In this document: positions 1-64,000 of the stretch, in pieces
How the letters are laid out: each line of letters begins with the position of its first letter
How positions within the stretch are numbered: position 1 is the first letter of the stretch
Source: Fodinibius salicampi
Lineage (GTDB): Bacteria > Bacteroidota > Rhodothermia > Balneolales > Balneolaceae
NCBI RefSeq assembly: GCF_039545095.1
Contig: NZ_BAABRS010000001.1
Coordinates: 1,612,001 to 1,676,000 of the forward strand
Direction of reading: 5' to 3'
Length of the DNA: 64,000 bases
Position numbers and translations under genes: made by a program
Notes under the pieces: generated by a model
Databases searched by the model: none
The model's input: only the letters and a program-made list of their open reading frames with translations
Told to the model about the DNA's origin: nothing

Positions 1-133
1 TCGACAATTCCCGGGCTCCTAATACGGCCTGTCCCTCTGCATCCGGAGGAGAACTCAGTCCGCTTAAACATACCAGGAGAAGAATTAAAAGTTTTCTGTG
101 AGAATGCCTGTGCTTTTTTATAATATATTCCAT
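1..133 (-). CDS. N-terminus of an exported protein (cut by left edge)
   Basis: This is an open frame of 44 codons that starts at an ATG (131-133 on the plus strand) and runs off the left end. The translation begins with a basic stretch (KKHRHSHRK) followed by a hydrophobic helix (LLILLLVCLSGLSS), a typical signal peptide, then a short Pro/Asp/Gly stretch and AVLGARELS. The GAREL-type sequence just after the signal is reminiscent of the start of outer-membrane proteins of the PorV/porin type, but too little is present to name a family. It diverges from the porD-like gene, with only 24 bp between the two starts. Confidence 0.5.
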   Translation of the reverse strand, partial: MEYIIKKHRHSHRKLLILLLVCLSGLSSPPDAEGQAVLGARELS

Positions 134-157
134 AACAAATAACTCTCTTTGATTTAG

Positions 158-1096
158 GTGTTACGTATTTTGATATATCTATTTTTTACCAAACGAAACC
201 GGATCCCAGTTCTCTTTATTTTTATTTGTATGGGACTCCTGTTGCTTCCTATGAGAGGCATTAGTCAGGAAATTGATGCGCGCGTAACTGTTGATCGCAG
301 TCAATTGAGCAACACTTCGCTCAGCTTCCTTGACAATCTCTCTGATGAAATCGAATCGTATATAAACGAATACAATTGGACCGATACCGATTTTAAACTA
401 CAGGAAAGAATCAGGCTCGATCTTCAGATTACGTTAATGAGTACCGATGACAATTTCAACTTTAATGCTCAGGTTGTTGTTCAATCGCGACGTCCGATCT
501 ATAATACCCCACGCGAAACCATGCTCTTTTTTCATAATGATGAAAATTGGACGTTCAATTATACGCCCAACCGATCCCTCCGGCATGATCTGCTCCAGTT
601 CGATACCCTAACCAGCTTTATCGATTTCTATGTATATATAGTTCTTGGATACGATTTTGACAGTTTTGAAGAGCTGGCAGGCACCCCCTATTTTTCGGAG
701 GCTCAAAATATTCTTTCACAGGCCCAGAATTCTTCTGCCACCGGCTGGGATTCCAACAATAACAGGCGCAACCGGGCGCAACTTGTCTCAAATCTTCTAA
801 GTTCTAATTATGAATCATTACGGTCAGCCATCTATGAGTATCACCGCCTTGGACTGGATCGTTTTGTCGATCACCCTAAAGAAGCGAGGCAACAGATTAT
901 AGCCACGCTCCAAAAAATTGATGAAGCAAAAAGCCGCACTTCCTCAAATTTTCTATTTGATATCTTCTTCAATACTAAATACCGCGAATTAGTATTTATT
1001 TTTGAAGATGCCGAACCACAAGTTCGGCGCAATGCCTTTGAAGTTCTGTCAACCGTTGATCAAAGCCATCTTTCTGAGTATCGAAAGCTGCAGTAG
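158..1096 (+). CDS. porD: Type IX secretion PorD-like protein (DUF4835)
   Basis: The 312-residue product matches the DUF4835/PorD pattern: a signal segment ending near ISQEI, then a conserved block with VTVDRSQ, an NWTDTDF-like motif, VQSRRPIYN around residue 110, LGYDFDSF and GTPYFSEAQNI. PorD-family proteins are periplasmic or outer-membrane-associated parts of the Bacteroidota type IX secretion and gliding machinery; their exact role is poorly known. The start used is a GTG; an ATG at codon 25 would leave only a short hydrophobic leader, so GTG is preferred, although the first 20 residues look unusual. No other T9SS gene is visible here. Confidence 0.8.
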   Translation: MLRILIYLFFTKRNRIPVLFIFICMGLLLLPMRGISQEIDARVTVDRSQLSNTSLSFLDNLSDEIESYINEYNWTDTDFKLQERIRLDLQITLMSTDDNFNFNAQVVVQSRRPIYNTPRETMLFFHNDENWTFNYTPNRSLRHDLLQFDTLTSFIDFYVYIVLGYDFDSFEELAGTPYFSEAQNILSQAQNSSATGWDSNNNRRNRAQLVSNLLSSNYESLRSAIYEYHRLGLDRFVDHPKEARQQIIATLQKIDEAKSRTSSNFLFDIFFNTKYRELVFIFEDAEPQVRRNAFEVLSTVDQSHLSEYRKLQ

Positions 1097-1264
1097 ATCT
1101 TCTGTTAAGAACTGAATTAGCGATTTACATAAAATGAATCCTTTATTTCTACCCAATCCGATAACTACTCTTTCCTACCAGCTGAATATTTTATCTCAGG
1201 TTTTGTATATTCGTTTGCAAGAGGCCAATAAAATTCCATTCTAACAGAAAAAAATTTTTAGCCT

Positions 1265-2035
1265 ATGAAATTTTATGTTTGTATCAAACAGGTTCCGGAT
1301 ATTGATGCCCCTATACAGATAAAAGATGGGAAACTAATCCAGGATACTGACCGCATGGTTCTTAACGCTTACGATGCATCCGCTGTAGAAGAAGCTCTGG
1401 TGCTTACTGAAGAGACTGACGGAGAAGTAGAGGTAGTTTTGGTCGGACCCAGCAAAGCCAAAGAAACTATTCGCAAGGCATTGGCTATGGGCGCTGATAA
1501 AGCTTCCCACATTGTACTTGAAGGAGAGGATACCTACGACTCGGCAACTTATGCCAAAATATTGGCAAAATTTTTCGAAGATAAGGAATACGATGTTATA
1601 GCCTGTGGGAAACAATCCCAGGACACGGATGCTGGTCTTGCCGGAAGTATGCTGGCAGAACACCTGAATCTGCCTTATACAACTAATGCAGTGGGACTTT
1701 CGATAGAGGATGGAAAGCTGGTCGTGAAACGTCAGGGAGACTCGGGACAAGAAATCATTGAACTCCCTCCCTCCTGTCTTGTCACCTGCTCAAACGATAT
1801 GAACGAACCCCGCATACCCAGTCTCAAAGGGATTATGCAATCCAAGCGAAAGCCTATGGAAACTATTGAACTTTCTGACTTAGGTATAGAAGAGGATAAC
1901 CTTTCTCCTAAAACCAAAGTAACCGGCTACATGGAAAAACCAGAGCGAGAACCGGGACAAAAGTTTGAGGGGGAACCGGAAGAGTTGGCGCAAAAGGTGG
2001 CGACGCTCCTCGATGAAGAAGCTAATGTGATTTAA
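1265..2035 (+). CDS. etfB: Electron transfer flavoprotein, beta subunit
   Basis: The 256-residue protein is full length for EtfB. It starts with MKFYVCIKQVPD, the typical EtfB opening, has the AMGADKA motif near residue 77, a DSATYAKIL adenine-nucleotide segment, and the EtfB signature region VKRQGDSGQEIIELPPS near residues 153-170. EtfB pairs with EtfA to form a cytosolic FAD protein that takes electrons from acyl-CoA dehydrogenases. It is the first gene of the etfB-etfA-fixC-fixX cluster, with an 87-bp spacer to etfA that contains a hairpin. Whether this ETF bifurcates electrons (FixA type) depends on the second FAD site and cannot be settled by eye. Confidence 0.95.
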   Translation: MKFYVCIKQVPDIDAPIQIKDGKLIQDTDRMVLNAYDASAVEEALVLTEETDGEVEVVLVGPSKAKETIRKALAMGADKASHIVLEGEDTYDSATYAKILAKFFEDKEYDVIACGKQSQDTDAGLAGSMLAEHLNLPYTTNAVGLSIEDGKLVVKRQGDSGQEIIELPPSCLVTCSNDMNEPRIPSLKGIMQSKRKPMETIELSDLGIEEDNLSPKTKVTGYMEKPEREPGQKFEGEPEELAQKVATLLDEEANVI

Positions 2036-2045
2036 ATGAGTCATA

Positions 2046-2073
2046 AGTAATGAGAGTAAAAATTCTCATTACT
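2046..2073. repeat. Perfect 10-bp inverted repeat between etfB and etfA
   Basis: AGTAATGAGA and TCTCATTACT pair perfectly around an 8-nt loop. There is no T-run after it, so it is more likely an intergenic repeat or mRNA-processing/attenuating hairpin than a full terminator within the etf operon. Confidence 0.55.
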
Positions 2074-2122
2074 CATCACTGGTTCACCAGAAATTTAGAA
2101 CGAAAATAAAACTATTTTTACT

Positions 2123-3097
2123 ATGAGTACCCTACTAACTCACATTGTTATCAGTGACGGCAAGATAAAGCGCTCCTCATTAGAAGTATTATCCCATGTC
2201 CGACAACTGGCGGAGAGTCACGGTCACCAAGCAGAAGCTGTAATTATTGATGAAAAAGCTTCAGATTATGTTGACGAGGTAAAGAAGTATGGACCTTCAA
2301 CCATTTATACGATTGAGGATCCTGTGTTTAAGAATCATCAGAACAGACCTCTCATTAAAGCCCTTAATAAAGTAATTGAGAAAGCCGCCCCCTATCTGAT
2401 TGCTTTTGCCTCAACGGAAAGTACCAAAGATATTTTAGGAGCTCTTGCCGCCAGTCAGGATGCCGCCGTACTTTCTGATGTTTCGGAGTTTGAACTTACT
2501 GACAATGGAATTCAGGCAAAGCGTCCGGTGATGGCCGCAAAAATATTATCTGATAATCAAGCAGAGGGGGATAAAATACTGGTTTCCGTACGTTCAGGCT
2601 CTTACGATCTAAATGAAGCTGACAGCGAAGCAGAGGTAATAGATATAGATTTCAGTATTGATGATAATGAAATAAAAGCCTCACTCCGCGAAATTATCGG
2701 AACGTCAGATGATAAAATTGATCTCTCAGAGGCTCAAACAATTGTTGCTGCCGGTCGCGGTACCAAAGACGAAGAGGGACAAGCTCTCATTGAAGAACTG
2801 GCCTCCGTCCTCAATGCCGGTATCGGAGCTTCACGTGCTCTTACTGAAGCGGGTATCATGGACCCAAGCCTGCAAATTGGTCAGACCGGGAAGGTAGTTT
2901 CACCACAGCTCTATATTGCCGTGGGCATTTCTGGAGCTATTCAACACGTAGCAGGAATGTCTAACAGTAAAGTGATTGTAGCTATCAACAAAGATCCCGA
3001 TGCGCCCATCTTCGATATTGCTGATTATGGAATCGTAGGGGATCTCTATAAGGTACTGCCACCTTTTATTGAGGAATTGAAGAAGATCAAAAACTAA
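2123..3097 (+). CDS. etfA: Electron transfer flavoprotein, alpha subunit
   Basis: The 324-residue protein has the EtfA layout: an N-terminal nucleotide-binding-like domain (about 1-190) and a C-terminal FAD-binding domain (about 200-324). The latter shows VAAGRGTKDEEG near 208-219, GASRALTEAG near 235, the FAD motif QIGQTGKVVSPQLYIAVGIS at 251-270 and GAIQHVAGM just after it. With EtfB it carries electrons from flavin dehydrogenases to the FixC/FixX quinone branch encoded next. The gene is complete and starts at the expected ATG. Confidence 0.95.
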   Translation: MSTLLTHIVISDGKIKRSSLEVLSHVRQLAESHGHQAEAVIIDEKASDYVDEVKKYGPSTIYTIEDPVFKNHQNRPLIKALNKVIEKAAPYLIAFASTESTKDILGALAASQDAAVLSDVSEFELTDNGIQAKRPVMAAKILSDNQAEGDKILVSVRSGSYDLNEADSEAEVIDIDFSIDDNEIKASLREIIGTSDDKIDLSEAQTIVAAGRGTKDEEGQALIEELASVLNAGIGASRALTEAGIMDPSLQIGQTGKVVSPQLYIAVGISGAIQHVAGMSNSKVIVAINKDPDAPIFDIADYGIVGDLYKVLPPFIEELKKIKN

Positions 3098-3100
3098 TAT

Positions 3101-3172
3101 AGTTGAAGTTAAATGTTCCAAGTTTGGAAACTATGACCTTCAACCTTTAAATCTTCAACTTTCCAACTGATT
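3101..3172. repeat. GTTGAA/TTCAAC-type intergenic palindrome
   Basis: The etfA-fixC spacer consists of an arm beginning AGTTGAAG and a mirrored arm with CTTCAACCTTT and CTTCAACTTTCCAACT. Similar GTTGAA...TTCAAC spacers occur near 8000 and 33215, which suggests a dispersed intergenic repeat family. Confidence 0.4.
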
Positions 3173-3175
3173 ATA

Positions 3176-4501
3176 ATGGACGAAAAATTTGACTGTATTA
3201 TCGTGGGAGCGGGTATTGCAGGACTGGCAGCAGCCATGATCCTGGCCCGAAATAATATGAAGTTTCTCCTCATAGAGAAGGGAGAATTTGCAGGATCAAA
3301 GAATGTTTCCGGGGGAGTTCTCTGGGGCAGCGATCTGGCAAAGCTTGTTCCTGAATACTGGAAAGAAGAAGACGGGGGCTGGGAACGCTTCATCAACCAT
3401 CGGCGCCTTACCTTTATGGACGATCAGTCAACCTTTTCCATTGATTTTAAATCCTCCCATTTTAATGAAACGCCCTATAGCGGCGTCGTTGTTTTGCGTT
3501 CGAAATTTGACCGGTGGCTGGCCGGGAAAGTACAGGATGCCATCGACAATAGTGATTATGCCATGGAGTCCTTTATTGCCACTAATATAAAGGTCGATGA
3601 AGTACTCATGGAAGAGGACAAAGCAGTGGGCATCCGTACTGGAGATGAAGAGTTCCACGCGGATAGCGTAATCATTGCGGAGGGAGTAAATAATCTGCTT
3701 ACCCGTCATGTGGGTTTGCAGGACGACTATGTACCTGCCGATCATATGCTGACCGGCATTAAAGAAGTCATCCGTTACGATCAAAAGGTACTGGAAGACC
3801 GGTTTCAGCTCGACGGACTAAGCGGAATGTCGAATGAATTTGTGGGTTTTGCAACCGACGGGGTAGAAGGCGGTGGATTCCTCTACACAAACCGCGATAC
3901 TATCTCACTGGGCTTGGTGGCCGGCATCAAAGACATGAGAGAGAAGGAAAAAAGTCCTCATGATATTCTAAATCATTTTAAAAACCACCCGGTCATACAG
4001 GACACTATTAAAGGGGGGGAAGTAGTAGAATATTCTGCTCATGTTGTTTCCTCAGGTGATAAACGGGTAATGCCAAAAGAGCTGTATAAAGACGGGATTC
4101 TTCTTTGTGGCGAAGCTGCTAACCTGTTAATGAACGCCGGAAAGGCCATTCAGGGAATGGATTATGCCATGCGGTCGGGCATTCTGGGTGCGGAAACTAT
4201 TATAAAAGCGAAAGAAAAAGGAGATTATTCCAGCAATACTCTTAAAGAATATAAAAAAGCTTTGGAAGATAGTTACGTCCTGAAAGATATCAACAACTTT
4301 CAGGATGCCGTACATATGCTGCATAGTCCACAAATGTACCAGGATGTGCCTAATTTAATTTGTGATTTCGGACGAAAGTTTTTCACTATTGATGATGAAC
4401 CTACCAAAAAGTCACGCAAGCTGATGTCTGAATCAATTAAAAAGCACTCTTCATACTGGGATTTAATGAAATTAGGATTTAAAGGGGCAAAATCGTTATG
4501 A
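3176..4501 (+). CDS. fixC: FixC-type flavoprotein (ETF-quinone oxidoreductase)
   Basis: The 441-residue protein opens with a dinucleotide-binding motif (IVGAGIAGLAAA, residues 9-20) and has the FixC-family features GSKNVSGGVLWG near 42-53, a GILLCGEAANL FAD-binding stretch and GMDYAMRSG near 325. FixC transfers electrons from EtfAB to quinone, with FixX as the iron-sulfur partner; in most ETF-QO enzymes these two are one chain. The stop codon overlaps the fixX start (ATGA), so the two are translationally coupled. It is a membrane-associated enzyme that links beta-oxidation to respiration, or acts in bifurcation if the ETF is of the FixAB type. Confidence 0.92.
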   Translation: MDEKFDCIIVGAGIAGLAAAMILARNNMKFLLIEKGEFAGSKNVSGGVLWGSDLAKLVPEYWKEEDGGWERFINHRRLTFMDDQSTFSIDFKSSHFNETPYSGVVVLRSKFDRWLAGKVQDAIDNSDYAMESFIATNIKVDEVLMEEDKAVGIRTGDEEFHADSVIIAEGVNNLLTRHVGLQDDYVPADHMLTGIKEVIRYDQKVLEDRFQLDGLSGMSNEFVGFATDGVEGGGFLYTNRDTISLGLVAGIKDMREKEKSPHDILNHFKNHPVIQDTIKGGEVVEYSAHVVSSGDKRVMPKELYKDGILLCGEAANLLMNAGKAIQGMDYAMRSGILGAETIIKAKEKGDYSSNTLKEYKKALEDSYVLKDINNFQDAVHMLHSPQMYQDVPNLICDFGRKFFTIDDEPTKKSRKLMSESIKKHSSYWDLMKLGFKGAKSL

Positions 4502-4800
4502 AATTACTTGATCTTACGGAACGGCTGGGACTTGTTAGCTATCGCAATCAGGCAAAATCGGATATCAAGCCACATATCGTTGTTGATACCGATATTTGTA
4601 ATTCTGTATGCCCGCACAAGTGTACTACCTATGTATGCCCGGCTAATTGTTATACTATGGATGAGGAGGGACAAGTACACTTTCAGGTAGAAGACTGTAT
4701 TGAATGTGGTACCTGCATGTATGCCTGCGATCAGGGAGCCGTAGACTGGAACTATCCAGACCCGGAAATTGGCAGAGGCGTCACCTGGAATTTCGGATAA
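4498..4800 (+). CDS. fixX: FixX ferredoxin-like protein
   Basis: This 100-residue protein is rich in cysteine: C34, C38, C42, C47, C51 and then the cluster C67-x2-C70-x2-C73-x3-C77 of a [4Fe-4S] ferredoxin (CIECGTCMYAC). It ends with DWNYPDPEIGRGVTWNFG, a FixX/ETF-QO C-terminal pattern. It overlaps fixC by four bases and is the last gene of the operon, followed by a strong terminator. It should pass electrons from the FixC flavin to quinone. Confidence 0.92.
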   Translation: MKLLDLTERLGLVSYRNQAKSDIKPHIVVDTDICNSVCPHKCTTYVCPANCYTMDEEGQVHFQVEDCIECGTCMYACDQGAVDWNYPDPEIGRGVTWNFG

Positions 4801-4878
4801 ATTACCTGGGCCTCTTTTTAAAGACCTTGACCATTTGGCAAAATCTAATCTTTAAAATCTCAATTTTTATAAATATAA

Positions 4879-4914
4879 AAAAGGCCGCTCTCGTATTAAC
4901 AAAAGCGGCCTTTT
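4879..4914. terminator. Bidirectional rho-independent terminator
   Basis: AAAAGGCCGCT (4879-4889) pairs with AGCGGCCTTTT (4904-4914) around a 14-nt loop. T-runs occur on both sides, so it can end fixX on the plus strand and the facing secreted-protein gene on the minus strand. Confidence 0.9.
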
Positions 4915-4940
4915 ATTGTAAACAGCTCTCCTTTTAGGAG

Positions 4941-5303
4941 TTAACTTCCAGAAGGTGTCAGAGCGATTTCAAGCTCTTTATTTCCTTCCAGCATCACTTC
5001 CTGACTAAAGCTTTCATAACCATCAGCTTCAATCGTTACTGTGTATGTTCCTGGCTCAAGTCCGTCGATGTTAAACTTACCTTCTTCGTCGGTAGTAGCA
5101 GACTGATCGGCAGAAACCTTAACTTCTACACCGGCAACTGCCTCTTGGGAAGCATTATCGATGACTTTACCAGAAATTGTAGCAGCGGCTGTTGCTTCGG
5201 TTTCCGCTTCTGTGGTTTGAGCCACAGCGGTATTGGAAACCATTGCAAGTCCGAATATCAACATGAATGCTGAGAGAACGTATTCTTTTTTGAGAAACTT
5301 CAT
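4941..5303 (-). CDS. Secreted carboxypeptidase-regulatory-like domain protein
   Basis: The 120-residue product has a signal peptide (basic MKFLKKEY, hydrophobic LSAFMLIFGLAMV, cleavage near AVAQ) and then one Ig-like regulatory domain: ISGKVIDNASQEAVAGVEV, a TTDEEGKFNIDGLEPGTYT core and a final strand KELEIALTP. This fold is the one found at the N-terminus of TonB-dependent receptors, but here it stands alone, which is common for short secreted Bacteroidota proteins of unknown task. It faces the fix operon and is monocistronic. Confidence 0.8.
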   Translation of the reverse strand: MKFLKKEYVLSAFMLIFGLAMVSNTAVAQTTEAETEATAAATISGKVIDNASQEAVAGVEVKVSADQSATTDEEGKFNIDGLEPGTYTVTIEADGYESFSQEVMLEGNKELEIALTPSGS

Positions 5304-5583
5304 AATATTATATCTCTATTTTTTAATTAATCTTTAATGATATTTATGATTGTCATAGGGCAATCAATTATTGCACTTCTATATACCCGGCAACCATTTT
5401 TTTTGTTCCAAATTTTATTGATTTCTCATTTATTGGTTCCAGGTACCCGAAGAAACGGTTGCTAATCACAGCCTCAAAACGCGATACTAAAAATGAGGCG
5501 ATAATAATTAGACACATTTTTTTGTATCTTTAGACTTAAAATATCAGCCATTAAATTCTAGTAAAATATCAGAGCATTATCTT

Positions 5584-6735
5584 ATGGACTTTGAATTTTC
5601 CGAAGAACAGCAGCTAATACGCAATGCGATTAAAGATTTTACTGAACGGTATGTTGCTCCGGGTGTTAAAGAACGCGATAGCAAAAAAAAATTCCCTGCA
5701 GAAATTGTAAAACAGCTAGCAGAACAGGGATTTATGGGCATGATCCATCCTGAAGAGTTTGGTGGTGGAGGCGTGGACACTATTAGTTTTTGTCTGGCTA
5801 TTGAAGAGATTGCACGATGGGATGCTTCCCTCGCATTGACGGTTGCCTCTCACACTTCCCTGGCCTCTGGCCATATCGCGCTGGCTGGGAGCAAGTCACA
5901 GAAAGAACAATATCTTACTCCTCTGGCTAAAGGAGAAAAGTTAGGGGCATGGTGTCTTACGGAACCCGGTTCCGGCAGCGATGCCTCAGGCTTGAAAACA
6001 ACCGCCATAAAGAAAGGAGATCATTATATACTCAATGGTTCAAAAATATTTATTACCCAGGGTTCCGTTGGTGACATCTATGTGGTACTGGCTAAAACCG
6101 ATCCGGATAAAGGAACAAAAGGTATTAGTACTTTTATCGTAGAGAGTAGATGGGATGGCATACAGCCGGGCAAAAAGATGGAAAAGCTGGGCATGAATTC
6201 CAGCGATACTACCGAAGTCCATTTTGAAGAGGTTAAAGTGCCGGAAGAAAATTTGCTCGGCGAAGCCGGAAAGGGATTTGTTGATACTATGAAAGTGCTT
6301 GATGGCGGGCGTATAGGCATTGGGGCCCTTTCAGTTGGAATTGCCCGTGGTGCGCTGGAAGAATCGATGAGGTATGCCGGAGAGCGCAAACAATTTGGAT
6401 CACCCATCGGCGACTTCCAGGCCATAGAAACAAAACTTGCAGACATGGCCACGGAAATAGATGCCGCCCGCATGATGGTCCACCGCGCCGCTCAATTAAA
6501 AGATCAGGGAAAACCCTACACCAAAGAAGTTTCAATGGCCAAGCTTTTTGCTTCTGAATTAGCAGTACGCGCGGCTAATGAGGCCGTACAAATTCACGGT
6601 GGTTATGGATATATCAAAGAATACCACGTTGAACGATTTCTGCGCGATGCGAAGTTAATGACTATTGGCGAAGGTACTTCTGAAGTACAACGTATGATCA
6701 TCGCACGTGAATTAAAGAAAGAACATTGGGGATAG
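5584..6735 (+). CDS. Acyl-CoA dehydrogenase (short/medium-chain type)
   Basis: The 383-residue enzyme is full length for this family. It shows the FAD/substrate motif [14 protein letters not shown] near 121-134, [30 protein letters not shown] near 268 and the ending [20 protein letters not shown] with GEGTSE, where Glu363 is at the catalytic-base position of butyryl-CoA-type enzymes. It oxidises acyl-CoA to trans-2-enoyl-CoA and passes electrons to ETF, whose genes lie just upstream. Chain-length preference cannot be read from the sequence. It appears to be transcribed alone after a 280-bp spacer. Confidence 0.93.
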
Positions 6736-6852
6736 TGGCAAAGCATCCGTTGAATACTCAATCCAACGGACTATTAGCAAATGACGGGAATTCTTTACTT
6801 TTTTAGAGAAAATCAATAGCATTCCTTTTTCTATGAACAAATAACCCCTTCT

Positions 6853-7998
6853 ATGCCTAATGACTTCATCAGGATTGTCATTCTATTTTGTTTGGTCACC
6901 TTGACCTCCTGTTCGGAGCAGTCAAATGAACAAGGCTTTGTTTCCGAAAATCCAACGTTCGGAATTTGGCAGGATTTATCGGAACCTCCGATAACATTCG
7001 AGCTAGTACAAACCTTCGGTGATAATGAAGCGCTTATGCTTCCCCAAACTTATCAGTTACAAGGTCCGGTCACAGATCAAAACAACAACCTTTACGTAAT
7101 TGACGGACAAAATGGAATTCTGTACTCTTTCGACCCGGACGGAAATTTACGGTGGCAAACGGGCAGAGAAGGAAGAGGTCCCGGTGATTTTGAGCAGCCG
7201 CGTGGATTAGTTACCGACGGCGAATATCTTTATACCGCCAATGTAAGTGGTTCCCGAATCGATCAATTTGATATGGATGGAAATTTTATAACCAGCACTT
7301 CCCTTGAATCCCTTGACCTTTCCTTTAATGCGGTTGAAGGGTTTTTAGACGATAGCTTATTGGTTACCTCCTCTACTGTAATGGGCCAGTTAGCGAGACA
7401 AGTGACCCTCTTAAATACCAGAGACAACTTAAATATAGTTAATCAGTTTACAATTGAATCTTCTTCTAATACGGATCTACCGGAAGGCCTCGGCTATAGT
7501 TTCAGTATCCAGGTCATTGACTCTTTAATAGCAGCCGGAAATATTCAAGACTATAAGATCCATTTTTTTAACAGTCAGGGGGAAAATGTTAAAAGCATTA
7601 CCCGCGATTTTGATAAACTGATGCGGCCCGGTTTCGTTCAATCTGGCTCCAGTCGCTCTATCCGCGGTTACGGCAGCCTTAATGCTCCCATTCCTCTTAC
7701 CAGCGGCTTTTACCTGACCACCTTAAACTGGCCAACAAATGTAGACGATCCCGACCGCTACCTGGAAAGGTCGCAACGTGAAGACAGTAGGGTACCACCG
7801 ATTACCTTCAAAAATAGTCTTGACCTGTATCGCTCGGATGGCACTCTTCTCTATTCTTTAGAAGAGGAAGGTAGAACACCAAACATCGGATCTCTTGCCT
7901 ATGTAGATACGCAAGGAAATATCTATACAAAAATAGATGATCCTTTTCCTCAAATCCGAAAATATGCGGTTACTATTAGTTCTCCTGAGAATAACTGA
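6853..7998 (+). CDS. Six-bladed beta-propeller lipoprotein
   Basis: The 381-residue product starts with a lipoprotein signal (VILFCLVTLTSC; lipidation expected at the Cys of LTSC). The body has NHL-like repeats with the pattern G-x-LYSFDPDGNLRW-x-GREGRGPGDFEQPRGL near 95-125, which is typical of the Bacteroidota six-bladed propeller (BF3164-like) family. Such proteins sit in the cell envelope; ligands are mostly unknown. It lies between two acyl-CoA dehydrogenase genes without an obvious link in function. Confidence 0.8.
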   Translation: MPNDFIRIVILFCLVTLTSCSEQSNEQGFVSENPTFGIWQDLSEPPITFELVQTFGDNEALMLPQTYQLQGPVTDQNNNLYVIDGQNGILYSFDPDGNLRWQTGREGRGPGDFEQPRGLVTDGEYLYTANVSGSRIDQFDMDGNFITSTSLESLDLSFNAVEGFLDDSLLVTSSTVMGQLARQVTLLNTRDNLNIVNQFTIESSSNTDLPEGLGYSFSIQVIDSLIAAGNIQDYKIHFFNSQGENVKSITRDFDKLMRPGFVQSGSSRSIRGYGSLNAPIPLTSGFYLTTLNWPTNVDDPDRYLERSQREDSRVPPITFKNSLDLYRSDGTLLYSLEEEGRTPNIGSLAYVDTQGNIYTKIDDPFPQIRKYAVTISSPENN

Positions 7999-7999
7999 T

Positions 8000-8060
8000 G
8001 TTGAACGTTAATAGGTTAAAAGTTGAACCTCCAAACCTTTAACCTGCAACTTTCACTCAT
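8000..8060. repeat. GTTGAA/TTTAACC intergenic repeat
   Basis: The spacer has GTTGAACGTTAA (8000-8011), AGGTTAAAAGTTGAACC and the mirrored AAACCTTTAACCTGCAAC. The 12-mer GTTGAACGTTAA recurs at 33219-33230 in another intergenic spacer. Confidence 0.45.
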
Positions 8061-8109
8061 ATCATTTACCTTATTAAACAAATAAATATCCACAGCGAAA
8101 AATTATTCT

Positions 8110-9330
8110 ATGTCCAGCAATAGTTTTAATATCAACGACCCTTTCCAGTTTGAACCCGAGTTGAATGAAGATGATCGCATGGTCATGGAAACAGCCAGGG
8201 ATTATGCGCAGAGTAAACTGGAACCCCGGGCCCTTAAAGGAAACCAGGAAGAATATTTTGATCAGGATATTGCTACTGAAATGGGTGATTTGGGCCTGCT
8301 GGGATCATATCTGCCCCCTGAATATGGTGGTGTGGATGCCAGCCAAACGGCTTATGGACTTATTGCCCGTGAAGTAGAGCGTGTGGATTCCGGTTATCGG
8401 TCTTTTATGTCAGTACAATCTTCGCTGGTAATGTATCCGATTTTTAAATTTGGAACCGAACAACAAAAGGAACGGTTCCTTCCTAAACTGGCGACCGGTG
8501 AACTGATCGGCTGCTTTGGACTAACCGAACCCGATCATGGTTCTGACCCCGGTTCAATGAGTACCACTGCTGTTAAAACGGATGAAGGTTGGATTCTTAA
8601 CGGGGCTAAAATGTGGATTACCAACTCCCCCATTGCGGATATTGGGGTAGTATGGGCCAAGGCAAAAGAACACAAAGAGGATGACGGAGTGATTCGCGGT
8701 TTCCTGGTAGAAAAAAATATGGAGGGATACAGTGCTCCATCTACTAAACACAAAATGTCGCTGCGAGCTTCAGAAACCGGTGAAATGATTTTTGAGGATG
8801 TGTTTATCCCCGAAGAAAATGTATTTCCAGATATTACCGGACTTAAAGGGCCGTTTACCTGCCTTAACAGCGCCCGGTATGGTATTGCCTGGGGAACGGT
8901 TGGAGCAGCAGAATTCTGCTATCAAAAGGCGCGTGAGTATGTATTGGATCGCAGTCAGTTCGGATATCCGATAGGGGCCAATCAGCTTCCCCAAACCAAG
9001 CTTGCAAATATGCTTACCGATATTACGCAGATGCAGCTATTAGCCTGGCGACTGGGAAAACTTAAAGATGAGGGACGTGATCACCATAGTATGGTATCGA
9101 TGGCCAAACGCAATAATTGTGGAAAGGCACTCGAAATTGCCCGCATCGCTCGTGATATGCACGGAGCTAATGGCATTACCGGTGAATATCGAGTTATCCA
9201 CCATGTCATGAATCTTGAATCCGTAAATACTTACGAAGGTACTTACGATATCCATGGACTTATTCTGGGAAGAGAAATTACCGACATTCAGGCCTTTGTG
9301 CCCCGTGGTAATGATATGCCTGAGGATTAA
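8110..9330 (+). CDS. gcdH: Acyl-CoA dehydrogenase, glutaryl-CoA dehydrogenase-like
   Basis: The 406-residue enzyme has the ACAD core (GCFGLTEPDHGSDPGSM near 137-153, MWITNSPIADI near 170) and features of the GcdH branch: the ARDMHGANGITGEYRVIHHVMNLE-type region and NTYEGTYDIHGLILGR, with Glu376 in the catalytic position and TYDIH typical of glutaryl-CoA dehydrogenase. GcdH oxidises and decarboxylates glutaryl-CoA to crotonyl-CoA in lysine and tryptophan breakdown, with electrons going to ETF. Assignment to GcdH rather than another ACAD rests on these C-terminal motifs and the long N-terminus. Confidence 0.88.
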   Translation: MSSNSFNINDPFQFEPELNEDDRMVMETARDYAQSKLEPRALKGNQEEYFDQDIATEMGDLGLLGSYLPPEYGGVDASQTAYGLIAREVERVDSGYRSFMSVQSSLVMYPIFKFGTEQQKERFLPKLATGELIGCFGLTEPDHGSDPGSMSTTAVKTDEGWILNGAKMWITNSPIADIGVVWAKAKEHKEDDGVIRGFLVEKNMEGYSAPSTKHKMSLRASETGEMIFEDVFIPEENVFPDITGLKGPFTCLNSARYGIAWGTVGAAEFCYQKAREYVLDRSQFGYPIGANQLPQTKLANMLTDITQMQLLAWRLGKLKDEGRDHHSMVSMAKRNNCGKALEIARIARDMHGANGITGEYRVIHHVMNLESVNTYEGTYDIHGLILGREITDIQAFVPRGNDMPED

Positions 9331-9411
9331 TTTCCATATCGTTCAGCACTTATTCTCCGAAGAATTGACACTTGAAAGCTTGTTTCAGAATTTCAAAAGT
9401 ACGTCTTTAAC

Positions 9412-10410
9412 CTATTGGTATTGCTCCATATACCACCGAACGGTTTCGCGCAGATGGTCTTCAAATGAACGAGTGGCCGACCAGCCCAACTCTTCTTTAA
9501 TTTTAGAGGCATCAATGGCATATCGAAAATCGTGGCCAGGCCGATCCATTACAAAAGTAATTAAGTTTTTATAGTCACCTTCCGGGCCTTCACCAACTTC
9601 TTCATTAAGGATATCGCATATTTTCTTTACCAAATCAATATTTTTCCACTCGTTATTACCCCCAATTACGTACGTATCCCCCTTTTTACCTTGTTGAAAA
9701 ACCAAATCAAGGGCCTCACAATGATCCTTTACATAGAGCCAGTCACGCACATTCTCTCCCTTCCCATAAACCGGAATTTCCTTCCCATTTAAAGCTGTGC
9801 GAATAACCGTTGGAATTAATTTTTCATCATGTTGATGTGGACCGAAATTATTAGAGCAGTTGGTTGTAACCACATTCATTCCGTAAGTATGATGATATGA
9901 ACGAACAATAAAGTCACTGCCCGCTTTAGAAGCTGAATACGGAGAATTCGGGGCATAGGGGGTTTTCTCCGAAAAAGCTCCTTCATCCCCTAGTTCCCCA
10001 TATACTTCATCAGTAGAGACATGTAAAAAACGATGGGGATTCCAGTTTCCATCCTCCTGCTGCCAAAATCGACGACATTCTTCCAACAAATTAAACGTCC
10101 CCACCACATTCGATTGGATAAACGGCTCAGGGCCGCTAATTGAGTTATCTACATGTGATTCAGCAGCAAGGTGAAATACACCATCCGGCTCAAAACCTCG
10201 AATGATATCACGGAGAGCATCCCGATCCACGATATCAAGTTTTTTAAACCGATAGCGATTGGAAGTTTTTATGGAATTCAGATAGGATAAATCCGAAGCG
10301 TAACTAAGTTTGTCAATATTCAAAAACTCCGCCTCAGAATATCGATCATGAAGATAGCAAAGCAGGTTAGAACCGATAAATCCCGCTCCGCCGGTTACTA
10401 GAATATTCAT
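9412..10410 (-). CDS. rfbB: dTDP-glucose 4,6-dehydratase
   Basis: The 332-residue protein is a short-chain dehydrogenase: NAD motif TGGAGFIGSN at 6-15, Thr133-Asp134-Glu135 catalytic segment (STDEVYG) and Tyr158/Lys162 (YSASK). It converts dTDP-glucose to dTDP-4-keto-6-deoxyglucose, the second step of dTDP-rhamnose synthesis. It is the last gene of the minus-strand rfbA-D-C-B set, separated from rfbC by a GIY-YIG nuclease gene. The first codons share an 18-bp stretch with a broken copy located behind that insertion. Confidence 0.95.
   Translation of the reverse strand: MNILVTGGAGFIGSNLLCYLHDRYSEAEFLNIDKLSYASDLSYLNSIKTSNRYRFKKLDIVDRDALRDIIRGFEPDGVFHLAAESHVDNSISGPEPFIQSNVVGTFNLLEECRRFWQQEDGNWNPHRFLHVSTDEVYGELGDEGAFSEKTPYAPNSPYSASKAGSDFIVRSYHHTYGMNVVTTNCSNNFGPHQHDEKLIPTVIRTALNGKEIPVYGKGENVRDWLYVKDHCEALDLVFQQGKKGDTYVIGGNNEWKNIDLVKKICDILNEEVGEGPEGDYKNLITFVMDRPGHDFRYAIDASKIKEELGWSATRSFEDHLRETVRWYMEQYQ
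10375..10392 (-). repeat. 18-bp direct repeat, copy inside rfbB 5' end
   Basis: GATAAATCCCGCTCCGCC (plus strand) encodes the GGAGFI Rossmann motif of rfbB. The identical 18-mer is found at 10741-10758, so the two copies bracket the GIY-YIG gene at a repeat-to-repeat distance of 366 bp. Confidence 0.8.
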
Positions 10411-10435
10411 TGTAATATTGTGACTTTAAGTATAG

Positions 10436-10717
10436 TTAATGGTCGTTATCTTCTTGTCCTGTGAAATACGATTTGAGTCTCCTTTTTACAAACATTTTTC
10501 CATAATGAGTTTTGAGATACTTCTCACGATTTATCGCATCTTGCCGATTTCTACAACCTTCGAAGTAAATAAGTTTAAAAGGTCTACGATGCTTAGTCGA
10601 TGATACTTTACCTGCTTGGTGTCGCTCAAATCGTGATTGCAGATCTTGGGTAAATCCTGTATACCAGTTTCCGTCCTTTTGACTCTCTAAGATATAGGTA
10701 TAGTAAAAACTACTCAT
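10436..10717 (-). CDS. Small GIY-YIG nuclease (inserted in rfb operon)
   Basis: The product of 93 residues (ATG at 10717; an upstream TTG would add four residues) has the GIY-YIG core: YTYILES, then WYTGFTQDLQSRFERH with the catalytic Arg, HRRPFKLIYFE, and INREKYLK with the catalytic Glu, ending in a basic KRRLK tail. Such stand-alone single-domain GIY-YIG proteins (UPF0213-like) are common and mostly unstudied in Bacteroidota. Here it separates rfbC from rfbB and is bracketed by two copies of the first rfbB/epimerase codons, which points to mobility of the gene itself. Confidence 0.85.
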   Translation of the reverse strand: MSSFYYTYILESQKDGNWYTGFTQDLQSRFERHQAGKVSSTKHRRPFKLIYFEGCRNRQDAINREKYLKTHYGKMFVKRRLKSYFTGQEDNDH

Positions 10718-10738
10718 AAATATCTGCAATCATTTCAC

Positions 10739-10782
10739 GGGATAAATCCCGCTCCGCCCGTCACAATTATTCGCTTATTCAT
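10739..10782 (-). pseudogene. Broken 5' remnant of an epimerase/dehydratase gene
   Basis: On the minus strand an ATG that overlaps the rfbC stop (TAATG) opens MNKRIIVTGGAGFIP followed at once by a stop. This is the start of a Rossmann-fold sugar dehydratase, cut right after the GGAGFI motif. It shares an 18-bp stretch with the intact rfbB start 366 bp further along, and looks like what was left of an ancestral, translationally coupled rfbB start when the GIY-YIG gene came in. Confidence 0.65.
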
Positions 10783-11327
10783 TAAAATAAAAATTCCTTT
10801 GAAATTTCACTGATTTTGGGCTGATTTTGATCTTTTTCTGAAATAACAGGATCAGTCACCTGCCAGTCAATATTAAGCGAGGGATCGTTCCAGAAAAGTC
10901 CGTATTCTCCCTCCGGGCAGTAATAATCGCTGCACTTATAATAGACCAGTGCGTTATTAGAGAGCACAGAAAAGCCGTGTGCAAATCCTTTGGGTATAAA
11001 CATTTGGTGCTTATTATCGGAAGACAACTCACGGGCTACATACTTGCCAAATGTAGAAGAACTCCTTCTCAAGTCTACTGCCACATCCAAAATACGCCCT
11101 TCCATAACCATAATAAGCTTATCCTGAGGCTGTTCAATCTGGTAATGTAGCCCTCGGACCGTTCCCTGCTGTGATTTAGAAAGATTATCCTGTACAAAAT
11201 GAATATCTATACCCACTTTTTTCAAGTGCTTTTCTCTATATGTTTCCAGAAAAAAACCACGATCATCTCTATATACCTTTGGCTCAAACAATAATACTTC
11301 AGAAATTTCGGTCTCGGTAATTTGCAT
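10782..11327 (-). CDS. rfbC: dTDP-4-dehydrorhamnose 3,5-epimerase
   Basis: The 181-residue protein is a standard RmlC cupin: FEPKVYRDDRGFFLETY near 15-30, GTVRGLHYQ with catalytic His61, KLIMVMEGRILDVAVDLR and a C-terminal YYKCSDYYCPEGEYGL region. It epimerises dTDP-4-keto-6-deoxyglucose at C3 and C5. Its stop codon overlaps the ATG of the broken dehydratase remnant (TAATG). It lies between rfbD and the inserted nuclease gene. Confidence 0.95.
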   Translation of the reverse strand: MQITETEISEVLLFEPKVYRDDRGFFLETYREKHLKKVGIDIHFVQDNLSKSQQGTVRGLHYQIEQPQDKLIMVMEGRILDVAVDLRRSSSTFGKYVARELSSDNKHQMFIPKGFAHGFSVLSNNALVYYKCSDYYCPEGEYGLFWNDPSLNIDWQVTDPVISEKDQNQPKISEISKEFLF

Positions 11328-11418
11328 CTACTCTTCCATTCAATTCATTTATAATATTAAGATATCAAATATACCATTTTAACGATATAATCTTAGGGTT
11401 TGTACAAGTTTCAAAGCG

Positions 11419-12306
11419 TTATAAGCGACTCAATGAATCCAGTTGGCTAAGTAGATTATCCAGACCCTGATTCCAATTTATAACATTGCTTCCCGGAACA
11501 GCTTCTATTTTATCAGTACATAGCTTGGAATAATGAGGCCGATCGGCCATAGTTTCAAATTGATCAGACGAAACAGGCTCAACCTTTACCTCTACTCCTG
11601 CTTTATCAAAAATGGCTCTAGCAAATTCGTACCAAGTAATGAGGCCTTCCGAGGTCAGGTGATAGGTACCTTTGACTTCTCGGTACAACAGATTAATACA
11701 ATTTTCGACTACATTCGTAGTAAACGTCGGGCTGCCCCATTGATCATCGACAACCTGCAAAGTTGAACGCTCTTTCCCCAGCTTTAACATCGTCTTTACA
11801 AAGTTAGAGCCGAACTGTCCACACAACCAAGAGACACGGATAATCAAATAATTGTCAGTATTATCGCGGATGGCCTGTTCCCCCTTCCACTTTGTTTCTC
11901 CGTATTTATTTATTGGATCAGCCGGATGGTCCTCAGTATATCCTTTTGGAAATCGCTGCTTGTCTTCTTCGCCCCCGGGAAATATATAATCCGTTGAATA
12001 ATGAAGAAGTTTAAAGTTCAACTCCTCACTTAGCCTTGCCAGTTCAGCAACTGCCTTTACATTTACAGTTTCGGCCTGCTTGATATGCTTTTCGGATTCA
12101 TCCACTTTTGTATAAGCGGCACAGTTTACAACTACATCAGGATTTCTTTCCTGTAATACTTCAGCTAATTTATGTTTATCCGTCAGATCCAGCTGATCAG
12201 AATCGTATGCTGCTATGTTGAATTGGCTAAAATCTTCCTTATCCAGGATCTGCTGCCACTCCTGCCCCAGCTGGCCAGAGGCTCCCAGTAATATAAGATC
12301 CTTCAT
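11419..12306 (-). CDS. rfbD: dTDP-4-dehydrorhamnose reductase
   Basis: The 295-residue protein has an N-terminal NAD(P) motif (GASGQLGQEW, from residue 8), NCAAYTKVDESE near 61-72, STDYIFPG at 104-111 and the Tyr135/Lys139 pair (KYGETK). It reduces the 4-keto group to give dTDP-L-rhamnose. The start ATG overlaps the rfbA stop by four bases, so rfbA and rfbD are translationally coupled. Confidence 0.95.
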   Translation of the reverse strand: MKDLILLGASGQLGQEWQQILDKEDFSQFNIAAYDSDQLDLTDKHKLAEVLQERNPDVVVNCAAYTKVDESEKHIKQAETVNVKAVAELARLSEELNFKLLHYSTDYIFPGGEEDKQRFPKGYTEDHPADPINKYGETKWKGEQAIRDNTDNYLIIRVSWLCGQFGSNFVKTMLKLGKERSTLQVVDDQWGSPTFTTNVVENCINLLYREVKGTYHLTSEGLITWYEFARAIFDKAGVEVKVEPVSSDQFETMADRPHYSKLCTDKIEAVPGSNVINWNQGLDNLLSQLDSLSRL

Positions 12307-13010
12307 TTTCCTACTCCCACCAACTTATTTGCCCGCTTATACGATTCCGGGGTTCCGGCATCGGTCCACCATCCTTCCATTATTGAGAATCGCATTCTTT
12401 CGGCATCAATGTAATGATTATTTACATCGGTGATTTCAAGTTCACCCCGGTCTGAAGGCTCCAAGTTTCGTATATACTCAAATACTTTAGAGTCATACAT
12501 ATATACACCTGTTACCGCTAAACTACTCTTCGGTTTATCAGGCTTTTCTTCAATATTGACAACTTTTTCTCCTTCTACCTCAGCTACTCCAAATCGTTCG
12601 GGATCTTCTACCTCCTTTAGTAGAATCTGGGCCCCGACTCCGGGATAAGAGTCAAGAGCCGGCTTCAGGGAACTCTCAAAAATATTATCTCCTAAAATGA
12701 CCGTCATGGTGTCATTGCCAACAAAATTTTCTGCCAGTCCCAAAGCCTGAGCTATACCACCAGCTTCATCCTGAACCTTATAGGTGAAACGACAACCAAA
12801 ATCCTTACCTGAACCAAGTAGCGTGACGACATCTCCCATATGCTCAGTTCCCGTTACCACCAATATTTCTTCAATACCTGCCTCCGTTAACTTTCGGATA
12901 GGATAATAAATCATCGGTTGATCCCCTACCGGAAGCAGGTGCTTATTTGTTACTTTAGTTAACGGATAAAGTCGCGAGCCGGTTCCTCCGGCTAAAATAA
13001 TTCCTTTCAT
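12303..13010 (-). CDS. rfbA: Glucose-1-phosphate thymidylyltransferase, short form
   Basis: The product starts with the nucleotidyltransferase signature GIILAGGTGSRLYPLTKVTN and the sugar-phosphate region KHLLPVGDQPMIYYPI. It makes dTDP-glucose from glucose-1-phosphate and dTTP. At 235 residues it is the short form; classical RmlA has about 290 with an extra C-terminal helical region used for allosteric dTDP-rhamnose binding, which is missing here. It is the first gene of the rfb operon and is divergent from the pilin-like genes across a 299-bp spacer. Confidence 0.9.
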   Translation of the reverse strand: MKGIILAGGTGSRLYPLTKVTNKHLLPVGDQPMIYYPIRKLTEAGIEEILVVTGTEHMGDVVTLLGSGKDFGCRFTYKVQDEAGGIAQALGLAENFVGNDTMTVILGDNIFESSLKPALDSYPGVGAQILLKEVEDPERFGVAEVEGEKVVNIEEKPDKPKSSLAVTGVYMYDSKVFEYIRNLEPSDRGELEITDVNNHYIDAERMRFSIMEGWWTDAGTPESYKRANKLVGVGK

Positions 13011-13309
13011 TATACTTTTATATGGAATGTAATTGCAAATTCAGTGTAGTTTTTGACTACCGTTACAACAATATATATTCTTTTTAAGAGGTCTGTAAAA
13101 AGTTATTGGCGTTCTTTCCGAATGATAAAACAAGAGAAATACTTATCAGAAAGCAAACAAAAGTCTTTATTAAAAAAATATAATTAACTTTTGGAATTGA
13201 TTTGCGTATATATCATATAAGATAAAAACAATCATCTACCAAGCACCTATCGCAGTATGTTCATCGCACTAGTATCGGGATATTAGGTGCACAATAGTTT
13301 GGCTACAGC

Positions 13310-13726
13310 ATGAACGACTACTCTGACCTAATTTTTTTGATGGGAGGCATGATAATATTTTCGCTGTTATCATTGCAAACAAACCGGTTATTCCAATTAA
13401 ATAATCGTATCCAACTCAACGGAGAGCTTGAATATAATGCTATTTCCATTGCTCAGGATGAAATAGATCAAATACGTTGGATTAAATCCGAATCTGCATT
13501 TAATAACCACCTGAGCTCCTATCCCAAACAAGTACCGCTTATAATAGATGACGATACGCTGCAATATGATGTGGATATAAACTCTACAAGTATGACGATC
13601 CCGGGCTCTTCTCTAAATAATAAAAAGGTTTCGGTAACCGTCTCTAATGAATTTCTAAAAACCAACAGTGATGATGATCCCGGCGAGCGGTATATCAGAT
13701 TACAATTTATCAAAAGCTTTAATTAA
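13310..13726 (+). CDS. PilV-position pilin-like membrane protein, set 1
   Basis: The 138-residue protein has a single hydrophobic helix almost at the N-terminus (LIFLMGGMIIFSLLSL, residues 7-22) followed by a polar helix and a beta-rich C-terminal part. That is the shape of a mature type IV pilin or pseudopilin, but there is no prepilin leader or Gly-Phe-x5-Glu cleavage motif. It is paralogous to the protein at 15840 (same N-terminal pattern MIIFSLLSLQTNRLFQ / MVIFSLILLSATRMIQ, then GELE...AQD). It opens a three-gene set with spacers of 13 and 26 bp. Function unknown; a fibre or scaffold component is inferred. Confidence 0.6.
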   Translation: MNDYSDLIFLMGGMIIFSLLSLQTNRLFQLNNRIQLNGELEYNAISIAQDEIDQIRWIKSESAFNNHLSSYPKQVPLIIDDDTLQYDVDINSTSMTIPGSSLNNKKVSVTVSNEFLKTNSDDDPGERYIRLQFIKSFN

Positions 13727-13739
13727 TGGAGAGTAAATT

Positions 13740-14306
13740 ATGAATACAGGTATTTTAACAAGCTTTATAATCGGGGGACTGCTTCTGCTGAGTATGATTC
13801 ATTTAAATAACCAGGCATTGCAAAACTCAACGGACGTAACGCTTGATCTGCATAATAAAACCCAGATCGAAACCATACGGAAAATTATTAAACAAGATTT
13901 TAACAGGATCGGATTTGGTAAAAACAGCAAAATAAAATCGTTTAATCCTCCTCATTTCATCAACTTTAGTGCAGATGTCTATGGCGATGGGACCTCAGAA
14001 GTTATTTGGCATTTCAAGAAAAGTGTTCAGGTAAAAGAAACCTCAAATCCTGATGACCGGGTTTTACAACGTAATGGACCCGTAGATAAAACGGGAGGAA
14101 GCAAGCCCACCAAGTTCAGAGTGGTAGACTTTTCCATTACTGGCTTTAGCGATACAGAGGGAGAAAACGAAACAACAGATAAAGAAAAGATTAAAAGCTT
14201 GCGTATCAATATTGTTTATGAATCACCCGAAAGCATATCTTCTTCTGGTGACTATTCCAAAACAGTTTGGCAAAAATTAATAGTTCCAAACAATTTACAA
14301 CTCTAA
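13740..14306 (+). CDS. PilW-position pilin-like membrane protein, set 1
   Basis: The 188-residue product has an N-terminal membrane helix (ILTSFIIGGLLLLSMIHL, residues 4-21) and an extracytoplasmic domain with a conserved ending (SLRINIVYESPES...TVWQKLIVPNN). The protein at 16370 is its paralogue: IIAGMLLMAILMMNM helix and LYIKLVLESPQR...TVWEKRFSPPN at the end. The size and gene position recall PilW-type minor pilins. No leader peptide is present. Confidence 0.6.
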   Translation: MNTGILTSFIIGGLLLLSMIHLNNQALQNSTDVTLDLHNKTQIETIRKIIKQDFNRIGFGKNSKIKSFNPPHFINFSADVYGDGTSEVIWHFKKSVQVKETSNPDDRVLQRNGPVDKTGGSKPTKFRVVDFSITGFSDTEGENETTDKEKIKSLRINIVYESPESISSSGDYSKTVWQKLIVPNNLQL

Positions 14307-14332
14307 GATCTCCAAAATAATCCAACTTTATT

Positions 14333-15598
14333 ATGGGACGTGGTCTTTTATTATTGGCATCCGGTTTAATTATAGTAGTAGCGATCATTCAAAAGTCAAT
14401 GAGTGATCGTCTTAATCTCATTCCTGAAAGAACCTATGACTATCATCAGGAAATGCATGCCCAAAATGTTTCCAATAGTGTTATGGAATATGGTATTCGC
14501 GAAATTGAAAAAGATCAGTCATGGGATGAGGGCCTTTCAGAGGAGGACTTCGTAGAATCAGAAGTTACGCTTCAGGTTTTCGATTATGACGATTACACGG
14601 ATGGAAACCCAGATATTCCCTCCGATCATAGCATCGATGACTGGAATCAGTATACGATTCTGTTAGTAAGTAACGCTCAAACAAACAATGCTGAGGCTTA
14701 TACCGAAGTTGCCATAACCAAAGATTCCTTTTCAAAGTACGTATATTTTACCGATAACGAACCTTCACATATTTATTTTTATGACGGTGATGTGCTGGAT
14801 GGGCCGGTTCATACCAATGACCGATTTAATATAATAGGCTCCCCGGTGTTCAAGGGACCTGTGACCAGTCCAAATACTCCAAATGGAGGTGATCCGGTAT
14901 ATGAAGATATCACAGACTTTGCGTCTCCAACGATTGATATGCCAGGCTCTCAAGAGCTAAATAACCTACGGAATAACGGTATAGATGGGGGAATTACATA
15001 TTCGAATGATATCTACGTTGAATTCAAACAAAATGGAACCGTAGATATTTATGAAAGTAATGGATGGAGCTGGAGTCCGCCGGTTACTTATAACCTCCAG
15101 GATTATAACGGGGTTATTTCTTCTTCGAAAAAAATCTACACCAAAGGAACCATCAAAGGTCAGGTAACCCTGCATTCTGCTGAAGAGGTGGAAATAATGG
15201 GGGATCTTAAATACTCTCAGGATCCGAAAAAAAATCCTGAGTCTACCGACCTTTTAGGTATTATAAGTGAAGGAAACGTAATTGTGGACAAAGATGCCCA
15301 TAAGAACTCGGGTTCCAAAGACTTAGAAATAAATGCCTCTATTATGGCCCTTGATGAATCATTTGAGGTTGAAAACTATAATAGCGGTTCTGATCGGGGA
15401 ACATTGAAACTAACAGGCGGCTTGCAACAACAAGAACGAGGGGCTGTTGGTCAGATAAAATGGGGAGGAATATCAGGTTTTCATAAAGATTATTCCTATG
15501 ATGACCGTCTTCTTAGCATGTCTCCTCCATATTATCCGCGTGCCAGTACTTTTTCCAAAAAGTATTGGAAGGAAAAGCCCGTAGTATTAAATAAATAA
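14333..15598 (+). CDS. PilX-like DUF4900-type protein, set 1
   Basis: The 421-residue protein begins MGRGLLLLASGLIIVVAI (membrane helix at 3-20). The middle has FSKYVYFTDNEPSHIYFYDGD then DGPVHTNDRFNIIG near 156, the DUF4900 pattern found with PilX-like minor pilins, followed by a repetitive beta-rich region (KIYTKGTIKGQVTLHSAEE, ISEGNVIVD). Its paralogue at 17013 has the same MGRAMLIICTGMLVIL start. It closes the first set. It probably projects outside the inner membrane; the role is inferred. Confidence 0.65.
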   Translation: MGRGLLLLASGLIIVVAIIQKSMSDRLNLIPERTYDYHQEMHAQNVSNSVMEYGIREIEKDQSWDEGLSEEDFVESEVTLQVFDYDDYTDGNPDIPSDHSIDDWNQYTILLVSNAQTNNAEAYTEVAITKDSFSKYVYFTDNEPSHIYFYDGDVLDGPVHTNDRFNIIGSPVFKGPVTSPNTPNGGDPVYEDITDFASPTIDMPGSQELNNLRNNGIDGGITYSNDIYVEFKQNGTVDIYESNGWSWSPPVTYNLQDYNGVISSSKKIYTKGTIKGQVTLHSAEEVEIMGDLKYSQDPKKNPESTDLLGIISEGNVIVDKDAHKNSGSKDLEINASIMALDESFEVENYNSGSDRGTLKLTGGLQQQERGAVGQIKWGGISGFHKDYSYDDRLLSMSPPYYPRASTFSKKYWKEKPVVLNK

Positions 15599-15839
15599 GT
15601 ATAACTGGAAGAATGTAAATAATGTCAACTAATAGATCCATTCCAGATGAAACCCGCTTTATATTGATACGATCAAGAGATCAGGAATTAGACGCTTTAC
15701 ATTTTAACAGCTTTGCGTGGTAAATTTTGGTTTCTCGAAATTAAAATATTTAAAGAAATAATATCAAAGGAATTGGACATGCATTGTAACTCTTTTTTAT
15801 GTATGTTAATAATATAATACAATAAATATATCTACTGCT
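15599..15839 (+). other. Spacer between the two pilin-like sets
   Basis: These 241 bp hold no clear terminator. A 33-codon frame (ATG at 15622, stop at 15721-15723) is open but has no recognisable features and is not called. The last 60 bp before the next gene are very AT-rich and could carry a promoter. Confidence 0.3.
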
Positions 15840-16355
15840 ATGGTTGGCTATACGGAAGTACTCCAGACAATTGGAGCCATGGTGATCTTTTCACTGATCC
15901 TGCTCAGTGCTACACGCATGATTCAACGGAACACACTTATGCAGGTAGAGGGAGAATTGGAACAAGAAGTTGTCGCCCTGGCTCAGGATATTATCGAAGA
16001 GGGGCGAACAAAAGAATTTGATGAATACAGTGTGAGTAGTGCACTTCCCCCCGCCGATGCGAATGACTTTGCAGCTCCTTCTAACTTGGGACCCGATAGC
16101 GGGGAAAACACTCGACAAGATTTTGACGACTTTGACGATTACCACGATTGGGAAGAAGTGATTGAGACTGAACACGGAGAATTTAATATCCGCACGGAAG
16201 TCTTTTATGTTAACGACTCATTTAACAAGACGGCTTCCCCGACCTATTTTAAGAAAATGCAGGTTTTTATCACAAGTAAGTTTTTAAAGCAAGGTAGTTC
16301 CGGCGAAATGACGGAATACAGACTTGAATTTACCCGTAACTATTATGCCGACTAA
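15840..16355 (+). CDS. PilV-position pilin-like membrane protein, set 2
   Basis: The 171-residue product has a membrane helix close to its N-terminus (TIGAMVIFSLILLSA, about 10-24), then VEGELEQEVVALAQDIIEEGR, an amphipathic helix as in pilins, and an Asp-rich stretch (NTRQDFDDFDDYHDWEE) followed by a beta-rich end. It corresponds to the first gene of set 1. No prepilin peptidase site precedes the helix. It is followed after 14 bp by its PilW-like partner. Confidence 0.6.
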   Translation: MVGYTEVLQTIGAMVIFSLILLSATRMIQRNTLMQVEGELEQEVVALAQDIIEEGRTKEFDEYSVSSALPPADANDFAAPSNLGPDSGENTRQDFDDFDDYHDWEEVIETEHGEFNIRTEVFYVNDSFNKTASPTYFKKMQVFITSKFLKQGSSGEMTEYRLEFTRNYYAD

Positions 16356-16369
16356 GAAATTTTAGACTT

Positions 16370-16975
16370 ATGGATTTAGGAGTCGTAGTAAGCTATATTA
16401 TTGCAGGGATGCTGCTGATGGCCATCCTGATGATGAACATGTCTGTTTCCAGCAGCTCAACGGAATTGACTATGACGCAAATAACGCGTGAAAAAGCCGC
16501 TGCATTAACGGATATGCTGGAACATGATATTCTGAAGATGGGATATAATAAAACCAGCAAAACCAGTCCGATTATAGAACTGGCGGATAGTCAAAGAATT
16601 CGTTTCCGCAGTAATATTGATGACAGCAATGATAAAACAGTGGAAACGATTACCTGGGAATTAACCAGCGACCCCGTATCTGCAACAGAAAATCCCAATG
16701 ACCTTGAACTAAAGCGTACGGTCAGTGGTGGGATTAATTCAGTAACTCCTATCACTTTAGGAGTAACCGAATTTGAAATCAAATATTTTGATCAATACGG
16801 GGAAGATACAAGTAACAATATGCTGACACCGGTATCCAATCCGGAAGATATCAAACAATTGTATATTAAATTAGTACTGGAAAGTCCTCAAAGAGTATAT
16901 CAAGGGACTAATGACAATGGACGGTATGTTAAAACGGTGTGGGAAAAACGGTTTTCCCCTCCAAATATAGAATAA
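16370..16975 (+). CDS. PilW-position pilin-like membrane protein, set 2
   Basis: The 201-residue product has a hydrophobic N-terminal helix (VVSYIIAGMLLMAILMMNMS, about 5-24), then a Ser/Thr-rich helix and a globular part ending ESPQRVYQGTNDNGRYVKTVWEKR, which matches the end of its set-1 paralogue. It probably interacts with the first gene product of the set, as PilV and PilW do in type IV systems. This is inferred from gene order and shape only. Confidence 0.6.
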   Translation: MDLGVVVSYIIAGMLLMAILMMNMSVSSSSTELTMTQITREKAAALTDMLEHDILKMGYNKTSKTSPIIELADSQRIRFRSNIDDSNDKTVETITWELTSDPVSATENPNDLELKRTVSGGINSVTPITLGVTEFEIKYFDQYGEDTSNNMLTPVSNPEDIKQLYIKLVLESPQRVYQGTNDNGRYVKTVWEKRFSPPNIE

Positions 16976-17012
16976 ATTAATTAAGGCAATTAAATATAAA
17001 TAGGGAGTCATT

Positions 17013-18137
17013 ATGGGACGAGCAATGTTAATAATATGTACTGGTATGTTGGTTATACTGGGCATCATTGGTATTAGTACAGCTGATCAGGGGAAATCAC
17101 TGACACAAAAAGCAGTAAAGTATGCGAATGAAACGACGGCGCAGAATGCAGCGCATACCGCTATCCAAATCGCTATGCAGAAAGTAAATGAAGACGACAG
17201 CTGGGCTACCACCTATGATAAGAGCAATACTTGGACCCAGACAATTGATGAGGCTACAGTAGAACTTTATGTAGAAACCAATAGTGACTATTCTACCAAT
17301 GGCTATTGGGAAGAAGATTCACTTCGTATTACTTCCAAGGCCACTTATGCGGATGGATATGAATCTGAAGTCGTCAGCGTCTATCTAAAAGAACCTTTCA
17401 GTAACTTGGTACCAAAGTTTAAGGGAGCACTTTCGCTTGCTCTTATGAAGGAAGAGATTAAGTCATTAAGTATTGGTGGTAGTTCGATTATCAATGGTAA
17501 TCCTCCAAGTGGCAGTGGATGTAGCAATATGCCTGGTATAGCTGCCATGGATGAAAGCTATGCTGATGAATTGGAAGCTTCGGGTACTGTTCCCGACTGG
17601 TCCGAAAATAAAGGTGTTACCGGAGATCCTCAATTGAAATATGACAGCGACCTAAAATATTCTCCTGTAGATGAGATGATTGCACGCCTTAAAAAGTCGG
17701 GCAATTCTAAGACAATTAGTGGCCAATATTCAGGATCATTAGGAACCCAAGAGAATCCAGGTGTCTTTTTTGTGGAAGACTACGTAAAGCTTACTGGTAA
17801 ACAAGATGCAGGATACGGGATACTGGTAATACGAGGCGACGGAGGAATGGGATATGAAGGTGAGTTAGACTTGAAAGGAAATTTCGAATTTAATGGACTA
17901 GTTGTTTTCGAGAACGCTGAACTATTTGATGGTAAAGGAACTCCAACTATTAATGGCTCAGTTTTAGTTGGTAAACGCCCCCAGGAAGAAAGCAGCACCT
18001 ATGAAAATAGCATTGATATAGATATTAGTGGAAATATCAGTATCCAATACAATTGCATTGCTGAAAAATACGCAAAAATGGCTGCGGCCGATGCAGTTAA
18101 ACAAAATAAATACACCCGCGTTGTTACGTATGAATAA
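17013..18137 (+). CDS. PilX-like protein, set 2
   Basis: The 374-residue protein begins MGRAMLIICTGMLVILGIIG, a membrane helix paralogous to that of the set-1 protein. The middle differs: SLSIGGSSIINGNPPSGSG, GCSNMPGIAAMDESYADE, and a run of short beta strands (GELDLKGNFEFNGLVVFENAE, with GSVLVGKR) as in PilX-like pilus assembly proteins. Two cysteines (GSGCSNM and IQYNCIAEK) could form a disulfide. It lacks the DUF4900 HTND signature kept by the set-1 copy, so the two copies have diverged in this region. Confidence 0.6.
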   Translation: MGRAMLIICTGMLVILGIIGISTADQGKSLTQKAVKYANETTAQNAAHTAIQIAMQKVNEDDSWATTYDKSNTWTQTIDEATVELYVETNSDYSTNGYWEEDSLRITSKATYADGYESEVVSVYLKEPFSNLVPKFKGALSLALMKEEIKSLSIGGSSIINGNPPSGSGCSNMPGIAAMDESYADELEASGTVPDWSENKGVTGDPQLKYDSDLKYSPVDEMIARLKKSGNSKTISGQYSGSLGTQENPGVFFVEDYVKLTGKQDAGYGILVIRGDGGMGYEGELDLKGNFEFNGLVVFENAELFDGKGTPTINGSVLVGKRPQEESSTYENSIDIDISGNISIQYNCIAEKYAKMAAADAVKQNKYTRVVTYE

Positions 18138-18414
18138 TAAACTTTCGGTGAGATACCATTTAAAATGGCTTTTCTTATCCTGAGTGCGCGTTATACACAA
18201 TCCTCTATTGTAGGAGAAGAGTATATAAAGGAAAAATTTAGCTTTTCATCGGCTTCAACGTATTAATATCTCTCCCATTCTAATTATAAGATAATTCTAA
18301 TCAAACTAGTGCAGAAGCTTTACTCACTATTTTTTATGTTTATGATAGCTATTAACCCTCATTTGTAGCGAAGACCTCTCCTTTGTTACAATTTGCGACA
18401 AAAAAGTTACGGCT
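18138..18414 (+). promoter_or_regulatory. Spacer before the fimbrial locus, probable promoter region
   Basis: A 277-bp AT-rich spacer separates the pilin-like sets from the fimbrial subunits. No terminator with a T-run and no coding frame was seen. It must carry the promoter of the next genes if they form a separate unit, but no consensus box could be assigned with certainty. Confidence 0.3.
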
Positions 18415-18918
18415 ATGGACAAAAAATGGTGGAGTTTCTTATGTATAGTTTTTTTACTCTCAAGCTGTTCAATTCAGGCTAAAGCTCAGCAGAATGCAGA
18501 AATTGATATTTCTGTGAATGCCGAAGTTATTAGAAGCCTTGAAATGAATACCGTCCGTGATATTAATTTTAGTCCGGTACAGCCTAGCCAGCAACAGATC
18601 AATATAGCCCCCCAAACCGATAGTAACACTGGTAAAATGGTTGCCATTGGCGATCCCAATGCTCCCATACGGGTCAGCTTTGTCCCGGAAAGGATTCTAA
18701 CCAATGGCAACGGATCTACTCTTGTTTTTACCTATTCCATTGCCGGAAATGATCGGGATGACCAGAGCTCTGCAGAAATTCTTCAGGCCGATAATAGAAA
18801 TTTATCCTTAAACAGCGACGGAAGGTATTACTTTTGGATTGGCGGAAATGTAACAGTAGAAAACGCGGAACCGGGTAATTATAATGGCGATTTTACCATA
18901 GAAGTCGAGTACATTTAA
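18415..18918 (+). CDS. Secreted DUF4402-like fimbrial subunit 1
   Basis: The 167-residue product has a signal peptide (MDKKWWSFLCIVFLLSSCSI; either lipidation at the Cys of LSSC or cleavage at AKAQ). The mature part fits the DUF4402 pattern: early strand AEIDISVNAEVI, RDINFSPV, and the C-terminal G-x-Y-x-G block (EPGNYNGDFTIEVEYI). DUF4402 proteins behave as pilin-like subunits in chaperone-usher-type gene sets. It is the first of three small subunits ahead of the probable major subunit. Confidence 0.7.
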   Translation: MDKKWWSFLCIVFLLSSCSIQAKAQQNAEIDISVNAEVIRSLEMNTVRDINFSPVQPSQQQINIAPQTDSNTGKMVAIGDPNAPIRVSFVPERILTNGNGSTLVFTYSIAGNDRDDQSSAEILQADNRNLSLNSDGRYYFWIGGNVTVENAEPGNYNGDFTIEVEYI

Positions 18919-18939
18919 TTGTTTTGTGGTATTAAATAC

Positions 18940-19494
18940 ATGCTTATGGAGAAGCTTCTTCTAGTTTTAGTTTTCCTTTTTACCTCATGCCCGGTTGCCT
19001 TTGGCCAGTCCCTTGCATTTAATATCGATGCTCCACCAGATTTAGAGGTATCGGTATATAGTGACGGAATACTTGATTTTGGTAATTTAATGCAGAATCA
19101 GGGAACCGTTCAGATCCCGCTTGAAGATGCAAATACGGAAATCATTAGCATTACTGGATTTCTTTTTCGCAGGGTCCACGTAACCATTACTCCACCACCC
19201 GCACTGCAGTTAAATGCTTCTAATTCGCTTCCTTATACACTAAGAGCAGCTTATGCCAATAACGGAGAAGAAAATAAATCTCAGGCCGAACTTTTTAATG
19301 ATAATACGGCTTCATTTCGGATATACAACTTTTCCGGTGGACCTCCTCCATGGGCCGGTGGTGGTAATGGCCGTGGAAATGGTATAGGCGACCTATTCCA
19401 ACAAACAGCCTATGTTTATATATATGGAGATATCGAAGTCGGGCCCGTGCAAGCTGGAACATATAACGGAATAATAAATATTTCTGTAGAATAA
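18940..19494 (+). CDS. Secreted DUF4402-like fimbrial subunit 2
   Basis: The start is placed at the ATG at 18940 (MLMEKLLLVLVFLFTSC); an in-frame TTG at 18919 directly abuts the previous stop and is less likely. After the signal peptide (end near VAFGQS) come DILDFGNL-type and TYNGIINISVE strands as in DUF4402 subunits. A Gly/Pro-rich insertion (GGPPPWAGGGNGRGNG) near residue 150 is not seen in the sister proteins and may be a tip or linker feature. Followed after four bases by the next subunit. Confidence 0.65.
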   Translation: MLMEKLLLVLVFLFTSCPVAFGQSLAFNIDAPPDLEVSVYSDGILDFGNLMQNQGTVQIPLEDANTEIISITGFLFRRVHVTITPPPALQLNASNSLPYTLRAAYANNGEENKSQAELFNDNTASFRIYNFSGGPPPWAGGGNGRGNGIGDLFQQTAYVYIYGDIEVGPVQAGTYNGIINISVE

Positions 19495-19498
19495 GATA

Positions 19499-20029
19499 AT
19501 GACTAAAACTTGCTCTAATAAAATTTTATTTCTATTACTCCTTTTTTCAGGGTTGCTGCCTATCTATACTCAAGCCCAAACCGTTAATTATAACATGGAG
19601 GTCCAACCTGAGCTGAGTGTTGAAGTGCTACGAAACTTAAATTTTGGAACCGTTATAACAAACAGCGGAACACAGCAAATAAATCTCGGCGATAATCGGA
19701 TGGGAGTCTTTGAAATTCGTGCGTTAGCGACCCAGAGCGTATTAATAAGCCTTGATAAACCGGAGCACCTTGAAGCTGAACAGAATGGAAATACAGATCA
19801 AATCCCTCTTTCGCTCCAAGCCGCATATTCTTCCCAGGCAAATAACTATGATAATATAATACCCTTTACCAATAATAATCTTCGAACAGTTCTGGAATCA
19901 ATTAGTGATTCGAAAAATAGTTCTGCCTGGGAAACCGGTTATGTTTATATTTTCGGAGACATCAATGTCGGTGATGTAATCCCCGATTCTTATTCCGCTA
20001 CATTGGTATTAAATGTCGTATATCAATAA
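19499..20029 (+). CDS. Secreted DUF4402-like fimbrial subunit 3
   Basis: The 176-residue protein has a signal peptide ending at YTQAQ, then strands VNYNMEVQPELSVEV, LNFGTVITNSGTQQINLG and a C-terminal GYVYIFGDINVGDVIPDSYSATLVLNVVYQ-like block, split here as YIFGDINVG and SYSATLVLNVVY. The same order of strands is in subunits 1, 2 and 4. It is tightly linked to subunit 2 (four-base gap) and is followed by a 264-bp spacer before the probable major subunit. Confidence 0.65.
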   Translation: MTKTCSNKILFLLLLFSGLLPIYTQAQTVNYNMEVQPELSVEVLRNLNFGTVITNSGTQQINLGDNRMGVFEIRALATQSVLISLDKPEHLEAEQNGNTDQIPLSLQAAYSSQANNYDNIIPFTNNNLRTVLESISDSKNSSAWETGYVYIFGDINVGDVIPDSYSATLVLNVVYQ

Positions 20030-20293
20030 AGACATTTATATTATTATCCCTGTCAACTATTCCCTCCTGTTATAATATTATCTCGATTTCCTTCACTAGT
20101 GTAAAATGTCGGTAGCCCCCTGTTATTAACAGCTAGCTGACTTTACTCAGATTGAAACGACATACCCCTAAATCGTGTGATACCAACAAGATTAAAGGAT
20201 TCTAACTACGATGATTTCTTTTTTACCATTATTTTACAACTGAAAAAAGACATAAAACCTCATTTACAGACAAACATCTAATCAACGGCTATC

Positions 20294-20791
20294 ATGAAAT
20301 CAATCATAAAATATATCTTTGTATTACTATTAGTAACCGGGATAACAACGACGGTCTCGGCCCAACAAGCTGACATTGCAGCAAACGCAACTGTCGACGC
20401 AAATGTCGACCTATCCAGCGGTGACGATCTGAATTTTGGTAATATTGCTGCAGGATCTCCTTCTACTGTTAATCCCGGGGATGGAACCGCAGGAACTTTT
20501 AGCGTTAGCGGAAATGTCGGGAATGTTGATTTAAGCTTTTCGCTACCAAGTGAGCTGACTGGCAGTGAAGATAACCTTCCTATTAGTTTCGGAGGTACTT
20601 CTGCTTCGTGGGGAGACAACGCCTACGATTCAAATAATGACTTCGATCCCAATGATGGAGCTTCTGTTAACCTGCTTGAACAAACTGATAGAGACATCAC
20701 CGTATTTATCGGAGGAACAGTGGATCCTGCGACAAACCAGGCCGCCGGCAGTTACAACGGTACGATTACATTGACAGCGACTTATAATTAA
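20294..20791 (+). CDS. DUF4402 protein, probable major fimbrial subunit
   Basis: The 165-residue protein has a clear Sec signal (MKSIIKYIFVLLLVTGITTT, cleavage after VSAQ) and a small-residue-rich body: ANATVDANVDLSS, DDLNFGNIAAGSPSTV, and the final AAGSYNGTITLTATYN, a close match to the DUF4402 pattern. It is the most regular of the four subunits, has its own 264-bp upstream region and is followed by a strong terminator, an arrangement common for a highly expressed major subunit ahead of chaperone and usher. That role is inferred. Confidence 0.75.
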   Translation: MKSIIKYIFVLLLVTGITTTVSAQQADIAANATVDANVDLSSGDDLNFGNIAAGSPSTVNPGDGTAGTFSVSGNVGNVDLSFSLPSELTGSEDNLPISFGGTSASWGDNAYDSNNDFDPNDGASVNLLEQTDRDITVFIGGTVDPATNQAAGSYNGTITLTATYN

Positions 20792-20810
20792 GTATAAAAA
20801 TTACCCTTGC

Positions 20811-20843
20811 AAAAAGCCAAGATATCTTTTGTCTTGGCTTTTT
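20811..20843 (+). terminator. Rho-independent terminator after the major subunit
   Basis: AAAAAGCCAAGA (20811-20822) pairs with TCTTGGCTTTTT (20832-20843) and a run of T follows. It would limit read-through into the chaperone and usher genes and so set a high subunit to assembly-factor ratio. Confidence 0.9.
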
Positions 20844-21024
20844 TTGTTTAATTCAAATTGTATTTAAAAGAACTTAACATATTTCCGGAAATAACTTCCA
20901 GGATCTTACTTCATTACCCCTATTAGTAAATGTCCCAAGAGGAATTTTAAAATTGATTTTGCATAATCTTCCGCAAATTTCTTAGCTTCCTTTGACATTA
21001 AGAATGATAATCAGTCTATCTGGA

Positions 21025-21852
21025 ATGAAAAAAACGGCCGTTACCTCTATAATCCTGTTTCTATCTGTGCTGGCCTGCGAAGTTCAGGCACAAATAACCA
21101 TTGCACCGACAATGGTGTTTATTGATCAACAAAACCGGTTCGGTAATTTCCTGGTTTTAAATGGATCTGATCAGGCCCAGGAAGTTTCTATCGAATTCCC
21201 TTTTGGCTATCCTGCTACTAATGCAGAGGGAGAGGTCCAAATGATTTACGATGACAGTACAAAAGCTGAGCAATTCGGAATCAGTAATTTAGTAAAAGGA
21301 TTTCCGCAAAGTTTTGTACTACAACCCGGTCAGCGGCAAGTCGTACGATTGACCGTACGCCCCAAGGACTTCTCGGACGGGACCTATTGGACCCGCATAA
21401 AGGTAACGTCAAACGCACAGAATCCTCCGATTGGAGAGGAAACCGATGATGAAATAACGGCTCAAATCACCTATAAATTTGAGCAAATTACCACACTCTT
21501 CTACAAGCATGGCGAAACCAATACTGGTATTAAAATAAACGATTTCACTCATCGCAAGTCGGATAATTCTATTACATTTCTTGCAGATGTAAGCCGTTCC
21601 GGAAACTCACCGTTCCTGGGATCTATTAACTTAAATATTCTGGACTCTGAGGGAAATACCTTACTAACAAGAAGTGCAGCAACTTCGATCTACTTTGACT
21701 ACCGGCAAACCTTTGATATTCCTAAAGACAGTCTGGACGAAGAAGAATATACGGCAGAGATTTCCTTTGAATCACAACGGCCCGATGTGGCCCGTGAAAA
21801 TATTATCCAAATGGAACCGGTTTCAAATTCCATAAGCTTTAGCAGGGAGTGA
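21025..21852 (+). CDS. PapD-like periplasmic pilus chaperone
   Basis: The start at ATG 21025 gives a normal signal peptide (MKKTAVTSIILFLSVLAC, EVQAQ); upstream in-frame TTG (20992) and ATG (21004) codons are possible but add residues before the signal. The mature protein opens with ITIAPTMVFIDQQNRFGNFLVLNG, given here in two parts as ITIAPTMVFI and FGNFLVLNG, and has LQPGQRQVVRLTVRP near 100, the usual G1-strand region of pilus chaperones, then a second Ig-like domain. It would hold secreted subunits in the periplasm. It is coupled to the usher gene by a GTGA overlap. Confidence 0.75.
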   Translation: MKKTAVTSIILFLSVLACEVQAQITIAPTMVFIDQQNRFGNFLVLNGSDQAQEVSIEFPFGYPATNAEGEVQMIYDDSTKAEQFGISNLVKGFPQSFVLQPGQRQVVRLTVRPKDFSDGTYWTRIKVTSNAQNPPIGEETDDEITAQITYKFEQITTLFYKHGETNTGIKINDFTHRKSDNSITFLADVSRSGNSPFLGSINLNILDSEGNTLLTRSAATSIYFDYRQTFDIPKDSLDEEEYTAEISFESQRPDVARENIIQMEPVSNSISFSRE

Positions 21853-24800
21853 GCAACAGGAAAGTAATAACGCTACTCTTATTTACGTGCTTACTTTTTT
21901 TCTTGTTTCCCCAGCCCTCCTTTTCCGACAGCTCCTCAGAGCCTATAAAGTTACGGCAAGAGGGCAATAGCAATGAAGAGCAGGAAGTCTTTTTATCTTT
22001 CAATTATCGTAATTTCTTTAATAAGGTAATTACCGCCTATTATGAAGATGGAAATTACTATCTGCCGGTTTCTGAAATTTTCAGTAGCCTTAAAATATCT
22101 CATGAGGTTAACAATGAAAATCTGACTATTGAGGGATTTTACCTAGAGCCCGAAAACACCTTCTATTTGGATTTTAGTAATTATCAGGTTGAGTTAGCGA
22201 ACAAAGGTTTTTTTTCACTTGATGCTTCCCAGATGCGGGTCAAAGAGCTCGACTATTATATCAAAATGGAAGTTTTGGCTACTGTATTCGACCTGAACTT
22301 CTCTGTGGATATGAATAATCTGCTGTTACAGCTTGAAACTCCTCTTGAATTACCCGTTGTAAGTGAATATAAGCGTCAACAAAGAAGAGAACGGCAGGAA
22401 AGAGCAACAATCGGGCAGGAGTTACATCCTCTTCTATATGAACGGGACCGCAAACTCGTAGGAGGAGCTTTCTTCGATTATTCCCTCTCATCCTTTATAA
22501 ATAATACCGAAAATGCCTATGCCTATAATTTTGATATCGGTTCTGAATTACTGGGCGGAGATCTCGAGGGATCAGCTTACGGAAATTATACAAGCAACTA
22601 CTCAAATTTTACTACAAACAACCTCCGATGGCGATATGTATTAAGAAACAACGACTATCTTACACAATTCTATGCAGGCCAAACAACCTCAAACGGACTT
22701 ATTGATCGTAATTTTACGGGTGTTCGACTTACCAATGAGCCTATAGAACCACGATATCTTTATGATTCCTATGAAATTGAAGGGACAGCCCCCATAGGTT
22801 CTGAAGTTGAACTCTATTATAACAACTCCCTTTACGACTTCAGAAGAATTACAGAAGATGAACAGTTCAGATTTATCGCTCCTTTAACCTATGGAACTTC
22901 CCGGCTCAGATTACGAATATATGGCCCCGATGGACGCGTTAGAGAAAGGGAGCAACGGATACAAGTCCCTTTTAATTTCCTGCCCAAAGATGAGGTTACC
23001 TATCATCTTAATGCAGGACGTCTAAACAATCCCATTCTTGGGAGTACCGAAGAAAGTTACCTGGCGCAGGGAAGTGTGGCTTATGGGCTGTCAGACTGGC
23101 TTACACAAAAAATTGGAATAGAATATTTTGACCAATTTTCAGATCAGGTCCCTCTCTTTTACAGTTCTACATCTGCACGATTATTTGATGACTACTTGTT
23201 CAATGCTGACATTGCCCCCAATGCATTTTATCGATTATCAGGAAATGTCATTTATCCTTCGTCTGCCAGCTGGGGACTAAATTATACCTATTTTTCTGAT
23301 GAAAGAATATATAACCCCATAGGTAATAATCACGAACTTTCTGCTAATTTATTTATTCCTTTTCAAATCGCTGAATTGCCCTTAAACATCCGGTTTACCG
23401 GTGATTATACTCAAAATTCTGCGCAGAATCGCGATAACATCTATTATAACCTGGATCTCAACTCCAGAATTAATCGCCTGAACCTAAGATTAAGTTTTAG
23501 AGACCGGCAATTCGAATCGTTCACCTTATCACCAAGCAGTAGTTCTGAGTTAAGAGCATCAGCAACTTACTTAATTTCCCCTCAAACTAACTTGCCGCGA
23601 TATTTGCAAAACACCTTTGTTAGTACCAGTGCAAGATTTAATCCTGGTTCTGGTACCTTTCAGGAAGCCCAGATACAGGCCTCAAGGAGTGTTTTTGACA
23701 AGGGACGCATTCAGGCTTCCTTTGCAAGAAATTTTGCCGGAAACTTTAATTTCATGAATGTCGGACTTATAATAGACTTTAACTCTATACGCTCAACTTC
23801 TACGATCAGGAATAATAGAAACCAGACTTCTTTTACCCAGAATTTTCGGGGCTCTGTGGGGTATGACGATTATAATAATGATCTTACCTTTTCAAACAGA
23901 AACCAAGTGGGCCGCTCCGCAACCTCGCTCCGATTGTATGTAGACTCTAACAACTCCGGTTCCTATGATGAAGAAGATAATACTATCCAGGATGATGCTA
24001 TACGTATTGGCAGAGCCGGAGTCCAGTCAACATCCAAAGACGGTATCTTCCGCTTTAGTCAGCTCCAATCGTATCATAGAATTAATATGGAGATCAATGA
24101 ATCGGCGATCCAAAATCCTTTGTTGGTTCCTGAATTTAAGGAATTTTCAATTGTTACTGATCCCAACCAGTATAAACCCATTAATATTCCTTTCTATACA
24201 TCAGGAGTAGTCTCAGGGAAAGTGGTACAATTAGAAGGAGAAAGCTCTGCCCCTCTCTCTGGTGTTCGATTATATTTGGAAAGCAAGCAAAATGATTATT
24301 CCAAGGAGATGCAGACTTTCAATGACGGCAGTTTCTATGCCCATCAAATACCACCCGACAGTTACCGTTTGTATATTGATCCCAACCAGCTTCAATTTCT
24401 GAATGCTTTTTCAGAACCCGATACAATGACGGTAGAAGTAGAAGCTATTGCTGAAGGAGACTTCGTTGAAAATCTTAATTTTAAGGTAATACCAAAATCT
24501 GGTTCTGATAAATCAAATCAGCCTGAAGAAACAAGAACCTATCCAGAAGAGGCGGCACAGGATACAACAATAGAAAAAGACAAAAACAGCCGTTACCAGA
24601 TACAAATAGCGAGTTTCAAAACGGCAGAAAAGGCCAAAAAAGTTTCCAAAGATGCATCTAAAATCATTAACCGTCCCTTTAAACCGGTACTAAATGTTCT
24701 CAATAATCTCTACGCCATTAGAAGTTCCTTCATGGATACAGAGCAAGAGGCTATAGAACTATTTCGTACGCTCGTCGATAATGATTTCGAAAGTAATGCT

Positions 24801-25334
24801 CTTGTAGTCCAAAATAGAACCAAGCTTTTACAAGAAGAAGCGGATTCAGTTCTTATTTTCCATAATTTCAAAACATTGCAAAATGCACGGAAATCAGCCA
24901 ACCAGATAGCCCGTAATACTAACAAAGAAGTATCAATTGGACAATTTAGGGGAAAACAGGATTTTGTCATTTACCAAAAAAAGAGGGCAATAAGTAGGAA
25001 AGACACATCGGCATTTCAAACAACAGAATATCAAAAAAAGTACGAGGAAGCTAGAATAATCAATTTACACGAAAGTGAGGTTACGCTGATAGAGCAGAAG
25101 AAAGCCATGAATTTCACTTTCCAGATACAGGTTAGAGGAATAAAAACTGCCTCCCAAAAAACCAATTTGCAGACCTTTATCCAAGATAAGCCGCAGCTAT
25201 CAATTGATAAAGGTGAAGATGCCTCAACTTATATACTGGAAGGTTTTCAAAAATGGTCATATCTGAAAAAAATTCAGATGGAACTTGATCAGTTTCATCA
25301 TGATCTTGCTATCCCGATATTGATAGAAGAGTAA
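21849..25334 (+). CDS. Usher-like outer-membrane protein with SPOR-like tail
   Basis: The 1161-residue protein starts at a GTG overlapping the chaperone stop and has a signal peptide (about 1-26). Residues 40-200 resemble an usher N-terminal domain and linker. At about 307-380 lies a plug-like segment (IEGTAPIGSEVELYYNN, YGPDGRVREREQRIQVPF), then a beta-strand-rich barrel (380-700). At 785-865 is a carboxypeptidase-regulatory-like Ig domain (GVVSGKVVQLEG, SFYAHQIPPDSYRLYI). The C-terminus has three SPOR-like repeats at about 914-975 (YQIQIASFKTAEKAKK), 996-1050 and 1086-1161 (FQIQVRGIKTASQK). Secretion and assembly of the DUF4402 subunits is the inferred role; peptidoglycan anchoring by the SPOR-like tail would be unusual for an usher. 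Confidence 0.75.
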   Translation: MSNRKVITLLLFTCLLFFLFPQPSFSDSSSEPIKLRQEGNSNEEQEVFLSFNYRNFFNKVITAYYEDGNYYLPVSEIFSSLKISHEVNNENLTIEGFYLEPENTFYLDFSNYQVELANKGFFSLDASQMRVKELDYYIKMEVLATVFDLNFSVDMNNLLLQLETPLELPVVSEYKRQQRRERQERATIGQELHPLLYERDRKLVGGAFFDYSLSSFINNTENAYAYNFDIGSELLGGDLEGSAYGNYTSNYSNFTTNNLRWRYVLRNNDYLTQFYAGQTTSNGLIDRNFTGVRLTNEPIEPRYLYDSYEIEGTAPIGSEVELYYNNSLYDFRRITEDEQFRFIAPLTYGTSRLRLRIYGPDGRVREREQRIQVPFNFLPKDEVTYHLNAGRLNNPILGSTEESYLAQGSVAYGLSDWLTQKIGIEYFDQFSDQVPLFYSSTSARLFDDYLFNADIAPNAFYRLSGNVIYPSSASWGLNYTYFSDERIYNPIGNNHELSANLFIPFQIAELPLNIRFTGDYTQNSAQNRDNIYYNLDLNSRINRLNLRLSFRDRQFESFTLSPSSSSELRASATYLISPQTNLPRYLQNTFVSTSARFNPGSGTFQEAQIQASRSVFDKGRIQASFARNFAGNFNFMNVGLIIDFNSIRSTSTIRNNRNQTSFTQNFRGSVGYDDYNNDLTFSNRNQVGRSATSLRLYVDSNNSGSYDEEDNTIQDDAIRIGRAGVQSTSKDGIFRFSQLQSYHRINMEINESAIQNPLLVPEFKEFSIVTDPNQYKPINIPFYTSGVVSGKVVQLEGESSAPLSGVRLYLESKQNDYSKEMQTFNDGSFYAHQIPPDSYRLYIDPNQLQFLNAFSEPDTMTVEVEAIAEGDFVENLNFKVIPKSGSDKSNQPEETRTYPEEAAQDTTIEKDKNSRYQIQIASFKTAEKAKKVSKDASKIINRPFKPVLNVLNNLYAIRSSFMDTEQEAIELFRTLVDNDFESNALVVQNRTKLLQEEADSVLIFHNFKTLQNARKSANQIARNTNKEVSIGQFRGKQDFVIYQKKRAISRKDTSAFQTTEYQKKYEEARIINLHESEVTLIEQKKAMNFTFQIQVRGIKTASQKTNLQTFIQDKPQLSIDKGEDASTYILEGFQKWSYLKKIQMELDQFHHDLAIPILIEE

Positions 25335-25385
25335 CCTTCTATATAAAACATCCTAGCCCCCAACCAAAACAATTGATGAACTTAA

Positions 25386-25793
25386 TTAATTGTATGCTAT
25401 AGTAGTTGTAAGATCACCTTTATAGAGGCCCTTCCGTAAAGGCTTATTGGTAGAATTGTGGAGAAAAAAACTACTAGACTCTTTTGACCCTGAAATTTTA
25501 TTTCTATTTACTGAAAAATAGATGGTCCCCCCTGCCGTATCTTTTAATGCTATTTTATTACTATAGGAAGTAGTAGTCTTTCCTTCTGCATTCCCACCAA
25601 AGATGATGCTGCCGATGGAGGTCTTTCCGGATTCTTCCAGAATTACAGAACTTTGGTGATTAGCTTCAACGTCTGCTCCCTTTACAACCTGAACAGTTAT
25701 ATCCATTACGGCCCTGGCCGATTTTTGGGCATGACCCTCACGTATACCAAACAGAAAAAGAAATAGAATTAATATTGGTACGTATTTGAACAT
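25386..25793 (-). CDS. Small secreted DUF4402-like protein, convergent to usher
   Basis: The 135-residue product has a signal peptide (MFKYVPILILFLFLFG, cleavage near GHAQ) and ends with LRKGLYKGDLTTTIAYN, the G-x-Y-x-G-x-strand ending of the neighbouring subunits. It is Ser/Thr/Lys-rich in between and lacks the DFGN-like strand, so membership of DUF4402 is only suggested. It stands alone on the opposite strand right behind the usher gene, and could be an accessory or regulatory subunit. Confidence 0.55.
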   Translation of the reverse strand: MFKYVPILILFLFLFGIREGHAQKSARAVMDITVQVVKGADVEANHQSSVILEESGKTSIGSIIFGGNAEGKTTTSYSNKIALKDTAGGTIYFSVNRNKISGSKESSSFFLHNSTNKPLRKGLYKGDLTTTIAYN

Positions 25794-25947
25794 AATGACT
25801 TTGGTTACCCCAACTCGATGAATACAATATTAAAAAATTTTAATATTAGTTTATACTAATGTTTGTAAAATATTGTAATACAAATTGCGCCTTTACCAAG
25901 AGTTGTTAAGAGTTATGCGGATAAAAACCAGGAGGGATATAAACTAT

Positions 25948-25979
25948 AAAAGCTCCAAGCCGTTAAGCCTGAAGCTTTT
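25948..25979. terminator. Possible hairpin terminator downstream of pdhC
   Basis: AAAGCTCC and GGAGCTT-like arms (25948-25955 and 25971-25979) can pair with mismatches around AAGCCGTTAAGCCT. It sits behind the minus-strand pdhC gene. The T-run is weak, so this is tentative. Confidence 0.35.
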
Positions 25980-26012
25980 AAAAAAAACTAAAATTTAATC
26001 TATGGTACTATA

Positions 26013-27251
26013 TTATAGCAGCATAGCCAGCGGACTTTCAAGCATCTGCTTAAGCGTGCTTAAAAATTGTGCGGCCATCGCGCCATCTACAATACGATGA
26101 TCGCTGGATAAAGTCACCTTCATTCGCTTGCCCGGTACAACTTCGCCATCTTCAACGACCGGAACCTCTTTAATAGCACCCACTGCTAAGATACAGGCAT
26201 TCGGTGGATTGATAATAGCTGTAAACTCTTCAATACCAAACATCCCAAGGTTACTCACCGTGAAGGTACTTCCCTCCATTTGTTCCGGCTGTAACTTACG
26301 CTCTCGCGCTTTCTCAGCAAGATCTCTGGTTTCCTGGCCGATCTGCTGCAATCCTTTCTGATCAGTGTTATTGATAACCGGGGTAACCAGTCCTTCTTCA
26401 ATGGCGACTGCCACAGCCACATTAACATCCCCATGCTCTACTATTTTATCTCCATGCCAGGAACTGTTTATCTCGGGATGTTTGCGCAACGCTGCAGCGC
26501 AGGCTTTAACAACAATGTCATTAAAGCTAATCTTCGTGTCACTTTTCTCATTAATTTGTTTGCGGGCGTCCCATACCGGTTGCATATCAATGGATATGGT
26601 TTCGTAGAAATGCGGATTATTGAACTTGCTTTCAGAAAGACGCCGCGCAATTGTTTTACGCATTTGTGAAACACGGTGCTCTTTGTCTTCCCGTGAAACT
26701 GTAGCAGCTGCAGGAACAGCTGAAGGTTCATAACTTTCAATATCGCGTTTGATGATGCGTCCCTGGGGCCCACTGCCCTCTACATTCGAAAGGGTTATCC
26801 CTTTTTCCTCAGCCATCTTACGTGCCAAGGGTGATGCTTTTAAACGACCATCATCCGAAGTAACAGTACTTTTCTCTTCTGCTTTCTCTGCTGAGGTATC
26901 AGTACTCTCTTTTTTGTCTGTTTTTTCTGAAGTATCTTCTTCGCCATCAGTTTCAGATGTCTCCTTTTCACCACCCGAAGCGGCTTCTTCCAATATATCA
27001 CTGATATCTTCTCCTTCTTCACCGATAACAGCCATAAGCTGTCCCAGTGGTACGGCATCTCCTTCGTCGACTAATATTTTTAGGATCGTACCGTCATCAA
27101 ATACTTCCACTTCCATTGTAGCCTTATCGGTCTCAACCTCAGCTATAATGTCACCGGATTCTACCTCATCACCTTCCTCAACATTCCACTTAGCAATAAC
27201 GCCTTCTTCCATCGTATCACTAAGCTTGGGCATTTCAACTTTTACAGCCAT
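26013..27251 (-). CDS. pdhC: Pyruvate dehydrogenase E2 (dihydrolipoamide acetyltransferase)
   Basis: The 412-residue chain has one lipoyl domain (1-80; lipoyl-lysine Lys43 in VETDKATME), an acidic Ser/Glu/Lys-rich linker (90-135), a peripheral subunit-binding domain (138-170, ASPLARKMAEEKGI) and the catalytic domain with DHRIVDG near the end (His385, Asp389). It transfers acetyl groups from E1 to CoA. The E3 subunit gene is not in the window. It is the last gene of the pdhA-pdhB-pdhC set, 95 bp after pdhB. A branched-chain or 2-oxoglutarate substrate is less likely given the E1 genes. Confidence 0.93.
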   Translation of the reverse strand: MAVKVEMPKLSDTMEEGVIAKWNVEEGDEVESGDIIAEVETDKATMEVEVFDDGTILKILVDEGDAVPLGQLMAVIGEEGEDISDILEEAASGGEKETSETDGEEDTSEKTDKKESTDTSAEKAEEKSTVTSDDGRLKASPLARKMAEEKGITLSNVEGSGPQGRIIKRDIESYEPSAVPAAATVSREDKEHRVSQMRKTIARRLSESKFNNPHFYETISIDMQPVWDARKQINEKSDTKISFNDIVVKACAAALRKHPEINSSWHGDKIVEHGDVNVAVAVAIEEGLVTPVINNTDQKGLQQIGQETRDLAEKARERKLQPEQMEGSTFTVSNLGMFGIEEFTAIINPPNACILAVGAIKEVPVVEDGEVVPGKRMKVTLSSDHRIVDGAMAAQFLSTLKQMLESPLAMLL

Positions 27252-27346
27252 TTGTTTGACTCTTAATTTAGATTAAAAAACGTTATCAATATTTATTTCC
27301 TAATAAACTATGCTTCATCTATCCCTTCTGGGAAGCAGTCTCCTTA

Positions 27347-28330
27347 TTATTTACGATAGGTCACTGTATTAACGGCATCAATGACTTCATTAGCACTGGG
27401 TAGCCACTCATCAAATAAATTTTTAGCAAAGGGTGCACTGGTATCCGGCAGGGTGACTCGCTGTACCGGGGCATCCAGATAATCGAAAGCTTCACGCTGT
27501 ATGAGATAACCCACCTCACCTGCCAATCCACCAAATGGATGGGATTCATCAACAATAACACATCGATTGGTCTTTTTAATCGATTTAACGATCATTTCAA
27601 TGTCAAGTGGCTTGACAGTGCGGGGATCGATAATCTCTACTTCCACATCTTCCTTGGCAAGCTGCTGGGCAGCCTGTTTGGCCACGTGATACATCTTACC
27701 ATGGGCAACGACCGTGACATCACTTCCCTCCCGTTTTACTTTCCCTTTACCAATAGGAATGGTAAAATCTTCCTCCTCTGATACCTCCCCTTTCAGGCCG
27801 TACATTTGTTCCGACTCCATAAAAAGGACGGGATTATCATCGCGAATGGCCGATTTTAGCAGTCCCTTGGCATCCTCCGGTTCAGATGTATAAATCACTT
27901 TCAATCCGGGGAAATGAGCATACATAGCATCATAGGCTACTGAGTGCGTAGCACTTAACTGTCCCGCTGAAGCATTAGGCCCTCTGAATACGATAGGAAC
28001 TTCTACCTGTCCCCCGGTCATATACCGTACTTTCGAGGCATGGTTGATAATCTGATCTGCTGCCAATACAGCAAAGTTAAAGGTCATAAACTCAACTATA
28101 GGACGCAGTCCATTCATTGCCGCTCCTATACCTATTCCGGCAAATCCGAGCTCAGAAATGGGTGTATCGATCATCCGTTTTGGACCGTATTTGTCAAGCA
28201 GCCCTTCGGTCACCTTATAGGCCCCATCATATTCGGCTACTTCCTCACCCATTACAAAAATTCCTTCATCCTGTGCCATCTCTTCATCTATGGCAGCCCG
28301 GATTGCTTCTCTGAATTGTAGTTCAGCCAT
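27347..28330 (-). CDS. pdhB: Pyruvate dehydrogenase E1, beta subunit
   Basis: The 327-residue protein has the transketolase-like E1-beta pattern: FREAIRAAIDEEMAQDE near the start, MGEEVAEYDGAYKVTEGL with the TPP-activating Glu, RMIDTPISELGFAGIGIGAA near 53-72, and the C-terminal VIVDESHPFGGLAGE and RVTLPDTSAPFAKNL. It pairs with PdhA as a heterotetramer that decarboxylates pyruvate. It is complete and lies between pdhA and pdhC on the minus strand with spacers of about 100 bp. Confidence 0.94.
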   Translation of the reverse strand: MAELQFREAIRAAIDEEMAQDEGIFVMGEEVAEYDGAYKVTEGLLDKYGPKRMIDTPISELGFAGIGIGAAMNGLRPIVEFMTFNFAVLAADQIINHASKVRYMTGGQVEVPIVFRGPNASAGQLSATHSVAYDAMYAHFPGLKVIYTSEPEDAKGLLKSAIRDDNPVLFMESEQMYGLKGEVSEEEDFTIPIGKGKVKREGSDVTVVAHGKMYHVAKQAAQQLAKEDVEVEIIDPRTVKPLDIEMIVKSIKKTNRCVIVDESHPFGGLAGEVGYLIQREAFDYLDAPVQRVTLPDTSAPFAKNLFDEWLPSANEVIDAVNTVTYRK

Positions 28331-28438
28331 TTTTAATGAATTATTTCGAAATTAAATTATTTTTCAATTATAAAAGAAGTTAGAAACATAATGCTGAATA
28401 CATAGTATCCGGCTTCAACCCTATCCTTAGTCCAGTGT

Positions 28439-29548
28439 TTAGGTATGGAAGGGATAATCATCCTCTACAAAGACGTCTTTATATAAATCGTCTTTTTCGG
28501 GGAAATCACTTTCTTCTGCAAAATCGATTGCTTCCATCACCGTATCCTCTACGGTATCCTGTATCTCATCAATTTCGTCCTGTTCAAGGATGTCATTATC
28601 CAATAGGTAATTCTTAATACGCTCTATGGGATCAAGCTTTTCATATTCCTTAAGCTCTTCCTTAGTTCGATATTTCATTGGATCTGACATTGAATGCCCC
28701 CTGTAACGGTAAGTACGAATTTCGATAAACCAAGGCATTGAATTTTCCCGTACATCCTCAGCAATCTCTTTCATCTTTTCATAAACGGTAAAAACGTCCA
28801 TCCCGTTAATGACAGCATTCTTCATACCATACCCATGGGCCCGCTCATAAATTTCTCCAACAGAATGTCTGTGGACGGCCGTCCCCATCGCATAACCATT
28901 GTTTTCGACGGCATAAATACAAGGTAAACCCCAATTTTGGCTCATATTCAAGACTTCGTGAAGCACTCCCTGATCAACAGCACCATCGCCCAGGAAACAA
29001 GCCGTTACCCGGTCGTTCTGTTTGTATTTATTAGCAAAAGCGATACCACTTCCCAGTGGAATATGTCCACCAACAATACCATGGCCTCCCCAAAAATGCT
29101 CTTCTACATTGGCAAAGTGCATCGACCCGCCTTTGCCACGAGAGCAACCGGTAACTTTACCATAGAGCTCAGCCATTCCTTCCTTGGGTGAAACGCCCCG
29201 GACTAGTCCCCAGCCGTGATCGCGATAGGCTGTAATAATATCGTCATCATCATTTAAAGCATAAACCGTTCCGGTTGAGATCGCTTCCTGCCCCATATAA
29301 AGATGCAGAAAACCTCCAAACTTCCCCTTCTGGTACATCTGCATTGCACGTTCTTCAAAACGTCGCTGCAGATACATCTGATGGAACATATCCACCACAT
29401 CTTCCTCGGAAAGTCCCAGCGATTTATGTTTCTTTTTGGTCGGTGAAGGAAGTTCTGTACTACGAACAATCTGTCCATTGGTACGAATTCCCGTCCCCGA
29501 AGGCGTAAACTGTATTTGTTCTTGTGTTTCTTTCTTATTTTTAGCCAT
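28439..29548 (-). CDS. pdhA: Pyruvate dehydrogenase E1, alpha subunit
   Basis: The 369-residue protein has the TPP motif GDG (187-189) to NN (216-217) in FLGDGAVDQGVLHEVLN...ENNGYAMG, plus YRDHGWGLVRG near 108 and the regulatory-loop sequence TYRYRGHSMSDPMKYR. The first 45 residues are a Lys/Thr-rich extension often seen in Bacteroidota E1-alpha. It is the first gene of the pdh operon; the spacer before it (29549-29799) should carry the promoter. Confidence 0.94.
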   Translation of the reverse strand: MAKNKKETQEQIQFTPSGTGIRTNGQIVRSTELPSPTKKKHKSLGLSEEDVVDMFHQMYLQRRFEERAMQMYQKGKFGGFLHLYMGQEAISTGTVYALNDDDDIITAYRDHGWGLVRGVSPKEGMAELYGKVTGCSRGKGGSMHFANVEEHFWGGHGIVGGHIPLGSGIAFANKYKQNDRVTACFLGDGAVDQGVLHEVLNMSQNWGLPCIYAVENNGYAMGTAVHRHSVGEIYERAHGYGMKNAVINGMDVFTVYEKMKEIAEDVRENSMPWFIEIRTYRYRGHSMSDPMKYRTKEELKEYEKLDPIERIKNYLLDNDILEQDEIDEIQDTVEDTVMEAIDFAEESDFPEKDDLYKDVFVEDDYPFHT

Positions 29549-29799
29549 AATATATTTCTATGACAACATCCGTCAATATTGAAATTTCTCGAATTTTACA
29601 GTCTGAAAATATACCTAATTTTTTGGAAAATTACAGACCTCAAGCGTTAAAAAACGTTTTACCATCATTTTGCATCTGTATATGTAACAAAATTTTTGCT
29701 GCCTGACCGTGACATAATCCTGTTTATGGAGGCTGAACAGCATTGAACAACCCTGTTTATGTCTTTAAATTTTATTTTAAAAAAGTATTTCCCTTAATA

Positions 29800-32472
29800 T
29801 TAGGAGTCGACTTTTTCTTTAATAATAGCTGGCAATTGATCAAACACTTCATTGAGCTTCTCCGGTTGGCGCCCCCCGGCGGTAGCCAGATTTGGCTGTC
29901 CACCTCCACCACCACCAAGCATTTTTCCAAGCGTACCAACTAAAGAACCTGCCTGAAGATCTTTTTCGGATATCAAGTCATCGCTTATAGCAGCCATCAC
30001 ATAAACCTTGCCTTCGTCCTCATCGCGGCTTCCAAGAACCGTAATCGTTCCTTTCGGATTTTTGTCGAGGGACTCATACCCCAGTTGCTTTAGCAGATCC
30101 ATATCCGCATTGGATATTTCCCCTTTAACTAATTTAATACCTTCCCCCAACTCCTGAGCATCATTAATAAAGGTATTCAAGCGAGATAAGCTTTGTTGGT
30201 GCTGCAGCCTTTCCACCTCTTTTTCAAGCGATTTCCGCTCTTCAACAAGTGTGTGGATATCTTCTACAAGATCCTCGCTCTGACCGATCTCGGTTCGTAT
30301 ACTATCCAAGATTTGCTGTTCAGTACGCAGATATTCATCAGCACTTTTACCCACCCGGGCTTCAATTCGTCGCACTCCTGCAGCAGCTGACGACTCACCC
30401 ATAAAGCGGAAGTAGCCGATCTCTCCGGTGGCCTCCACATGCATTCCCCCGCAGAGCTCCATCGAATAATCCGGATCGAAGCTTATAACCCGAACGCGAT
30501 CTCCGTATTTTTCTCCGAACAGCATCGTAGCTCCCCGTTCCTTTGCCTCATCGATAGGAACCTCACGTTCTTCGGTCTTAGGAATATTCTGCTGGATCTT
30601 ATCATTGACCATTTCTTCTATTTCTTTCAACTCCCCGGAAGTAAGCTGTTCAAAATGGGAGAAATCAAATCTCAGATGTTTGTCATCCACCAGTGATCCT
30701 TTTTGAGCTACATGATCACCTAATATTTTTTTCAGAGCGGCATGTACCAAATGAGTTGCGGTGTGGTGTTTACGGATCTCGCGCCGGCGGCTTTCATCAA
30801 CTATTGCTTGCCACTGGCCAGCTGGATTTTCCGGCAGCTTATCCACAAAGTGAATATAACCGTCGGGCGATTTCTGCACATCCTTAACTCGCAGGTGCTC
30901 CTCTCCGTTACTGATAACCCCCGTATCAGCTACCTGCCCCCCACTTTCAGCATAAAAAGGAGTTCGATCCAAAATAATAGCCTGTTGATCTTCATCCTGA
31001 CGCAGTGCCTTTATCCGCGCCTCCGAAGTCAACTCGTCATAGCCTGTAAATATAAATTCATCCGTATCCGTAACGGTTATCCAGTCTTTTTGCGAGGATT
31101 GGTCCACATTAAACTTGCCGGAAGCCCGGGCTCGCTTCTTCTGTTCCTGCATGCGTTCTTCAAATCCTTCTTCATCGACCTCAACACCACGCTCACGGGC
31201 CATCAGCTTAGTCAAGTCAATAGGGAAACCATAGGTGTCATGCAGTTTGAATGCCTCCTCTCCGGTAACAAAATCCTTTTCCTCAGTAATATCTTCGAAG
31301 AGCTCGATCCCCTGCCCCAATGTATTCAAGAAGCTTTGCTCTTCGGATCTAACCACATTCTTAACATAGGCCTTCTGCTGATCCAGTACCGGAAATACAT
31401 CAGCAAACTGTTTGGAAAGAACCGGCACAAGTTTATGAAAGAATGGTTCCTTCAAGTTTAAGCGATCCCAGCCATAACGAATAGCCCGACGCAATATACG
31501 TCGAACTACAAAGCCGCGACCTTCATTGCCGGGTGAAACCCCATCCGCGATGGAGAAGCTCACCGCCCGGATATGATCAGCGATCACCCGCATAGCAATA
31601 TCGGCCTGCCCATCATCGCCATACTGTACATTAGCAAGCTCTCCTATTTTTGTGAGCAAGGGTTCAAAAAGATCCGTATCATAATTGGAGCGCTTGCCCT
31701 GCAATACGGCACAAATGCGTTCAAATCCCATGCCCGTATCCACGTGCTGCGCGGGCAGTTTTTCCAGTGTACCATCGGGCTGACGGTTGAACTGGATGAA
31801 AACCAAGTTCCAAATTTCCATCACCTTGGGATCATCCATGTTCACCAGTTCTGCGCCAGGCTTCTTAGCTCGCTCTTTTTCAGGACGCAGATCGATATGT
31901 ACCTCGGAGCATGGACCGCAGGGACCTGTTTCTCCCATCTCCCAGAAGTTATCCGTTTTATCGAATTTTAGGATATGATCCGGATTAATATCCGTTTCCT
32001 CCTTCCAGAGTTCAATAGACTCCTCATCCACCGGAAGTCCGTCTTCTTCATCGCCTTCAAAAACGGTTGCATAGAGGCGGTCCGCTTCGAGTCCCCAAAC
32101 ATCCACTAACAGCTCCCAGGCCCACCGAATGGCTTCGCGCTTAAAATAGTCCCCGAACGACCAGTTTCCCAGCATCTCAAAAAGAGTATGATGATAGGTA
32201 TCGTGCCCCACCTCTTCGAGATCATTATGTTTTCCGCTAACCCGTATGCAGCGCTGACTGTCGACAACCCGCTTCCAGGTTTCCCCTTCTTTTTTATAGC
32301 CTGACTGTTCTCCCAAAAAAATGGGTTTGAACTGATTCATTCCCGCATTCGTAAATAACAGCGTAGGGTCGTCCTTCGGCGCTACCGGTGCGCTTGGTAC
32401 AGGCAGGTGCTCCTTTTCCTTAAAGAAATCTAAGAAATCCTGACGTATCTGAGCAGAGCTCTTGTGAGACAT
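29800..32472 (-). CDS. alaS: Alanyl-tRNA synthetase
   Basis: The 890-residue protein is full length. Visible parts are the class II catalytic domain (FTNAGMNQFKPIFLG at about 38-52, RCIRVSGKHNDLEEVG near 74-89), the tRNA-recognition region, the editing domain with the HHTATHLVHAAL zinc-binding segment and CGGMHVEATGEIG, and the C-terminal oligomerisation domain ending in LGGGGGGQPNLATAGG. It charges tRNA-Ala and clears mis-charged Ser/Gly. It appears monocistronic and is divergent from the DUF502 gene. Confidence 0.97.
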   Translation of the reverse strand: MSHKSSAQIRQDFLDFFKEKEHLPVPSAPVAPKDDPTLLFTNAGMNQFKPIFLGEQSGYKKEGETWKRVVDSQRCIRVSGKHNDLEEVGHDTYHHTLFEMLGNWSFGDYFKREAIRWAWELLVDVWGLEADRLYATVFEGDEEDGLPVDEESIELWKEETDINPDHILKFDKTDNFWEMGETGPCGPCSEVHIDLRPEKERAKKPGAELVNMDDPKVMEIWNLVFIQFNRQPDGTLEKLPAQHVDTGMGFERICAVLQGKRSNYDTDLFEPLLTKIGELANVQYGDDGQADIAMRVIADHIRAVSFSIADGVSPGNEGRGFVVRRILRRAIRYGWDRLNLKEPFFHKLVPVLSKQFADVFPVLDQQKAYVKNVVRSEEQSFLNTLGQGIELFEDITEEKDFVTGEEAFKLHDTYGFPIDLTKLMARERGVEVDEEGFEERMQEQKKRARASGKFNVDQSSQKDWITVTDTDEFIFTGYDELTSEARIKALRQDEDQQAIILDRTPFYAESGGQVADTGVISNGEEHLRVKDVQKSPDGYIHFVDKLPENPAGQWQAIVDESRRREIRKHHTATHLVHAALKKILGDHVAQKGSLVDDKHLRFDFSHFEQLTSGELKEIEEMVNDKIQQNIPKTEEREVPIDEAKERGATMLFGEKYGDRVRVISFDPDYSMELCGGMHVEATGEIGYFRFMGESSAAAGVRRIEARVGKSADEYLRTEQQILDSIRTEIGQSEDLVEDIHTLVEERKSLEKEVERLQHQQSLSRLNTFINDAQELGEGIKLVKGEISNADMDLLKQLGYESLDKNPKGTITVLGSRDEDEGKVYVMAAISDDLISEKDLQAGSLVGTLGKMLGGGGGGQPNLATAGGRQPEKLNEVFDQLPAIIKEKVDS

Positions 32473-32619
32473 GAAACTAACTTTTACTTGTTCATAAAAT
32501 TACAGCTCGTTGAAAATAGTAAAAAATAGTGTTGAACTCATCCCCTATCGCTTACAAATTTACATCAAACTTTGTATTTAAGGGATACGCAGCCAAATTA
32601 TCAATTTAAACTTATTCCA

Positions 32620-33198
32620 ATGCGTCCAATACTAAACAATTTTTTTCGGGGACTCCTGCTTGTTTTTCCACTGGGAGCCACAGTATATATTATTTATTCA
32701 GCCATCATATGGTCTAACCGGGTCCTAAATAATCTGCTTTTTGAATGGTTGAATATAGATATCCCCGGCCTGGGCATCATCACTGTTTTTCTCGGTATTT
32801 CAGTTATTGGCTATATATTTTCACTTACGTTCACCCGGCCCCTGGTAACCTACTTTGAGCGACTGCTAAGACGCGTCCCCATTATCAAAATTATTTACAC
32901 CGCCCTTAAGGATCTTACGGAAGCCTTTGTAGGTGATAAAAAACGATTTAACAAGCCGGTAATGGTTGACTTTGGAGATACCACAATCCAGCGCATGGGC
33001 TTTGTGACTCAAAAAGATCTTTCGGAGTTAGGAATTACTGACCGGGTTGCGGTTTACTGTCCCCACTCCTACAACTTCTCAGGGAACCTATATTTTGTAC
33101 CCTCCGATAATGTTCATCCCCTGGATATTGACTCCACAAGCATTATGAAGTATATCGTTTCCGGGGGTATTACGAATATTGAAGCCAGCAAATCCTAA
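32620..33198 (+). CDS. DUF502 membrane protein
   Basis: The start ATG at 32620 (MRPILNNFFRGLLLVFP) is preferred over an in-frame TTG 48 bp upstream, since DUF502 proteins begin with this FxxGLLxxxP segment. There are two membrane helices (about 9-29 and 50-75), then RVPIIKIIYTALKDLTEAF near 97-115, KPVMVDFGD and FVPSDNVHPLDIDS near the end. The family is widespread and its function is unknown. It starts 147 bp from alaS on the opposite strand. Confidence 0.85.
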   Translation: MRPILNNFFRGLLLVFPLGATVYIIYSAIIWSNRVLNNLLFEWLNIDIPGLGIITVFLGISVIGYIFSLTFTRPLVTYFERLLRRVPIIKIIYTALKDLTEAFVGDKKRFNKPVMVDFGDTTIQRMGFVTQKDLSELGITDRVAVYCPHSYNFSGNLYFVPSDNVHPLDIDSTSIMKYIVSGGITNIEASKS

Positions 33199-33214
33199 TA
33201 GTAATTGCTGGTTA

Positions 33215-33290
33215 AGAAGTTGAACGTTAACAGTTTCATCAACCCTCACTTAAACTTTAACCTGTAACATGTGACCTTTAACCAAATTCT
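33215..33290. repeat. GTTGAACGTTAA intergenic repeat
   Basis: The spacer holds GTTGAACGTTAA (33219-33230), CTTTAACCTGTAAC and GACCTTTAACC. It shares the 12-mer and the general layout with the repeat at 8000-8060. Confidence 0.45.
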
Positions 33291-33304
33291 TAATGGCTAA
33301 AATT

Positions 33305-34231
33305 CTAATAGACTTCTACAAACGTCCGGTTAGCTGGTTTAACATATCTTTTAAGATCTTTTTCGTTCCAATCCTCAGGCTCTTTTTCCGCGGCGGGTTC
33401 CCGGATATCCAGATACTCACGCATATTCTTCTTGGCCAATGCCCGGTATATACCCGCTTCCATGCCTTTGAGCCCACATATATATAGAAGCGAATTGTCT
33501 TTCTTTAGGATAGGATCCAGTAATTCTGCATCGTCCCAAAGGCAAGTTTGGACATATTTTTTGCTACCGTCTGAGCGTCGGGTTTCGCGCGATATATAGG
33601 GCAAATACTGAAAATTATCGTACTCATCATCCAATGATTCAAAATAATCGGCATAAAGGAGATCCGTACGATATGCGCACCCAAATATCAGAATGATATC
33701 ATTTTCCATACCGGCATCCAGTAAATCCATGATCATACCCCGATATGGAGCGATGCCCGTGCCTGTAGCAAACATCACATAATTAAAATCAGTTGCATTC
33801 TCAGGAAGTAAAAACCGGCGGCCACTGGGTCCGGTCATCTTAACCTTATCTCCTGGTTGCAGATCCGCCAAATAGTTAGAGCAAACACCCAGATAAAGCT
33901 CGTTGTTATCAAATTCTTCGATAGTACGCTTAACGGTTGTAGAAATGAGATGTGACTTCCCTCCTTCTCCCTGTGTTGGCGAGGAAACCGAGTATAGCCG
34001 TAATTTATAAGGCCGCCCCCTCTCATTTTCTCCAGGAGGTAGAATTCCAATCGACTGCCCCACTTGAACATGGTTTACCAAGTCTGTTCCGGAAATATCA
34101 AACGTTACATGACGAACAAAATTGGGACTGTTCTCTTTAGTACATATGTAGTTTTCAACGATAGGGACTTCTACTGGATCTTTGGGCGTATATATATTAA
34201 GCTCTACTTCTGGCAGTTTTATCTGAGACAT
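33305..34231 (-). CDS. Plant-type ferredoxin-NADP(+) reductase
   Basis: The 308-residue flavoprotein has the FAD-binding RLYSVSSP at 78-85, the NADP-binding FATGTGIAPYRGMI near 153-166 and LLYICGLKGMEAG near 248. It ends in VEVY, with the C-terminal tyrosine (Tyr308) that stacks on FAD in plant-type reductases. It exchanges electrons between ferredoxin (or flavodoxin) and NADP(H) in the cytosol. The segment with EPAAEKEPEDWNEKDLKR before the end is an unusual polar insertion. No ferredoxin gene adjoins it. Confidence 0.88.
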   Translation of the reverse strand: MSQIKLPEVELNIYTPKDPVEVPIVENYICTKENSPNFVRHVTFDISGTDLVNHVQVGQSIGILPPGENERGRPYKLRLYSVSSPTQGEGGKSHLISTTVKRTIEEFDNNELYLGVCSNYLADLQPGDKVKMTGPSGRRFLLPENATDFNYVMFATGTGIAPYRGMIMDLLDAGMENDIILIFGCAYRTDLLYADYFESLDDEYDNFQYLPYISRETRRSDGSKKYVQTCLWDDAELLDPILKKDNSLLYICGLKGMEAGIYRALAKKNMREYLDIREPAAEKEPEDWNEKDLKRYVKPANRTFVEVY

Positions 34232-34345
34232 GACTATGCTACTGTGTACAAAAAATAATTTAGATTCGTTTTAAATGCCTTTGAAGTTGTAAAGCTTAAA
34301 CCAAAGAAACAAGTGTAAATTACACCTAGTCCCCCACTAAAAAGG

Positions 34346-34369
34346 AAAGCCCGCCAAGAGGCGGGCTTT
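34346..34369 (-). terminator. Rho-independent terminator after the beta-barrel gene
   Basis: AAAGCCCGCC (34346-34355), loop AAGA, GGCGGGCTTT (34360-34369). A perfect 10-bp GC-rich stem with T-rich flank on the minus strand, 34 bp past the stop of the outer-membrane protein gene. Confidence 0.92.
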
Positions 34370-34402
34370 TATCCTTATTTCAAAATAAAATAACGCTATA
34401 AG

Positions 34403-35002
34403 TTACATATAGAACATTAAACCGACCGTTAATACATTACCGCTAAAATCGGCATCTTCCACATCCCCAAAAGAATCGCTACCGGGATCCAAAAAGATAT
34501 AGCGGTAATCAACATTCAGGGCTGTATTTCGGTTGAAAGGCAGTTCCAAACCAAACCCCAGGTGATAACCGAAATCGACGCTGTGGTCATCCTCAAGGCC
34601 CGGGATGCTCTCTGCTTCCTCATTGTAATCGATCATATCGTAGTATGCCCCCAGACCAGCTACACCGTATGGCTGGAAAGATTCACTGACCGGTAGAAAG
34701 AGTAACGCAGAGGCCGTTACCGGTATTTGGCGGACATCGGCAGAGAATTCTCCTAAATCATACTCCTGGGCGGTACGATAATCGATTGCTCCTTCAAGAC
34801 CAACTACTCGTCCTAATCGAGCACGAATCTGAGCACCGCCATAAAAGCTCCCTTCTTCGGCGTCATCGGCCTTATAATATCCCAGTCGAGGACCTATACC
34901 CAAGGTATTTTCAATGGCAGAGCCACTGGAACTGGTTTGAGCCTGGGTCGCAAATGGGGTAAACAGAAAAGCAAATAATGGTAATAGTATTAGTTTTTTC
35001 AT
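34403..35002 (-). CDS. Outer-membrane beta-barrel protein
   Basis: The ATG at 35002 (MKKLILLPLFAFLFTPFATQAQ) gives a normal signal peptide; the ORF can be extended nine codons upstream without a reason. The mature 178-residue part has alternating polar/apolar strands, GPRLGYYKADDAEE, GAQIRARLGRVVGLEGAIDY, YGVAGLGAYYD, and ends ...GNVLTVGLMFYM with a C-terminal aromatic-x-Met, typical of small OmpA-like/OmpX-like eight-stranded barrels. The ligand or role is unknown. It ends in a strong terminator. Confidence 0.8.
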   Translation of the reverse strand: MKKLILLPLFAFLFTPFATQAQTSSSGSAIENTLGIGPRLGYYKADDAEEGSFYGGAQIRARLGRVVGLEGAIDYRTAQEYDLGEFSADVRQIPVTASALLFLPVSESFQPYGVAGLGAYYDMIDYNEEAESIPGLEDDHSVDFGYHLGFGLELPFNRNTALNVDYRYIFLDPGSDSFGDVEDADFSGNVLTVGLMFYM

Positions 35003-35135
35003 AGCAAATAATTTGTGATTCGAATTCAATCATATTGTATCACAAACAATCTGCTTATGTTCCAAGGTAGGAATAATTACGTAATATAAGCTCTCAGCCC
35101 ATTTTTTTTCACTTTCTGTGTCTAAACTAAAGCAA

Positions 35136-35167
35136 ACAGGCACATGCTAAGGCTAGCATGTGCCTGT
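35136..35167 (-). terminator. 13-bp perfect hairpin downstream of response regulator
   Basis: ACAGGCACATGCT (35136-35148) pairs with AGCATGTGCCTGT (35155-35167) around a 6-nt loop. It lies 60 bp beyond the stop of the minus-strand response regulator gene and is followed there by TTGCTTTAGTTT. Terminator function is likely but the T-run is interrupted. Confidence 0.65.
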
Positions 35168-35226
35168 CTGTGCAATCCTTCTTTCTTATTAATATTTATT
35201 AAGCCGCTAGCTCATAAATCTTCATT

Positions 35227-35586
35227 TCAGGAGGCCAGACTAAAAGACCGGCTCAATTCAGAAAGGGTTACTGGTTTTGCCAAAAAGTCTATGTATTCTG
35301 ATCTGTTTAACTTGCCCTGGTGTAATACATCTGTATTACCAGAAATATAAATTACGGGTATATTTTTGTTCTCCCGGATCTTTGACATAGCTTCTATGCC
35401 ATTTAGTTCTCCTTCCAGGCGAATATCCATTAAAATAATATCGGGCTCCTCCTCTAAAGCACATGTAACGGCTTCTTCACCTGAAGACACCTTATGGATA
35501 ACCTCGTGCCCCATATTTTCTACCATACGCTCTATGAGAAGCGAGATAATCCTCTCATCTTCAACAATTAACACTTTTTTCTTCAT
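35227..35586 (-). CDS. Single-domain response regulator
   Basis: Start at ATG 35586 (MKKKVLIVEDE) gives a 119-residue receiver domain and nothing else; an upstream extension of 15 codons (KPFTDVHNKPH...) is possible. The acidic pair is Asp10/Glu11, the phospho-acceptor is Asp54 (ILMDIRLEG), the switch residue is Ser82 (YISGN) and the conserved lysine is Lys104 (AKPV). It must act by protein contact, since there is no DNA-binding domain. No histidine kinase is next to it, so the partner is unknown. Confidence 0.88.
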   Translation of the reverse strand: MKKKVLIVEDERIISLLIERMVENMGHEVIHKVSSGEEAVTCALEEEPDIILMDIRLEGELNGIEAMSKIRENKNIPVIYISGNTDVLHQGKLNRSEYIDFLAKPVTLSELSRSFSLAS

Positions 35587-35631
35587 TATCTTCATATGAG
35601 GTTTATTATGCACGTCTGTAAATGGTTTCAT

Positions 35632-36046
35632 GATATTTTATTATAGCCTTCATATAACAAGAGTGTTTTGCGAGCGATTTGTTACAAAAAAATTCCACTT
35701 TTTTTAACATCATGCCTCCTATTCGGTTCCATTAAAAAATTTTAATATTTCATTTCCATTTCTTTACCCACTATACCCTTATCATAAGTTTAGTAAAAAC
35801 AACATCTTATCAGGTATAGTTACATAATATACCATACTTGTAATAACCATTTAAATCCTATGCCCCCCCATATAACTTTCCAAAAATTAGTAGTTTTTAA
35901 TCATGGTTAACTTTTCATAAAACAAGTAGCCATTTTATATCTCACATACCTTTAACTGTCCCTGTTCCTAAATTCCACTTTAAGGTTTGTCAAAATCCAA
36001 ATTTTAGCTATACTGCAAAAAACAAACATTTATAAAGAGACTTGCG
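35632..36046. other. 415-bp intergenic region, no gene seen
   Basis: The spacer between the divergent response regulator and NfeD genes is very AT-rich with many short T-runs. No coding frame with sense, no RNA gene and no strong hairpin was recognised. It must hold promoters for both directions. Confidence 0.4.
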
Positions 36047-36511
36047 ATGGATGCTGAAACACTCACAATGATTTTCTTTATCGGGGGCATTGTGCTAATG
36101 ATTATTGAAACATTAATTCCTGGCGGCGTATCTTTTTTCCTTGGTGTTAGCGGACTGTTCGTGGGTGTTTTACGCTGGATGGGAATTCTGGAAGATCCTG
36201 CTACTTCGATTATTACCTGGCTTTTCACTTCCGTTGCACTCATTCTTGCCATGCGTCCACTTTTAATGAAATACTGGGGTGGGGAAAGCAGCTATAAGCT
36301 GGCTAACGAAGATGTCGAAGCTATGGATCAGGTTGTAGATGTGGTTGAATCGGTTAATCCTGACGATAATTCGGGACGTATTCGTTTTCAGGGGATTTCC
36401 TGGCAGGCCAAAACACTAGAAGGTGAAATTCCGGCCGGGTCCAAAGCAAAAATACGGTATCGGGATAATGTTACCTGGATTGTCGAACCTCTTGACGAAA
36501 TTGAAGAATAA
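36047..36511 (+). CDS. NfeD-like membrane protein
   Basis: The 154-residue protein has three membrane segments (about 5-21, 24-42 and 55-72, with LIPGGVSFFLGVSGLFVGV) and a C-terminal OB-fold domain (DQVVDVVESVNPDDNSGRI, GKSKAKIRY-like AGSKAKIRYRD, WIVEP). NfeD proteins are partners of SPFH/stomatin-like proteins, which follow directly. Together they are believed to organise membrane microdomains or protein quality control. It is a short-form NfeD without the protease domain. Confidence 0.85.
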   Translation: MDAETLTMIFFIGGIVLMIIETLIPGGVSFFLGVSGLFVGVLRWMGILEDPATSIITWLFTSVALILAMRPLLMKYWGGESSYKLANEDVEAMDQVVDVVESVNPDDNSGRIRFQGISWQAKTLEGEIPAGSKAKIRYRDNVTWIVEPLDEIEE

Positions 36512-36568
36512 TATAATTAGCCAGCTCTAAATTTTAATCATTTTCATTTCAATCTAAACTTTTATCAC

Positions 36569-37516
36569 ATGTGGACGACCTTACTAATCTTTATCGCCTT
36601 GGGCGTCTTTATCTTTACCAAGGTGTTTATCATCGTGGAGATGCGCGAAGAAGTTATACAGGAACGACTCGGGAAATACATTAAAACACTAAAGCCCGGA
36701 CTTCATTTTCTGATTCCCTTTGTGGATCGTCCCGCCTATCGGCAGGAAATGCGCGAACAGGTTATTGATGTGCCCAGCCAGACCTGTATTACCAAGGATA
36801 ACATCGAGGTTGAAGTTGATGGACTGGTTTATGTGAAAGTGATGGATGCCTATAAAGCCAGCTATGGGATTGGTAATTACAAACTGGCTGCCATCAACCT
36901 GGCGCAGACAACCATGCGGAGCGAAATCGGTAAAATTACGCTTGACGATACTTTTTCTGAGCGCGAGCAAATGAACGAAAATATTGTCCGGGAAATTGAC
37001 AAAGCCTCCGATCCCTGGGGGATAAAAGTACTACGCTATGAAATCCGAAATATTAGGCCCTCAGATAACCTGATTCACACCCTGGAAAAGCAGATGGAGG
37101 CCGAACGTGACAAGCGTGCTGAAATCACCACTTCTACAGGGACAAGAGACTTTAAGATTAACGAGTCACAAGGGGAACGCCAGGAAGCTATTCTACTTTC
37201 GGAAGCGCAACGACAGAAGCGTATTAACGAAGCGAAAGGAAAAGCAAAAGAAATTGAACTTATTGCCAAAGCTACCTCCAAAGGTATTAAGCGTATATCT
37301 GAAGCTATTGCCAAACCGGGGGGCGACTTAGCAGTAAAAACAAAGTTAATCGAGCAGTTTATCGGTCAGTTAGGCCATGTTATTGAGCACTCCAATGTAT
37401 CGGTATTACCCACGGAAACTGCCAATTTGAAAACATTTTTTGAAGGGGTCGGCAAAGTTAGCGACGGCACACAGCCCTCGTCTTCAACCACAACAGCAAA
37501 GGGAGGCCAACAATGA
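36569..37516 (+). CDS. SPFH/band 7 protein 1
   Basis: The 315-residue protein has an N-terminal membrane helix (LLIFIALGVFIFTKVFII, 4-21), a band 7 domain (EEVIQERLGKYIKTLKPGLH, YRQEMREQVIDVPSQTCITKDN, VDGLVYVKV) and a long helical, charged coiled-coil part (185-260, QKRINEAKGKAKEIELIAKA). It resembles paraslipin/QmcA proteins that form oligomeric cages at the membrane. It is linked by a four-base overlap to a paralogue and preceded by nfeD. Confidence 0.9.
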   Translation: MWTTLLIFIALGVFIFTKVFIIVEMREEVIQERLGKYIKTLKPGLHFLIPFVDRPAYRQEMREQVIDVPSQTCITKDNIEVEVDGLVYVKVMDAYKASYGIGNYKLAAINLAQTTMRSEIGKITLDDTFSEREQMNENIVREIDKASDPWGIKVLRYEIRNIRPSDNLIHTLEKQMEAERDKRAEITTSTGTRDFKINESQGERQEAILLSEAQRQKRINEAKGKAKEIELIAKATSKGIKRISEAIAKPGGDLAVKTKLIEQFIGQLGHVIEHSNVSVLPTETANLKTFFEGVGKVSDGTQPSSSTTTAKGGQQ

Positions 37517-38460
37517 TAGAACTCATCAGTCAAGGCGTACTCGGACTTTTAAGTATTTATGTACTATTCAAATTCATTCAATCCATTCAGCTTGTACCTA
37601 CTCAGAAAGCATACATTGTTGAACGGCTTGGAAATTATCATAAGACCCTGGGACCGGGCTTTCATGCCTTAGTGCCCTTCTTTGACCAGGTTAGGTACAA
37701 ACAGGATCTGCGAGAAGAAACGATCGAGGTAGAGCCACAGGAATGTTTTACTAAGGATAACGTAAAAGTAGAAGTTGATGGCGTCATTTACTTGGCCGTT
37801 ATAGACCCGGTGAATGCCAGTTACGGGGTAACAGATTACCGTTTCGCCGCGGTTCAACTGGCACAAACCACGACTCGTTCTATCATAGGAACCATGGACC
37901 TGGATGACACTTTCGAAGATCGCGCTATCATTAATAAAGAAGTGGTTGAAGTCCTCAGTGAAATGGAAAAAGCTTGGGGGATCCGGGTGCTTCGATATGA
38001 AATCAAAAATATATACACTCCCAAAACCATTCAAAATGCTATGGAGCGTCAGATGACGGCCGAACGCAACCGTCGGGCTACGATTGCTAAATCGGAGGGA
38101 ATCATGCAGTCGACGATCAATGATGCGGAGGGAGAGAAGCGAGAAATTATCAATATATCAGAAGGAGAAATGCAGCGCCAAATTAATGAAGCAGAAGGAG
38201 TTGCAGAAGAGATCAAATCACTGGCAGAAGCGACGGCTATCTCGATTGAAGAAATAGCTGACGCACTTTCTAAGGATAAAGGAAAAGAAGCTATGCAAAT
38301 GCGTTTGGCTGAGCAATATATCAATCAGCTTTCAAAGTTGGCCAGCGAAAAAAATGATGTCATTATTCCTAAAGACGTGACCAATTACGACGCTATTATG
38401 AGTGGACTTTCCCTGGATAAAATCTCAATTGTGCCGGAAGAAAGTGATCTAAAAAAATAA
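37513..38460 (+). CDS. SPFH/band 7 protein 2
   Basis: This 315-residue paralogue of the previous gene product has the same layout: membrane helix (LGLLSIYVLFKFIQSIQ), band 7 domain (KAYIVERLGNYHKTLGPGFH, ETIEVEPQECFTKDNVKVE), a helical coiled-coil stretch (NDAEGEKREIINISEGEMQ) and a C-terminal tail. The two are the same length and translationally coupled, so hetero-oligomers are likely. Sequence divergence is concentrated in the C-terminal tail. Confidence 0.9.
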   Translation: MIELISQGVLGLLSIYVLFKFIQSIQLVPTQKAYIVERLGNYHKTLGPGFHALVPFFDQVRYKQDLREETIEVEPQECFTKDNVKVEVDGVIYLAVIDPVNASYGVTDYRFAAVQLAQTTTRSIIGTMDLDDTFEDRAIINKEVVEVLSEMEKAWGIRVLRYEIKNIYTPKTIQNAMERQMTAERNRRATIAKSEGIMQSTINDAEGEKREIINISEGEMQRQINEAEGVAEEIKSLAEATAISIEEIADALSKDKGKEAMQMRLAEQYINQLSKLASEKNDVIIPKDVTNYDAIMSGLSLDKISIVPEESDLKK

Positions 38461-38515
38461 AGATGGCTGCTACTTCCCTTTCGTTCAGCATACTGTAGTT
38501 TTATACATTAAAAGC

Positions 38516-38604
38516 TACTGGTTAGTAGTTATTGGTATAATGGTTTATTTGCAAAGACCTAACTGAATAGCTTGTTAATTTTCCCCATCACTATTAAACC
38601 AGTA
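38516..38604. repeat. Spaced inverted repeat in the lon-like upstream region
   Basis: TACTGGTT (38516-38523) is mirrored by AACCAGTA (38597-38604), surrounded by further partly complementary GTTAGTAGTTATTGGT / GTAACTCATAAC sequence. It resembles the dispersed palindromic spacers seen elsewhere in the window. Confidence 0.35.
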
Positions 38605-38727
38605 ACTCATAACAAACATCCATTAACCATTTTTGGAAGTTGTTCCATTTCTATTTTCCTGCTGGAACTTCCATTGCATTATACTCATTTAAATGAGTAG
38701 TAAGTTGAAACCTAATACATAAATATT

Positions 38728-41166
38728 TTGGCAGAACTGGAAGCAGATTCTCTTTACAGGAAGTGCAACCCCGCGTCATTGGAATTCGAAACTACTGATG
38801 AGATTAAAAATTCCACGACCGTCATAGGTCAGGATCGGTTATCCGCATCCCTGGAGTTTGGAACCGGCATGGGTAAAGACGGCTTTAACATTTTTGCGCT
38901 CGGTCCAAACCAAATTAACAAGCAGGACCATCTGAAAGAGTTCTTCGAAGAAAAGTCGGCGGATCAACCTGTTCCATCCGATATTTGTTACGTAAATAAT
39001 TTTGACGATCATTATAAGCCAAACGTGCTTGAGCTGCCGGCTGGGCGCGGATGCGAGTTACACAAGCAGATGGATCAGTTCATCGATGATTTGGTTCCTA
39101 CCCTTACATCTGCATTTGAAACGGAAGAATATCAAAACCGACGACAATCCCTGCAAGAACAGGTTCAGCAGGAACAGGGACAGACTTTTGAGGACCTTAA
39201 AAACAAAGCTAAAGAAAAGGGATTGGCTTTAGTTCGAACTCCTGCCGGTTTCTCTTTTGCCCCTTTAAACGAAGAGGGAGAAATAATGGGCAAAGAAGAG
39301 ATACAAAATTTATCAGAAGAAAAACGGGAAGAACTGGAAGAAAAAACCCAGGATTTGCAGGAAGAGCTGCAGAAAATTATCCAAAAGATGCCTTCCAACA
39401 GGCGTAAAGCCCGGGAGCGTCTAAAAGAACTAGACGAAGAAATCGCAACCTATGCCATTAAAGATTTATTTGATGAAATCCGTGATAATTTCTCCGAACT
39501 GGATAATGTGCAGGAATTCCTGGACGATGTAGAACTCGACATTGTCGAAAATGTACAATCCATTATGGGCAACCAGAACCAATCCGGTCAGGGTAATCAA
39601 TTGATGCAGATGATGGGTGGACAACAATCACAACAGAGAACGTCCAAAAATCCCGTTCTGGACCGCTATCGTGTAAATGTGATGGTTGACAATAGCGAAG
39701 CGGAAGGTGCACCCGTTATCTATGAAGATAATCCCAACTATAAAAATTTAATTGGCCGGGTTGAATATCAATCCAAAATGGGAACACTTTCTACAAACTT
39801 TAACCTGATTAAACCCGGTGCCCTCCACCGTGCTAATGGCGGGTACCTGATCCTGGACGCCCGCCAGGTACTGCTCGAACCCTTTGCCTGGGAAGGTTTA
39901 AAAAGGGCGTTAAAATCAGGGGAACTTAAGATTGAATCGCTGGGAGAGTCATACAGCATGGTCAGCACGGTATCGCTGGAGCCCGAGCCCATCCAGTTAG
40001 ACGTAAAAGTAATATTAACGGGCGAAAGACTGTTATACTATCTGCTTTGCGAATACGATCCTGAATTTAACAAGCTGTTCAAGGTGGAAGCAGACTTTGA
40101 GGATGAAATTGACCGTACGGAGGGAAACAACAACCGGTACGCCCAGCTTATAGCAGGATTAATTGATAAACATGAGCTTCGTGCCTTTGATAAAAAAGCG
40201 GTTGCCCGGGTAATAGAACAAGGATCGCGTATGGTCAGTGACAATGAAAAACTGTCTGCCCAAACCAATGAAATTACTGATTTGCTAAAAGAAGCTGATC
40301 ATTGGGCGGATAAAAGTGAAAATGGACAGGATATTGTAACCTACGAAGACGTTGAAAAAGCGATCGAGCAAAAAATTTATCGTTCCTCACGCCTCCGCGA
40401 TAGAATTCAGGAAAGTATTAATCGCGACTCTATCTTTATCGACACCTCCGGGGAAGAAGTCGGACAAATAAATGGCCTTTCCGTCGCCAAGGTGGGAAAT
40501 TTAATGTTCGGTCGGCCTAACCGCATTACCGCCCGCGTACAGCTTGGCAAAGGTGAGATTATAGATATTGAACGTGAAGTGGACATGAGCGGATCCATCC
40601 ACTCCAAAGGCGTGTTGATTTTAAAAGGGTTCCTGGGGGGACGCTATGCCCGGGAACGGCCGCTCTCCCTTTCCGCCAGCCTCGTATTTGAACAATCGTA
40701 TTCTCATATCGATGGAGACAGTGCTTCTTCTGCTGAACTGTATGCCTTGCTATCAGCAATTGGAAGTATCCCGTTAAAACAGTCATTCAGCGTCACCGGA
40801 TCGGTCAACCAGCATGGGAAGATACAGCCTATTGGCGGAGTCAATGAAAAAATTGAAGGATTTTTTGATATTTGCAATCAACGCGGACTTACCGGCGAAC
40901 AGGGCGTACTTATCCCCAGTGCCAATGAAAAGAACCTGATGCTGCGCAACGATGTGGTTGAAGCGGTTCAAAAAGATCAATTTCATATTTATTCAATAGA
41001 AACCGTCGATGAAGGTATGGAATTGCTTACCGGCCTGGACATGGGGGAACTCCAGGAAGATGGCTCGTACCCCGAGGGAACCATTAATTATAAAATTACC
41101 CAAAAGCTTAATCAGCTTGCTGAAAAACGCAAAGCATTTTCGAAGTCAGAAAACAGTCAAGAATAG
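38728..41166 (+). CDS. Lon-like protease (S16 family) with degenerate P-loop
   Basis: The 812-residue protein starts at a TTG; the N-terminus LYRKCNPASLEFETTDEI is that of the LonB/LonC-like AAA_32 group. The Walker A site, GPPGTGKxT in typical members, reads ALGPNQINKQDHL near 55-67 and has lost most glycines. A coiled-coil insert (150-270) and a Gln-rich stretch follow. Walker B is GGYLILDA near 372. The S16 protease domain (about 570-790) keeps the catalytic Ser in GDSASSAEL and Lys in GGVNEKIEGF. It likely degrades proteins in the cytosol; how much ATP it uses is open. Confidence 0.88.
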   Translation: MAELEADSLYRKCNPASLEFETTDEIKNSTTVIGQDRLSASLEFGTGMGKDGFNIFALGPNQINKQDHLKEFFEEKSADQPVPSDICYVNNFDDHYKPNVLELPAGRGCELHKQMDQFIDDLVPTLTSAFETEEYQNRRQSLQEQVQQEQGQTFEDLKNKAKEKGLALVRTPAGFSFAPLNEEGEIMGKEEIQNLSEEKREELEEKTQDLQEELQKIIQKMPSNRRKARERLKELDEEIATYAIKDLFDEIRDNFSELDNVQEFLDDVELDIVENVQSIMGNQNQSGQGNQLMQMMGGQQSQQRTSKNPVLDRYRVNVMVDNSEAEGAPVIYEDNPNYKNLIGRVEYQSKMGTLSTNFNLIKPGALHRANGGYLILDARQVLLEPFAWEGLKRALKSGELKIESLGESYSMVSTVSLEPEPIQLDVKVILTGERLLYYLLCEYDPEFNKLFKVEADFEDEIDRTEGNNNRYAQLIAGLIDKHELRAFDKKAVARVIEQGSRMVSDNEKLSAQTNEITDLLKEADHWADKSENGQDIVTYEDVEKAIEQKIYRSSRLRDRIQESINRDSIFIDTSGEEVGQINGLSVAKVGNLMFGRPNRITARVQLGKGEIIDIEREVDMSGSIHSKGVLILKGFLGGRYARERPLSLSASLVFEQSYSHIDGDSASSAELYALLSAIGSIPLKQSFSVTGSVNQHGKIQPIGGVNEKIEGFFDICNQRGLTGEQGVLIPSANEKNLMLRNDVVEAVQKDQFHIYSIETVDEGMELLTGLDMGELQEDGSYPEGTINYKITQKLNQLAEKRKAFSKSENSQE

Positions 41167-41168
41167 TC

Positions 41169-42020
41169 ATGGCTGAAGATAAAAACCATACCATCCTGCT
41201 TCGGGAGATCCTGGTTGCTATTGATTCTTCCCCCCATAGCCAGGCAGCGCTACGAGCCGCGGCTACACTTGCCCGGCTTATGGAAGCGAACATTCGGGGA
41301 CTTTTTGTTCATGAAGAACACTGGAGCCGAATAAGCAGGCTTCCTGCTATAGCCTCAATAAATGAACTTACGGGAAAAACAGATACGCTGGAAGAAAAAG
41401 GATTAGAAAAGCAGGTAAACCTCTTAAAAAAGCGGCTCCGCCACCAGTTAGAAGACATCAGCAGAAAAAACAAAATAAGTCATTCCTGGGAATCCACCCG
41501 CGGACAGGTAGCTGATGAAATCTTAGAAGCGGCAAAAAAGGCTGACCTCATCACTCTTGGCCGACGGGGACGATCATTTTCTTTAAAAAATAAGCTGGGT
41601 TCCACGGCCAAAGCCATCATTCAAAAAGCGGACAAGCCTATTCTCCTGCTAAAAGAAGGGCTGGATCTGGGTAATACAGTTACGGTTGTTTTCGATGCTT
41701 CTGAAGCAAGCCAGAAGGGACTCAGCCTGGCTCTTTCATTAGCCAAAAGGAATTATGGTAAATTATCTATTCTGGTGCTTAATAAAGATCAGGAGAGCGA
41801 AACGCGGCGAAATAAGGAACTTGAAAAATTAATAGAAAAGGCTGAGATACCTGTTTCGGTCACTATGCTTGATAAACCCAGCAGGTGGCAGCTATTAAAT
41901 GCGATTAACTATCAGCATGCGGGATTATTGGTTATTCCCAAAAAACAGTCGTTCTTGCAGCTTGATTCGCTGGAAACCAACCTGGAATATCTCAACTGTC
42001 CGGTACTCATGATGAATTGA
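41169..42020 (+). CDS. Tandem universal stress protein
   Basis: The 283-residue protein has two UspA domains. The first (about 9-160) starts ILVAIDSSPHSQAALRAAATLARL and ends LITLGRRGRSFSLKNKLGSTAKAI with GxGxxS-like nucleotide-binding residues. The second (170-283, TVVFDASEASQKGLSLALSLA ... LLVIPKKQ) is more divergent and lacks the glycine-rich loop. It follows the lon-like gene with only two bases between them and may share its transcript. The role is a general stress protein. Confidence 0.85.
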   Translation: MAEDKNHTILLREILVAIDSSPHSQAALRAAATLARLMEANIRGLFVHEEHWSRISRLPAIASINELTGKTDTLEEKGLEKQVNLLKKRLRHQLEDISRKNKISHSWESTRGQVADEILEAAKKADLITLGRRGRSFSLKNKLGSTAKAIIQKADKPILLLKEGLDLGNTVTVVFDASEASQKGLSLALSLAKRNYGKLSILVLNKDQESETRRNKELEKLIEKAEIPVSVTMLDKPSRWQLLNAINYQHAGLLVIPKKQSFLQLDSLETNLEYLNCPVLMMN

Positions 42021-42118
42021 CTCCCACCCTTCTTTGCCAGAGAACATATCCAATAAAATCCTCCCCCTCTCAAATCGACAATTCTACACGAATACTCACA
42101 GATAAGGCAACAAACCTG

Positions 42119-43141
42119 CTATGAAAACAGATCGGGACCGATAAATTCTCCCCAGTACCATATAATGGCAGCCAATATTAATAGCAGCCCAAACCATATG
42201 CCAATCGCTATGCGTTGGGCCTTTTTTGCGTTTTTAGCTTCCCACCAGCTCCGGGGACGTACTCCCTGCACCAGGAAAGTAAGAATAGCGGCCAAGTTAA
42301 TGCATATTAGATTGGTCAAAGTCAGGATACCGGACCCCAGCGCAAGCGTGGTATAGCCGGCCCCAAGCATAAGTCCCACATTAACCAGCGGGGGCAGCAG
42401 GGCCACAGCCACCATGACACCCACAATAGCGGCCGAAACCCCGCGCGTGAAGGCTAATACTCCGGCACTCCCCGCTGCAAGGGCAATGATAATATGTTTG
42501 AGATCCACCATAGTTCGGGTCATAATCTGTTCCGTTTCCGGATTAACAGCAAACATCATCCCCATCAATACGGATATGACAAGGGAAGTTAATAATCCAA
42601 CTGCATTCGCTTTTAGGGCTTCCCACCCTAATTCAAGATCACCCAGCGTAGCTGCCAGTGCCATTGAAACATTGGGCGCTAACAGGGGTGCTATCACCAT
42701 CGCTCCTATAATGGTAGCCACATCATTCAGGATAAGTCCCACCCCTGCTACCAGTGTTGACAATACAACCATTGCGATGTATACCGCATCCGGCTCGCCG
42801 CTATTACTGATATTGGAATAGAGTTCCTCCCGGCTAATACGGCCGATGTACTGCTCCTCTTCTGAATCCTCGCTTGCCTCATCTTCGTTCTCTTCGGGCT
42901 TCGGCAAGGTGGCTTCCACCGAAAAGAGCATAATCCGAAACCCCTCCTCATTACCAAACCGATTGGTAAGAGCATCAGAAAGAGATTCTGTGCGCTCAGC
43001 ATCAACAAGCGCACGCATAACCGCCTCATCTTTATCCAGATTATCGGTCCAAACCCCTAACACATTTTCTTCTTCCGCTATATCATGCGCCTCCTTAATG
43101 GTTTCCGGAGAACCCATCAGTTCTAACAGTCTGTACGTCAT
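42119..43141 (-). CDS. DUF389 (TIGR00341-type) membrane protein
   Basis: The 340-residue protein has a cytosolic N-terminal domain (1-115, with an acidic stretch EENEDEASEDSEEEQ) and six or so membrane helices from residue 119, including VVLSTLVAGVGLILND, IIGAMVIAPLLAPN and GVMVAVALLPPLVNVGLM, which are family hallmarks. The biochemical function is not known. It is convergent with the universal stress gene and marks the last backbone gene before the AT-rich accessory region. Confidence 0.88.
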   Translation of the reverse strand: MTYRLLELMGSPETIKEAHDIAEEENVLGVWTDNLDKDEAVMRALVDAERTESLSDALTNRFGNEEGFRIMLFSVEATLPKPEENEDEASEDSEEEQYIGRISREELYSNISNSGEPDAVYIAMVVLSTLVAGVGLILNDVATIIGAMVIAPLLAPNVSMALAATLGDLELGWEALKANAVGLLTSLVISVLMGMMFAVNPETEQIMTRTMVDLKHIIIALAAGSAGVLAFTRGVSAAIVGVMVAVALLPPLVNVGLMLGAGYTTLALGSGILTLTNLICINLAAILTFLVQGVRPRSWWEAKNAKKAQRIAIGIWFGLLLILAAIIWYWGEFIGPDLFS

Positions 43142-43525
43142 ATAACAATTTTGTTGAATATCATTTTTTCAAGGGTACAAAGGATTCCTTGAATAAAAAA
43201 GTCGGGATTTTTTTGCTTATTCAATAATTGTATGATGAATAGCTTTTTTTATCTGCCATCTGCCCAAAAACAAAAAAGCCCTTCACCGCTATGGTGAAAG
43301 GCTTCCTGCAAAACAGTAACAATTAATAAAAGTGGAGGTGCGGGGACCAACGAACACCTCAAAAATCACTCCATATAGCTTCTAAGAGTTACTTTTTCCT
43401 TTACTTCATAATAATGGTAACCATATAGGTATCATTAAATTAATATATCTGTTGAAATTTGAGTAAACTTGATTAGCACAAATAATACATTTATGTATTG
43501 CTCAGATGGTACTTTGTAGAGGACA
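43142..43525. other. Backbone/accessory junction spacer (384 bp)
   Basis: It contains the hairpin terminator at 43276-43304, then a GC-rich patch (GTGGAGGTGCGGGGACC...CACCTC; GAGGTG at 43335-43340 and CACCTC at 43355-43360 can pair), then AT-rich sequence. The patch recalls a tRNA or tmRNA 3' end at first sight but no T-arm can be folded. No gene was found; a boundary or attachment site is conceivable. Confidence 0.35.
43276..43304 (-). terminator. Rho-independent terminator ending the minus-strand cluster
   Basis: AAGCCCTTCACC and GGTGAAAGGCTT form a 12-bp stem with one mismatch around GCTAT. On the minus strand it is followed by TTTTTTG, fitting termination of the accessory genes lying to the right. 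Confidence 0.75.
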
Positions 43526-43834
43526 TTATTGATCTCGTTCATTTAGTTTCTTTTCCACTCTCTTTTTAGCCTCTTTAAAAGTATTATCATCAGCCATTTT
43601 AAAAAACTCTAAATTCTCAGCTGGAACATTCTCAGCGATTAAGTCATAATCCTCATCAATATTATCTAGTAGTACTACATTTTTTGTTCCATCGGAATTA
43701 TCGCTTACAACTTGTACTTTGTCGTAAATATCTACATACACTTCTCTTGTTTTACGTCCATTTCTATCACTTGCCCAAACTTTCATTGACTCATTTACTA
43801 ATGCATCTTTAAAATTATTTTCTCTTTCACCCAT
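43526..43834 (-). CDS. Hypothetical protein (102 aa)
   Basis: The product is not recognised. It is a soluble, acidic protein with a beta-rich centre (VYVDIYDKVQVVSDN, KNVVLLDNIDEDYD) and a Lys-rich helical tail. No signal peptide or membrane segment is present. It is the last gene of a minus-strand group of seven, in an AT-rich region. Confidence 0.5.
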   Translation of the reverse strand: MGERENNFKDALVNESMKVWASDRNGRKTREVYVDIYDKVQVVSDNSDGTKNVVLLDNIDEDYDLIAENVPAENLEFFKMADDNTFKEAKKRVEKKLNERDQ

Positions 43835-44027
43835 GATGTTAATATTTTTTTCATTTAAAATTTAGTAGATAATATTCTTACTTTTCTTAAGAAATCAAAA
43901 TGATAAACCTTTGTGGGATAAGCCTACTGATACTATACTTCTGCTCTTTATCAGAAGTCTCTTCTTACCAGTTTAGTTTTTACGTTACAAACACAAAGCC
44001 TTATTCACCCTTTCCAAATACGAATTT

Positions 44028-44330
44028 CTAACCTTGTATTGATTGTATTCGGAAAGCAGTAACTGCAAATAACAACCCTACTGCTATATCAATCACAGCC
44101 CAAATAGATTCATCATGTAGATAAACTGGAATTATAGGATTAAAGATTATTGCAGTTATTCCAAACATAATGATCCACCCATTTACCTTGCCTGCTTCTG
44201 AATACAATATAAATGCCATATACCCTGCTACCAGAGTTAAGTATATCCGCAGAAAGGTATAGTACCCCATTGGCAAGTCAGCTATGGCAAAGAAGGATAG
44301 AGCAGAGCCAATAATTAATAATAACTTCAT
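44028..44330 (-). CDS. Small four-helix membrane protein (DUF6804-like)
   Basis: Start ATG 44330 (MKLLLIIGSALSFF) leaves 19 bases after the upstream stop; a TTG at 44360 would overlap it. Four membrane helices fill the 100 residues: about 3-16, 21-44, 50-66 and 73-95. The pattern PMGYYTFLRI, then GWIIMFGITAIIFNPIIPVYL and VIDIAVGLLFAVTAF matches small DUF6804 proteins. Function unknown. Confidence 0.7.
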   Translation of the reverse strand: MKLLLIIGSALSFFAIADLPMGYYTFLRIYLTLVAGYMAFILYSEAGKVNGWIIMFGITAIIFNPIIPVYLHDESIWAVIDIAVGLLFAVTAFRIQSIQG

Positions 44331-44349
44331 TACAGCACCATGATGGTTT

Positions 44350-44727
44350 TTATAAGTCAAGCTCTTCTTTGATACCTATCATAATTACTTCATACATTGT
44401 TTCTTGAGCTGTTTCATTTACATTAAAATGCCATTTCCTTTCAATTTCCAAATCTCTTTCATCTACTTTATGGCTCCACTTAACTTTCAAGCCTATAATT
44501 TTGCGTTTGAAAAAAAGGACTTTCTTTTCACGAATTAAGTACTGAGTGATCGAAAATTGATTAAGTCCGCCCCATTTAACAAATCCTACAGTTATTAATA
44601 GATCAGATATATCAATTCTTCCGTAGGCATCTTCAGGTTTAAGCTCAGCTAGTTTGTCAGTTAACGTAGAATATTTCTTATAAAGCTTTTTGTCTTTGTG
44701 CTTAGTGAGATCATAATTCAATTTCAT
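44350..44727 (-). CDS. Hypothetical protein (125 aa)
   Basis: A soluble, Lys-rich protein with no family I recognise. It starts MKLNYDLTKHKDKKLYKKY, has a hydrophobic centre (DISDLLITVGFVKWGG) and a C-terminal VNETAQETMYEVIMIGIKEE stretch. Part of the minus-strand cluster. Confidence 0.5.
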   Translation of the reverse strand: MKLNYDLTKHKDKKLYKKYSTLTDKLAELKPEDAYGRIDISDLLITVGFVKWGGLNQFSITQYLIREKKVLFFKRKIIGLKVKWSHKVDERDLEIERKWHFNVNETAQETMYEVIMIGIKEELDL

Positions 44728-44739
44728 GATTTTATAAAC

Positions 44740-45219
44740 TTAAATTGATTGAAATATTGAAAATTTGTCTTTTTTAATGAGCTTCCAATACCCAAGAATC
44801 ATTACAGAGAACATATCCAGATCTTCGCTAATCATATAAGCCTCTTCCCAACTTAACCTATCACTCTTTTTCACTGAGGTTTGAGCAGGTATCCATAACT
44901 GGACAATGTATAATTTGTCCCCAATAGCTAGATCTAATTTTGAAGCTATGGTAGTAGAATATTTTTCGAATAAGGGGTGATAATTATCAGATTTTAAAAA
45001 AGTAATGCAATGGCTTGATTCACGATCTATACTCAATAGGCTATTGTTAGCTTCGATAACATCTAAATCTGTCTCCTTTAAAAACTTGTAATAATGTGGT
45101 TTCATAATGTCATTAAAAGCCAACTTATATTTTCTACCATTTCTGTAAACTGGAAACCTAAATTTGCCAATTATCCTTAATGAATATTCTTTTAAAAGTA
45201 ATGGGACTTTACCCAACAT
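44740..45219 (-). CDS. Hypothetical protein (159 aa)
   Basis: No family recognised. The protein has hydrophobic stretches but no clear membrane helix: FKLVPLLL-type N-terminus (MLGKVPLLLKEYSLRIIGKF), SSHCITFLKSDNYHPLF, and KLDLAIGDKLYIVQLWIP, ending ILGYWKLIKKDKFSIF. Its start overlaps the end of the next upstream gene by 28 bases, so the two are read as a coupled pair. Confidence 0.5.
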   Translation of the reverse strand: MLGKVPLLLKEYSLRIIGKFRFPVYRNGRKYKLAFNDIMKPHYYKFLKETDLDVIEANNSLLSIDRESSHCITFLKSDNYHPLFEKYSTTIASKLDLAIGDKLYIVQLWIPAQTSVKKSDRLSWEEAYMISEDLDMFSVMILGYWKLIKKDKFSIFQSI

Positions 45220-46127
45220 TGGTGATCGTCATCAGGATTTTCCAGAAATGCTCGCTGATCATTGTTAGTTATAATGTTAGTGACTACTAATTTTACATAT
45301 ATAACCTCAAGTACATATCCAACACTGTGATTACTAGGCTTGTGAGGCAGTTCTAAACTTTCCCCAGCGTATATCAGTTGACCAGTATCTGTAGCCAAAA
45401 TGTATTCTCCTGTTTCGGTATCTTCACACCAGTTTTTTTCAGATATATTATATTTTTTTTCAAATTCTTTAAACGAAATAGTTTCTTCAAAAATAATTAG
45501 GGGATCATTTGAGACTCCAAAATCCTCATCGGAACATTGATCTTCAAAATATTTTTCATCGATATAGCGTCCATCTTTTTGCCTATAGGCATTTGATTTA
45601 CTTTTGGAAATTGACTCTTTGTTTTTTGTCTTACGCTCCCCGACTTCACTACTTTTTTCCACAGTATTTTTAACACCAAATCTATTTTTTTCGAAATCGT
45701 AGTTCTTGCTAAACTGAATAGCGGCATACTGAAATTCATCCAGTGTTTTACTTACAGCACTAGGTGCAATATCAGATATGTTTTCATAGATAACCTCCGT
45801 AGCTGTCTCAAAGGTTTTTTGGTGAGCCGTAACATTATTACGAAATGTTTTTGACTCTATACTCATCAGATAATAAGTGAGTAAAGGCAAGTCACCTTCA
45901 CTTTTTTCAATAAGTGTTTCCAGGCTTTCTGAAGTAAAATTATCGGACATAATACGATTCGCATGCCAACTTCTTACTCGCTGTCCCACAAGAAATATGA
46001 ATGCTTCCTCTCCATCTATATTATAATCTCTGCAGATAGCTTGGTAATTATTTGCCATTACCTTTGCTGTTTTTCCTGGAGACCCAGGACCAGCATTAAA
46101 CCATTTCTTCTTAAGCCAACTAGCCAT
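45192..46127 (-). CDS. Hypothetical protein (311 aa)
   Basis: Not recognised. The N-terminal half (1-140) looks alpha-helical (WLKKKWFNAGPGSPGKTAK, AICRDYNIDGEEAFIFLVG), the middle (155-200) is a low-complexity Lys/Ser/Glu linker, and the C-terminal part (200-311) is beta-rich with NWCEDTETGEYILATDTGQ and YVLEVIYVKLVVTN. It is soluble and has no signal peptide. It is the largest protein of the minus-strand accessory cluster and a possible two-domain sensor or effector, but this is a guess. Confidence 0.5.
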   Translation of the reverse strand: MASWLKKKWFNAGPGSPGKTAKVMANNYQAICRDYNIDGEEAFIFLVGQRVRSWHANRIMSDNFTSESLETLIEKSEGDLPLLTYYLMSIESKTFRNNVTAHQKTFETATEVIYENISDIAPSAVSKTLDEFQYAAIQFSKNYDFEKNRFGVKNTVEKSSEVGERKTKNKESISKSKSNAYRQKDGRYIDEKYFEDQCSDEDFGVSNDPLIIFEETISFKEFEKKYNISEKNWCEDTETGEYILATDTGQLIYAGESLELPHKPSNHSVGYVLEVIYVKLVVTNIITNNDQRAFLENPDDDHQCWVKSHYF

Positions 46128-46138
46128 CGTATTTAAAA

Positions 46139-46351
46139 TCAGTTAGTACTACTAATTATCGAATAGATTAAGAACCCCAGTATTACTAAACCTACACTTA
46201 GTACTGCCTCAAAACGAAATCCTTGCCAGAAAGTACTTTCCCCATTAAATACCGCATCTATACCTCCACAACTACCCCAAATTACTATCATGACTACCGC
46301 CAGTATAACTTTTGCTGCTGTATCACCCTCTGTTTCCTTTTGTTTAGACAT
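46139..46351 (-). CDS. Small two-helix membrane protein (70 aa)
   Basis: A short soluble start (MSKQKETEGD) precedes two membrane helices (about 12-30 and 48-66) with a loop GGIDAVFNGESTFWQGF between. No family recognised. It lies 11 bp from the 311-residue gene and probably shares its transcript. Confidence 0.5.
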   Translation of the reverse strand: MSKQKETEGDTAAKVILAVVMIVIWGSCGGIDAVFNGESTFWQGFRFEAVLSVGLVILGFLIYSIISSTN

Positions 46352-46482
46352 GTTATAATATTTTTTTGTGGTATATTCAGGTAATATGTTATGAACTTAC
46401 TTTTCAAGTATATTCAATTACTCTATATCAATTAGCCCTTCTTGATCGAAGCATTTATAAAAATTTACCACTTGTGTTGGTT

Positions 46483-47154
46483 TTATTGTGGGGACCCATC
46501 AGCTATCTTATTAAAAGATAATTTTTTCTTAGTGTCGATATTTAACTCATTGTGTAATAAATAAAAGGTATCAAGTTCACTTTCACATAAGGAGATGTAC
46601 TCTGCATCCTCTTCATCCCAGACATTCTTTGCAACTTGTCCACGAATAAAAGTATCAGAACCCTGCCCATCAAAATATTTCCCACTTCTATTATCTCGTT
46701 CATGAAACCAAAAATCTGGTATGCCGTGTTCTTCTTTAAAATCCTCAACGGGAAATGTTTCTAAAATATCAATTTTGTAATCCATACGTATTGGAAGAGA
46801 TGTATCCCCTTCTACGAAATCTAATGAATTGTTAAATAACAGATTATGCATCGTAATAAGAACTCTCTTTTTAATTATGGGAATGACATATTCTAATCGA
46901 TATGTTTTTTTCTTTTTTTCAGAACTAGATTCATATTCAATTTCTGCGAATAGACTATTTGACTTATATATAAACCTTGTGTTGAACTGGAAATAAGGTC
47001 CATAGTATTCACATACATATCTATAGTCTGAAGATTTTTTAATACTAAATTTTGGGTAATCACGCCTTATTCGGTAAGCAACTGGCTTTATGTAATCCCA
47101 ACAGGGACCAAATTTACTAAGCTTCTTTTTTCGAGAATTAAATAATCCAAACAT
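46483..47154 (-). CDS. Hypothetical protein (223 aa)
   Basis: Not recognised. It starts MFGLFNSRKKKLSKFGP, has a beta-rich middle (YEYYGPYFQFNTRF-like segment, SLFAEIEYES, YRLEYVIPIIKKRVLIT) and many Asp/Glu in the C-terminal half. No signal or membrane helix. Its start lies 209 bp from the divergent XRE gene and it is the first gene of the minus-strand cluster. Confidence 0.5.
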   Translation of the reverse strand: MFGLFNSRKKKLSKFGPCWDYIKPVAYRIRRDYPKFSIKKSSDYRYVCEYYGPYFQFNTRFIYKSNSLFAEIEYESSSEKKKKTYRLEYVIPIIKKRVLITMHNLLFNNSLDFVEGDTSLPIRMDYKIDILETFPVEDFKEEHGIPDFWFHERDNRSGKYFDGQGSDTFIRGQVAKNVWDEEDAEYISLCESELDTFYLLHNELNIDTKKKLSFNKIADGSPQ

Positions 47155-47312
47155 ACTTAAAGTCTGTATCTACTTGATTGGTGTTTCTATATAGAGCGAT
47201 ACCTTCTTTTTACATTTAGTTGCATTATGATAAAATAAGATGGAAATCCAATAGATCCTTAATTTTCCCATCTATATAATATATTATATCATTATATATT
47301 ATATTTTTTTGT

Positions 47313-47332
47313 TGTCTATAGACCGTAGTCTA
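47313..47332 (+). promoter_or_regulatory. C-box-like palindromic operator upstream of XRE gene
   Basis: GTCTATAGAC (47313-47322) is a perfect 10-bp palindrome followed by CG and TAGTCTA, giving the double-site look GTCTATAGAC-CG-TAGTCTA. It resembles operators of restriction-modification controller (C) proteins, where GACTnnnAGTC-like sites flank a central GTCCGTG-like element. It lies 31 bp upstream of the XRE start. Confidence 0.45.
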
Positions 47333-47363
47333 AATATACGATTTCCCTTTACTTATTCAAGCA

Positions 47364-47606
47364 ATGGTAAAGGGAAACGAAATACAGAAAGCACTTGGTA
47401 AAACCGTGAGGGAATTACGGTTAGCTAACAATCTTTCTCAGGAAAAATTAGCAGAATTAGCCTCTCTTGACAGGTCTTATATATCTGAAGTTGAAAATGG
47501 TAATAAAACTGCTTCGATTATTACGGTTTTTAAAATTGCTGTTGCTTTAGATATTAAACCTAGCCAGTTGTTACAGAAGATGGAAGAGTATTTTGAATTT
47601 AATTAG
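47364..47606 (+). CDS. XRE-family regulator (C-protein-like)
   Basis: The 80-residue protein is a single helix-turn-helix domain: LGKTVRELRLANNLSQEKLAELASLDRSYIS in two overlapping parts, LGKTVRELRLANNLSQEKLA and ELASLDRSYISEVENGNKT, followed by LSQLL-type helix KPSQLLQKMEEYF. Size and layout equal those of restriction-modification controller proteins and small immunity-type repressors. A C-box-like palindrome precedes it, so it may regulate itself. The restriction genes are 4-6 kb away and divided by other genes. Confidence 0.85.
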   Translation: MVKGNEIQKALGKTVRELRLANNLSQEKLAELASLDRSYISEVENGNKTASIITVFKIAVALDIKPSQLLQKMEEYFEFN

Positions 47607-47787
47607 GCTCAATATTTTATACGGAATAAATCTGTCATAGCCTATCAATTCAAAAAACTGGTCACTAACATCACTCTATCCTTCCCACTCTTTTAGCCTC
47701 CATGATCTTATTTCTTGCTAATTTTTGGCTTTGGCAAGCAGATCTAGGTGATTACTGGAGTAATAAATAAAAAATATTTAAAAAAAT

Positions 47788-47819
47788 TTGTAAGGATTGT
47801 CCTCTGAAACGTACTTACT
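47788..47819 (+). promoter_or_regulatory. ECF-type promoter motif A
   Basis: TTGTAAGGA, 14 nt, GTACTTACT. The same two boxes with the same spacing recur at 47914-47945. Conserved boxes with a fixed spacer and free sequence between are what an alternative sigma factor promoter should look like. Confidence 0.55.
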
Positions 47820-47821
47820 TA

Positions 47822-47890
47822 TGAGAATGTATTTCTCTTTGATGAGATGAGTCAAGTCCTGCATTGTGAAAGGTGCAGGGCTTTTCATTT
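47822..47890 (+). ncRNA. Putative short terminated RNA (about 65 nt)
   Basis: A transcript starting a few bases after motif A would be ended by the hairpin at 47854-47883 and the following T-run. A 9-codon frame (ATG at 47821) is inside. It could be a small RNA or a leader-peptide attenuator. No known RNA family was recognised; the call rests on promoter motif plus terminator only. Confidence 0.35.
47854..47883 (+). terminator. Rho-independent terminator of the short RNA
   Basis: AAGTCCTGCA (47854-47863) pairs with TGCAGGGCTT (47874-47883) with one G-U pair; TTCATTTTTT follows. Confidence 0.75.
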
Positions 47891-47913
47891 TTTATCAATT
47901 TTGTTAAGAATTT

Positions 47914-47945
47914 TTGTAAGGAATGCCTCTCTAAAGGTACTTACT
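47914..47945 (+). promoter_or_regulatory. ECF-type promoter motif B
   Basis: TTGTAAGGA, 14 nt, GTACTTACT: identical boxes and spacing to motif A. It lies about 30 bp upstream of the TTG start of the 62-codon gene. Confidence 0.55.
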
Positions 47946-47973
47946 ATAAAAACAACAATTAATTACTGTACTG

Positions 47974-48162
47974 TTGGATCAAAAAAATAAGCTTACACAA
48001 GACATTACGAAGTATTTACGGGGACAATTTTCAGAAGATGAGGCTATTGATCTCTGGCTCCGATTACTGCAATACCCTGAATGGATCTTCTACCTGAAAG
48101 TGGAAATAGCTATTAATGGAATGATTAATTCTAAATCAGAAGTATACAGGCGACAGGGATGA
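47974..48162 (+). CDS. Small hypothetical protein (62 aa)
   Basis: A TTG start gives a 62-residue helical protein: DITKYLRGQFSEDEAIDLWL, then RLLQYPEWIFYLKVEIAING. The EDEAIDLWLRLLQYPE part resembles the helical N-terminus of anti-sigma-like or zinc-finger-less regulators, but this is not certain. It lies directly behind promoter motif B, so control by an alternative sigma factor is inferred. Confidence 0.5.
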   Translation: MDQKNKLTQDITKYLRGQFSEDEAIDLWLRLLQYPEWIFYLKVEIAINGMINSKSEVYRRQG

Positions 48163-48350
48163 ATGTTTTATCAACCTGATATATGGATAAGGAAAGGTCA
48201 CTTTGCATGATAATATTTAATAATAATACGTTATTTGTGTTTAAACGCAATATTTAGCAAACTACGTCTTTGCAGCATAATATCATTATAACATTAGCTT
48301 ATTGACATAATTATAGGTTAGGTACTTTCAATAATTAAATCGGAATTGTT

Positions 48351-49229
48351 TTGTCAAAAAATTTCCAAACAATAAGTACATATGATAGCCTTGTCCTAAT
48401 TGAGAGTCTTGGTATAAATGATAATAAAACTGGACTACAATTAGGTCAAAAATTGAAGACCTACTGTGACAACAATAATATAGTAGTCTCATATCTAAGT
48501 GTTTCTAATAGAAACCAATTTATTGCGACACTTAATCAAATAAATGATGATATACTAAATGGAACTAATCAGATTTTATCTGGTGGTGCGAAATATCCAA
48601 TTCTCCACCTTGATATCCATGGTTCTGAAAGGGGGCTACATCTATCAAATGGTGATCTGATAGAGTGGGATGATTTTGCATCAGTATGTAGAAATATTAA
48701 TAACAGCACTAAAAACAATTTGATAATTGTTTTAGCTGTATGTAAAGGTTATAAATCAATTGTCAATATTACGCCAAAAACTTTGACACCATATTATGCT
48801 TTGATAGGACCAGAAAAAATTGTCTACGAAAAAGATATCGAGAGATTATTCCCGAAATTTTATCTTAAACTCTTCAAGACTAATATTCTTACAGATGCAA
48901 TTAAATTGCTAAAACCAGAATATCACCTATATCATTGCGAAATGGTTTTTGCCAATGCTTATAGTAAATATATAAGGGAAAAATGTCGTGGAGAAGGAAA
49001 AGAAGAAAGACTTGAAGAGTTAATTGATAAATTCAAGAAAATGAATCCACATGTTGAAAACTATTCTGAGGTTAGAGAGCTATTGGTTGACCTAATTAAA
49101 CCCCGTAAGGAATCATATAATAAATTTAGACATAGATTTTTGTTATCAAATTTGAGGGTGAATAAAGATAGGTTCAGTGTTGATTTGGATGATATCCTTG
49201 ACATTATTGGAAGAGAAGAAAGTACCTAA
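48351..49229 (+). CDS. Caspase/CHAT-like His-Cys protein
   Basis: The 292-residue protein (TTG start) has the caspase-fold core: a His motif ILHLDIHGSERGLHLSNG, with His90, and a strand-Cys motif LIIVLAVCKGYKS, with Cys131, about 40 residues apart as in CHAT and metacaspase-like peptidases. The rest (150-292) is helical and charged (YREKCRGEGKEERLEELI-type). CHAT-like proteases are often effectors in bacterial immune systems. The stop codon lies in a CCTAAC sequence that fits an integron-like cassette end. The target is unknown. Confidence 0.65.
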   Translation: MSKNFQTISTYDSLVLIESLGINDNKTGLQLGQKLKTYCDNNNIVVSYLSVSNRNQFIATLNQINDDILNGTNQILSGGAKYPILHLDIHGSERGLHLSNGDLIEWDDFASVCRNINNSTKNNLIIVLAVCKGYKSIVNITPKTLTPYYALIGPEKIVYEKDIERLFPKFYLKLFKTNILTDAIKLLKPEYHLYHCEMVFANAYSKYIREKCRGEGKEERLEELIDKFKKMNPHVENYSEVRELLVDLIKPRKESYNKFRHRFLLSNLRVNKDRFSVDLDDILDIIGREEST

Positions 49230-49380
49230 CCGCGTTAAGTGGGACGTGCCTCACCCTTGCCTGCCTATTTTGTGCTGGTCAATTTCCATAGTACATTTTT
49301 TTAAACTTAACGTTGATCTGTCTGCACCATAAGTGCGATGTCGTTAGCCAGTTTTAACCTTAATCAGAAAACTGATTAGA
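49230..49380 (+). repeat. Possible cassette-type recombination site
   Basis: The spacer starts with ACCTAAC (49224-49230, overlapping the stop) and has CGTTAAGT (49233-49240) mirrored by ACTTAACG (49305-49312), then GTTAGCC (49343-49349). ACCTAAC is the exact reverse complement of GTTAGGT at 48317-48323, just before the caspase-like gene. This is the end relation expected in a gene cassette. The arm spacing is not that of a textbook attC, so it is tentative. Confidence 0.3.
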
Positions 49381-50052
49381 ATGAGAATTCAATTTGACAA
49401 TGAAAGGTTCGATATAGATCAAAGGCCAGATGAATGTCCAATATGTCATCACGGTATTGAACCTGAAGAAATTTCATTTCACGTTATTGAAGTAGGTGAT
49501 GTAATGCGAAGTGATATACTTCAAATATTTTACAGATGCCCAAGGAGAGATTGCCAAAACTCGTTTATTGGTAGTTATAGGAAAAGCACAGTAGGTGCTC
49601 GTGTTAGAGGTCCATTTCGTTTAAATTCTACAGCTCCACAGAGAACTAAAAGGCTCAGTTTTCACAAAGAAATTGAAGACCTGTCGGAAGATTTTGTGGA
49701 GATATATTCTCAAGCTCATATAGCGGAACAAAAAAATCTGCTACAAATTTGTGGTCCTGGTTATCGAAAAGCGCTCGAATTTTTAGTTAAGGATTTTGCT
49801 GTAAATGAAAATCCAGATGATGAAGAAAATATTAGAAAAACTTATCTATCAACTTGTATAAATAACTACATAGACGACGCTAATATAAAATCATGTGCAG
49901 AGCGGGCAGCTTGGTTAGGCAATGATGAGACTCATTATACTAGAAAATGGGAAGACAAAGATCTTCAAGATCTCAAAATATTAATTGAGCTGACAGAAGG
50001 TTGGATACGAAATGTTATTTTAACTAAACAATATAATGACGAAATGAATTAA
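49381..50052 (+). CDS. Zinc-ribbon DUF4145 protein
   Basis: The 223-residue protein begins with a zinc ribbon, Cys19-x2-Cys22 (ECPICHHG) and Cys53-x4-Cys58 (YRCPRRDCQN), followed by a helical DUF4145 domain (about 95-215; GYRKALEFLVKDFAVNE is the core). DUF4145 occurs in proteins of defence islands and near restriction genes; its role is unknown. It follows the caspase-like gene in the same direction. Confidence 0.75.
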   Translation: MRIQFDNERFDIDQRPDECPICHHGIEPEEISFHVIEVGDVMRSDILQIFYRCPRRDCQNSFIGSYRKSTVGARVRGPFRLNSTAPQRTKRLSFHKEIEDLSEDFVEIYSQAHIAEQKNLLQICGPGYRKALEFLVKDFAVNENPDDEENIRKTYLSTCINNYIDDANIKSCAERAAWLGNDETHYTRKWEDKDLQDLKILIELTEGWIRNVILTKQYNDEMN

Positions 50053-50079
50053 ACTTGCTAACCCCTTCAAAAAGGAAAA

Positions 50080-50154
50080 ATGTCAAGCAGGCAGTTTTCA
50101 CTTCTCATAGTTATATATATTTGGGCAAGCTTAATTGGTATAATTGTTTTTTAA
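50080..50154 (+). CDS. 24-residue membrane peptide
   Basis: An ATG at 50080 with AAAGGA five bases upstream opens 24 codons: MSSRQFSLLIVIYIWASLIG then IIVF and stop. The peptide is one hydrophobic helix with a short basic start, like type I toxin peptides. A 14-bp terminator hairpin lies 75 bp downstream. The good ribosome site is unusual in this lineage. No homologue is recognised. Confidence 0.4.
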   Translation: MSSRQFSLLIVIYIWASLIGIIVF

Positions 50155-50228
50155 ATTAAAAATAAACTTTAAGTTAGTTATGCATGCTGTTTTGCAAAAA
50201 GGCTTAAAAGCATGTTAAAGCAACATAT

Positions 50229-50270
50229 AAAGGGTTACTATATATGCTTATGCCTCTATAGTAACCCTTT
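50229..50270 (+). terminator. Strong rho-independent terminator
   Basis: AAAGGGTTACTATA (50229-50242) pairs perfectly with TATAGTAACCCTTT (50257-50270); ATTTTTTTAC follows. It ends the transcript of the zinc-ribbon gene and the small peptide, 34 bp before the next gene. Confidence 0.92.
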
Positions 50271-50303
50271 ATTTTTTTACATAATAAAATAAGACTTAAA
50301 TAA

Positions 50304-51398
50304 ATGCCTACTACTCAAGAATCACTCTGGCAACCTATCAAAAAAGCTTTGAGTCATGATGGGTGGACTAAATTACAATCAATTTACAGTACTGTAGAAA
50401 CGGAAATTGACTTTGATGATGAGGACTTGCAACCCGAAGCTACTGACTCCAGTCAACCTGCCTGGAAAAAAAATGTCAGAAATGTACTTCAGTCCCAAAA
50501 AAGTCGAGGGGAAGTTTTGCATCAGAGGACTGCTAAATACAAATTACCTACAACAGGTGACGACTGGAGCTATTCAGAAGTAGATGCCACGGTTAAAGAT
50601 TATTTCGAAATGCTAAAGCTTGAACTTCAGAATAAGTCCTTCAACAAAGCAGCTCATAACCGTTCTTTGAAACCCGAACTTAACAACAGAAGCAGAGGAG
50701 CTGTAGAGTTTAAACATCAGAATATAAGTTCGGTTCTTGAGGAAATGGGTCTCCCATATATAAATGGATATAAACCTTATCCAAATAAACAGACCCTTCT
50801 AAAGGAAGTAATCATTGACGAATTGCAATCTGATGAAAGGTTACAAAATCTTTTTGAACAATTAGCTGCAAAACCTGCGCAAAAAACTAGTCTTTTTCAA
50901 AAGGAATCGGACTTAGACTCTGTTTTTACAGATCCTCCTGATTTTATTAACAGTTCAAAAGACTCCCAAGATAGAAATCGGAAAGGAGCACATATAGATT
51001 TTGCACAAAAAGAAGCCCAGAATCGAAAACTAGGTCAGCAAGGTGAAGAGTATGTAATTTCAATTGAAAAAAGGAGATTGCAGAAGATTGGTCGGTCTGA
51101 TCTTGCAGATCTTGTCGAATGGACATCAAAAGAGAAAGGGGATGGCTATGGTTATGACATTACCTCATTCAATGAATACGGAGATGAAATATTCATCGAA
51201 GTTAAAACTACTAAGCTTAGTATTAAGCAGGCTTTCTTCGTTACTGCGAATGAATTAAATACTTCAGAAGAACTAAGTGATTCCTTTCAACTGTATCGTG
51301 TTTATAACTTTTCTAATAATCCTAAGGTATATATTTTAAAAGGGAATCTAGCTGAACAGCTTAACCTTATTCCAACTGAATATCGTGCCGAAATTTAA
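50304..51398 (+). CDS. DUF3883-type PD-(D/E)XK nuclease
   Basis: The 364-residue protein has a winged-helix-like N-terminus (SLWQPIKKALSHDGWTKLQS), a middle domain (EFKHQNISSVLEEMGLPYIN near 135-154) and a C-terminal nuclease domain (240-350): Glu248/Glu249 on the first helix, Asp285 (GYDITSF), Glu299 and Lys301 (IEVKTTK). This is the DUF3883 layout seen in restriction-like and defence nucleases. It reads toward the restriction genes on the other strand and is transcribed after its own terminator-limited spacer. Confidence 0.78.
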   Translation: MPTTQESLWQPIKKALSHDGWTKLQSIYSTVETEIDFDDEDLQPEATDSSQPAWKKNVRNVLQSQKSRGEVLHQRTAKYKLPTTGDDWSYSEVDATVKDYFEMLKLELQNKSFNKAAHNRSLKPELNNRSRGAVEFKHQNISSVLEEMGLPYINGYKPYPNKQTLLKEVIIDELQSDERLQNLFEQLAAKPAQKTSLFQKESDLDSVFTDPPDFINSSKDSQDRNRKGAHIDFAQKEAQNRKLGQQGEEYVISIEKRRLQKIGRSDLADLVEWTSKEKGDGYGYDITSFNEYGDEIFIEVKTTKLSIKQAFFVTANELNTSEELSDSFQLYRVYNFSNNPKVYILKGNLAEQLNLIPTEYRAEI

Positions 51399-51445
51399 AT
51401 GGTAAGTTAGATATAACAGCATAAAAGTATAAAAAATTAACTGAG

Positions 51446-51688
51446 TTAGCTTATCTCAACTAGTTCTTGAATTCCCGCATCCCACTTTTCAGCAATTTCT
51501 TCTAAAGAAAAGAATTTAGCCTTTTTACCGCTGATTATGTGAAAATTATCTGTTCCATGATAATAAATGGTCACTCCATCACTCTGAGTTCTAAAAAGAC
51601 TCCACATAACATCTCCCCCAGAGTTATACAGCAAATCTTCTTTAGCATGAGAGAATTTATTTTCCAATAATTTATTATGCTTATTCAT
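51446..51688 (-). CDS. Small hypothetical protein (80 aa) of the restriction operon
   Basis: Not recognised. A soluble 80-residue protein with a strand-rich middle (DVMWSLFRTQSDGVTIYYHG). It starts three bases after the stop of the PLD-type nuclease gene and is the last gene of the vsr-led minus-strand operon. Confidence 0.5.
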   Translation of the reverse strand: MNKHNKLLENKFSHAKEDLLYNSGGDVMWSLFRTQSDGVTIYYHGTDNFHIISGKKAKFFSLEEIAEKWDAGIQELVEIS

Positions 51689-51691
51689 CGC

Positions 51692-52669
51692 TTACCTCTT
51701 TTTTGTTTTAGAATTATCGCTACTCGCAAAATCCATATAATAGGTTTCAGCATCAATTTTATAAAAATCAATATAATTTCTCCCATATTTCTCCAAGTGG
51801 TGTATTTTTACGCGTTGACCAGAAGATAATCCTAGTCTCTTTCTTAAGTATCTTCCCAAGATACTATTACCTTTAGGAGTTTCTATCGCATCTCCTTCAC
51901 GACCTTTCTGAGCTCTGGTAAATATCATTTTCTTTCCGTCATCAGTGTAAACAGTAAACCTATTAGGTTTCGGAGGAAAAAAGTCACTTTTATATACTTC
52001 AGGTCTTAGTTGAATATAGGCTTCATTTTTATTTCGTTTTCCTCTGAATCCCCAGTTCAATCCTGACTTATTTCTCATTTTTCCGTCACTTTTTTTAGGT
52101 AAAGGAACTGAAATGCTGGGCAAGCCTTCTAAAAAGTTCTCATTACCAGGCTTTTTACCGATGGGAGCTATGGAAACCTTACTTTCAATTTCAGGACTTG
52201 TACAAAGAGCTGAGCCTTGATTAATCCTGTTATAATAAGTCAATGCTTCTTCTGGTGGGCTAGAAACCAGTAATTCATGCTGGTTGTAAAAATTGCTTTC
52301 GTTCTCTACAAAAGCAACCTGTGAATAATTTGCTGAACCTATATATGCCTCTCTGGGCTCACCCCCAGATAACCATATATAGAGTTTAGAATGTACAGGA
52401 TCTCCTTTGATGATGTATCTGCAACCAAAATTGTCAGATTCTCTTTGAGTGTATTCTTGAAAACACTCATGGTTAACTGAATCAATTCCACTTAACGGTG
52501 TCATACCGACAGTAAGGTTAACGCTAGGAAACAAGTCCAGTTCAACCAATTTAGTTAAGTGATATTCAGCCATTGCAGCAGATCCATAACCAGTAAGTAT
52601 GCAAAGCTCATCACTATTATTAGCTGGATCTATCAGTATCTTTTTAAATAAATCTTTCTCAAGTACCAT
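51692..52669 (-). CDS. PLD-type restriction endonuclease (NgoFVII-like)
   Basis: The 325-residue protein has a phospholipase-D-like nuclease domain (1-150): HSK at 93-95 (VHSKLYIWL) and GSANYSQ at 111-117, i.e. the HxK(x)nGSxN signature with one copy, plus NQHELLV. The C-terminal part (200-310) has a Lys-rich DNA-binding look (GRYLRKRLGLSSGQRVKIHH). This is the NgoFVII family layout; BfiI is a related PLD-type enzyme. Such enzymes dimerise to form the active site and need no metal. The adjacent cytosine methyltransferase is the probable protective partner. Confidence 0.75.
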   Translation of the reverse strand: MVLEKDLFKKILIDPANNSDELCILTGYGSAAMAEYHLTKLVELDLFPSVNLTVGMTPLSGIDSVNHECFQEYTQRESDNFGCRYIIKGDPVHSKLYIWLSGGEPREAYIGSANYSQVAFVENESNFYNQHELLVSSPPEEALTYYNRINQGSALCTSPEIESKVSIAPIGKKPGNENFLEGLPSISVPLPKKSDGKMRNKSGLNWGFRGKRNKNEAYIQLRPEVYKSDFFPPKPNRFTVYTDDGKKMIFTRAQKGREGDAIETPKGNSILGRYLRKRLGLSSGQRVKIHHLEKYGRNYIDFYKIDAETYYMDFASSDNSKTKKR

Positions 52670-52717
52670 ATTTTTAGTTATTAGTGGATGTGAAAAGACC
52701 TATGTATAAATATTAGC

Positions 52718-52927
52718 TTAATTAGCATTCTCTGTAAATATACTTTCTACAATCTCTTCTGCTCTCCTGAATGCTCTTTCATCCTCTTCATCGTCTAGCA
52801 TATACTCATTCTCTTTAAGATGATTCAAAGCTTCATTGAGGGTGCAAATTTCTTTGTCATTTATCCAGTCAGCAAGTATCGTAAATCCGAGCTCTTCCAG
52901 CTCTAATAGTAAAAGATCTTTTTCCAT
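52718..52927 (-). CDS. Small acidic hypothetical protein (69 aa)
   Basis: Start ATG 52927 (MEKDLLLLELEELGFTILAD) leaves 13 bases after the vsr stop. The body is helical and acidic (DDEEDERAFRRAEEIVES). Function unknown; it may help or restrain the neighbouring nuclease. Confidence 0.45.
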   Translation of the reverse strand: MEKDLLLLELEELGFTILADWINDKEICTLNEALNHLKENEYMLDDEEDERAFRRAEEIVESIFTENAN

Positions 52928-52940
52928 ATGCTTTAATCCA

Positions 52941-53396
52941 TTAATAGTTTCCTTCAATTTCAACAAATCTCTTACCTGAATTAAGCCAGATAATCATTTT
53001 CTCAGTCACATTCTCTAGAGGTAAACTGTGTTTGCCTTTAAGTGCACACTCCCAAATAATCGAAATGCGTTTACCAGCATCTTTCAGCTCATTAATCTTT
53101 TGTCTGTCACGGTTTTGATTTCTCTTAAACTTATTTTTCCAGTAATCAATATTAGATTGAGGCATATTAAACAAGGGACAGTCATGTTTGTGCCAGAAAC
53201 AACCATTTACAAACAAAACTGCATTATATTTTCTAAAGTGTAAATCTGGAGTTCCTGGTAGTTTTTTGTTGTGTAGCCCATATCTAATACCCTCACTATG
53301 CAAGGCTCTTCTTATCATTATCTCTGGCTTGGTATCCTTGCTCTGAATTGCCGCCATATTTTTTGACCTTACTTCTGTTGAGTGTGTATCAGCCAT
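52941..53396 (-). CDS. vsr: Very short patch repair endonuclease
   Basis: The 151-residue protein is a full Vsr: MAAIQSKDTKPEIMIRRALH near 14-33, PGTPDLHF with the metal-binding Asp51, and VNGCFWHKHDCP with Phe67, Trp68 and His69. In E. coli Vsr the same numbers (Asp51, Phe67, Trp68, His69) are the key residues. It nicks at T:G mismatches that arise when 5-methylcytosine deaminates, which fits the cytosine methyltransferase encoded on the other strand. Confidence 0.93.
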   Translation of the reverse strand: MADTHSTEVRSKNMAAIQSKDTKPEIMIRRALHSEGIRYGLHNKKLPGTPDLHFRKYNAVLFVNGCFWHKHDCPLFNMPQSNIDYWKNKFKRNQNRDRQKINELKDAGKRISIIWECALKGKHSLPLENVTEKMIIWLNSGKRFVEIEGNY

Positions 53397-53499
53397 TGGA
53401 AATCAATTGAATTAAACCGAACTTTTAGCTTTTATTATAGCTTACATTATATTATTAATAGACTAACTAAAAAAGGAATACCGAAAGTTACAGACGAAT

Positions 53500-54666
53500 A
53501 TGAAAGTTTATCGGATGGCGGAATTGTTTTGTGGTCCTGGCGGCTTGGGATTGGGAGCAATGAACGCCTCAGAAAAGTTCTCTGATCAAAAGATACTCCC
53601 ATTGTGGGCAAATGATATTCATGAAGAAACATGTGAAACTTATGCTCATAATATTCACGAAGGGCAAGGAAAAATACTTTATGCGCCAGTTGAAGGATCA
53701 GACTTCCAAGACAATGAAAACCATGGCACTGTAATTTGTGGTCCTGTTGAAGAATTAGACTTTAGGAAAACTCCATCATTTGAGGGGCTCTCTTTTGGTT
53801 TCCCTTGTAATGATTTTAGTATTGTAGGGGAACAAAAAGGAACTGACGGAGAATATGGTCCGCTGTATACATACGGAGTTAAAGCTCTCGAAACTCATGG
53901 ACCAGTATGGTTCGTTGCTGAAAATGTCGGAGGACTTTCAAGTGCAAATGAGGGAAAAGCATTTGGCAAAATATTAACTGATCTGGAAAATGCAAACAGA
54001 GGATATAATCTAACGGTAAATCTGTATAAGTTTGAAGAATATGGAGTGCCACAAAAAAGACACCGGATAGTTATTGTCGGAATTCGAAAAGATCTTGACC
54101 TAAAGTTTCGAGTGCCTGCCCCTACTACTCCAGAACCTGAACAGCAAAAAACTGCCAAGCAAGCAATAGAAAATCCTCCGATACCAGACGGACACCCTAA
54201 TCATATCTTTACTAATCAGTCAAAAACTGTTGTAGAACGTCTTAAACATATTCCACCCGGAGAAAATGCCTGGTATGAAGGGATTCCTGAAGAATACAGG
54301 CTCAATGTAAAGGGTGCCAGGATGAGTCAAATTTATCGTCGCTTACATCCAGAAGAACCTGCATATACTGTCACCGGCAGCGGAGGCGGAGGTACACACG
54401 GTTACCACTGGAAAGAGCCAAGAGCATTAACTAACAGGGAAAGAGCAAGGCTCCAGACCTTTCCTGATGAATTTATCTTTCAAGGCACCAAAGGTAGTAT
54501 TCGGAGACAGATAGGCATGGCTGTTCCAGTAGATGGTGCTGAGATAATTTTCAGTGCTTTGCTGAAAACATTAAACCAAGAGTCATATAATTATGTAGAA
54601 GCTTCTTTTGATCACGAAGAGTTGATTAATACTACTGATCCGGATTTAGAAGTGGTACGCGTTTAA
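53500..54666 (+). CDS. DNA (cytosine-5) methyltransferase
   Basis: The 388-residue protein has motif I (LFCGPGGLGLGA, from residue 9), motif IV with catalytic Cys103 in GFPCNDFS (usually PCQDFS), motif VI ENV at 141-143 and motif VIII (VPQKRHRIVIVGIR near 183-196). A target-recognition region follows before the final TVTGSGGGG and RLQTFPDEF blocks. It methylates cytosine at an unknown site; Vsr and the PLD-type nuclease next to it imply a type II restriction system. It is convergent with the AlwI-like gene. Confidence 0.92.
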   Translation: MKVYRMAELFCGPGGLGLGAMNASEKFSDQKILPLWANDIHEETCETYAHNIHEGQGKILYAPVEGSDFQDNENHGTVICGPVEELDFRKTPSFEGLSFGFPCNDFSIVGEQKGTDGEYGPLYTYGVKALETHGPVWFVAENVGGLSSANEGKAFGKILTDLENANRGYNLTVNLYKFEEYGVPQKRHRIVIVGIRKDLDLKFRVPAPTTPEPEQQKTAKQAIENPPIPDGHPNHIFTNQSKTVVERLKHIPPGENAWYEGIPEEYRLNVKGARMSQIYRRLHPEEPAYTVTGSGGGGTHGYHWKEPRALTNRERARLQTFPDEFIFQGTKGSIRRQIGMAVPVDGAEIIFSALLKTLNQESYNYVEASFDHEELINTTDPDLEVVRV

Positions 54667-54680
54667 AGTTTATTTAAATT

Positions 54681-56243
54681 TCAGTTAAGCTTTAGACGAC
54701 CACCTGCCATAACCTTGTCAAGAAAATCTTTTTTAGAGCAATTCTCATTTTTTTGTACATACTTAAAAAAGTCCCAAGCAGTAAGTCCTGCAGTCTGAAC
54801 AGCAGAATGATCTCTTATTTCAGATAATTTCTTTTCAACTTCACCGCTCTTTTTATACCCCCCTGCGATATAACCAAACAGCTTTAACATTTCAGCTTCA
54901 GGTAAATCATGTTCACTGCACAGCTCATACCAGTTAGGTATATAAGTATGTACAGCTTTAGTTAGTTCGCCATGAGAAATTGAATAGTATTCTGATGCCT
55001 TGGCATCGAACAAAAAAGCTTCGTCATTGTATGAAAAATAGGCATCAGCATATCCTCCGCTACCATTAGGTCTTTTTAGATCACCAGTATGACGGGCATC
55101 AAAACCAATCCTTCTAAGTAGTCTGACCACCGTCTGCTCAAATTCTCTGGCATGCTTTGCACCCTCTGTAGCTATCTTATGGAATCTGTCTTCAAACAGA
55201 GAGGTGTTTAAACCATTTAGCTTTGCCATAATCTCATTTACCTTGTCTTGCTCCAATCCCAGCTTATGCATTTTTCCTCTGAACTCATCGAGTTCTTCCT
55301 CCTCACGAATACCTTCGGAAAGAAACTCAATAAATTCATTTCTGATTAGTAATTCCTCTGGGTCTTTTATTGGTTCCGGACTGTCAGCTCTTGCGGTGTC
55401 CTTACCCCCATCCCAGGCACCAAATCTCCTCTGAAAAGCTATTTTATTATTCTTTACCTCTTTTTTTGAATATTCTATCAGTTCAGTGCTAGCTTGGCTT
55501 AGTAAATCTTCACCAGGAGTTGTGAGCCTTGAAATCAGTCCTTTGTCTTCTGTTGTTCTCTCTATTAGACGTGCAGACTCTAAGTAATTTTCGAATATGT
55601 TCGGTATATCATCCGTTGCATAACTTATTTTATCTTCAATTGGATTATTTTTGATTCTCGTAGTCCAGATATCTTCTTCACTGTCTAATATTTCTGAAAA
55701 TGAGCTACCATTTCTGAGTTCCTCGATTTTATTAATACAACGCTGAAAAGCCATTTCATGGTTGTGACCATAAATAACTGCGACACCAATTTCTTCTGTA
55801 GTTAGGTGACCAAGCTCTTTGATCAAAGTAAGAAGGAAAAGAAAAGGTCTTACTGTTACTTCTTCAGAGATTGCAACATTGTGACCTACGCTATATGCAC
55901 TTGGATACTGCAGGCGGATTAACATTTTCTGGAGAATCAAAAGCGGCTCCGGATGACCTCCTACTAAGTCTCTTCCTGCTTTCGTCAGCTGCAGGTTTTT
56001 ATCTTGATCTGTATACATCAGGCCCAGGCATTCAAGCTGAGATTTATAGGTACGATCTCCTCCGGGATTTTTGTGATAAGATCCGAAATCTCTTTTCAGA
56101 TGTTTAGCTTCCAACATCTCCTTAACTCTATTATCCCATTCTCTGTCCTCAGAAGAGCTATTAAAAAGATTTAGCACCTTGATTAACCACCAAGGTGGTA
56201 TAGATCGTTTATTCTTCGGAACCATCCACAATTTTCTTTGCAT
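54681..56243 (-). CDS. AlwI-like PD-(D/E)XK restriction endonuclease
   Basis: The 520-residue protein starts with a helical region containing WMVPKNKRSIPPWWLIKVLN and YKSQLECLGLMYTDQDKNLQ. The nuclease core is at 365-430: helix with Glu367/Glu369, Asp400 (GGYADAYF) and Asp413-Ala-Lys415 (FLFDAKASE). The N-terminal style and overall length resemble AlwI-family type II enzymes. It may be a second restriction nuclease of the island, or the partner of the GHKL-ATPase genes from which it diverges. Specificity is unknown. Confidence 0.65.
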   Translation of the reverse strand: MQRKLWMVPKNKRSIPPWWLIKVLNLFNSSSEDREWDNRVKEMLEAKHLKRDFGSYHKNPGGDRTYKSQLECLGLMYTDQDKNLQLTKAGRDLVGGHPEPLLILQKMLIRLQYPSAYSVGHNVAISEEVTVRPFLFLLTLIKELGHLTTEEIGVAVIYGHNHEMAFQRCINKIEELRNGSSFSEILDSEEDIWTTRIKNNPIEDKISYATDDIPNIFENYLESARLIERTTEDKGLISRLTTPGEDLLSQASTELIEYSKKEVKNNKIAFQRRFGAWDGGKDTARADSPEPIKDPEELLIRNEFIEFLSEGIREEEELDEFRGKMHKLGLEQDKVNEIMAKLNGLNTSLFEDRFHKIATEGAKHAREFEQTVVRLLRRIGFDARHTGDLKRPNGSGGYADAYFSYNDEAFLFDAKASEYYSISHGELTKAVHTYIPNWYELCSEHDLPEAEMLKLFGYIAGGYKKSGEVEKKLSEIRDHSAVQTAGLTAWDFFKYVQKNENCSKKDFLDKVMAGGRLKLN

Positions 56244-56421
56244 AAAATGCTTTGATTTTTTTTCTATACGAACTCAAATAAAATAGAGTAAAGAATGTAG
56301 AAAAGTGCCTTAATCTAAACAAATTACTAAAAACTACCATATCCCCTTTACCTACTCCTTGTCTTTTTAACATAAAATCCTTATCAACACGTAAACTTAT
56401 TTTCATCAATGGAATGTAACT

Positions 56422-58308
56422 ATGGCTAATTTAAAGTGGGTATTTGATCCAGGTCCCCCGTCTGGCGAGTCACAAGGTGGCGACTTAGCAAAAAAAGCTT
56501 TCAGCTTAAACTTAAATACATTTGTCAGAGAAGTATTACAGAATGCTAAGGATGCAAATAATAATAAACATGTAAAAGAAAAGACTGCCGAAGTTACATT
56601 TAAATTGATTGAGCTAACAGGTAGTAATGTCTCAGACTTCCTCGAAGCAATAAAATGGGATAAACTATCAAAACATCTTCTTGCCGGAGCTACTGGTGAC
56701 TATACCTTTATGGAAGAAGAAATAGAACAGGTAGAAAGAGAGAATAAATTAAGATTATTGCTTATAGAAGATAACAATACAACGGGGTTGTATGGAGATG
56801 AACTACATGAAGACTCACCCTTTAAAGCTTTGATTAAGGATAAATTAAAAAGCTCAAAGGATGATGACTCCGCCGGTGGTAGTCATGGTCTGGGTAAGAC
56901 TGTACTTTGGGGTTTTTCTGCTTTTTCGACTGTATTTTTTTACAGTGAAATTCATGAAGAGCTAAAAGATGATAAAGACAGAAAACGATTTATAGGAAGA
57001 ACTGCTATTCCTTCTCATAAGTTTAAGAAAAAGCATCGAGGTTATTCAGGAAGCGGCTGGATTGGGAAAGAAACCCAAAGACCGGATGGTGAAGATACAT
57101 ATGCAGCCTCTCTGTTTGCTGAAAGTGCTGAAGAAATGTCTCAAAATTTATTTATGGAAAGAGAGGGTCTTAACAGCGGGACTTCTATATTAGTATTTGG
57201 ATTCAGAGAACCTATCCGAGAAGAAAGCCGGTCATCAGACGAGATTCTTACTGATCTAAAGCAATCAGCTGCGGAGTGGTTTTGGGCTACCATGGTTAAA
57301 AATGAACCTGGTCTTATAGTAAACACACAATTGATCAAAAATGGTGAGATAATTGAATCTGAATCAGTTGACCCTAATCGATACAATGAATTAAGACCTT
57401 TCATAAAAGCATATAAAGATTTTCGAAATGGTAATATATCTGATGATTTTGAAACCGGAGATGAAACTGTACTTCGGAATATTAAGATGAATATTCCAGG
57501 CAGAAAGGACAACAAACATGATCCATTCACAGGACAAGTAAAACTACTTGTCAGACTTGCAGAAGAATCAACTTCTAAAACAAAAAAAGTTGCTCGTTTC
57601 AGGGGACAAGGCATGATTATTGACTATTTCAATGCAGGCGATTTAGCCCTGGATGCCCAAAATTATCATGCAGTACTTGCAACTGGAACAGCTGCGGGAA
57701 ACACTACTGAAGATGAGTATTTAGACATGTTTCTCAGACTATCAGAGCCTCCTGAACATACAGAATGGACATCAACTGAAAAGTTGAGAAATAATTATAA
57801 CACACCCTACCTCAAACCTTTAGAGGATCTGAAAGAAGAAATAAAGGATAAAATCCGGAAGTTAGTAACAAAAGAAAGTGAACCTGGAGCTGGTGTAACG
57901 CCCGAGTTACAAAAGAGATTCAGGTTAGGTACAAATAATGGTGGTTTCGTTGGAGAGTCAGATTTCTCAGTCGATATTGGTGCCGATATTCACAATTCAA
58001 GATGGGAGTTTAATTCAGTTGTTGAAACAAAATTTGATATTCAGAAGGATTGGAAAATTAAAATTTATCCCCGGATGTCTGAAGAAGATTCATCCTTTAT
58101 GAAAGGGGACCTTTCTTTAATAAAAAACATTGAAGCTCATGCTGAAGGGACTCAACTTAACGATATTGTTTATAAAGACGGTTATGTACTGATTACCGTT
58201 CCAAAAAAAATTGAAAAAGTTTATATCAAGGGAATTACTAATCCTAAAAACTATCCGATTGATATGGATTTAAGTTCTTTTGAATTAAGAGTTGAAGGTG
58301 AAAAGTAA
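56422..58308 (+). CDS. GHKL (HSP90/MutL-like) ATPase
   Basis: The 628-residue protein has a Bergerat ATP-binding site: N-box REVLQNAKDAN (36-46; Glu37, Asn41), motif G1 IEDNNTTGLYG (115-125; Asp117) and G2 GGSHGLGKTV (152-161). The rest is not recognised; a basic region (RTAIPSHKFKKKHRGYSGSG near 200) may touch nucleic acid. GHKL ATPases of the MORC/MutL type are known from bacterial restriction islands. It overlaps the next gene by one base and leads a three-gene operon. Confidence 0.82.
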   Translation: MANLKWVFDPGPPSGESQGGDLAKKAFSLNLNTFVREVLQNAKDANNNKHVKEKTAEVTFKLIELTGSNVSDFLEAIKWDKLSKHLLAGATGDYTFMEEEIEQVERENKLRLLLIEDNNTTGLYGDELHEDSPFKALIKDKLKSSKDDDSAGGSHGLGKTVLWGFSAFSTVFFYSEIHEELKDDKDRKRFIGRTAIPSHKFKKKHRGYSGSGWIGKETQRPDGEDTYAASLFAESAEEMSQNLFMEREGLNSGTSILVFGFREPIREESRSSDEILTDLKQSAAEWFWATMVKNEPGLIVNTQLIKNGEIIESESVDPNRYNELRPFIKAYKDFRNGNISDDFETGDETVLRNIKMNIPGRKDNKHDPFTGQVKLLVRLAEESTSKTKKVARFRGQGMIIDYFNAGDLALDAQNYHAVLATGTAAGNTTEDEYLDMFLRLSEPPEHTEWTSTEKLRNNYNTPYLKPLEDLKEEIKDKIRKLVTKESEPGAGVTPELQKRFRLGTNNGGFVGESDFSVDIGADIHNSRWEFNSVVETKFDIQKDWKIKIYPRMSEEDSSFMKGDLSLIKNIEAHAEGTQLNDIVYKDGYVLITVPKKIEKVYIKGITNPKNYPIDMDLSSFELRVEGEK

Positions 58309-59291
58309 TGGCAAAAAAACAGTTTTTACCTTATAAATACTCAAAAAGTCTTGATCTGAGTATCAATGATATTTTATTAAATGGTTCTCCAATACCTGAA
58401 ATAGTTGACTATGAAAAAAATGTGATTGGACTTTTTGATGAAGACTTAGAAGGAGAAGTAAAAATCAAAGCCAGTACTGTAATTCCAGATAGTTTTGCGA
58501 AGTTGGTACCAGGTGACGAACGGGATCATCCCAATTGGGAGGTAGTGGCAAAGCTTGATTGCGTAAGTACAAAATACAGAGACGGATTTCATCTTGACAG
58601 AGGTTCTGATGAATTTAACTGGCACGGAGAAATTACATTTCATACTGATAACCTTGCTAATAAAGCAAAAGTAAAGCTATACTTAGTGAGAACCCATCCC
58701 TCAAATTCATCAAATGGTGAGGCAAAATATGCGTATACAAGGTTAGCAGAATCAAACTTATGGCATCTACAGCTTACTGAACCTAAAGCACCTTCTGGTC
58801 AATATCTCGATATAGAATGGCGTGCTTTTTCTGAACATGAAAAGCTCTATAAGCATAAGGATTCAGTATATTTTATTGATATATATAATTCTCCTCCGAA
58901 ATTATTCCTGAATCTGGAAACTAATCAGCTTCAACAGCTATTAAGCAGTCCACATAAAAGTGGGTCACGTGCATATATGAGAGATCAAATAATAGACTCT
59001 ATTGTTATAAATATTTGGACTGTCATGTTTATGAAAGCTGCAGAAAATTGTGAAAACGGAGAGGAGCCAAATATTGAATGGCAACAACTGATACTTAAAA
59101 GTATTTCACAAATGCTATACAATCAATTAAGTGCTGAAGATGCTTATCAAAAAATCCTTCAGGAAATTGATGAAAAACGGAATATAGCCAACTTTCTTCC
59201 TGAGATTACAGCAAATCTCCAGAGTTTTAATTTCGCAAAGGTAGATTTAAAAGGTAAGCTTGAAAAATTAATCGAAAGCCTATACGGATAA
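58308..59291 (+). CDS. Unknown partner of the GHKL ATPase (327 aa)
   Basis: No family recognised. The N-terminal two thirds (1-200) are beta-rich (KASTVIPDSFAKLVPGDERD, HLDRGSDEFNWHGEITFHTD, YLDIEWRAFSEHEKLYKH), the C-terminal third is helical (WTVMFMKAAENCENGEE, QLILKSISQMLYNQLSAEDA). Its start overlaps the ATPase stop and it ends two bases from the next gene, so the three should act together. It is a candidate substrate-binding or adaptor subunit. Confidence 0.6.
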   Translation: MAKKQFLPYKYSKSLDLSINDILLNGSPIPEIVDYEKNVIGLFDEDLEGEVKIKASTVIPDSFAKLVPGDERDHPNWEVVAKLDCVSTKYRDGFHLDRGSDEFNWHGEITFHTDNLANKAKVKLYLVRTHPSNSSNGEAKYAYTRLAESNLWHLQLTEPKAPSGQYLDIEWRAFSEHEKLYKHKDSVYFIDIYNSPPKLFLNLETNQLQQLLSSPHKSGSRAYMRDQIIDSIVINIWTVMFMKAAENCENGEEPNIEWQQLILKSISQMLYNQLSAEDAYQKILQEIDEKRNIANFLPEITANLQSFNFAKVDLKGKLEKLIESLYG

Positions 59292-59293
59292 TT

Positions 59294-60022
59294 ATGAAGA
59301 GACTGAAAGCAGGGGCTAAAGAATATATAGATGACAAGTTCCTTTTAGGGGATTTCAGCAAAATTAAATTTATTACAAATCATTTAGAGCAGTCTGATAT
59401 AAGTTTTGATATTGATAAACTGAAAAAAGAAATTTATTACGCTGAAAGAGAATGGGAGAAAAATGATCCCCAAATGGATGCTTATATCGCTCCTAAGTTA
59501 CATAGTATTCTGGATATCTCACGAAGCCAAGCAACAGATTCCGGATTTTGGAAATACTTAACAATAGTCGAATTCCGTAAATTTGTGAGACACCGGTGGG
59601 CAAATGCTGATGGTAAGGTCAGTATTGACAGATACTGGGGTTCTAAGCGTAGAAACGCGTTATGCCGCCTCTGGTGGGCAGCAGAATTGACTGAAAGAGC
59701 CGGGAATTTTGATTTGACCATAAAATTATTGTCGGGATCAGGTCAGGATCAGTACGAATGGTTTTTGATGGGAAGTAAATTCAGCAACTATCCGGAAGTA
59801 TTGGAACCTATCATAGAGACATTGATTGATGAAAAAAGGGATGTATATCGTAATGTTATTGAAAATTTCAACAGGCTATTAACTACAGTTTTATTAGAAT
59901 CACTCGGAAAAGAGTCAATCAGAGAAATATTGATAACTTTAAAAAAAGCTTATAAGGAAGGGAAAAAACCTAATATTTCTTCTTTAGATATATTTGCAAC
60001 TAAATCTAATACAGGCACATAA
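59294..60022 (+). CDS. DUF6339-like protein, third gene of the GHKL operon
   Basis: The 242-residue helical protein has FWKYLTIVEFRKFVRHRW near 105 and DRYWGSKRRNALCRLWWAAE near 132, a Trp/Arg-rich pattern I associate with DUF6339 proteins, which are found near cytosine methyltransferase and Vsr genes. The family assignment is from memory of that pattern and is moderate. No catalytic motif is visible. It starts two bases after the previous stop. Confidence 0.6.
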   Translation: MKRLKAGAKEYIDDKFLLGDFSKIKFITNHLEQSDISFDIDKLKKEIYYAEREWEKNDPQMDAYIAPKLHSILDISRSQATDSGFWKYLTIVEFRKFVRHRWANADGKVSIDRYWGSKRRNALCRLWWAAELTERAGNFDLTIKLLSGSGQDQYEWFLMGSKFSNYPEVLEPIIETLIDEKRDVYRNVIENFNRLLTTVLLESLGKESIREILITLKKAYKEGKKPNISSLDIFATKSNTGT

Positions 60023-60043
60023 TTCATGATTGACTCAACAACT

Positions 60044-60514
60044 TTAAAGGATTCCTTTTTGAAGCAGTGAAATGTAACCATCAGCCGTTAGGATAATATG
60101 ATCTTCTACTGATATGCCAAGCATATTTCCCGAGTTCTTAATTCTATGGGTCAGGTTTTTATCAGCTTTAGAAACTTTAAGATTACCACTGGGATGATTA
60201 TGAGCTAAAATAATAGATGTTGCATTAGCCAGTAGGGCTACTTGAAATACCGAAGCTGGATCTACAATGGTAGCTGTTCCTCCACCAGAGCTAATTTTAC
60301 TCCAGCCTAATAGTCTTTTGGCATTATTTAGGAGCAGTACGACAAATTCCTCTTTTAACTGGATGCTGTCGGTATCCCATATTTCACGCAGTACCTGTTC
60401 TGCTTTTTCAGGGGAGGTGATTTCTGGAAATGATTTAATGGGTTGATCGTTTTTATATTTTAGTTTGACTTCTGCAAGTGACGGTGATTTTTCTATCTTT
60501 ACATTCGTGTTCAT
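60044..60514 (-). CDS. RadC-like JAB-domain protein
   Basis: The 156-residue protein has the JAMM metalloprotease-type motif: Glu56 in KEEFVVLLLN and AHNHPSGNLKVSKADK (His-x-His-Pro-Ser-Gly-Asn...Ser...Asp) near 103-119. It lacks the helix-hairpin-helix part of full RadC. Such short RadC forms are typical cargo of Bacteroidota plasmids and integrative elements. Its role in DNA repair is doubtful. Confidence 0.85.
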   Translation of the reverse strand: MNTNVKIEKSPSLAEVKLKYKNDQPIKSFPEITSPEKAEQVLREIWDTDSIQLKEEFVVLLLNNAKRLLGWSKISSGGGTATIVDPASVFQVALLANATSIILAHNHPSGNLKVSKADKNLTHRIKNSGNMLGISVEDHIILTADGYISLLQKGIL

Positions 60515-60545
60515 AATTTATTCTCTTTCGTTTTTATGAAATAAA

Positions 60546-60570
60546 AAAGGGAGCACTGTGGCTCCCCTTT
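60546..60570 (-). terminator. Rho-independent terminator
   Basis: On the minus strand AAAGGGGAGC pairs with GCTCCCTTT with one bulge, followed by TTTATTTC. It ends the transcript of the small genes to its right. Confidence 0.7.
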
Positions 60571-60603
60571 GATGACTAATTACTGATTTGATTATGTTTT
60601 TTA

Positions 60604-60789
60604 CTATTGTTGCTGATCTTCATATTCCTCAAGATCAAAATCCGCTTGCTGGATACTGATGCAGTAAGTTTGTCCCTTGGCTTTAAACCAGACAAAACCG
60701 ACATCGCCATCTACCCTGCAAATAGAGTTAAGATCAATATTTCGAAACAGCATTGCCTTCAGCAATGCGTTTATCAGTTGTATAAGCAT
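60604..60789 (-). CDS. Small hypothetical protein (61 aa)
   Basis: A 61-residue soluble protein (MLIQLINALLKAMLFRNIDL, then GDVGFVWFKAKGQTYCISIQ) with an acidic Glu/Gln-rich end. No family recognised. It sits among mobile-element genes and before its own terminator. Confidence 0.45.
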   Translation of the reverse strand: MLIQLINALLKAMLFRNIDLNSICRVDGDVGFVWFKAKGQTYCISIQQADFDLEEYEDQQQ

Positions 60790-60824
60790 GATTGGTGAAT
60801 TTGTATTATGATTTTAAAATGGCT

Positions 60825-61073
60825 TCAGACTTGGATAGAGAAGTGGTAATGGTAGTACCCTTTGTTGCCGATGATATAGATGAGCTTCAGCTCCTTGGAT
60901 ACTTTGACGTTAACAACCTCTACCTCTTCCCATACCATAAAGCTGTCTACTGACTCAATTACTGTTACGGTAAAAGGACAATACAGGCGTATTAGTCCCT
61001 TTGTAGCAGAATGGACAAGAATTGAATTTGAGCTTGTATATTTGTTAATGTCATCGATTAGCTTTCTTCCCAT
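60825..61073 (-). CDS. Small hypothetical protein (82 aa)
   Basis: ATG at 61073 (MGRKLIDDINKYTSS) is preferred over a GTG two codons upstream. The protein is beta-rich (LIRLYCPFTVTVIESVDSFM, VEVVNVKVSKELKLIYIIG). No family recognised. It lies 8 bp from the DUF3871 stop and probably shares its transcript. Confidence 0.5.
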   Translation of the reverse strand: MGRKLIDDINKYTSSNSILVHSATKGLIRLYCPFTVTVIESVDSFMVWEEVEVVNVKVSKELKLIYIIGNKGYYHYHFSIQV

Positions 61074-61081
61074 GGCCACAC

Positions 61082-62062
61082 TTAGTTGAGAAACCAGAAA
61101 TCAGTATCCTCTTCCAAGGCGTTGACTATCTGAGAGGTAAATTGGTAGGCATTTACGCTCCTGTCCAGAAAGGTATCGATGTAGGAGGATTTGTTGGCTT
61201 CTGTGAAGAGATTGTACAGGTCCCACCCGTTAATGCTCCCATCAGAAGCTGGTCCAAAGTTCTCACTCCTATAATACTCTTTAGCTACAGTAGCTATCTG
61301 AGTGTCATTAAGTTTCAGCTCAGGCAACTGTTTTTTCTGCTTTGCTGGCAGATACTGGTAGAGTCGAGCCCTGCCTATTAACTGGCAAAATTGCTCTTCG
61401 CTGAGTTCAATATTCTGAAATTTTTCCAACTGATTAGTCAGATTAGAGTAGCTGAAACCTGTTACCAGATCGTATATCTTTCCCTCTAAATCACGTGGGT
61501 CGTCTACCTCAATATTTTCTGAAAAACCTTCTACCCATACACATAAATTGGTACACACCTTATTGACAAATCCGATAAACACTTTAAAATGTTCTGGTGC
61601 TCCTTTTCTGCGATTAAGATTGTCCAGATTATAGGCTTTTACTCCTCCTACTGTAAGAGAAAGTATATCTCCCTTAATCTCGTGGGTGATTGATGGGATC
61701 TGAGTGACAAAAGCCATTCTCTCGTAATACTTGGTTTTCTCATGGTCTTCTAGTTGATTAGCTGGTTTACCTTTAGCTTCAGGAATTCTACCCTTTACTG
61801 GATGCGAAACTCGGATTTGTGGCTTAGTAATTGTTTCCCCTTCAAATACATGATGTGCAATACCTACTGTCCTATCTATAAATTCAGCATGGGAAATAAG
61901 CGGCTCATTATCCTTCACAAAAACAGGGATGATATCCTGATTTTTAAGCATTTGTATATCTCTTACTTCGGTGTTTGCTTCAATAAATGGAGACTCCAGT
62001 TGGGATTCTTCTATAACACTATTCGAATTATTGTGGTGTTCTTGTGTTTCTGTGAAATTCAT
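61082..62062 (-). CDS. DUF3871 protein
   Basis: The 326-residue protein matches the DUF3871 pattern: ISHAEFIDRTVGIAHHVFEG, IRVSHPVKGRIPEAKGKPAN, FVTQIPSITHEIKGD, LSLTVGGVKAYNLDNL and KVFIGFVNKVCTNLCVWVEG. The family is confined to Bacteroidota and occurs on plasmids and integrative elements; its biochemical role is unknown. No membrane segment. It supports the view that the right part of the window is a mobile or formerly mobile element. Confidence 0.85.
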   Translation of the reverse strand: MNFTETQEHHNNSNSVIEESQLESPFIEANTEVRDIQMLKNQDIIPVFVKDNEPLISHAEFIDRTVGIAHHVFEGETITKPQIRVSHPVKGRIPEAKGKPANQLEDHEKTKYYERMAFVTQIPSITHEIKGDILSLTVGGVKAYNLDNLNRRKGAPEHFKVFIGFVNKVCTNLCVWVEGFSENIEVDDPRDLEGKIYDLVTGFSYSNLTNQLEKFQNIELSEEQFCQLIGRARLYQYLPAKQKKQLPELKLNDTQIATVAKEYYRSENFGPASDGSINGWDLYNLFTEANKSSYIDTFLDRSVNAYQFTSQIVNALEEDTDFWFLN

Positions 62063-62092
62063 AGTTGTATATTTTTGGGTTAGAAATAAAAA

Positions 62093-62116
62093 AGGCAGCC
62101 CTGTTAAGAACTACCT
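62093..62116 (-). terminator. Probable terminator
   Basis: On the minus strand AGGTAG pairs with CTGCCT (one G-U pair) followed by TTTTTATTTC. It lies 30 bp beyond the stop of the 61-residue gene at 62146. Confidence 0.55.
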
Positions 62117-62145
62117 GTGAATTCATTGTTTAATTGAGGTTCTTC

Positions 62146-62331
62146 TTACATAAGCTGAGTTATATAGTCTGGTTCAAGCCCGAAGTATTCCTCGCATATA
62201 TGGTATGCAGAGTCAATATCTCCCCGCTGTAGATACCTGTCCATCTGATCCCTGGCTTCACGTATGAGATCATCAGCTTCTTTTTCGCTTAAGTTATCTC
62301 GTTGCAGTAGTATTTCTTTTATGTTTTTCAT
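62146..62331 (-). CDS. Small helical hypothetical protein (61 aa)
   Basis: The 61-residue protein is helical and charged: MKNIKEILLQRDNLSEKEAD, DLIREARDQMDRYLQRGDID. No known family. The LSEKEADDLIREARDQ part is common in small Bacteroidota mobile-element proteins. Confidence 0.55.
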   Translation of the reverse strand: MKNIKEILLQRDNLSEKEADDLIREARDQMDRYLQRGDIDSAYHICEEYFGLEPDYITQLM

Positions 62332-62353
62332 AATCTGAACATGTATTAAAAAA

Positions 62354-62376
62354 AGGCAGGACTATTCATCCTGCCT
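62354..62376 (-). terminator. Rho-independent terminator
   Basis: AGGCAGGA (62354-62361) and TCCTGCCT (62369-62376) form a perfect 8-bp stem; on the minus strand TTTTTTTAATAC follows. It ends the gene at 62410. Confidence 0.9.
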
Positions 62377-62409
62377 CTTCTGCTGTAATTACGATGTTTG
62401 CCATTGTCA

Positions 62410-62760
62410 TCATGCAGGCAATTTCTCCTGTCCATTTTCAAAGACGTGCTCTTCTGTGGTAACGGGCTCAGGACTGTATTCCCAGCTGTGCTCTAATATT
62501 ACTTTCTCACCTGTTTCTGGGATTTCATACTCATAAGGCTCGCAAGATACTCGCTGAATTTCACCTGGCATTGTACTACCAATTAACTGTTGGCAATAAT
62601 CATCCTCAAAAGTAGAGGGTATTCTTGCTTTCCTTGCAGTAGCATAGTACTTGCCTGATTCCTGGGATTTCACCATCTCAACGTCACCTCTCAACACTAA
62701 AGCATTAAAAGGTTCGCCTTCTTCGTTTTTCATTTGTTCAAAATCAATTACAGTAACCAT
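62410..62760 (-). CDS. Mobile-element-type hypothetical protein
   Basis: ATG at 62760 (MVTVIDFEQMKNEEGEPFNA) gives 116 residues; an ATG eight codons upstream is also possible. The pattern FNALVLRGDVEMVKSQESGK, YATARKARIPSTF and IQRVSCEPYEYEIPETG is one I associate with plasmid and integrative-element proteins of Bacteroidota. Function unknown. It is followed by its own terminator. Confidence 0.6.
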   Translation of the reverse strand: MVTVIDFEQMKNEEGEPFNALVLRGDVEMVKSQESGKYYATARKARIPSTFEDDYCQQLIGSTMPGEIQRVSCEPYEYEIPETGEKVILEHSWEYSPEPVTTEEHVFENGQEKLPA

Positions 62761-62784
62761 TGTCTTATATATTTTATTTAGCAT

Positions 62785-63269
62785 TTAAGTTGGGGGGATA
62801 CCTTTGATCCCTGAGACAGAGGGGGTGTGTTTATAGAGAAGATGCTTCCTCTTACAGATCAGATAAATTTTTTTTGACGGAGTTATACAGATTTTCTTTA
62901 TAGAATTGTAAAAGCTCTTCCAACCTATATACTCCTACTGATGAGAAGGGTAAAAAAGATGCCTATAGAAGTATATTTTACAGTCTCATAAGTTCAAAAT
63001 TAGTAGGACTATAAATAAGACCTGAGTAGAGATATGCAACTCCAAGACTGTTGAATAAGGTGGATAGGTAATATTCTCAGTACTAACAGAAAGGGTAGAT
63101 ATAAATAATTCAAGATCTGCTATTTCTTTTTTCTAAAAATCCCAATATCCCTCCCCTTCTTTCTTCTGCTATAAAGCCCTCAGCCCAAAATGGCAAAGTG
63201 TTATATAATAAAACAGCCTAATACAGGGATAAGCTACTTCAATATATATTTTAAAGCAGGCAAAATATT
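62785..63269. other. 485-bp intergenic region, no gene seen
   Basis: It is AT-rich on both strands with stops in all frames. No RNA gene or repeat was recognised. It should hold the promoter of the minus-strand gene at 62410. Confidence 0.4.
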
Positions 63270-64000
63270 TTAATCATTCAGCGAAAGTTCATCATGGATA
63301 AAATTGATAGAAATTTTATATAAAAGCTCCTTTAAATCCTCCGCAAAAATAAAATCTATATCAGCATCATCGTTATTTAAACTATCATTTTCTTTTATAT
63401 TTGATTCGGTAAATAAAACTATCTTTTGAATAATTCGTATGTTTTCATTTGACCAATATTTTTCTGACTTATTAATTTGTTGGATCACATTGCTTTTCAC
63501 TTTTCCCTTGTAGTCCTTTACCTGAATGGCAATTCCCAATTGGACTTCCTTTGTTAGGCTTGGCAATTTTATTAAAATATCAGTTCCATGTTCTTTTTCT
63601 TTTTTTCCACCCTCTCTTGTAATCTCATAAAATGGAAATAATTCCTGAAGTCCCTCAACAAGTGCATATTCCCACTCTTCCCTTGCAAATTGCTGATTTA
63701 ATTTGTCATAGATGTCATTCTCAAATTCATTTTTATCAAAATGATTATTAATAATGTCATTAATTGAATTGGATAATCTTTCATCATATCCAATACTTTT
63801 ATTTAACTCCTCCTCCTTAGACTTAAGGATTTTTTCAACCTCTTGCTGATAATGGTTAATGTTCCAAAACCTAGATGGATTCTTTAGTGTTGATCGGATA
63901 TTAGCATCTACATTCTCATTTTTTCTGACAAAACCCTTAATAAATTTTGCTGGAAATATATGCCCATATCCTCCAAACTCTTCAGTTCTTTCAAATCGAT
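63270..64000 (-). CDS. PD-(D/E)XK nuclease-like protein, cut by right edge
   Basis: The frame is open from the right end (first full codon at 63998) to the stop at 63270, 242 residues. The visible part begins RFERTEEFGGYGHIFPAKFI, has a charged helical middle (EEWEYALVEGLQELFPFYEI) and a nuclease core: GTDILIKLPSLTKE with Asp and IQVKDYKGKVK with the Gln-x-Lys of a PD-(D/E)XK/Mrr-like fold. Only part of this frame begins at a TTG in shorter predictions; the longer reading is clearly coding. The start and any N-terminal domain lie outside the window. Confidence 0.65.
   Translation of the reverse strand, partial: RFERTEEFGGYGHIFPAKFIKGFVRKNENVDANIRSTLKNPSRFWNINHYQQEVEKILKSKEEELNKSIGYDERLSNSINDIINNHFDKNEFENDIYDKLNQQFAREEWEYALVEGLQELFPFYEITREGGKKEKEHGTDILIKLPSLTKEVQLGIAIQVKDYKGKVKSNVIQQINKSEKYWSNENIRIIQKIVLFTESNIKENDSLNNDDADIDFIFAEDLKELLYKISINFIHDELSLND

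Follow-up and report, generated by a model that had tools for sequence, protein, structure and literature searches.

A divergent usher family with an exchangeable C-terminal tail, SPOR-like in a Fodinibius locus and accompanied by flagellum-type motor genes where it is made of TPRs

We analysed a stretch of 64,000 nucleotides from Fodinibius salicampi (contig NZ_BAABRS010000001.1, positions 1,612,001 to 1,676,000; the whole stretch is called the window, and coordinates are counted from its first letter) and found that it encodes a member of an usher family in which the C-terminal tail is a swappable module at one position. The tail of the window usher is predicted to consist of three SPOR-like folds, and flagellum-type motor genes are linked to relatives whose tail is made of TPRs. 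Positions 18415-25793 hold a divergent chaperone-usher-type locus of this Fodinibius/Aliifodinibius-like bacterium, a member of a salt-loving group. The predicted open reading frames all lie at the positions given below; on the plus strand the subunit-like genes come first, followed by the chaperone-like gene and then the usher.

18415-18918, plus strand: secreted DUF4402 subunit 1 (Pfam DUF4402, E 1.4e-8, over the cut-off)
18919-19494, plus strand: DUF4402-like subunit 2 (Pfam DUF4402, E 0.043, below the cut-off; iterated profile)
19499-20029, plus strand: DUF4402-like subunit 3 (no Pfam match up to E 1; iterated profile; A10 alignment)
20294-20791, plus strand: secreted DUF4402 subunit 4 (Pfam DUF4402, E 1.1e-7, over the cut-off)
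20992-21852, plus strand: PapD-like chaperone candidate that looks to have two Ig-like domains (gene position; weak PapD_N in relatives)
21849-25334, plus strand: usher, 1161 amino acids, GTG start overlapping the chaperone stop (AlphaFold2, Foldseek, VIA)
21981-22337, plus strand: predicted usher N-terminal domain, residues 45-163 (model; not reached by the structural alignments)
22458-23867, plus strand: usher barrel, residues 204-673 (model; FimD/PapC alignments)
22752-22967, plus strand: plug domain inside the barrel, residues 302-373 (model; placed as in FimD/PapC)
23916-24494, plus strand: two C-terminal beta domains, residues 690-784 and 786-882 (model; FimD alignments to residues 878-881)
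24495-24584, plus strand: linker of low confidence, residues 883-912 (pLDDT <50 at 886-910)
24585-24818, plus strand: SPOR repeat 1, residues 913-990 (Pfam below cut-off, model, tail profile, motif)
24846-25067, plus strand: SPOR repeat 2, residues 1000-1073, lacking the conserved Gln (model; lowest confidence of the three repeats, block pLDDT 65-85)
25104-25331, plus strand: SPOR repeat 3, residues 1086-1161, Q1094 (model; motif)
25386-25793, minus strand: fifth DUF4402-like secreted protein, 135 amino acids, convergent (iterated subunit profile, 9.5e-9)

The 1161-residue protein, called usher-like in an earlier note on this DNA, is a divergent usher as judged from its predicted structure. 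The AlphaFold2 model (pLDDT 87.4) contains both a barrel and a plug, and the outcome that would have spoken against an usher, a prediction lacking them, did not appear. When the model was compared with the PDB using Foldseek, ranks 1-19 were all FimD or PapC, and structural alignment with VIA placed ushers at ranks 1-15 (Z 19.9-23.6; next match Z 15.9). The window usher resembles FimD and PapC in its barrel, inner plug and two C-terminal beta domains, and the locus shares the order subunits, chaperone, usher. It differs from them in sequence (10-16% identity in the structural alignments), in its DUF4402-type subunits and in an extra tail, presumably periplasmic, after the last C-terminal domain. 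It also stays below the Pfam cut-off for ushers, scoring 17.7 bits against PF00577 (cut-off 27.1), and is the sole PF00577 match in its genome. Within the 41-member usher family, which includes the window usher, five other members matched PF00577 at E ≤0.01 (best 3.4e-8). Searched against the PDB by sequence, the window usher alone gave nothing up to E 10, and a profile of the usher core found nothing except the repeats of a biofilm-associated surface protein, which aligned with the plug (4.5e-6); an NCBIfam search returned nothing near a cut-off. The carboxypeptidase-regulatory-like domain that the earlier note counted to the C-terminal end is present (Pfam CarboxypepD_reg at residues 788-843, below cut-off), but it is not part of the tail. 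It corresponds to residues 786-882 of the conserved core, where an usher carries its own C-terminal domains, and we ruled out that it is an added part since it is conserved in the core and aligns with the C-terminal domains of FimD.

The tail itself is, according to the model, a set of three SPOR-like folds, as had been proposed from the sequence. All three repeats of the whole-usher AlphaFold2 model are beta-alpha-beta-beta-alpha-beta units, so that the result that would have contradicted a SPOR tail, a lack of this fold, was absent. By motif, Q919 and S922 of repeat 1 stand at the places of Q270 and A273 of RlpA, the roles of which are described in PMC6895207. The window tail scored 14.9 bits against Pfam SPOR (cut-off 21, E 0.035), and 20 of the 41 family members, the window usher not among them, matched at E 0.01 (best 3.9e-22). 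A profile built from 13 tails matched solved SPOR domains, namely that of CwlC at 9.4e-8 and, weakly, that of FtsN at 0.015. The column of the ligand Gln holds Gln in 76 of the 113 tail repeats of the family, including repeats 1 and 3 of the window. The fold-search matches listed for the whole-usher model include no SPOR chain because usher matches fill the lists. The tail shares its fold and ligand Gln with the cell-division SPOR proteins FtsN, DamX, RlpA and CwlC, but here SPOR occurs in three copies and is attached to an outer-membrane usher.

The four plus-strand genes at the start of the locus had been read as secreted DUF4402-like subunits, and this held up: two exceed the Pfam cut-off, one matches weakly and one has no match, and an iterated subunit profile unites all four with the minus-strand gene, for which no significant Pfam family was found. 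This grouping is circular, because the profile was iterated; it also caught a carboxypeptidase-regulatory-like reading frame of the window at 4944-5303, which shows that the profile had drifted and that its E-values are not independent evidence. The start codon of subunit 2 is uncertain, and searches with it were run from position 18943. No paper was found under DUF4402 among the open-licence PMC papers searched. The gene between the subunits and the usher is, weakly, a candidate for a PapD-like chaperone. In most loci with enough DNA, the gene directly before the usher is a relative of it. PapD_N was matched weakly in 14 of 44 members of the chaperone family (best E 0.0027), no Pfam family matched the window protein itself, the family profile had no PDB match by sequence up to E 1, and a search of the window's own genome with PF00345 gave no match.

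We then compared tails across the usher family. After removal of near-copies (21 of 121 loci), 100 distinct ushers remained, the window usher included, among which 46 end in SPOR repeats (one of them also with LysM), 26 in TPRs and 6 in OmpA, while 19 have no tail and 3 are cut. The SPOR tail that the earlier note singled out is not a fixed property of this usher, being replaced by TPRs, OmpA or nothing in relatives. Cultured relatives with a SPOR-tailed usher are Fodinibius halophilus and Aliifodinibius salipaludis. Tails were labelled by eye, in agreement with the profiles except at L145, where the gene is broken into two frames; the scan of genome contigs covered the best 80 of 85 relatives. 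The set of 76 usher places leaves out places outside the order as well as G086:C459, G115:C100 and G043:C1:3625495. On a core tree that omits four short rows, the tail changed at least 17 times and the TPR state 10 times, 8 of which are forced by starred branches. The exchange can be seen within the genus: in the window and in genome G009 one and the same set of inverted genes (134-135, 412-420, 327, 368-369 and 890 amino acids) comes after the usher region, the two tails differ in the same slot, and motor genes lie between the usher region and the inverted genes in G009 only. As 19 of the 100 ushers have no tail, the tail is dispensable for the usher as such. TPR, which is not a wall binder, is the second commonest tail.

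The motor genes follow the TPR tail. A gene for a FliF-FliG fusion follows the usher in all 24 testable TPR-tailed loci versus none of 63 testable others, and 14 of these 24 loci also contain genes for a TPR protein, MotA and MotB; among the 10 that do not show the full four-gene set, 5 are cut off by the contig end and the other 5 lack MotA and MotB. A second type of cassette, at L152-L157, consists of FliF-FliG, a protein of 361-397 amino acids, TPR, MotA and MotB. The fusion protein of locus L073 matched the Pfam FliG middle (5.9e-11) and C-terminal (8.5e-8) domains, and a profile of 13 such sequences matched FliG in the PDB at 1.5e-29. Its FliF part had a Pfam E of 0.0053, below the cut-off, and the structure model of the fusion (pLDDT 72, pTM 0.30) matched FliF chains, RBM3/collar included, at E about 1e-6 to 1e-4. 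The MotB proteins have a plug and an OmpA domain, and an Asp at position 32 of L073 MotB, which we take to be the proton-carrying channel Asp, is invariant in 12 of 12 MotB rows. FlhA of the flagellar export gate had no match in 6 of 11 genomes with motor genes beside the usher. These parts resemble the flagellar rotor and stator; the differences are that FliF and FliG form one protein, that only the late part of FliF is present and that the genes stand beside an usher.

We consider it fairly probable that the usher exports a DUF4402-like fibre, that the three SPOR repeats in the periplasm hold the pore to peptidoglycan and that the tail is a general coupling site. The usher would export and stack the DUF4402-like subunits across the outer membrane, and its periplasmic C-terminus would bind the wall, the SPOR ligand probably being glycan strands from which the peptides have been removed. 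The tail position would be the coupling site of the whole family, occupied by SPOR, SPOR plus LysM, OmpA, TPR or nothing. That SPOR, LysM and OmpA, three unrelated peptidoglycan-binding folds, occur at this one position strengthens the case for wall anchoring. In TPR-tailed relatives a motor in the inner membrane may replace the wall as the partner to which the pore couples, or may be coupled to it through the wall, which suggests that fibre machines can be hooked to either wall or engine. Tentatively, and as something we would sooner doubt than expect, the tail could be an exchangeable periplasmic clutch: SPOR, LysM and OmpA would lock the usher to the wall, and TPR would couple it to a flagellum-type rotor and stator that drive or rotate the fibre by ion-motive force. 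Among the closest known systems is type 9 secretion, with PorE, which has an OmpA-type wall-binding domain, and the GldLM motor; in the window the predicted wall-binding domain sits on the pore itself, and the motor-linked relatives differ from type 9 secretion and other 5:2 ion-driven motors in having a FliG-type rotor and an usher as the outer-membrane partner. In textbook accounts, chaperone-usher export runs without an energy source and the outer membrane holds the usher unattached. With a wall-binding tail the fibre would gain a load path; a tail going with a motor would make the system energised. We know of no earlier motor-powered chaperone-usher machine, and the clutch, if true, would be the first and would give rotor genes a role in bacteria that lack flagella.

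Alternatively, the SPOR tail could mainly be an address label that directs the usher to the division site or new pole as the spot for fibre growth, without bearing load. According to PMC6895207, denuded glycan, which SPOR domains bind, is concentrated at the septum, and every SPOR protein known in 2019 acts in division or morphogenesis. With three repeats, avidity would presumably rise. However, OmpA and LysM domains are not known to select septal glycan, so targeting to the septum would leave the swaps to them unexplained, and we regard this alternative as unlikely. Less likely still, the tail could be a protein-interaction arm for another envelope complex, with SPOR, OmpA and TPR sharing the recruitment of a partner and wall binding being incidental. 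TPRs are interaction modules and those of the family go with motor genes, and the SPOR repeats of the window are divergent; against this, most repeats keep the ligand Gln and the other swapped tails belong to wall-binding families.

The MotB proteins of eight Balneolaceae carry a SPOR triple that is colinear with and related to the usher tail. Together with the opposite tails in the same slot of the window and G009, this would fit a scar of motor-gene deletion in each lineage, by which the usher was fused to the SPOR end of a lost MotB and the tail has little function, a reading that is very improbable and in its repeated form is contradicted by the tail tree. In that tree of 29 hand-picked rows, in which four four-repeat ushers are represented by repeats 1-2 only, all 8 MotB tails lie on one side of a branch and all 21 usher tails on the other (support 98/97), and since the two groups separate, we rejected repeated fusion upon motor loss. 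A single ancient transfer between the MotB and usher tails may have occurred.

Among the best matches listed from open-licence PMC papers, no title or abstract opening described an usher with a SPOR tail or one with motor genes next to it, and both absences are weak. In two papers that contain both words sought, these stood in unrelated places, and PMC9127263 named chaperone-usher only in a reference. The window locus has no motor cassette beside its usher, and the FliF-FliG match in the window's own genome lies solely at a separate, ordinary flagellar set (L159).

The open reading frames of the locus (window 18415-25793) lie at the positions given in the earlier note. The usher gene (21849-25334, forward strand) is present in a single copy in its own genome (3.94 Mb assembly), and its start overlaps the stop of the chaperone candidate gene by 4 bases. 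Two of the four subunits passed the Pfam cut-off for DUF4402, and the DUF4402 proteins would form the fibre. Of the loci long enough to show it, most have a relative of the chaperone candidate directly upstream of the usher on the gene map. The commonest Pfam match of these candidates is PapD_N (14 of 44 members), with a best E-value of only 0.0027, which makes their class hard to prove. An open reading frame at 4944-5303 (reverse strand) that was retrieved as a subunit proved to be a false catch of the iterated subunit profile; it encodes a 120-aa carboxypeptidase-regulatory-like protein. Upstream of the locus, five genes (13740-18137) have the look of minor pilins by eye, and the one at 14333 matches DUF4900.

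Judged by its modelled structure, the 1161-aa protein is an usher, real but remote. By sequence alone it matched nothing in the PDB. Its Pfam Usher score was 17.7 bits versus a cut-off of 27.1, and it was still the sole match of that model in the genome. Among the 41 family members (the window protein and 40 from related genomes), five matched Pfam Usher (best E-value 3.4e-8) and one matched TcfC, both at E ≤ 0.01. The AlphaFold2 model (73 alignment rows) had a mean pLDDT of 87.4 and a pTM of 0.66. Computation gives this protein the usher fold: FimD or PapC filled ranks 1-19 of a Foldseek search of the PDB (best E-value 4.0e-31), and VIA-align returned 15 usher entries with Z-scores of 19.9-23.6, followed by a siderophore receptor at 15.9. 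The carboxypeptidase-regulatory-like stretch that the earlier note had described as a domain of the usher lies at residues 788-843 (Pfam, under the cut-off). However, the FimD alignments extend to residues 878-881, so this stretch is part of the usher's own C-terminal domains. The ushers of four related loci (L123, L129, L150, and L132) carry about 185-291 additional N-terminal residues with a fibronectin type III look by eye; the first three are tailless and that of L132 is cut.

The tail of the window's usher is SPOR. Its own Pfam SPOR score, 14.9 bits versus a cut-off of 21, is too low alone; the family supplies the evidence. SPOR was matched by 20 of the 41 members (best E-value 3.9e-22), the window protein being outside these 20, and a profile of 13 tails matched SPOR domains with solved structures, those of CwlC at 9.4e-8 and of FtsN at a weak 0.015. 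The SPOR fold appears three times in the AlphaFold2 usher model. According to PMC6895207, Q270 of RlpA touches the glycan, and it alone of the ligand residues shows high conservation across the SPOR domains with known structures. Glutamine occupies the matching column in 76 of 113 repeats; repeats 1 and 3 of the window protein retain it (Q919 and Q1094), and repeat 2 does not.

A contig profile scan found 85 relatives, of which the best 80 were taken as loci. Their titles are largely Balneolota, Bacteroidota, and Ignavibacteriota, and some look misbinned. Combined with the 41 members and after removal of near-copies, they gave 100 distinct ushers, with tails of SPOR (46, window included), TPR (26), or OmpA type (6), no tail (19), or a cut end (3). 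The OmpA tail of locus L142 matched down to 2.9e-20, and the SPOR tail of L127, from an Ignavibacteriales bin, also carries LysM (L127:5672-6532, Pfam 8.5e-6). The SPOR, LysM, and OmpA tails probably tie the pore to the wall. A parallel for an outer-membrane export machine tied to the wall is PorE of type 9 secretion, which has an OmpA-type peptidoglycan-binding domain (PMC9127263). Tails have been exchanged among these ushers, as a tree of 96 usher cores requires at least 17 changes of tail type. The TPR state requires 10 changes, 8 of them forced by starred branches, on this quick build without bootstrap and with some long branches. Within the window's genus, the TPR-tailed usher of G009 falls among SPOR-tailed ushers; SPOR-tailed G014 is sister to TPR-tailed G032.

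The TPR-tailed ushers are linked to a motor. The gene directly 3' of them has about 610-730 codons where whole and encodes a FliF-like periplasmic part between two membrane-helix-like helices, joined to FliG. In locus L073 it matched FliG_M (5.9e-11), FliG_C (8.5e-8), and FliG_N (1.2e-7), with YscJ_FliF_C under the Pfam cut-off (0.0053). A profile of 13 such proteins matched PDB FliG at 1.5e-29. The model had a pLDDT of 72 and a pTM of 0.30, and the first 31 rows of a structure search with it were all flagellar FliG or FliF chains, including the FliF RBM3/collar. This gene is followed by those for a TPR protein with the look of a lipoprotein (by eye), MotA (Pfam 2.1e-16 in L073), and MotB (MotB_plug 1.8e-5, OmpA 2.5e-14, and SPOR 2.7e-19 in L073). 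The TPR protein and the usher's TPR tail are related (L073, BLASTP 4e-10). The tail may meet the motor.

With at least 700 bases downstream of the usher as the requirement, 24 of the 26 TPR-tailed loci were testable, and the DNA of 13 loci (2 TPR, 7 SPOR, 1 without tail, and 3 cut) did not reach that far. A FliF-FliG match lay at -68 to +213 bp in all 24, and behind the usher in 0 of 63 testable others (39 SPOR, 18 without tail, and 6 OmpA). All four motor genes were visible in 14 of the 24; five leave the contig or the fetched DNA before the cassette ends (L043, L060, L063, L117, and L125). MotA and MotB were not seen in the remaining five (L044, L050, L066, L086, and L140), four of which have a short FliF-FliG gene; this looks like ongoing loss of the motor. 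L160 (G036) and L161 (G039), like L086, combine a TPR-tailed usher with a shortened FliF-FliG gene, and neither MotA nor MotB was matched in the vicinity, a pattern that looks like motor decay.

Across the class, FliF-FliG matched at E ≤ 1e-40 in 32 of 244 genomes, at 44 places, 25 of them directly 3' of an usher. Six of the other 19 were fetched, and all six (L152-L157) had a second type of cassette, with no usher match near it and this gene order:

L152-L157: FliF-FliG fusion, 361-397-aa protein, TPR protein, MotA, MotB

The 361-397-aa protein is secreted with a barrel-like end (by eye), and that of L153 matched no Pfam family at E 0.01; the MotB is short. No FlhA match was found in 6 of 11 checked genomes with an usher-linked cassette (one of the six, G057, is a fragmented 89% assembly), so that in these the motor can hardly belong to a flagellum. 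An ordinary flagellar set exists elsewhere in the window's own genome (L159), which has no usher-linked cassette. Rotor proteins without filament proteins are raised as an open question in PMC12199754, and the words 'usher' and 'pilus' are absent from PMC9389320, a review of 5:2 motors.

Eight Balneolaceae loci have a MotB with a SPOR end, which was not seen on MotB of G033 (Balneolaceae) or on five MotB proteins from elsewhere (L102, L061, L120, L141, and L146). These MotB ends align with SPOR tails of ushers along their full length (hhalign, E-value 8.9e-36 across 245 columns). A search with a profile of the MotB ends covered 22 genomes whose usher has a SPOR tail; in 15 of them, the best match in the genome (E ≤ 0.001) was that tail. 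It was not the top match in G010, G021, G024 (where it came second), G038, G041, and G046, and in the window's genome the profile matched another place (7.1e-5), the usher tail being absent among the matches listed. One old transfer of the SPOR triple between MotB and usher, in either direction, is possible. In G009, FliF-FliG, the TPR protein, MotA, and MotB-SPOR follow directly 3' of the TPR-tailed usher (L162:802-5541). The genomic slot is that of the window's locus, so the window's tail could be expected to be what is left of a lost MotB. The tail tree contradicts this, since one branch (98/97) parts 8 MotB tails from 21 usher tails. In G024, a free-standing 548-aa SPOR protein resembling the MotB SPOR end is encoded close to a SPOR-tailed usher, on the other strand (L053:13218-14861).
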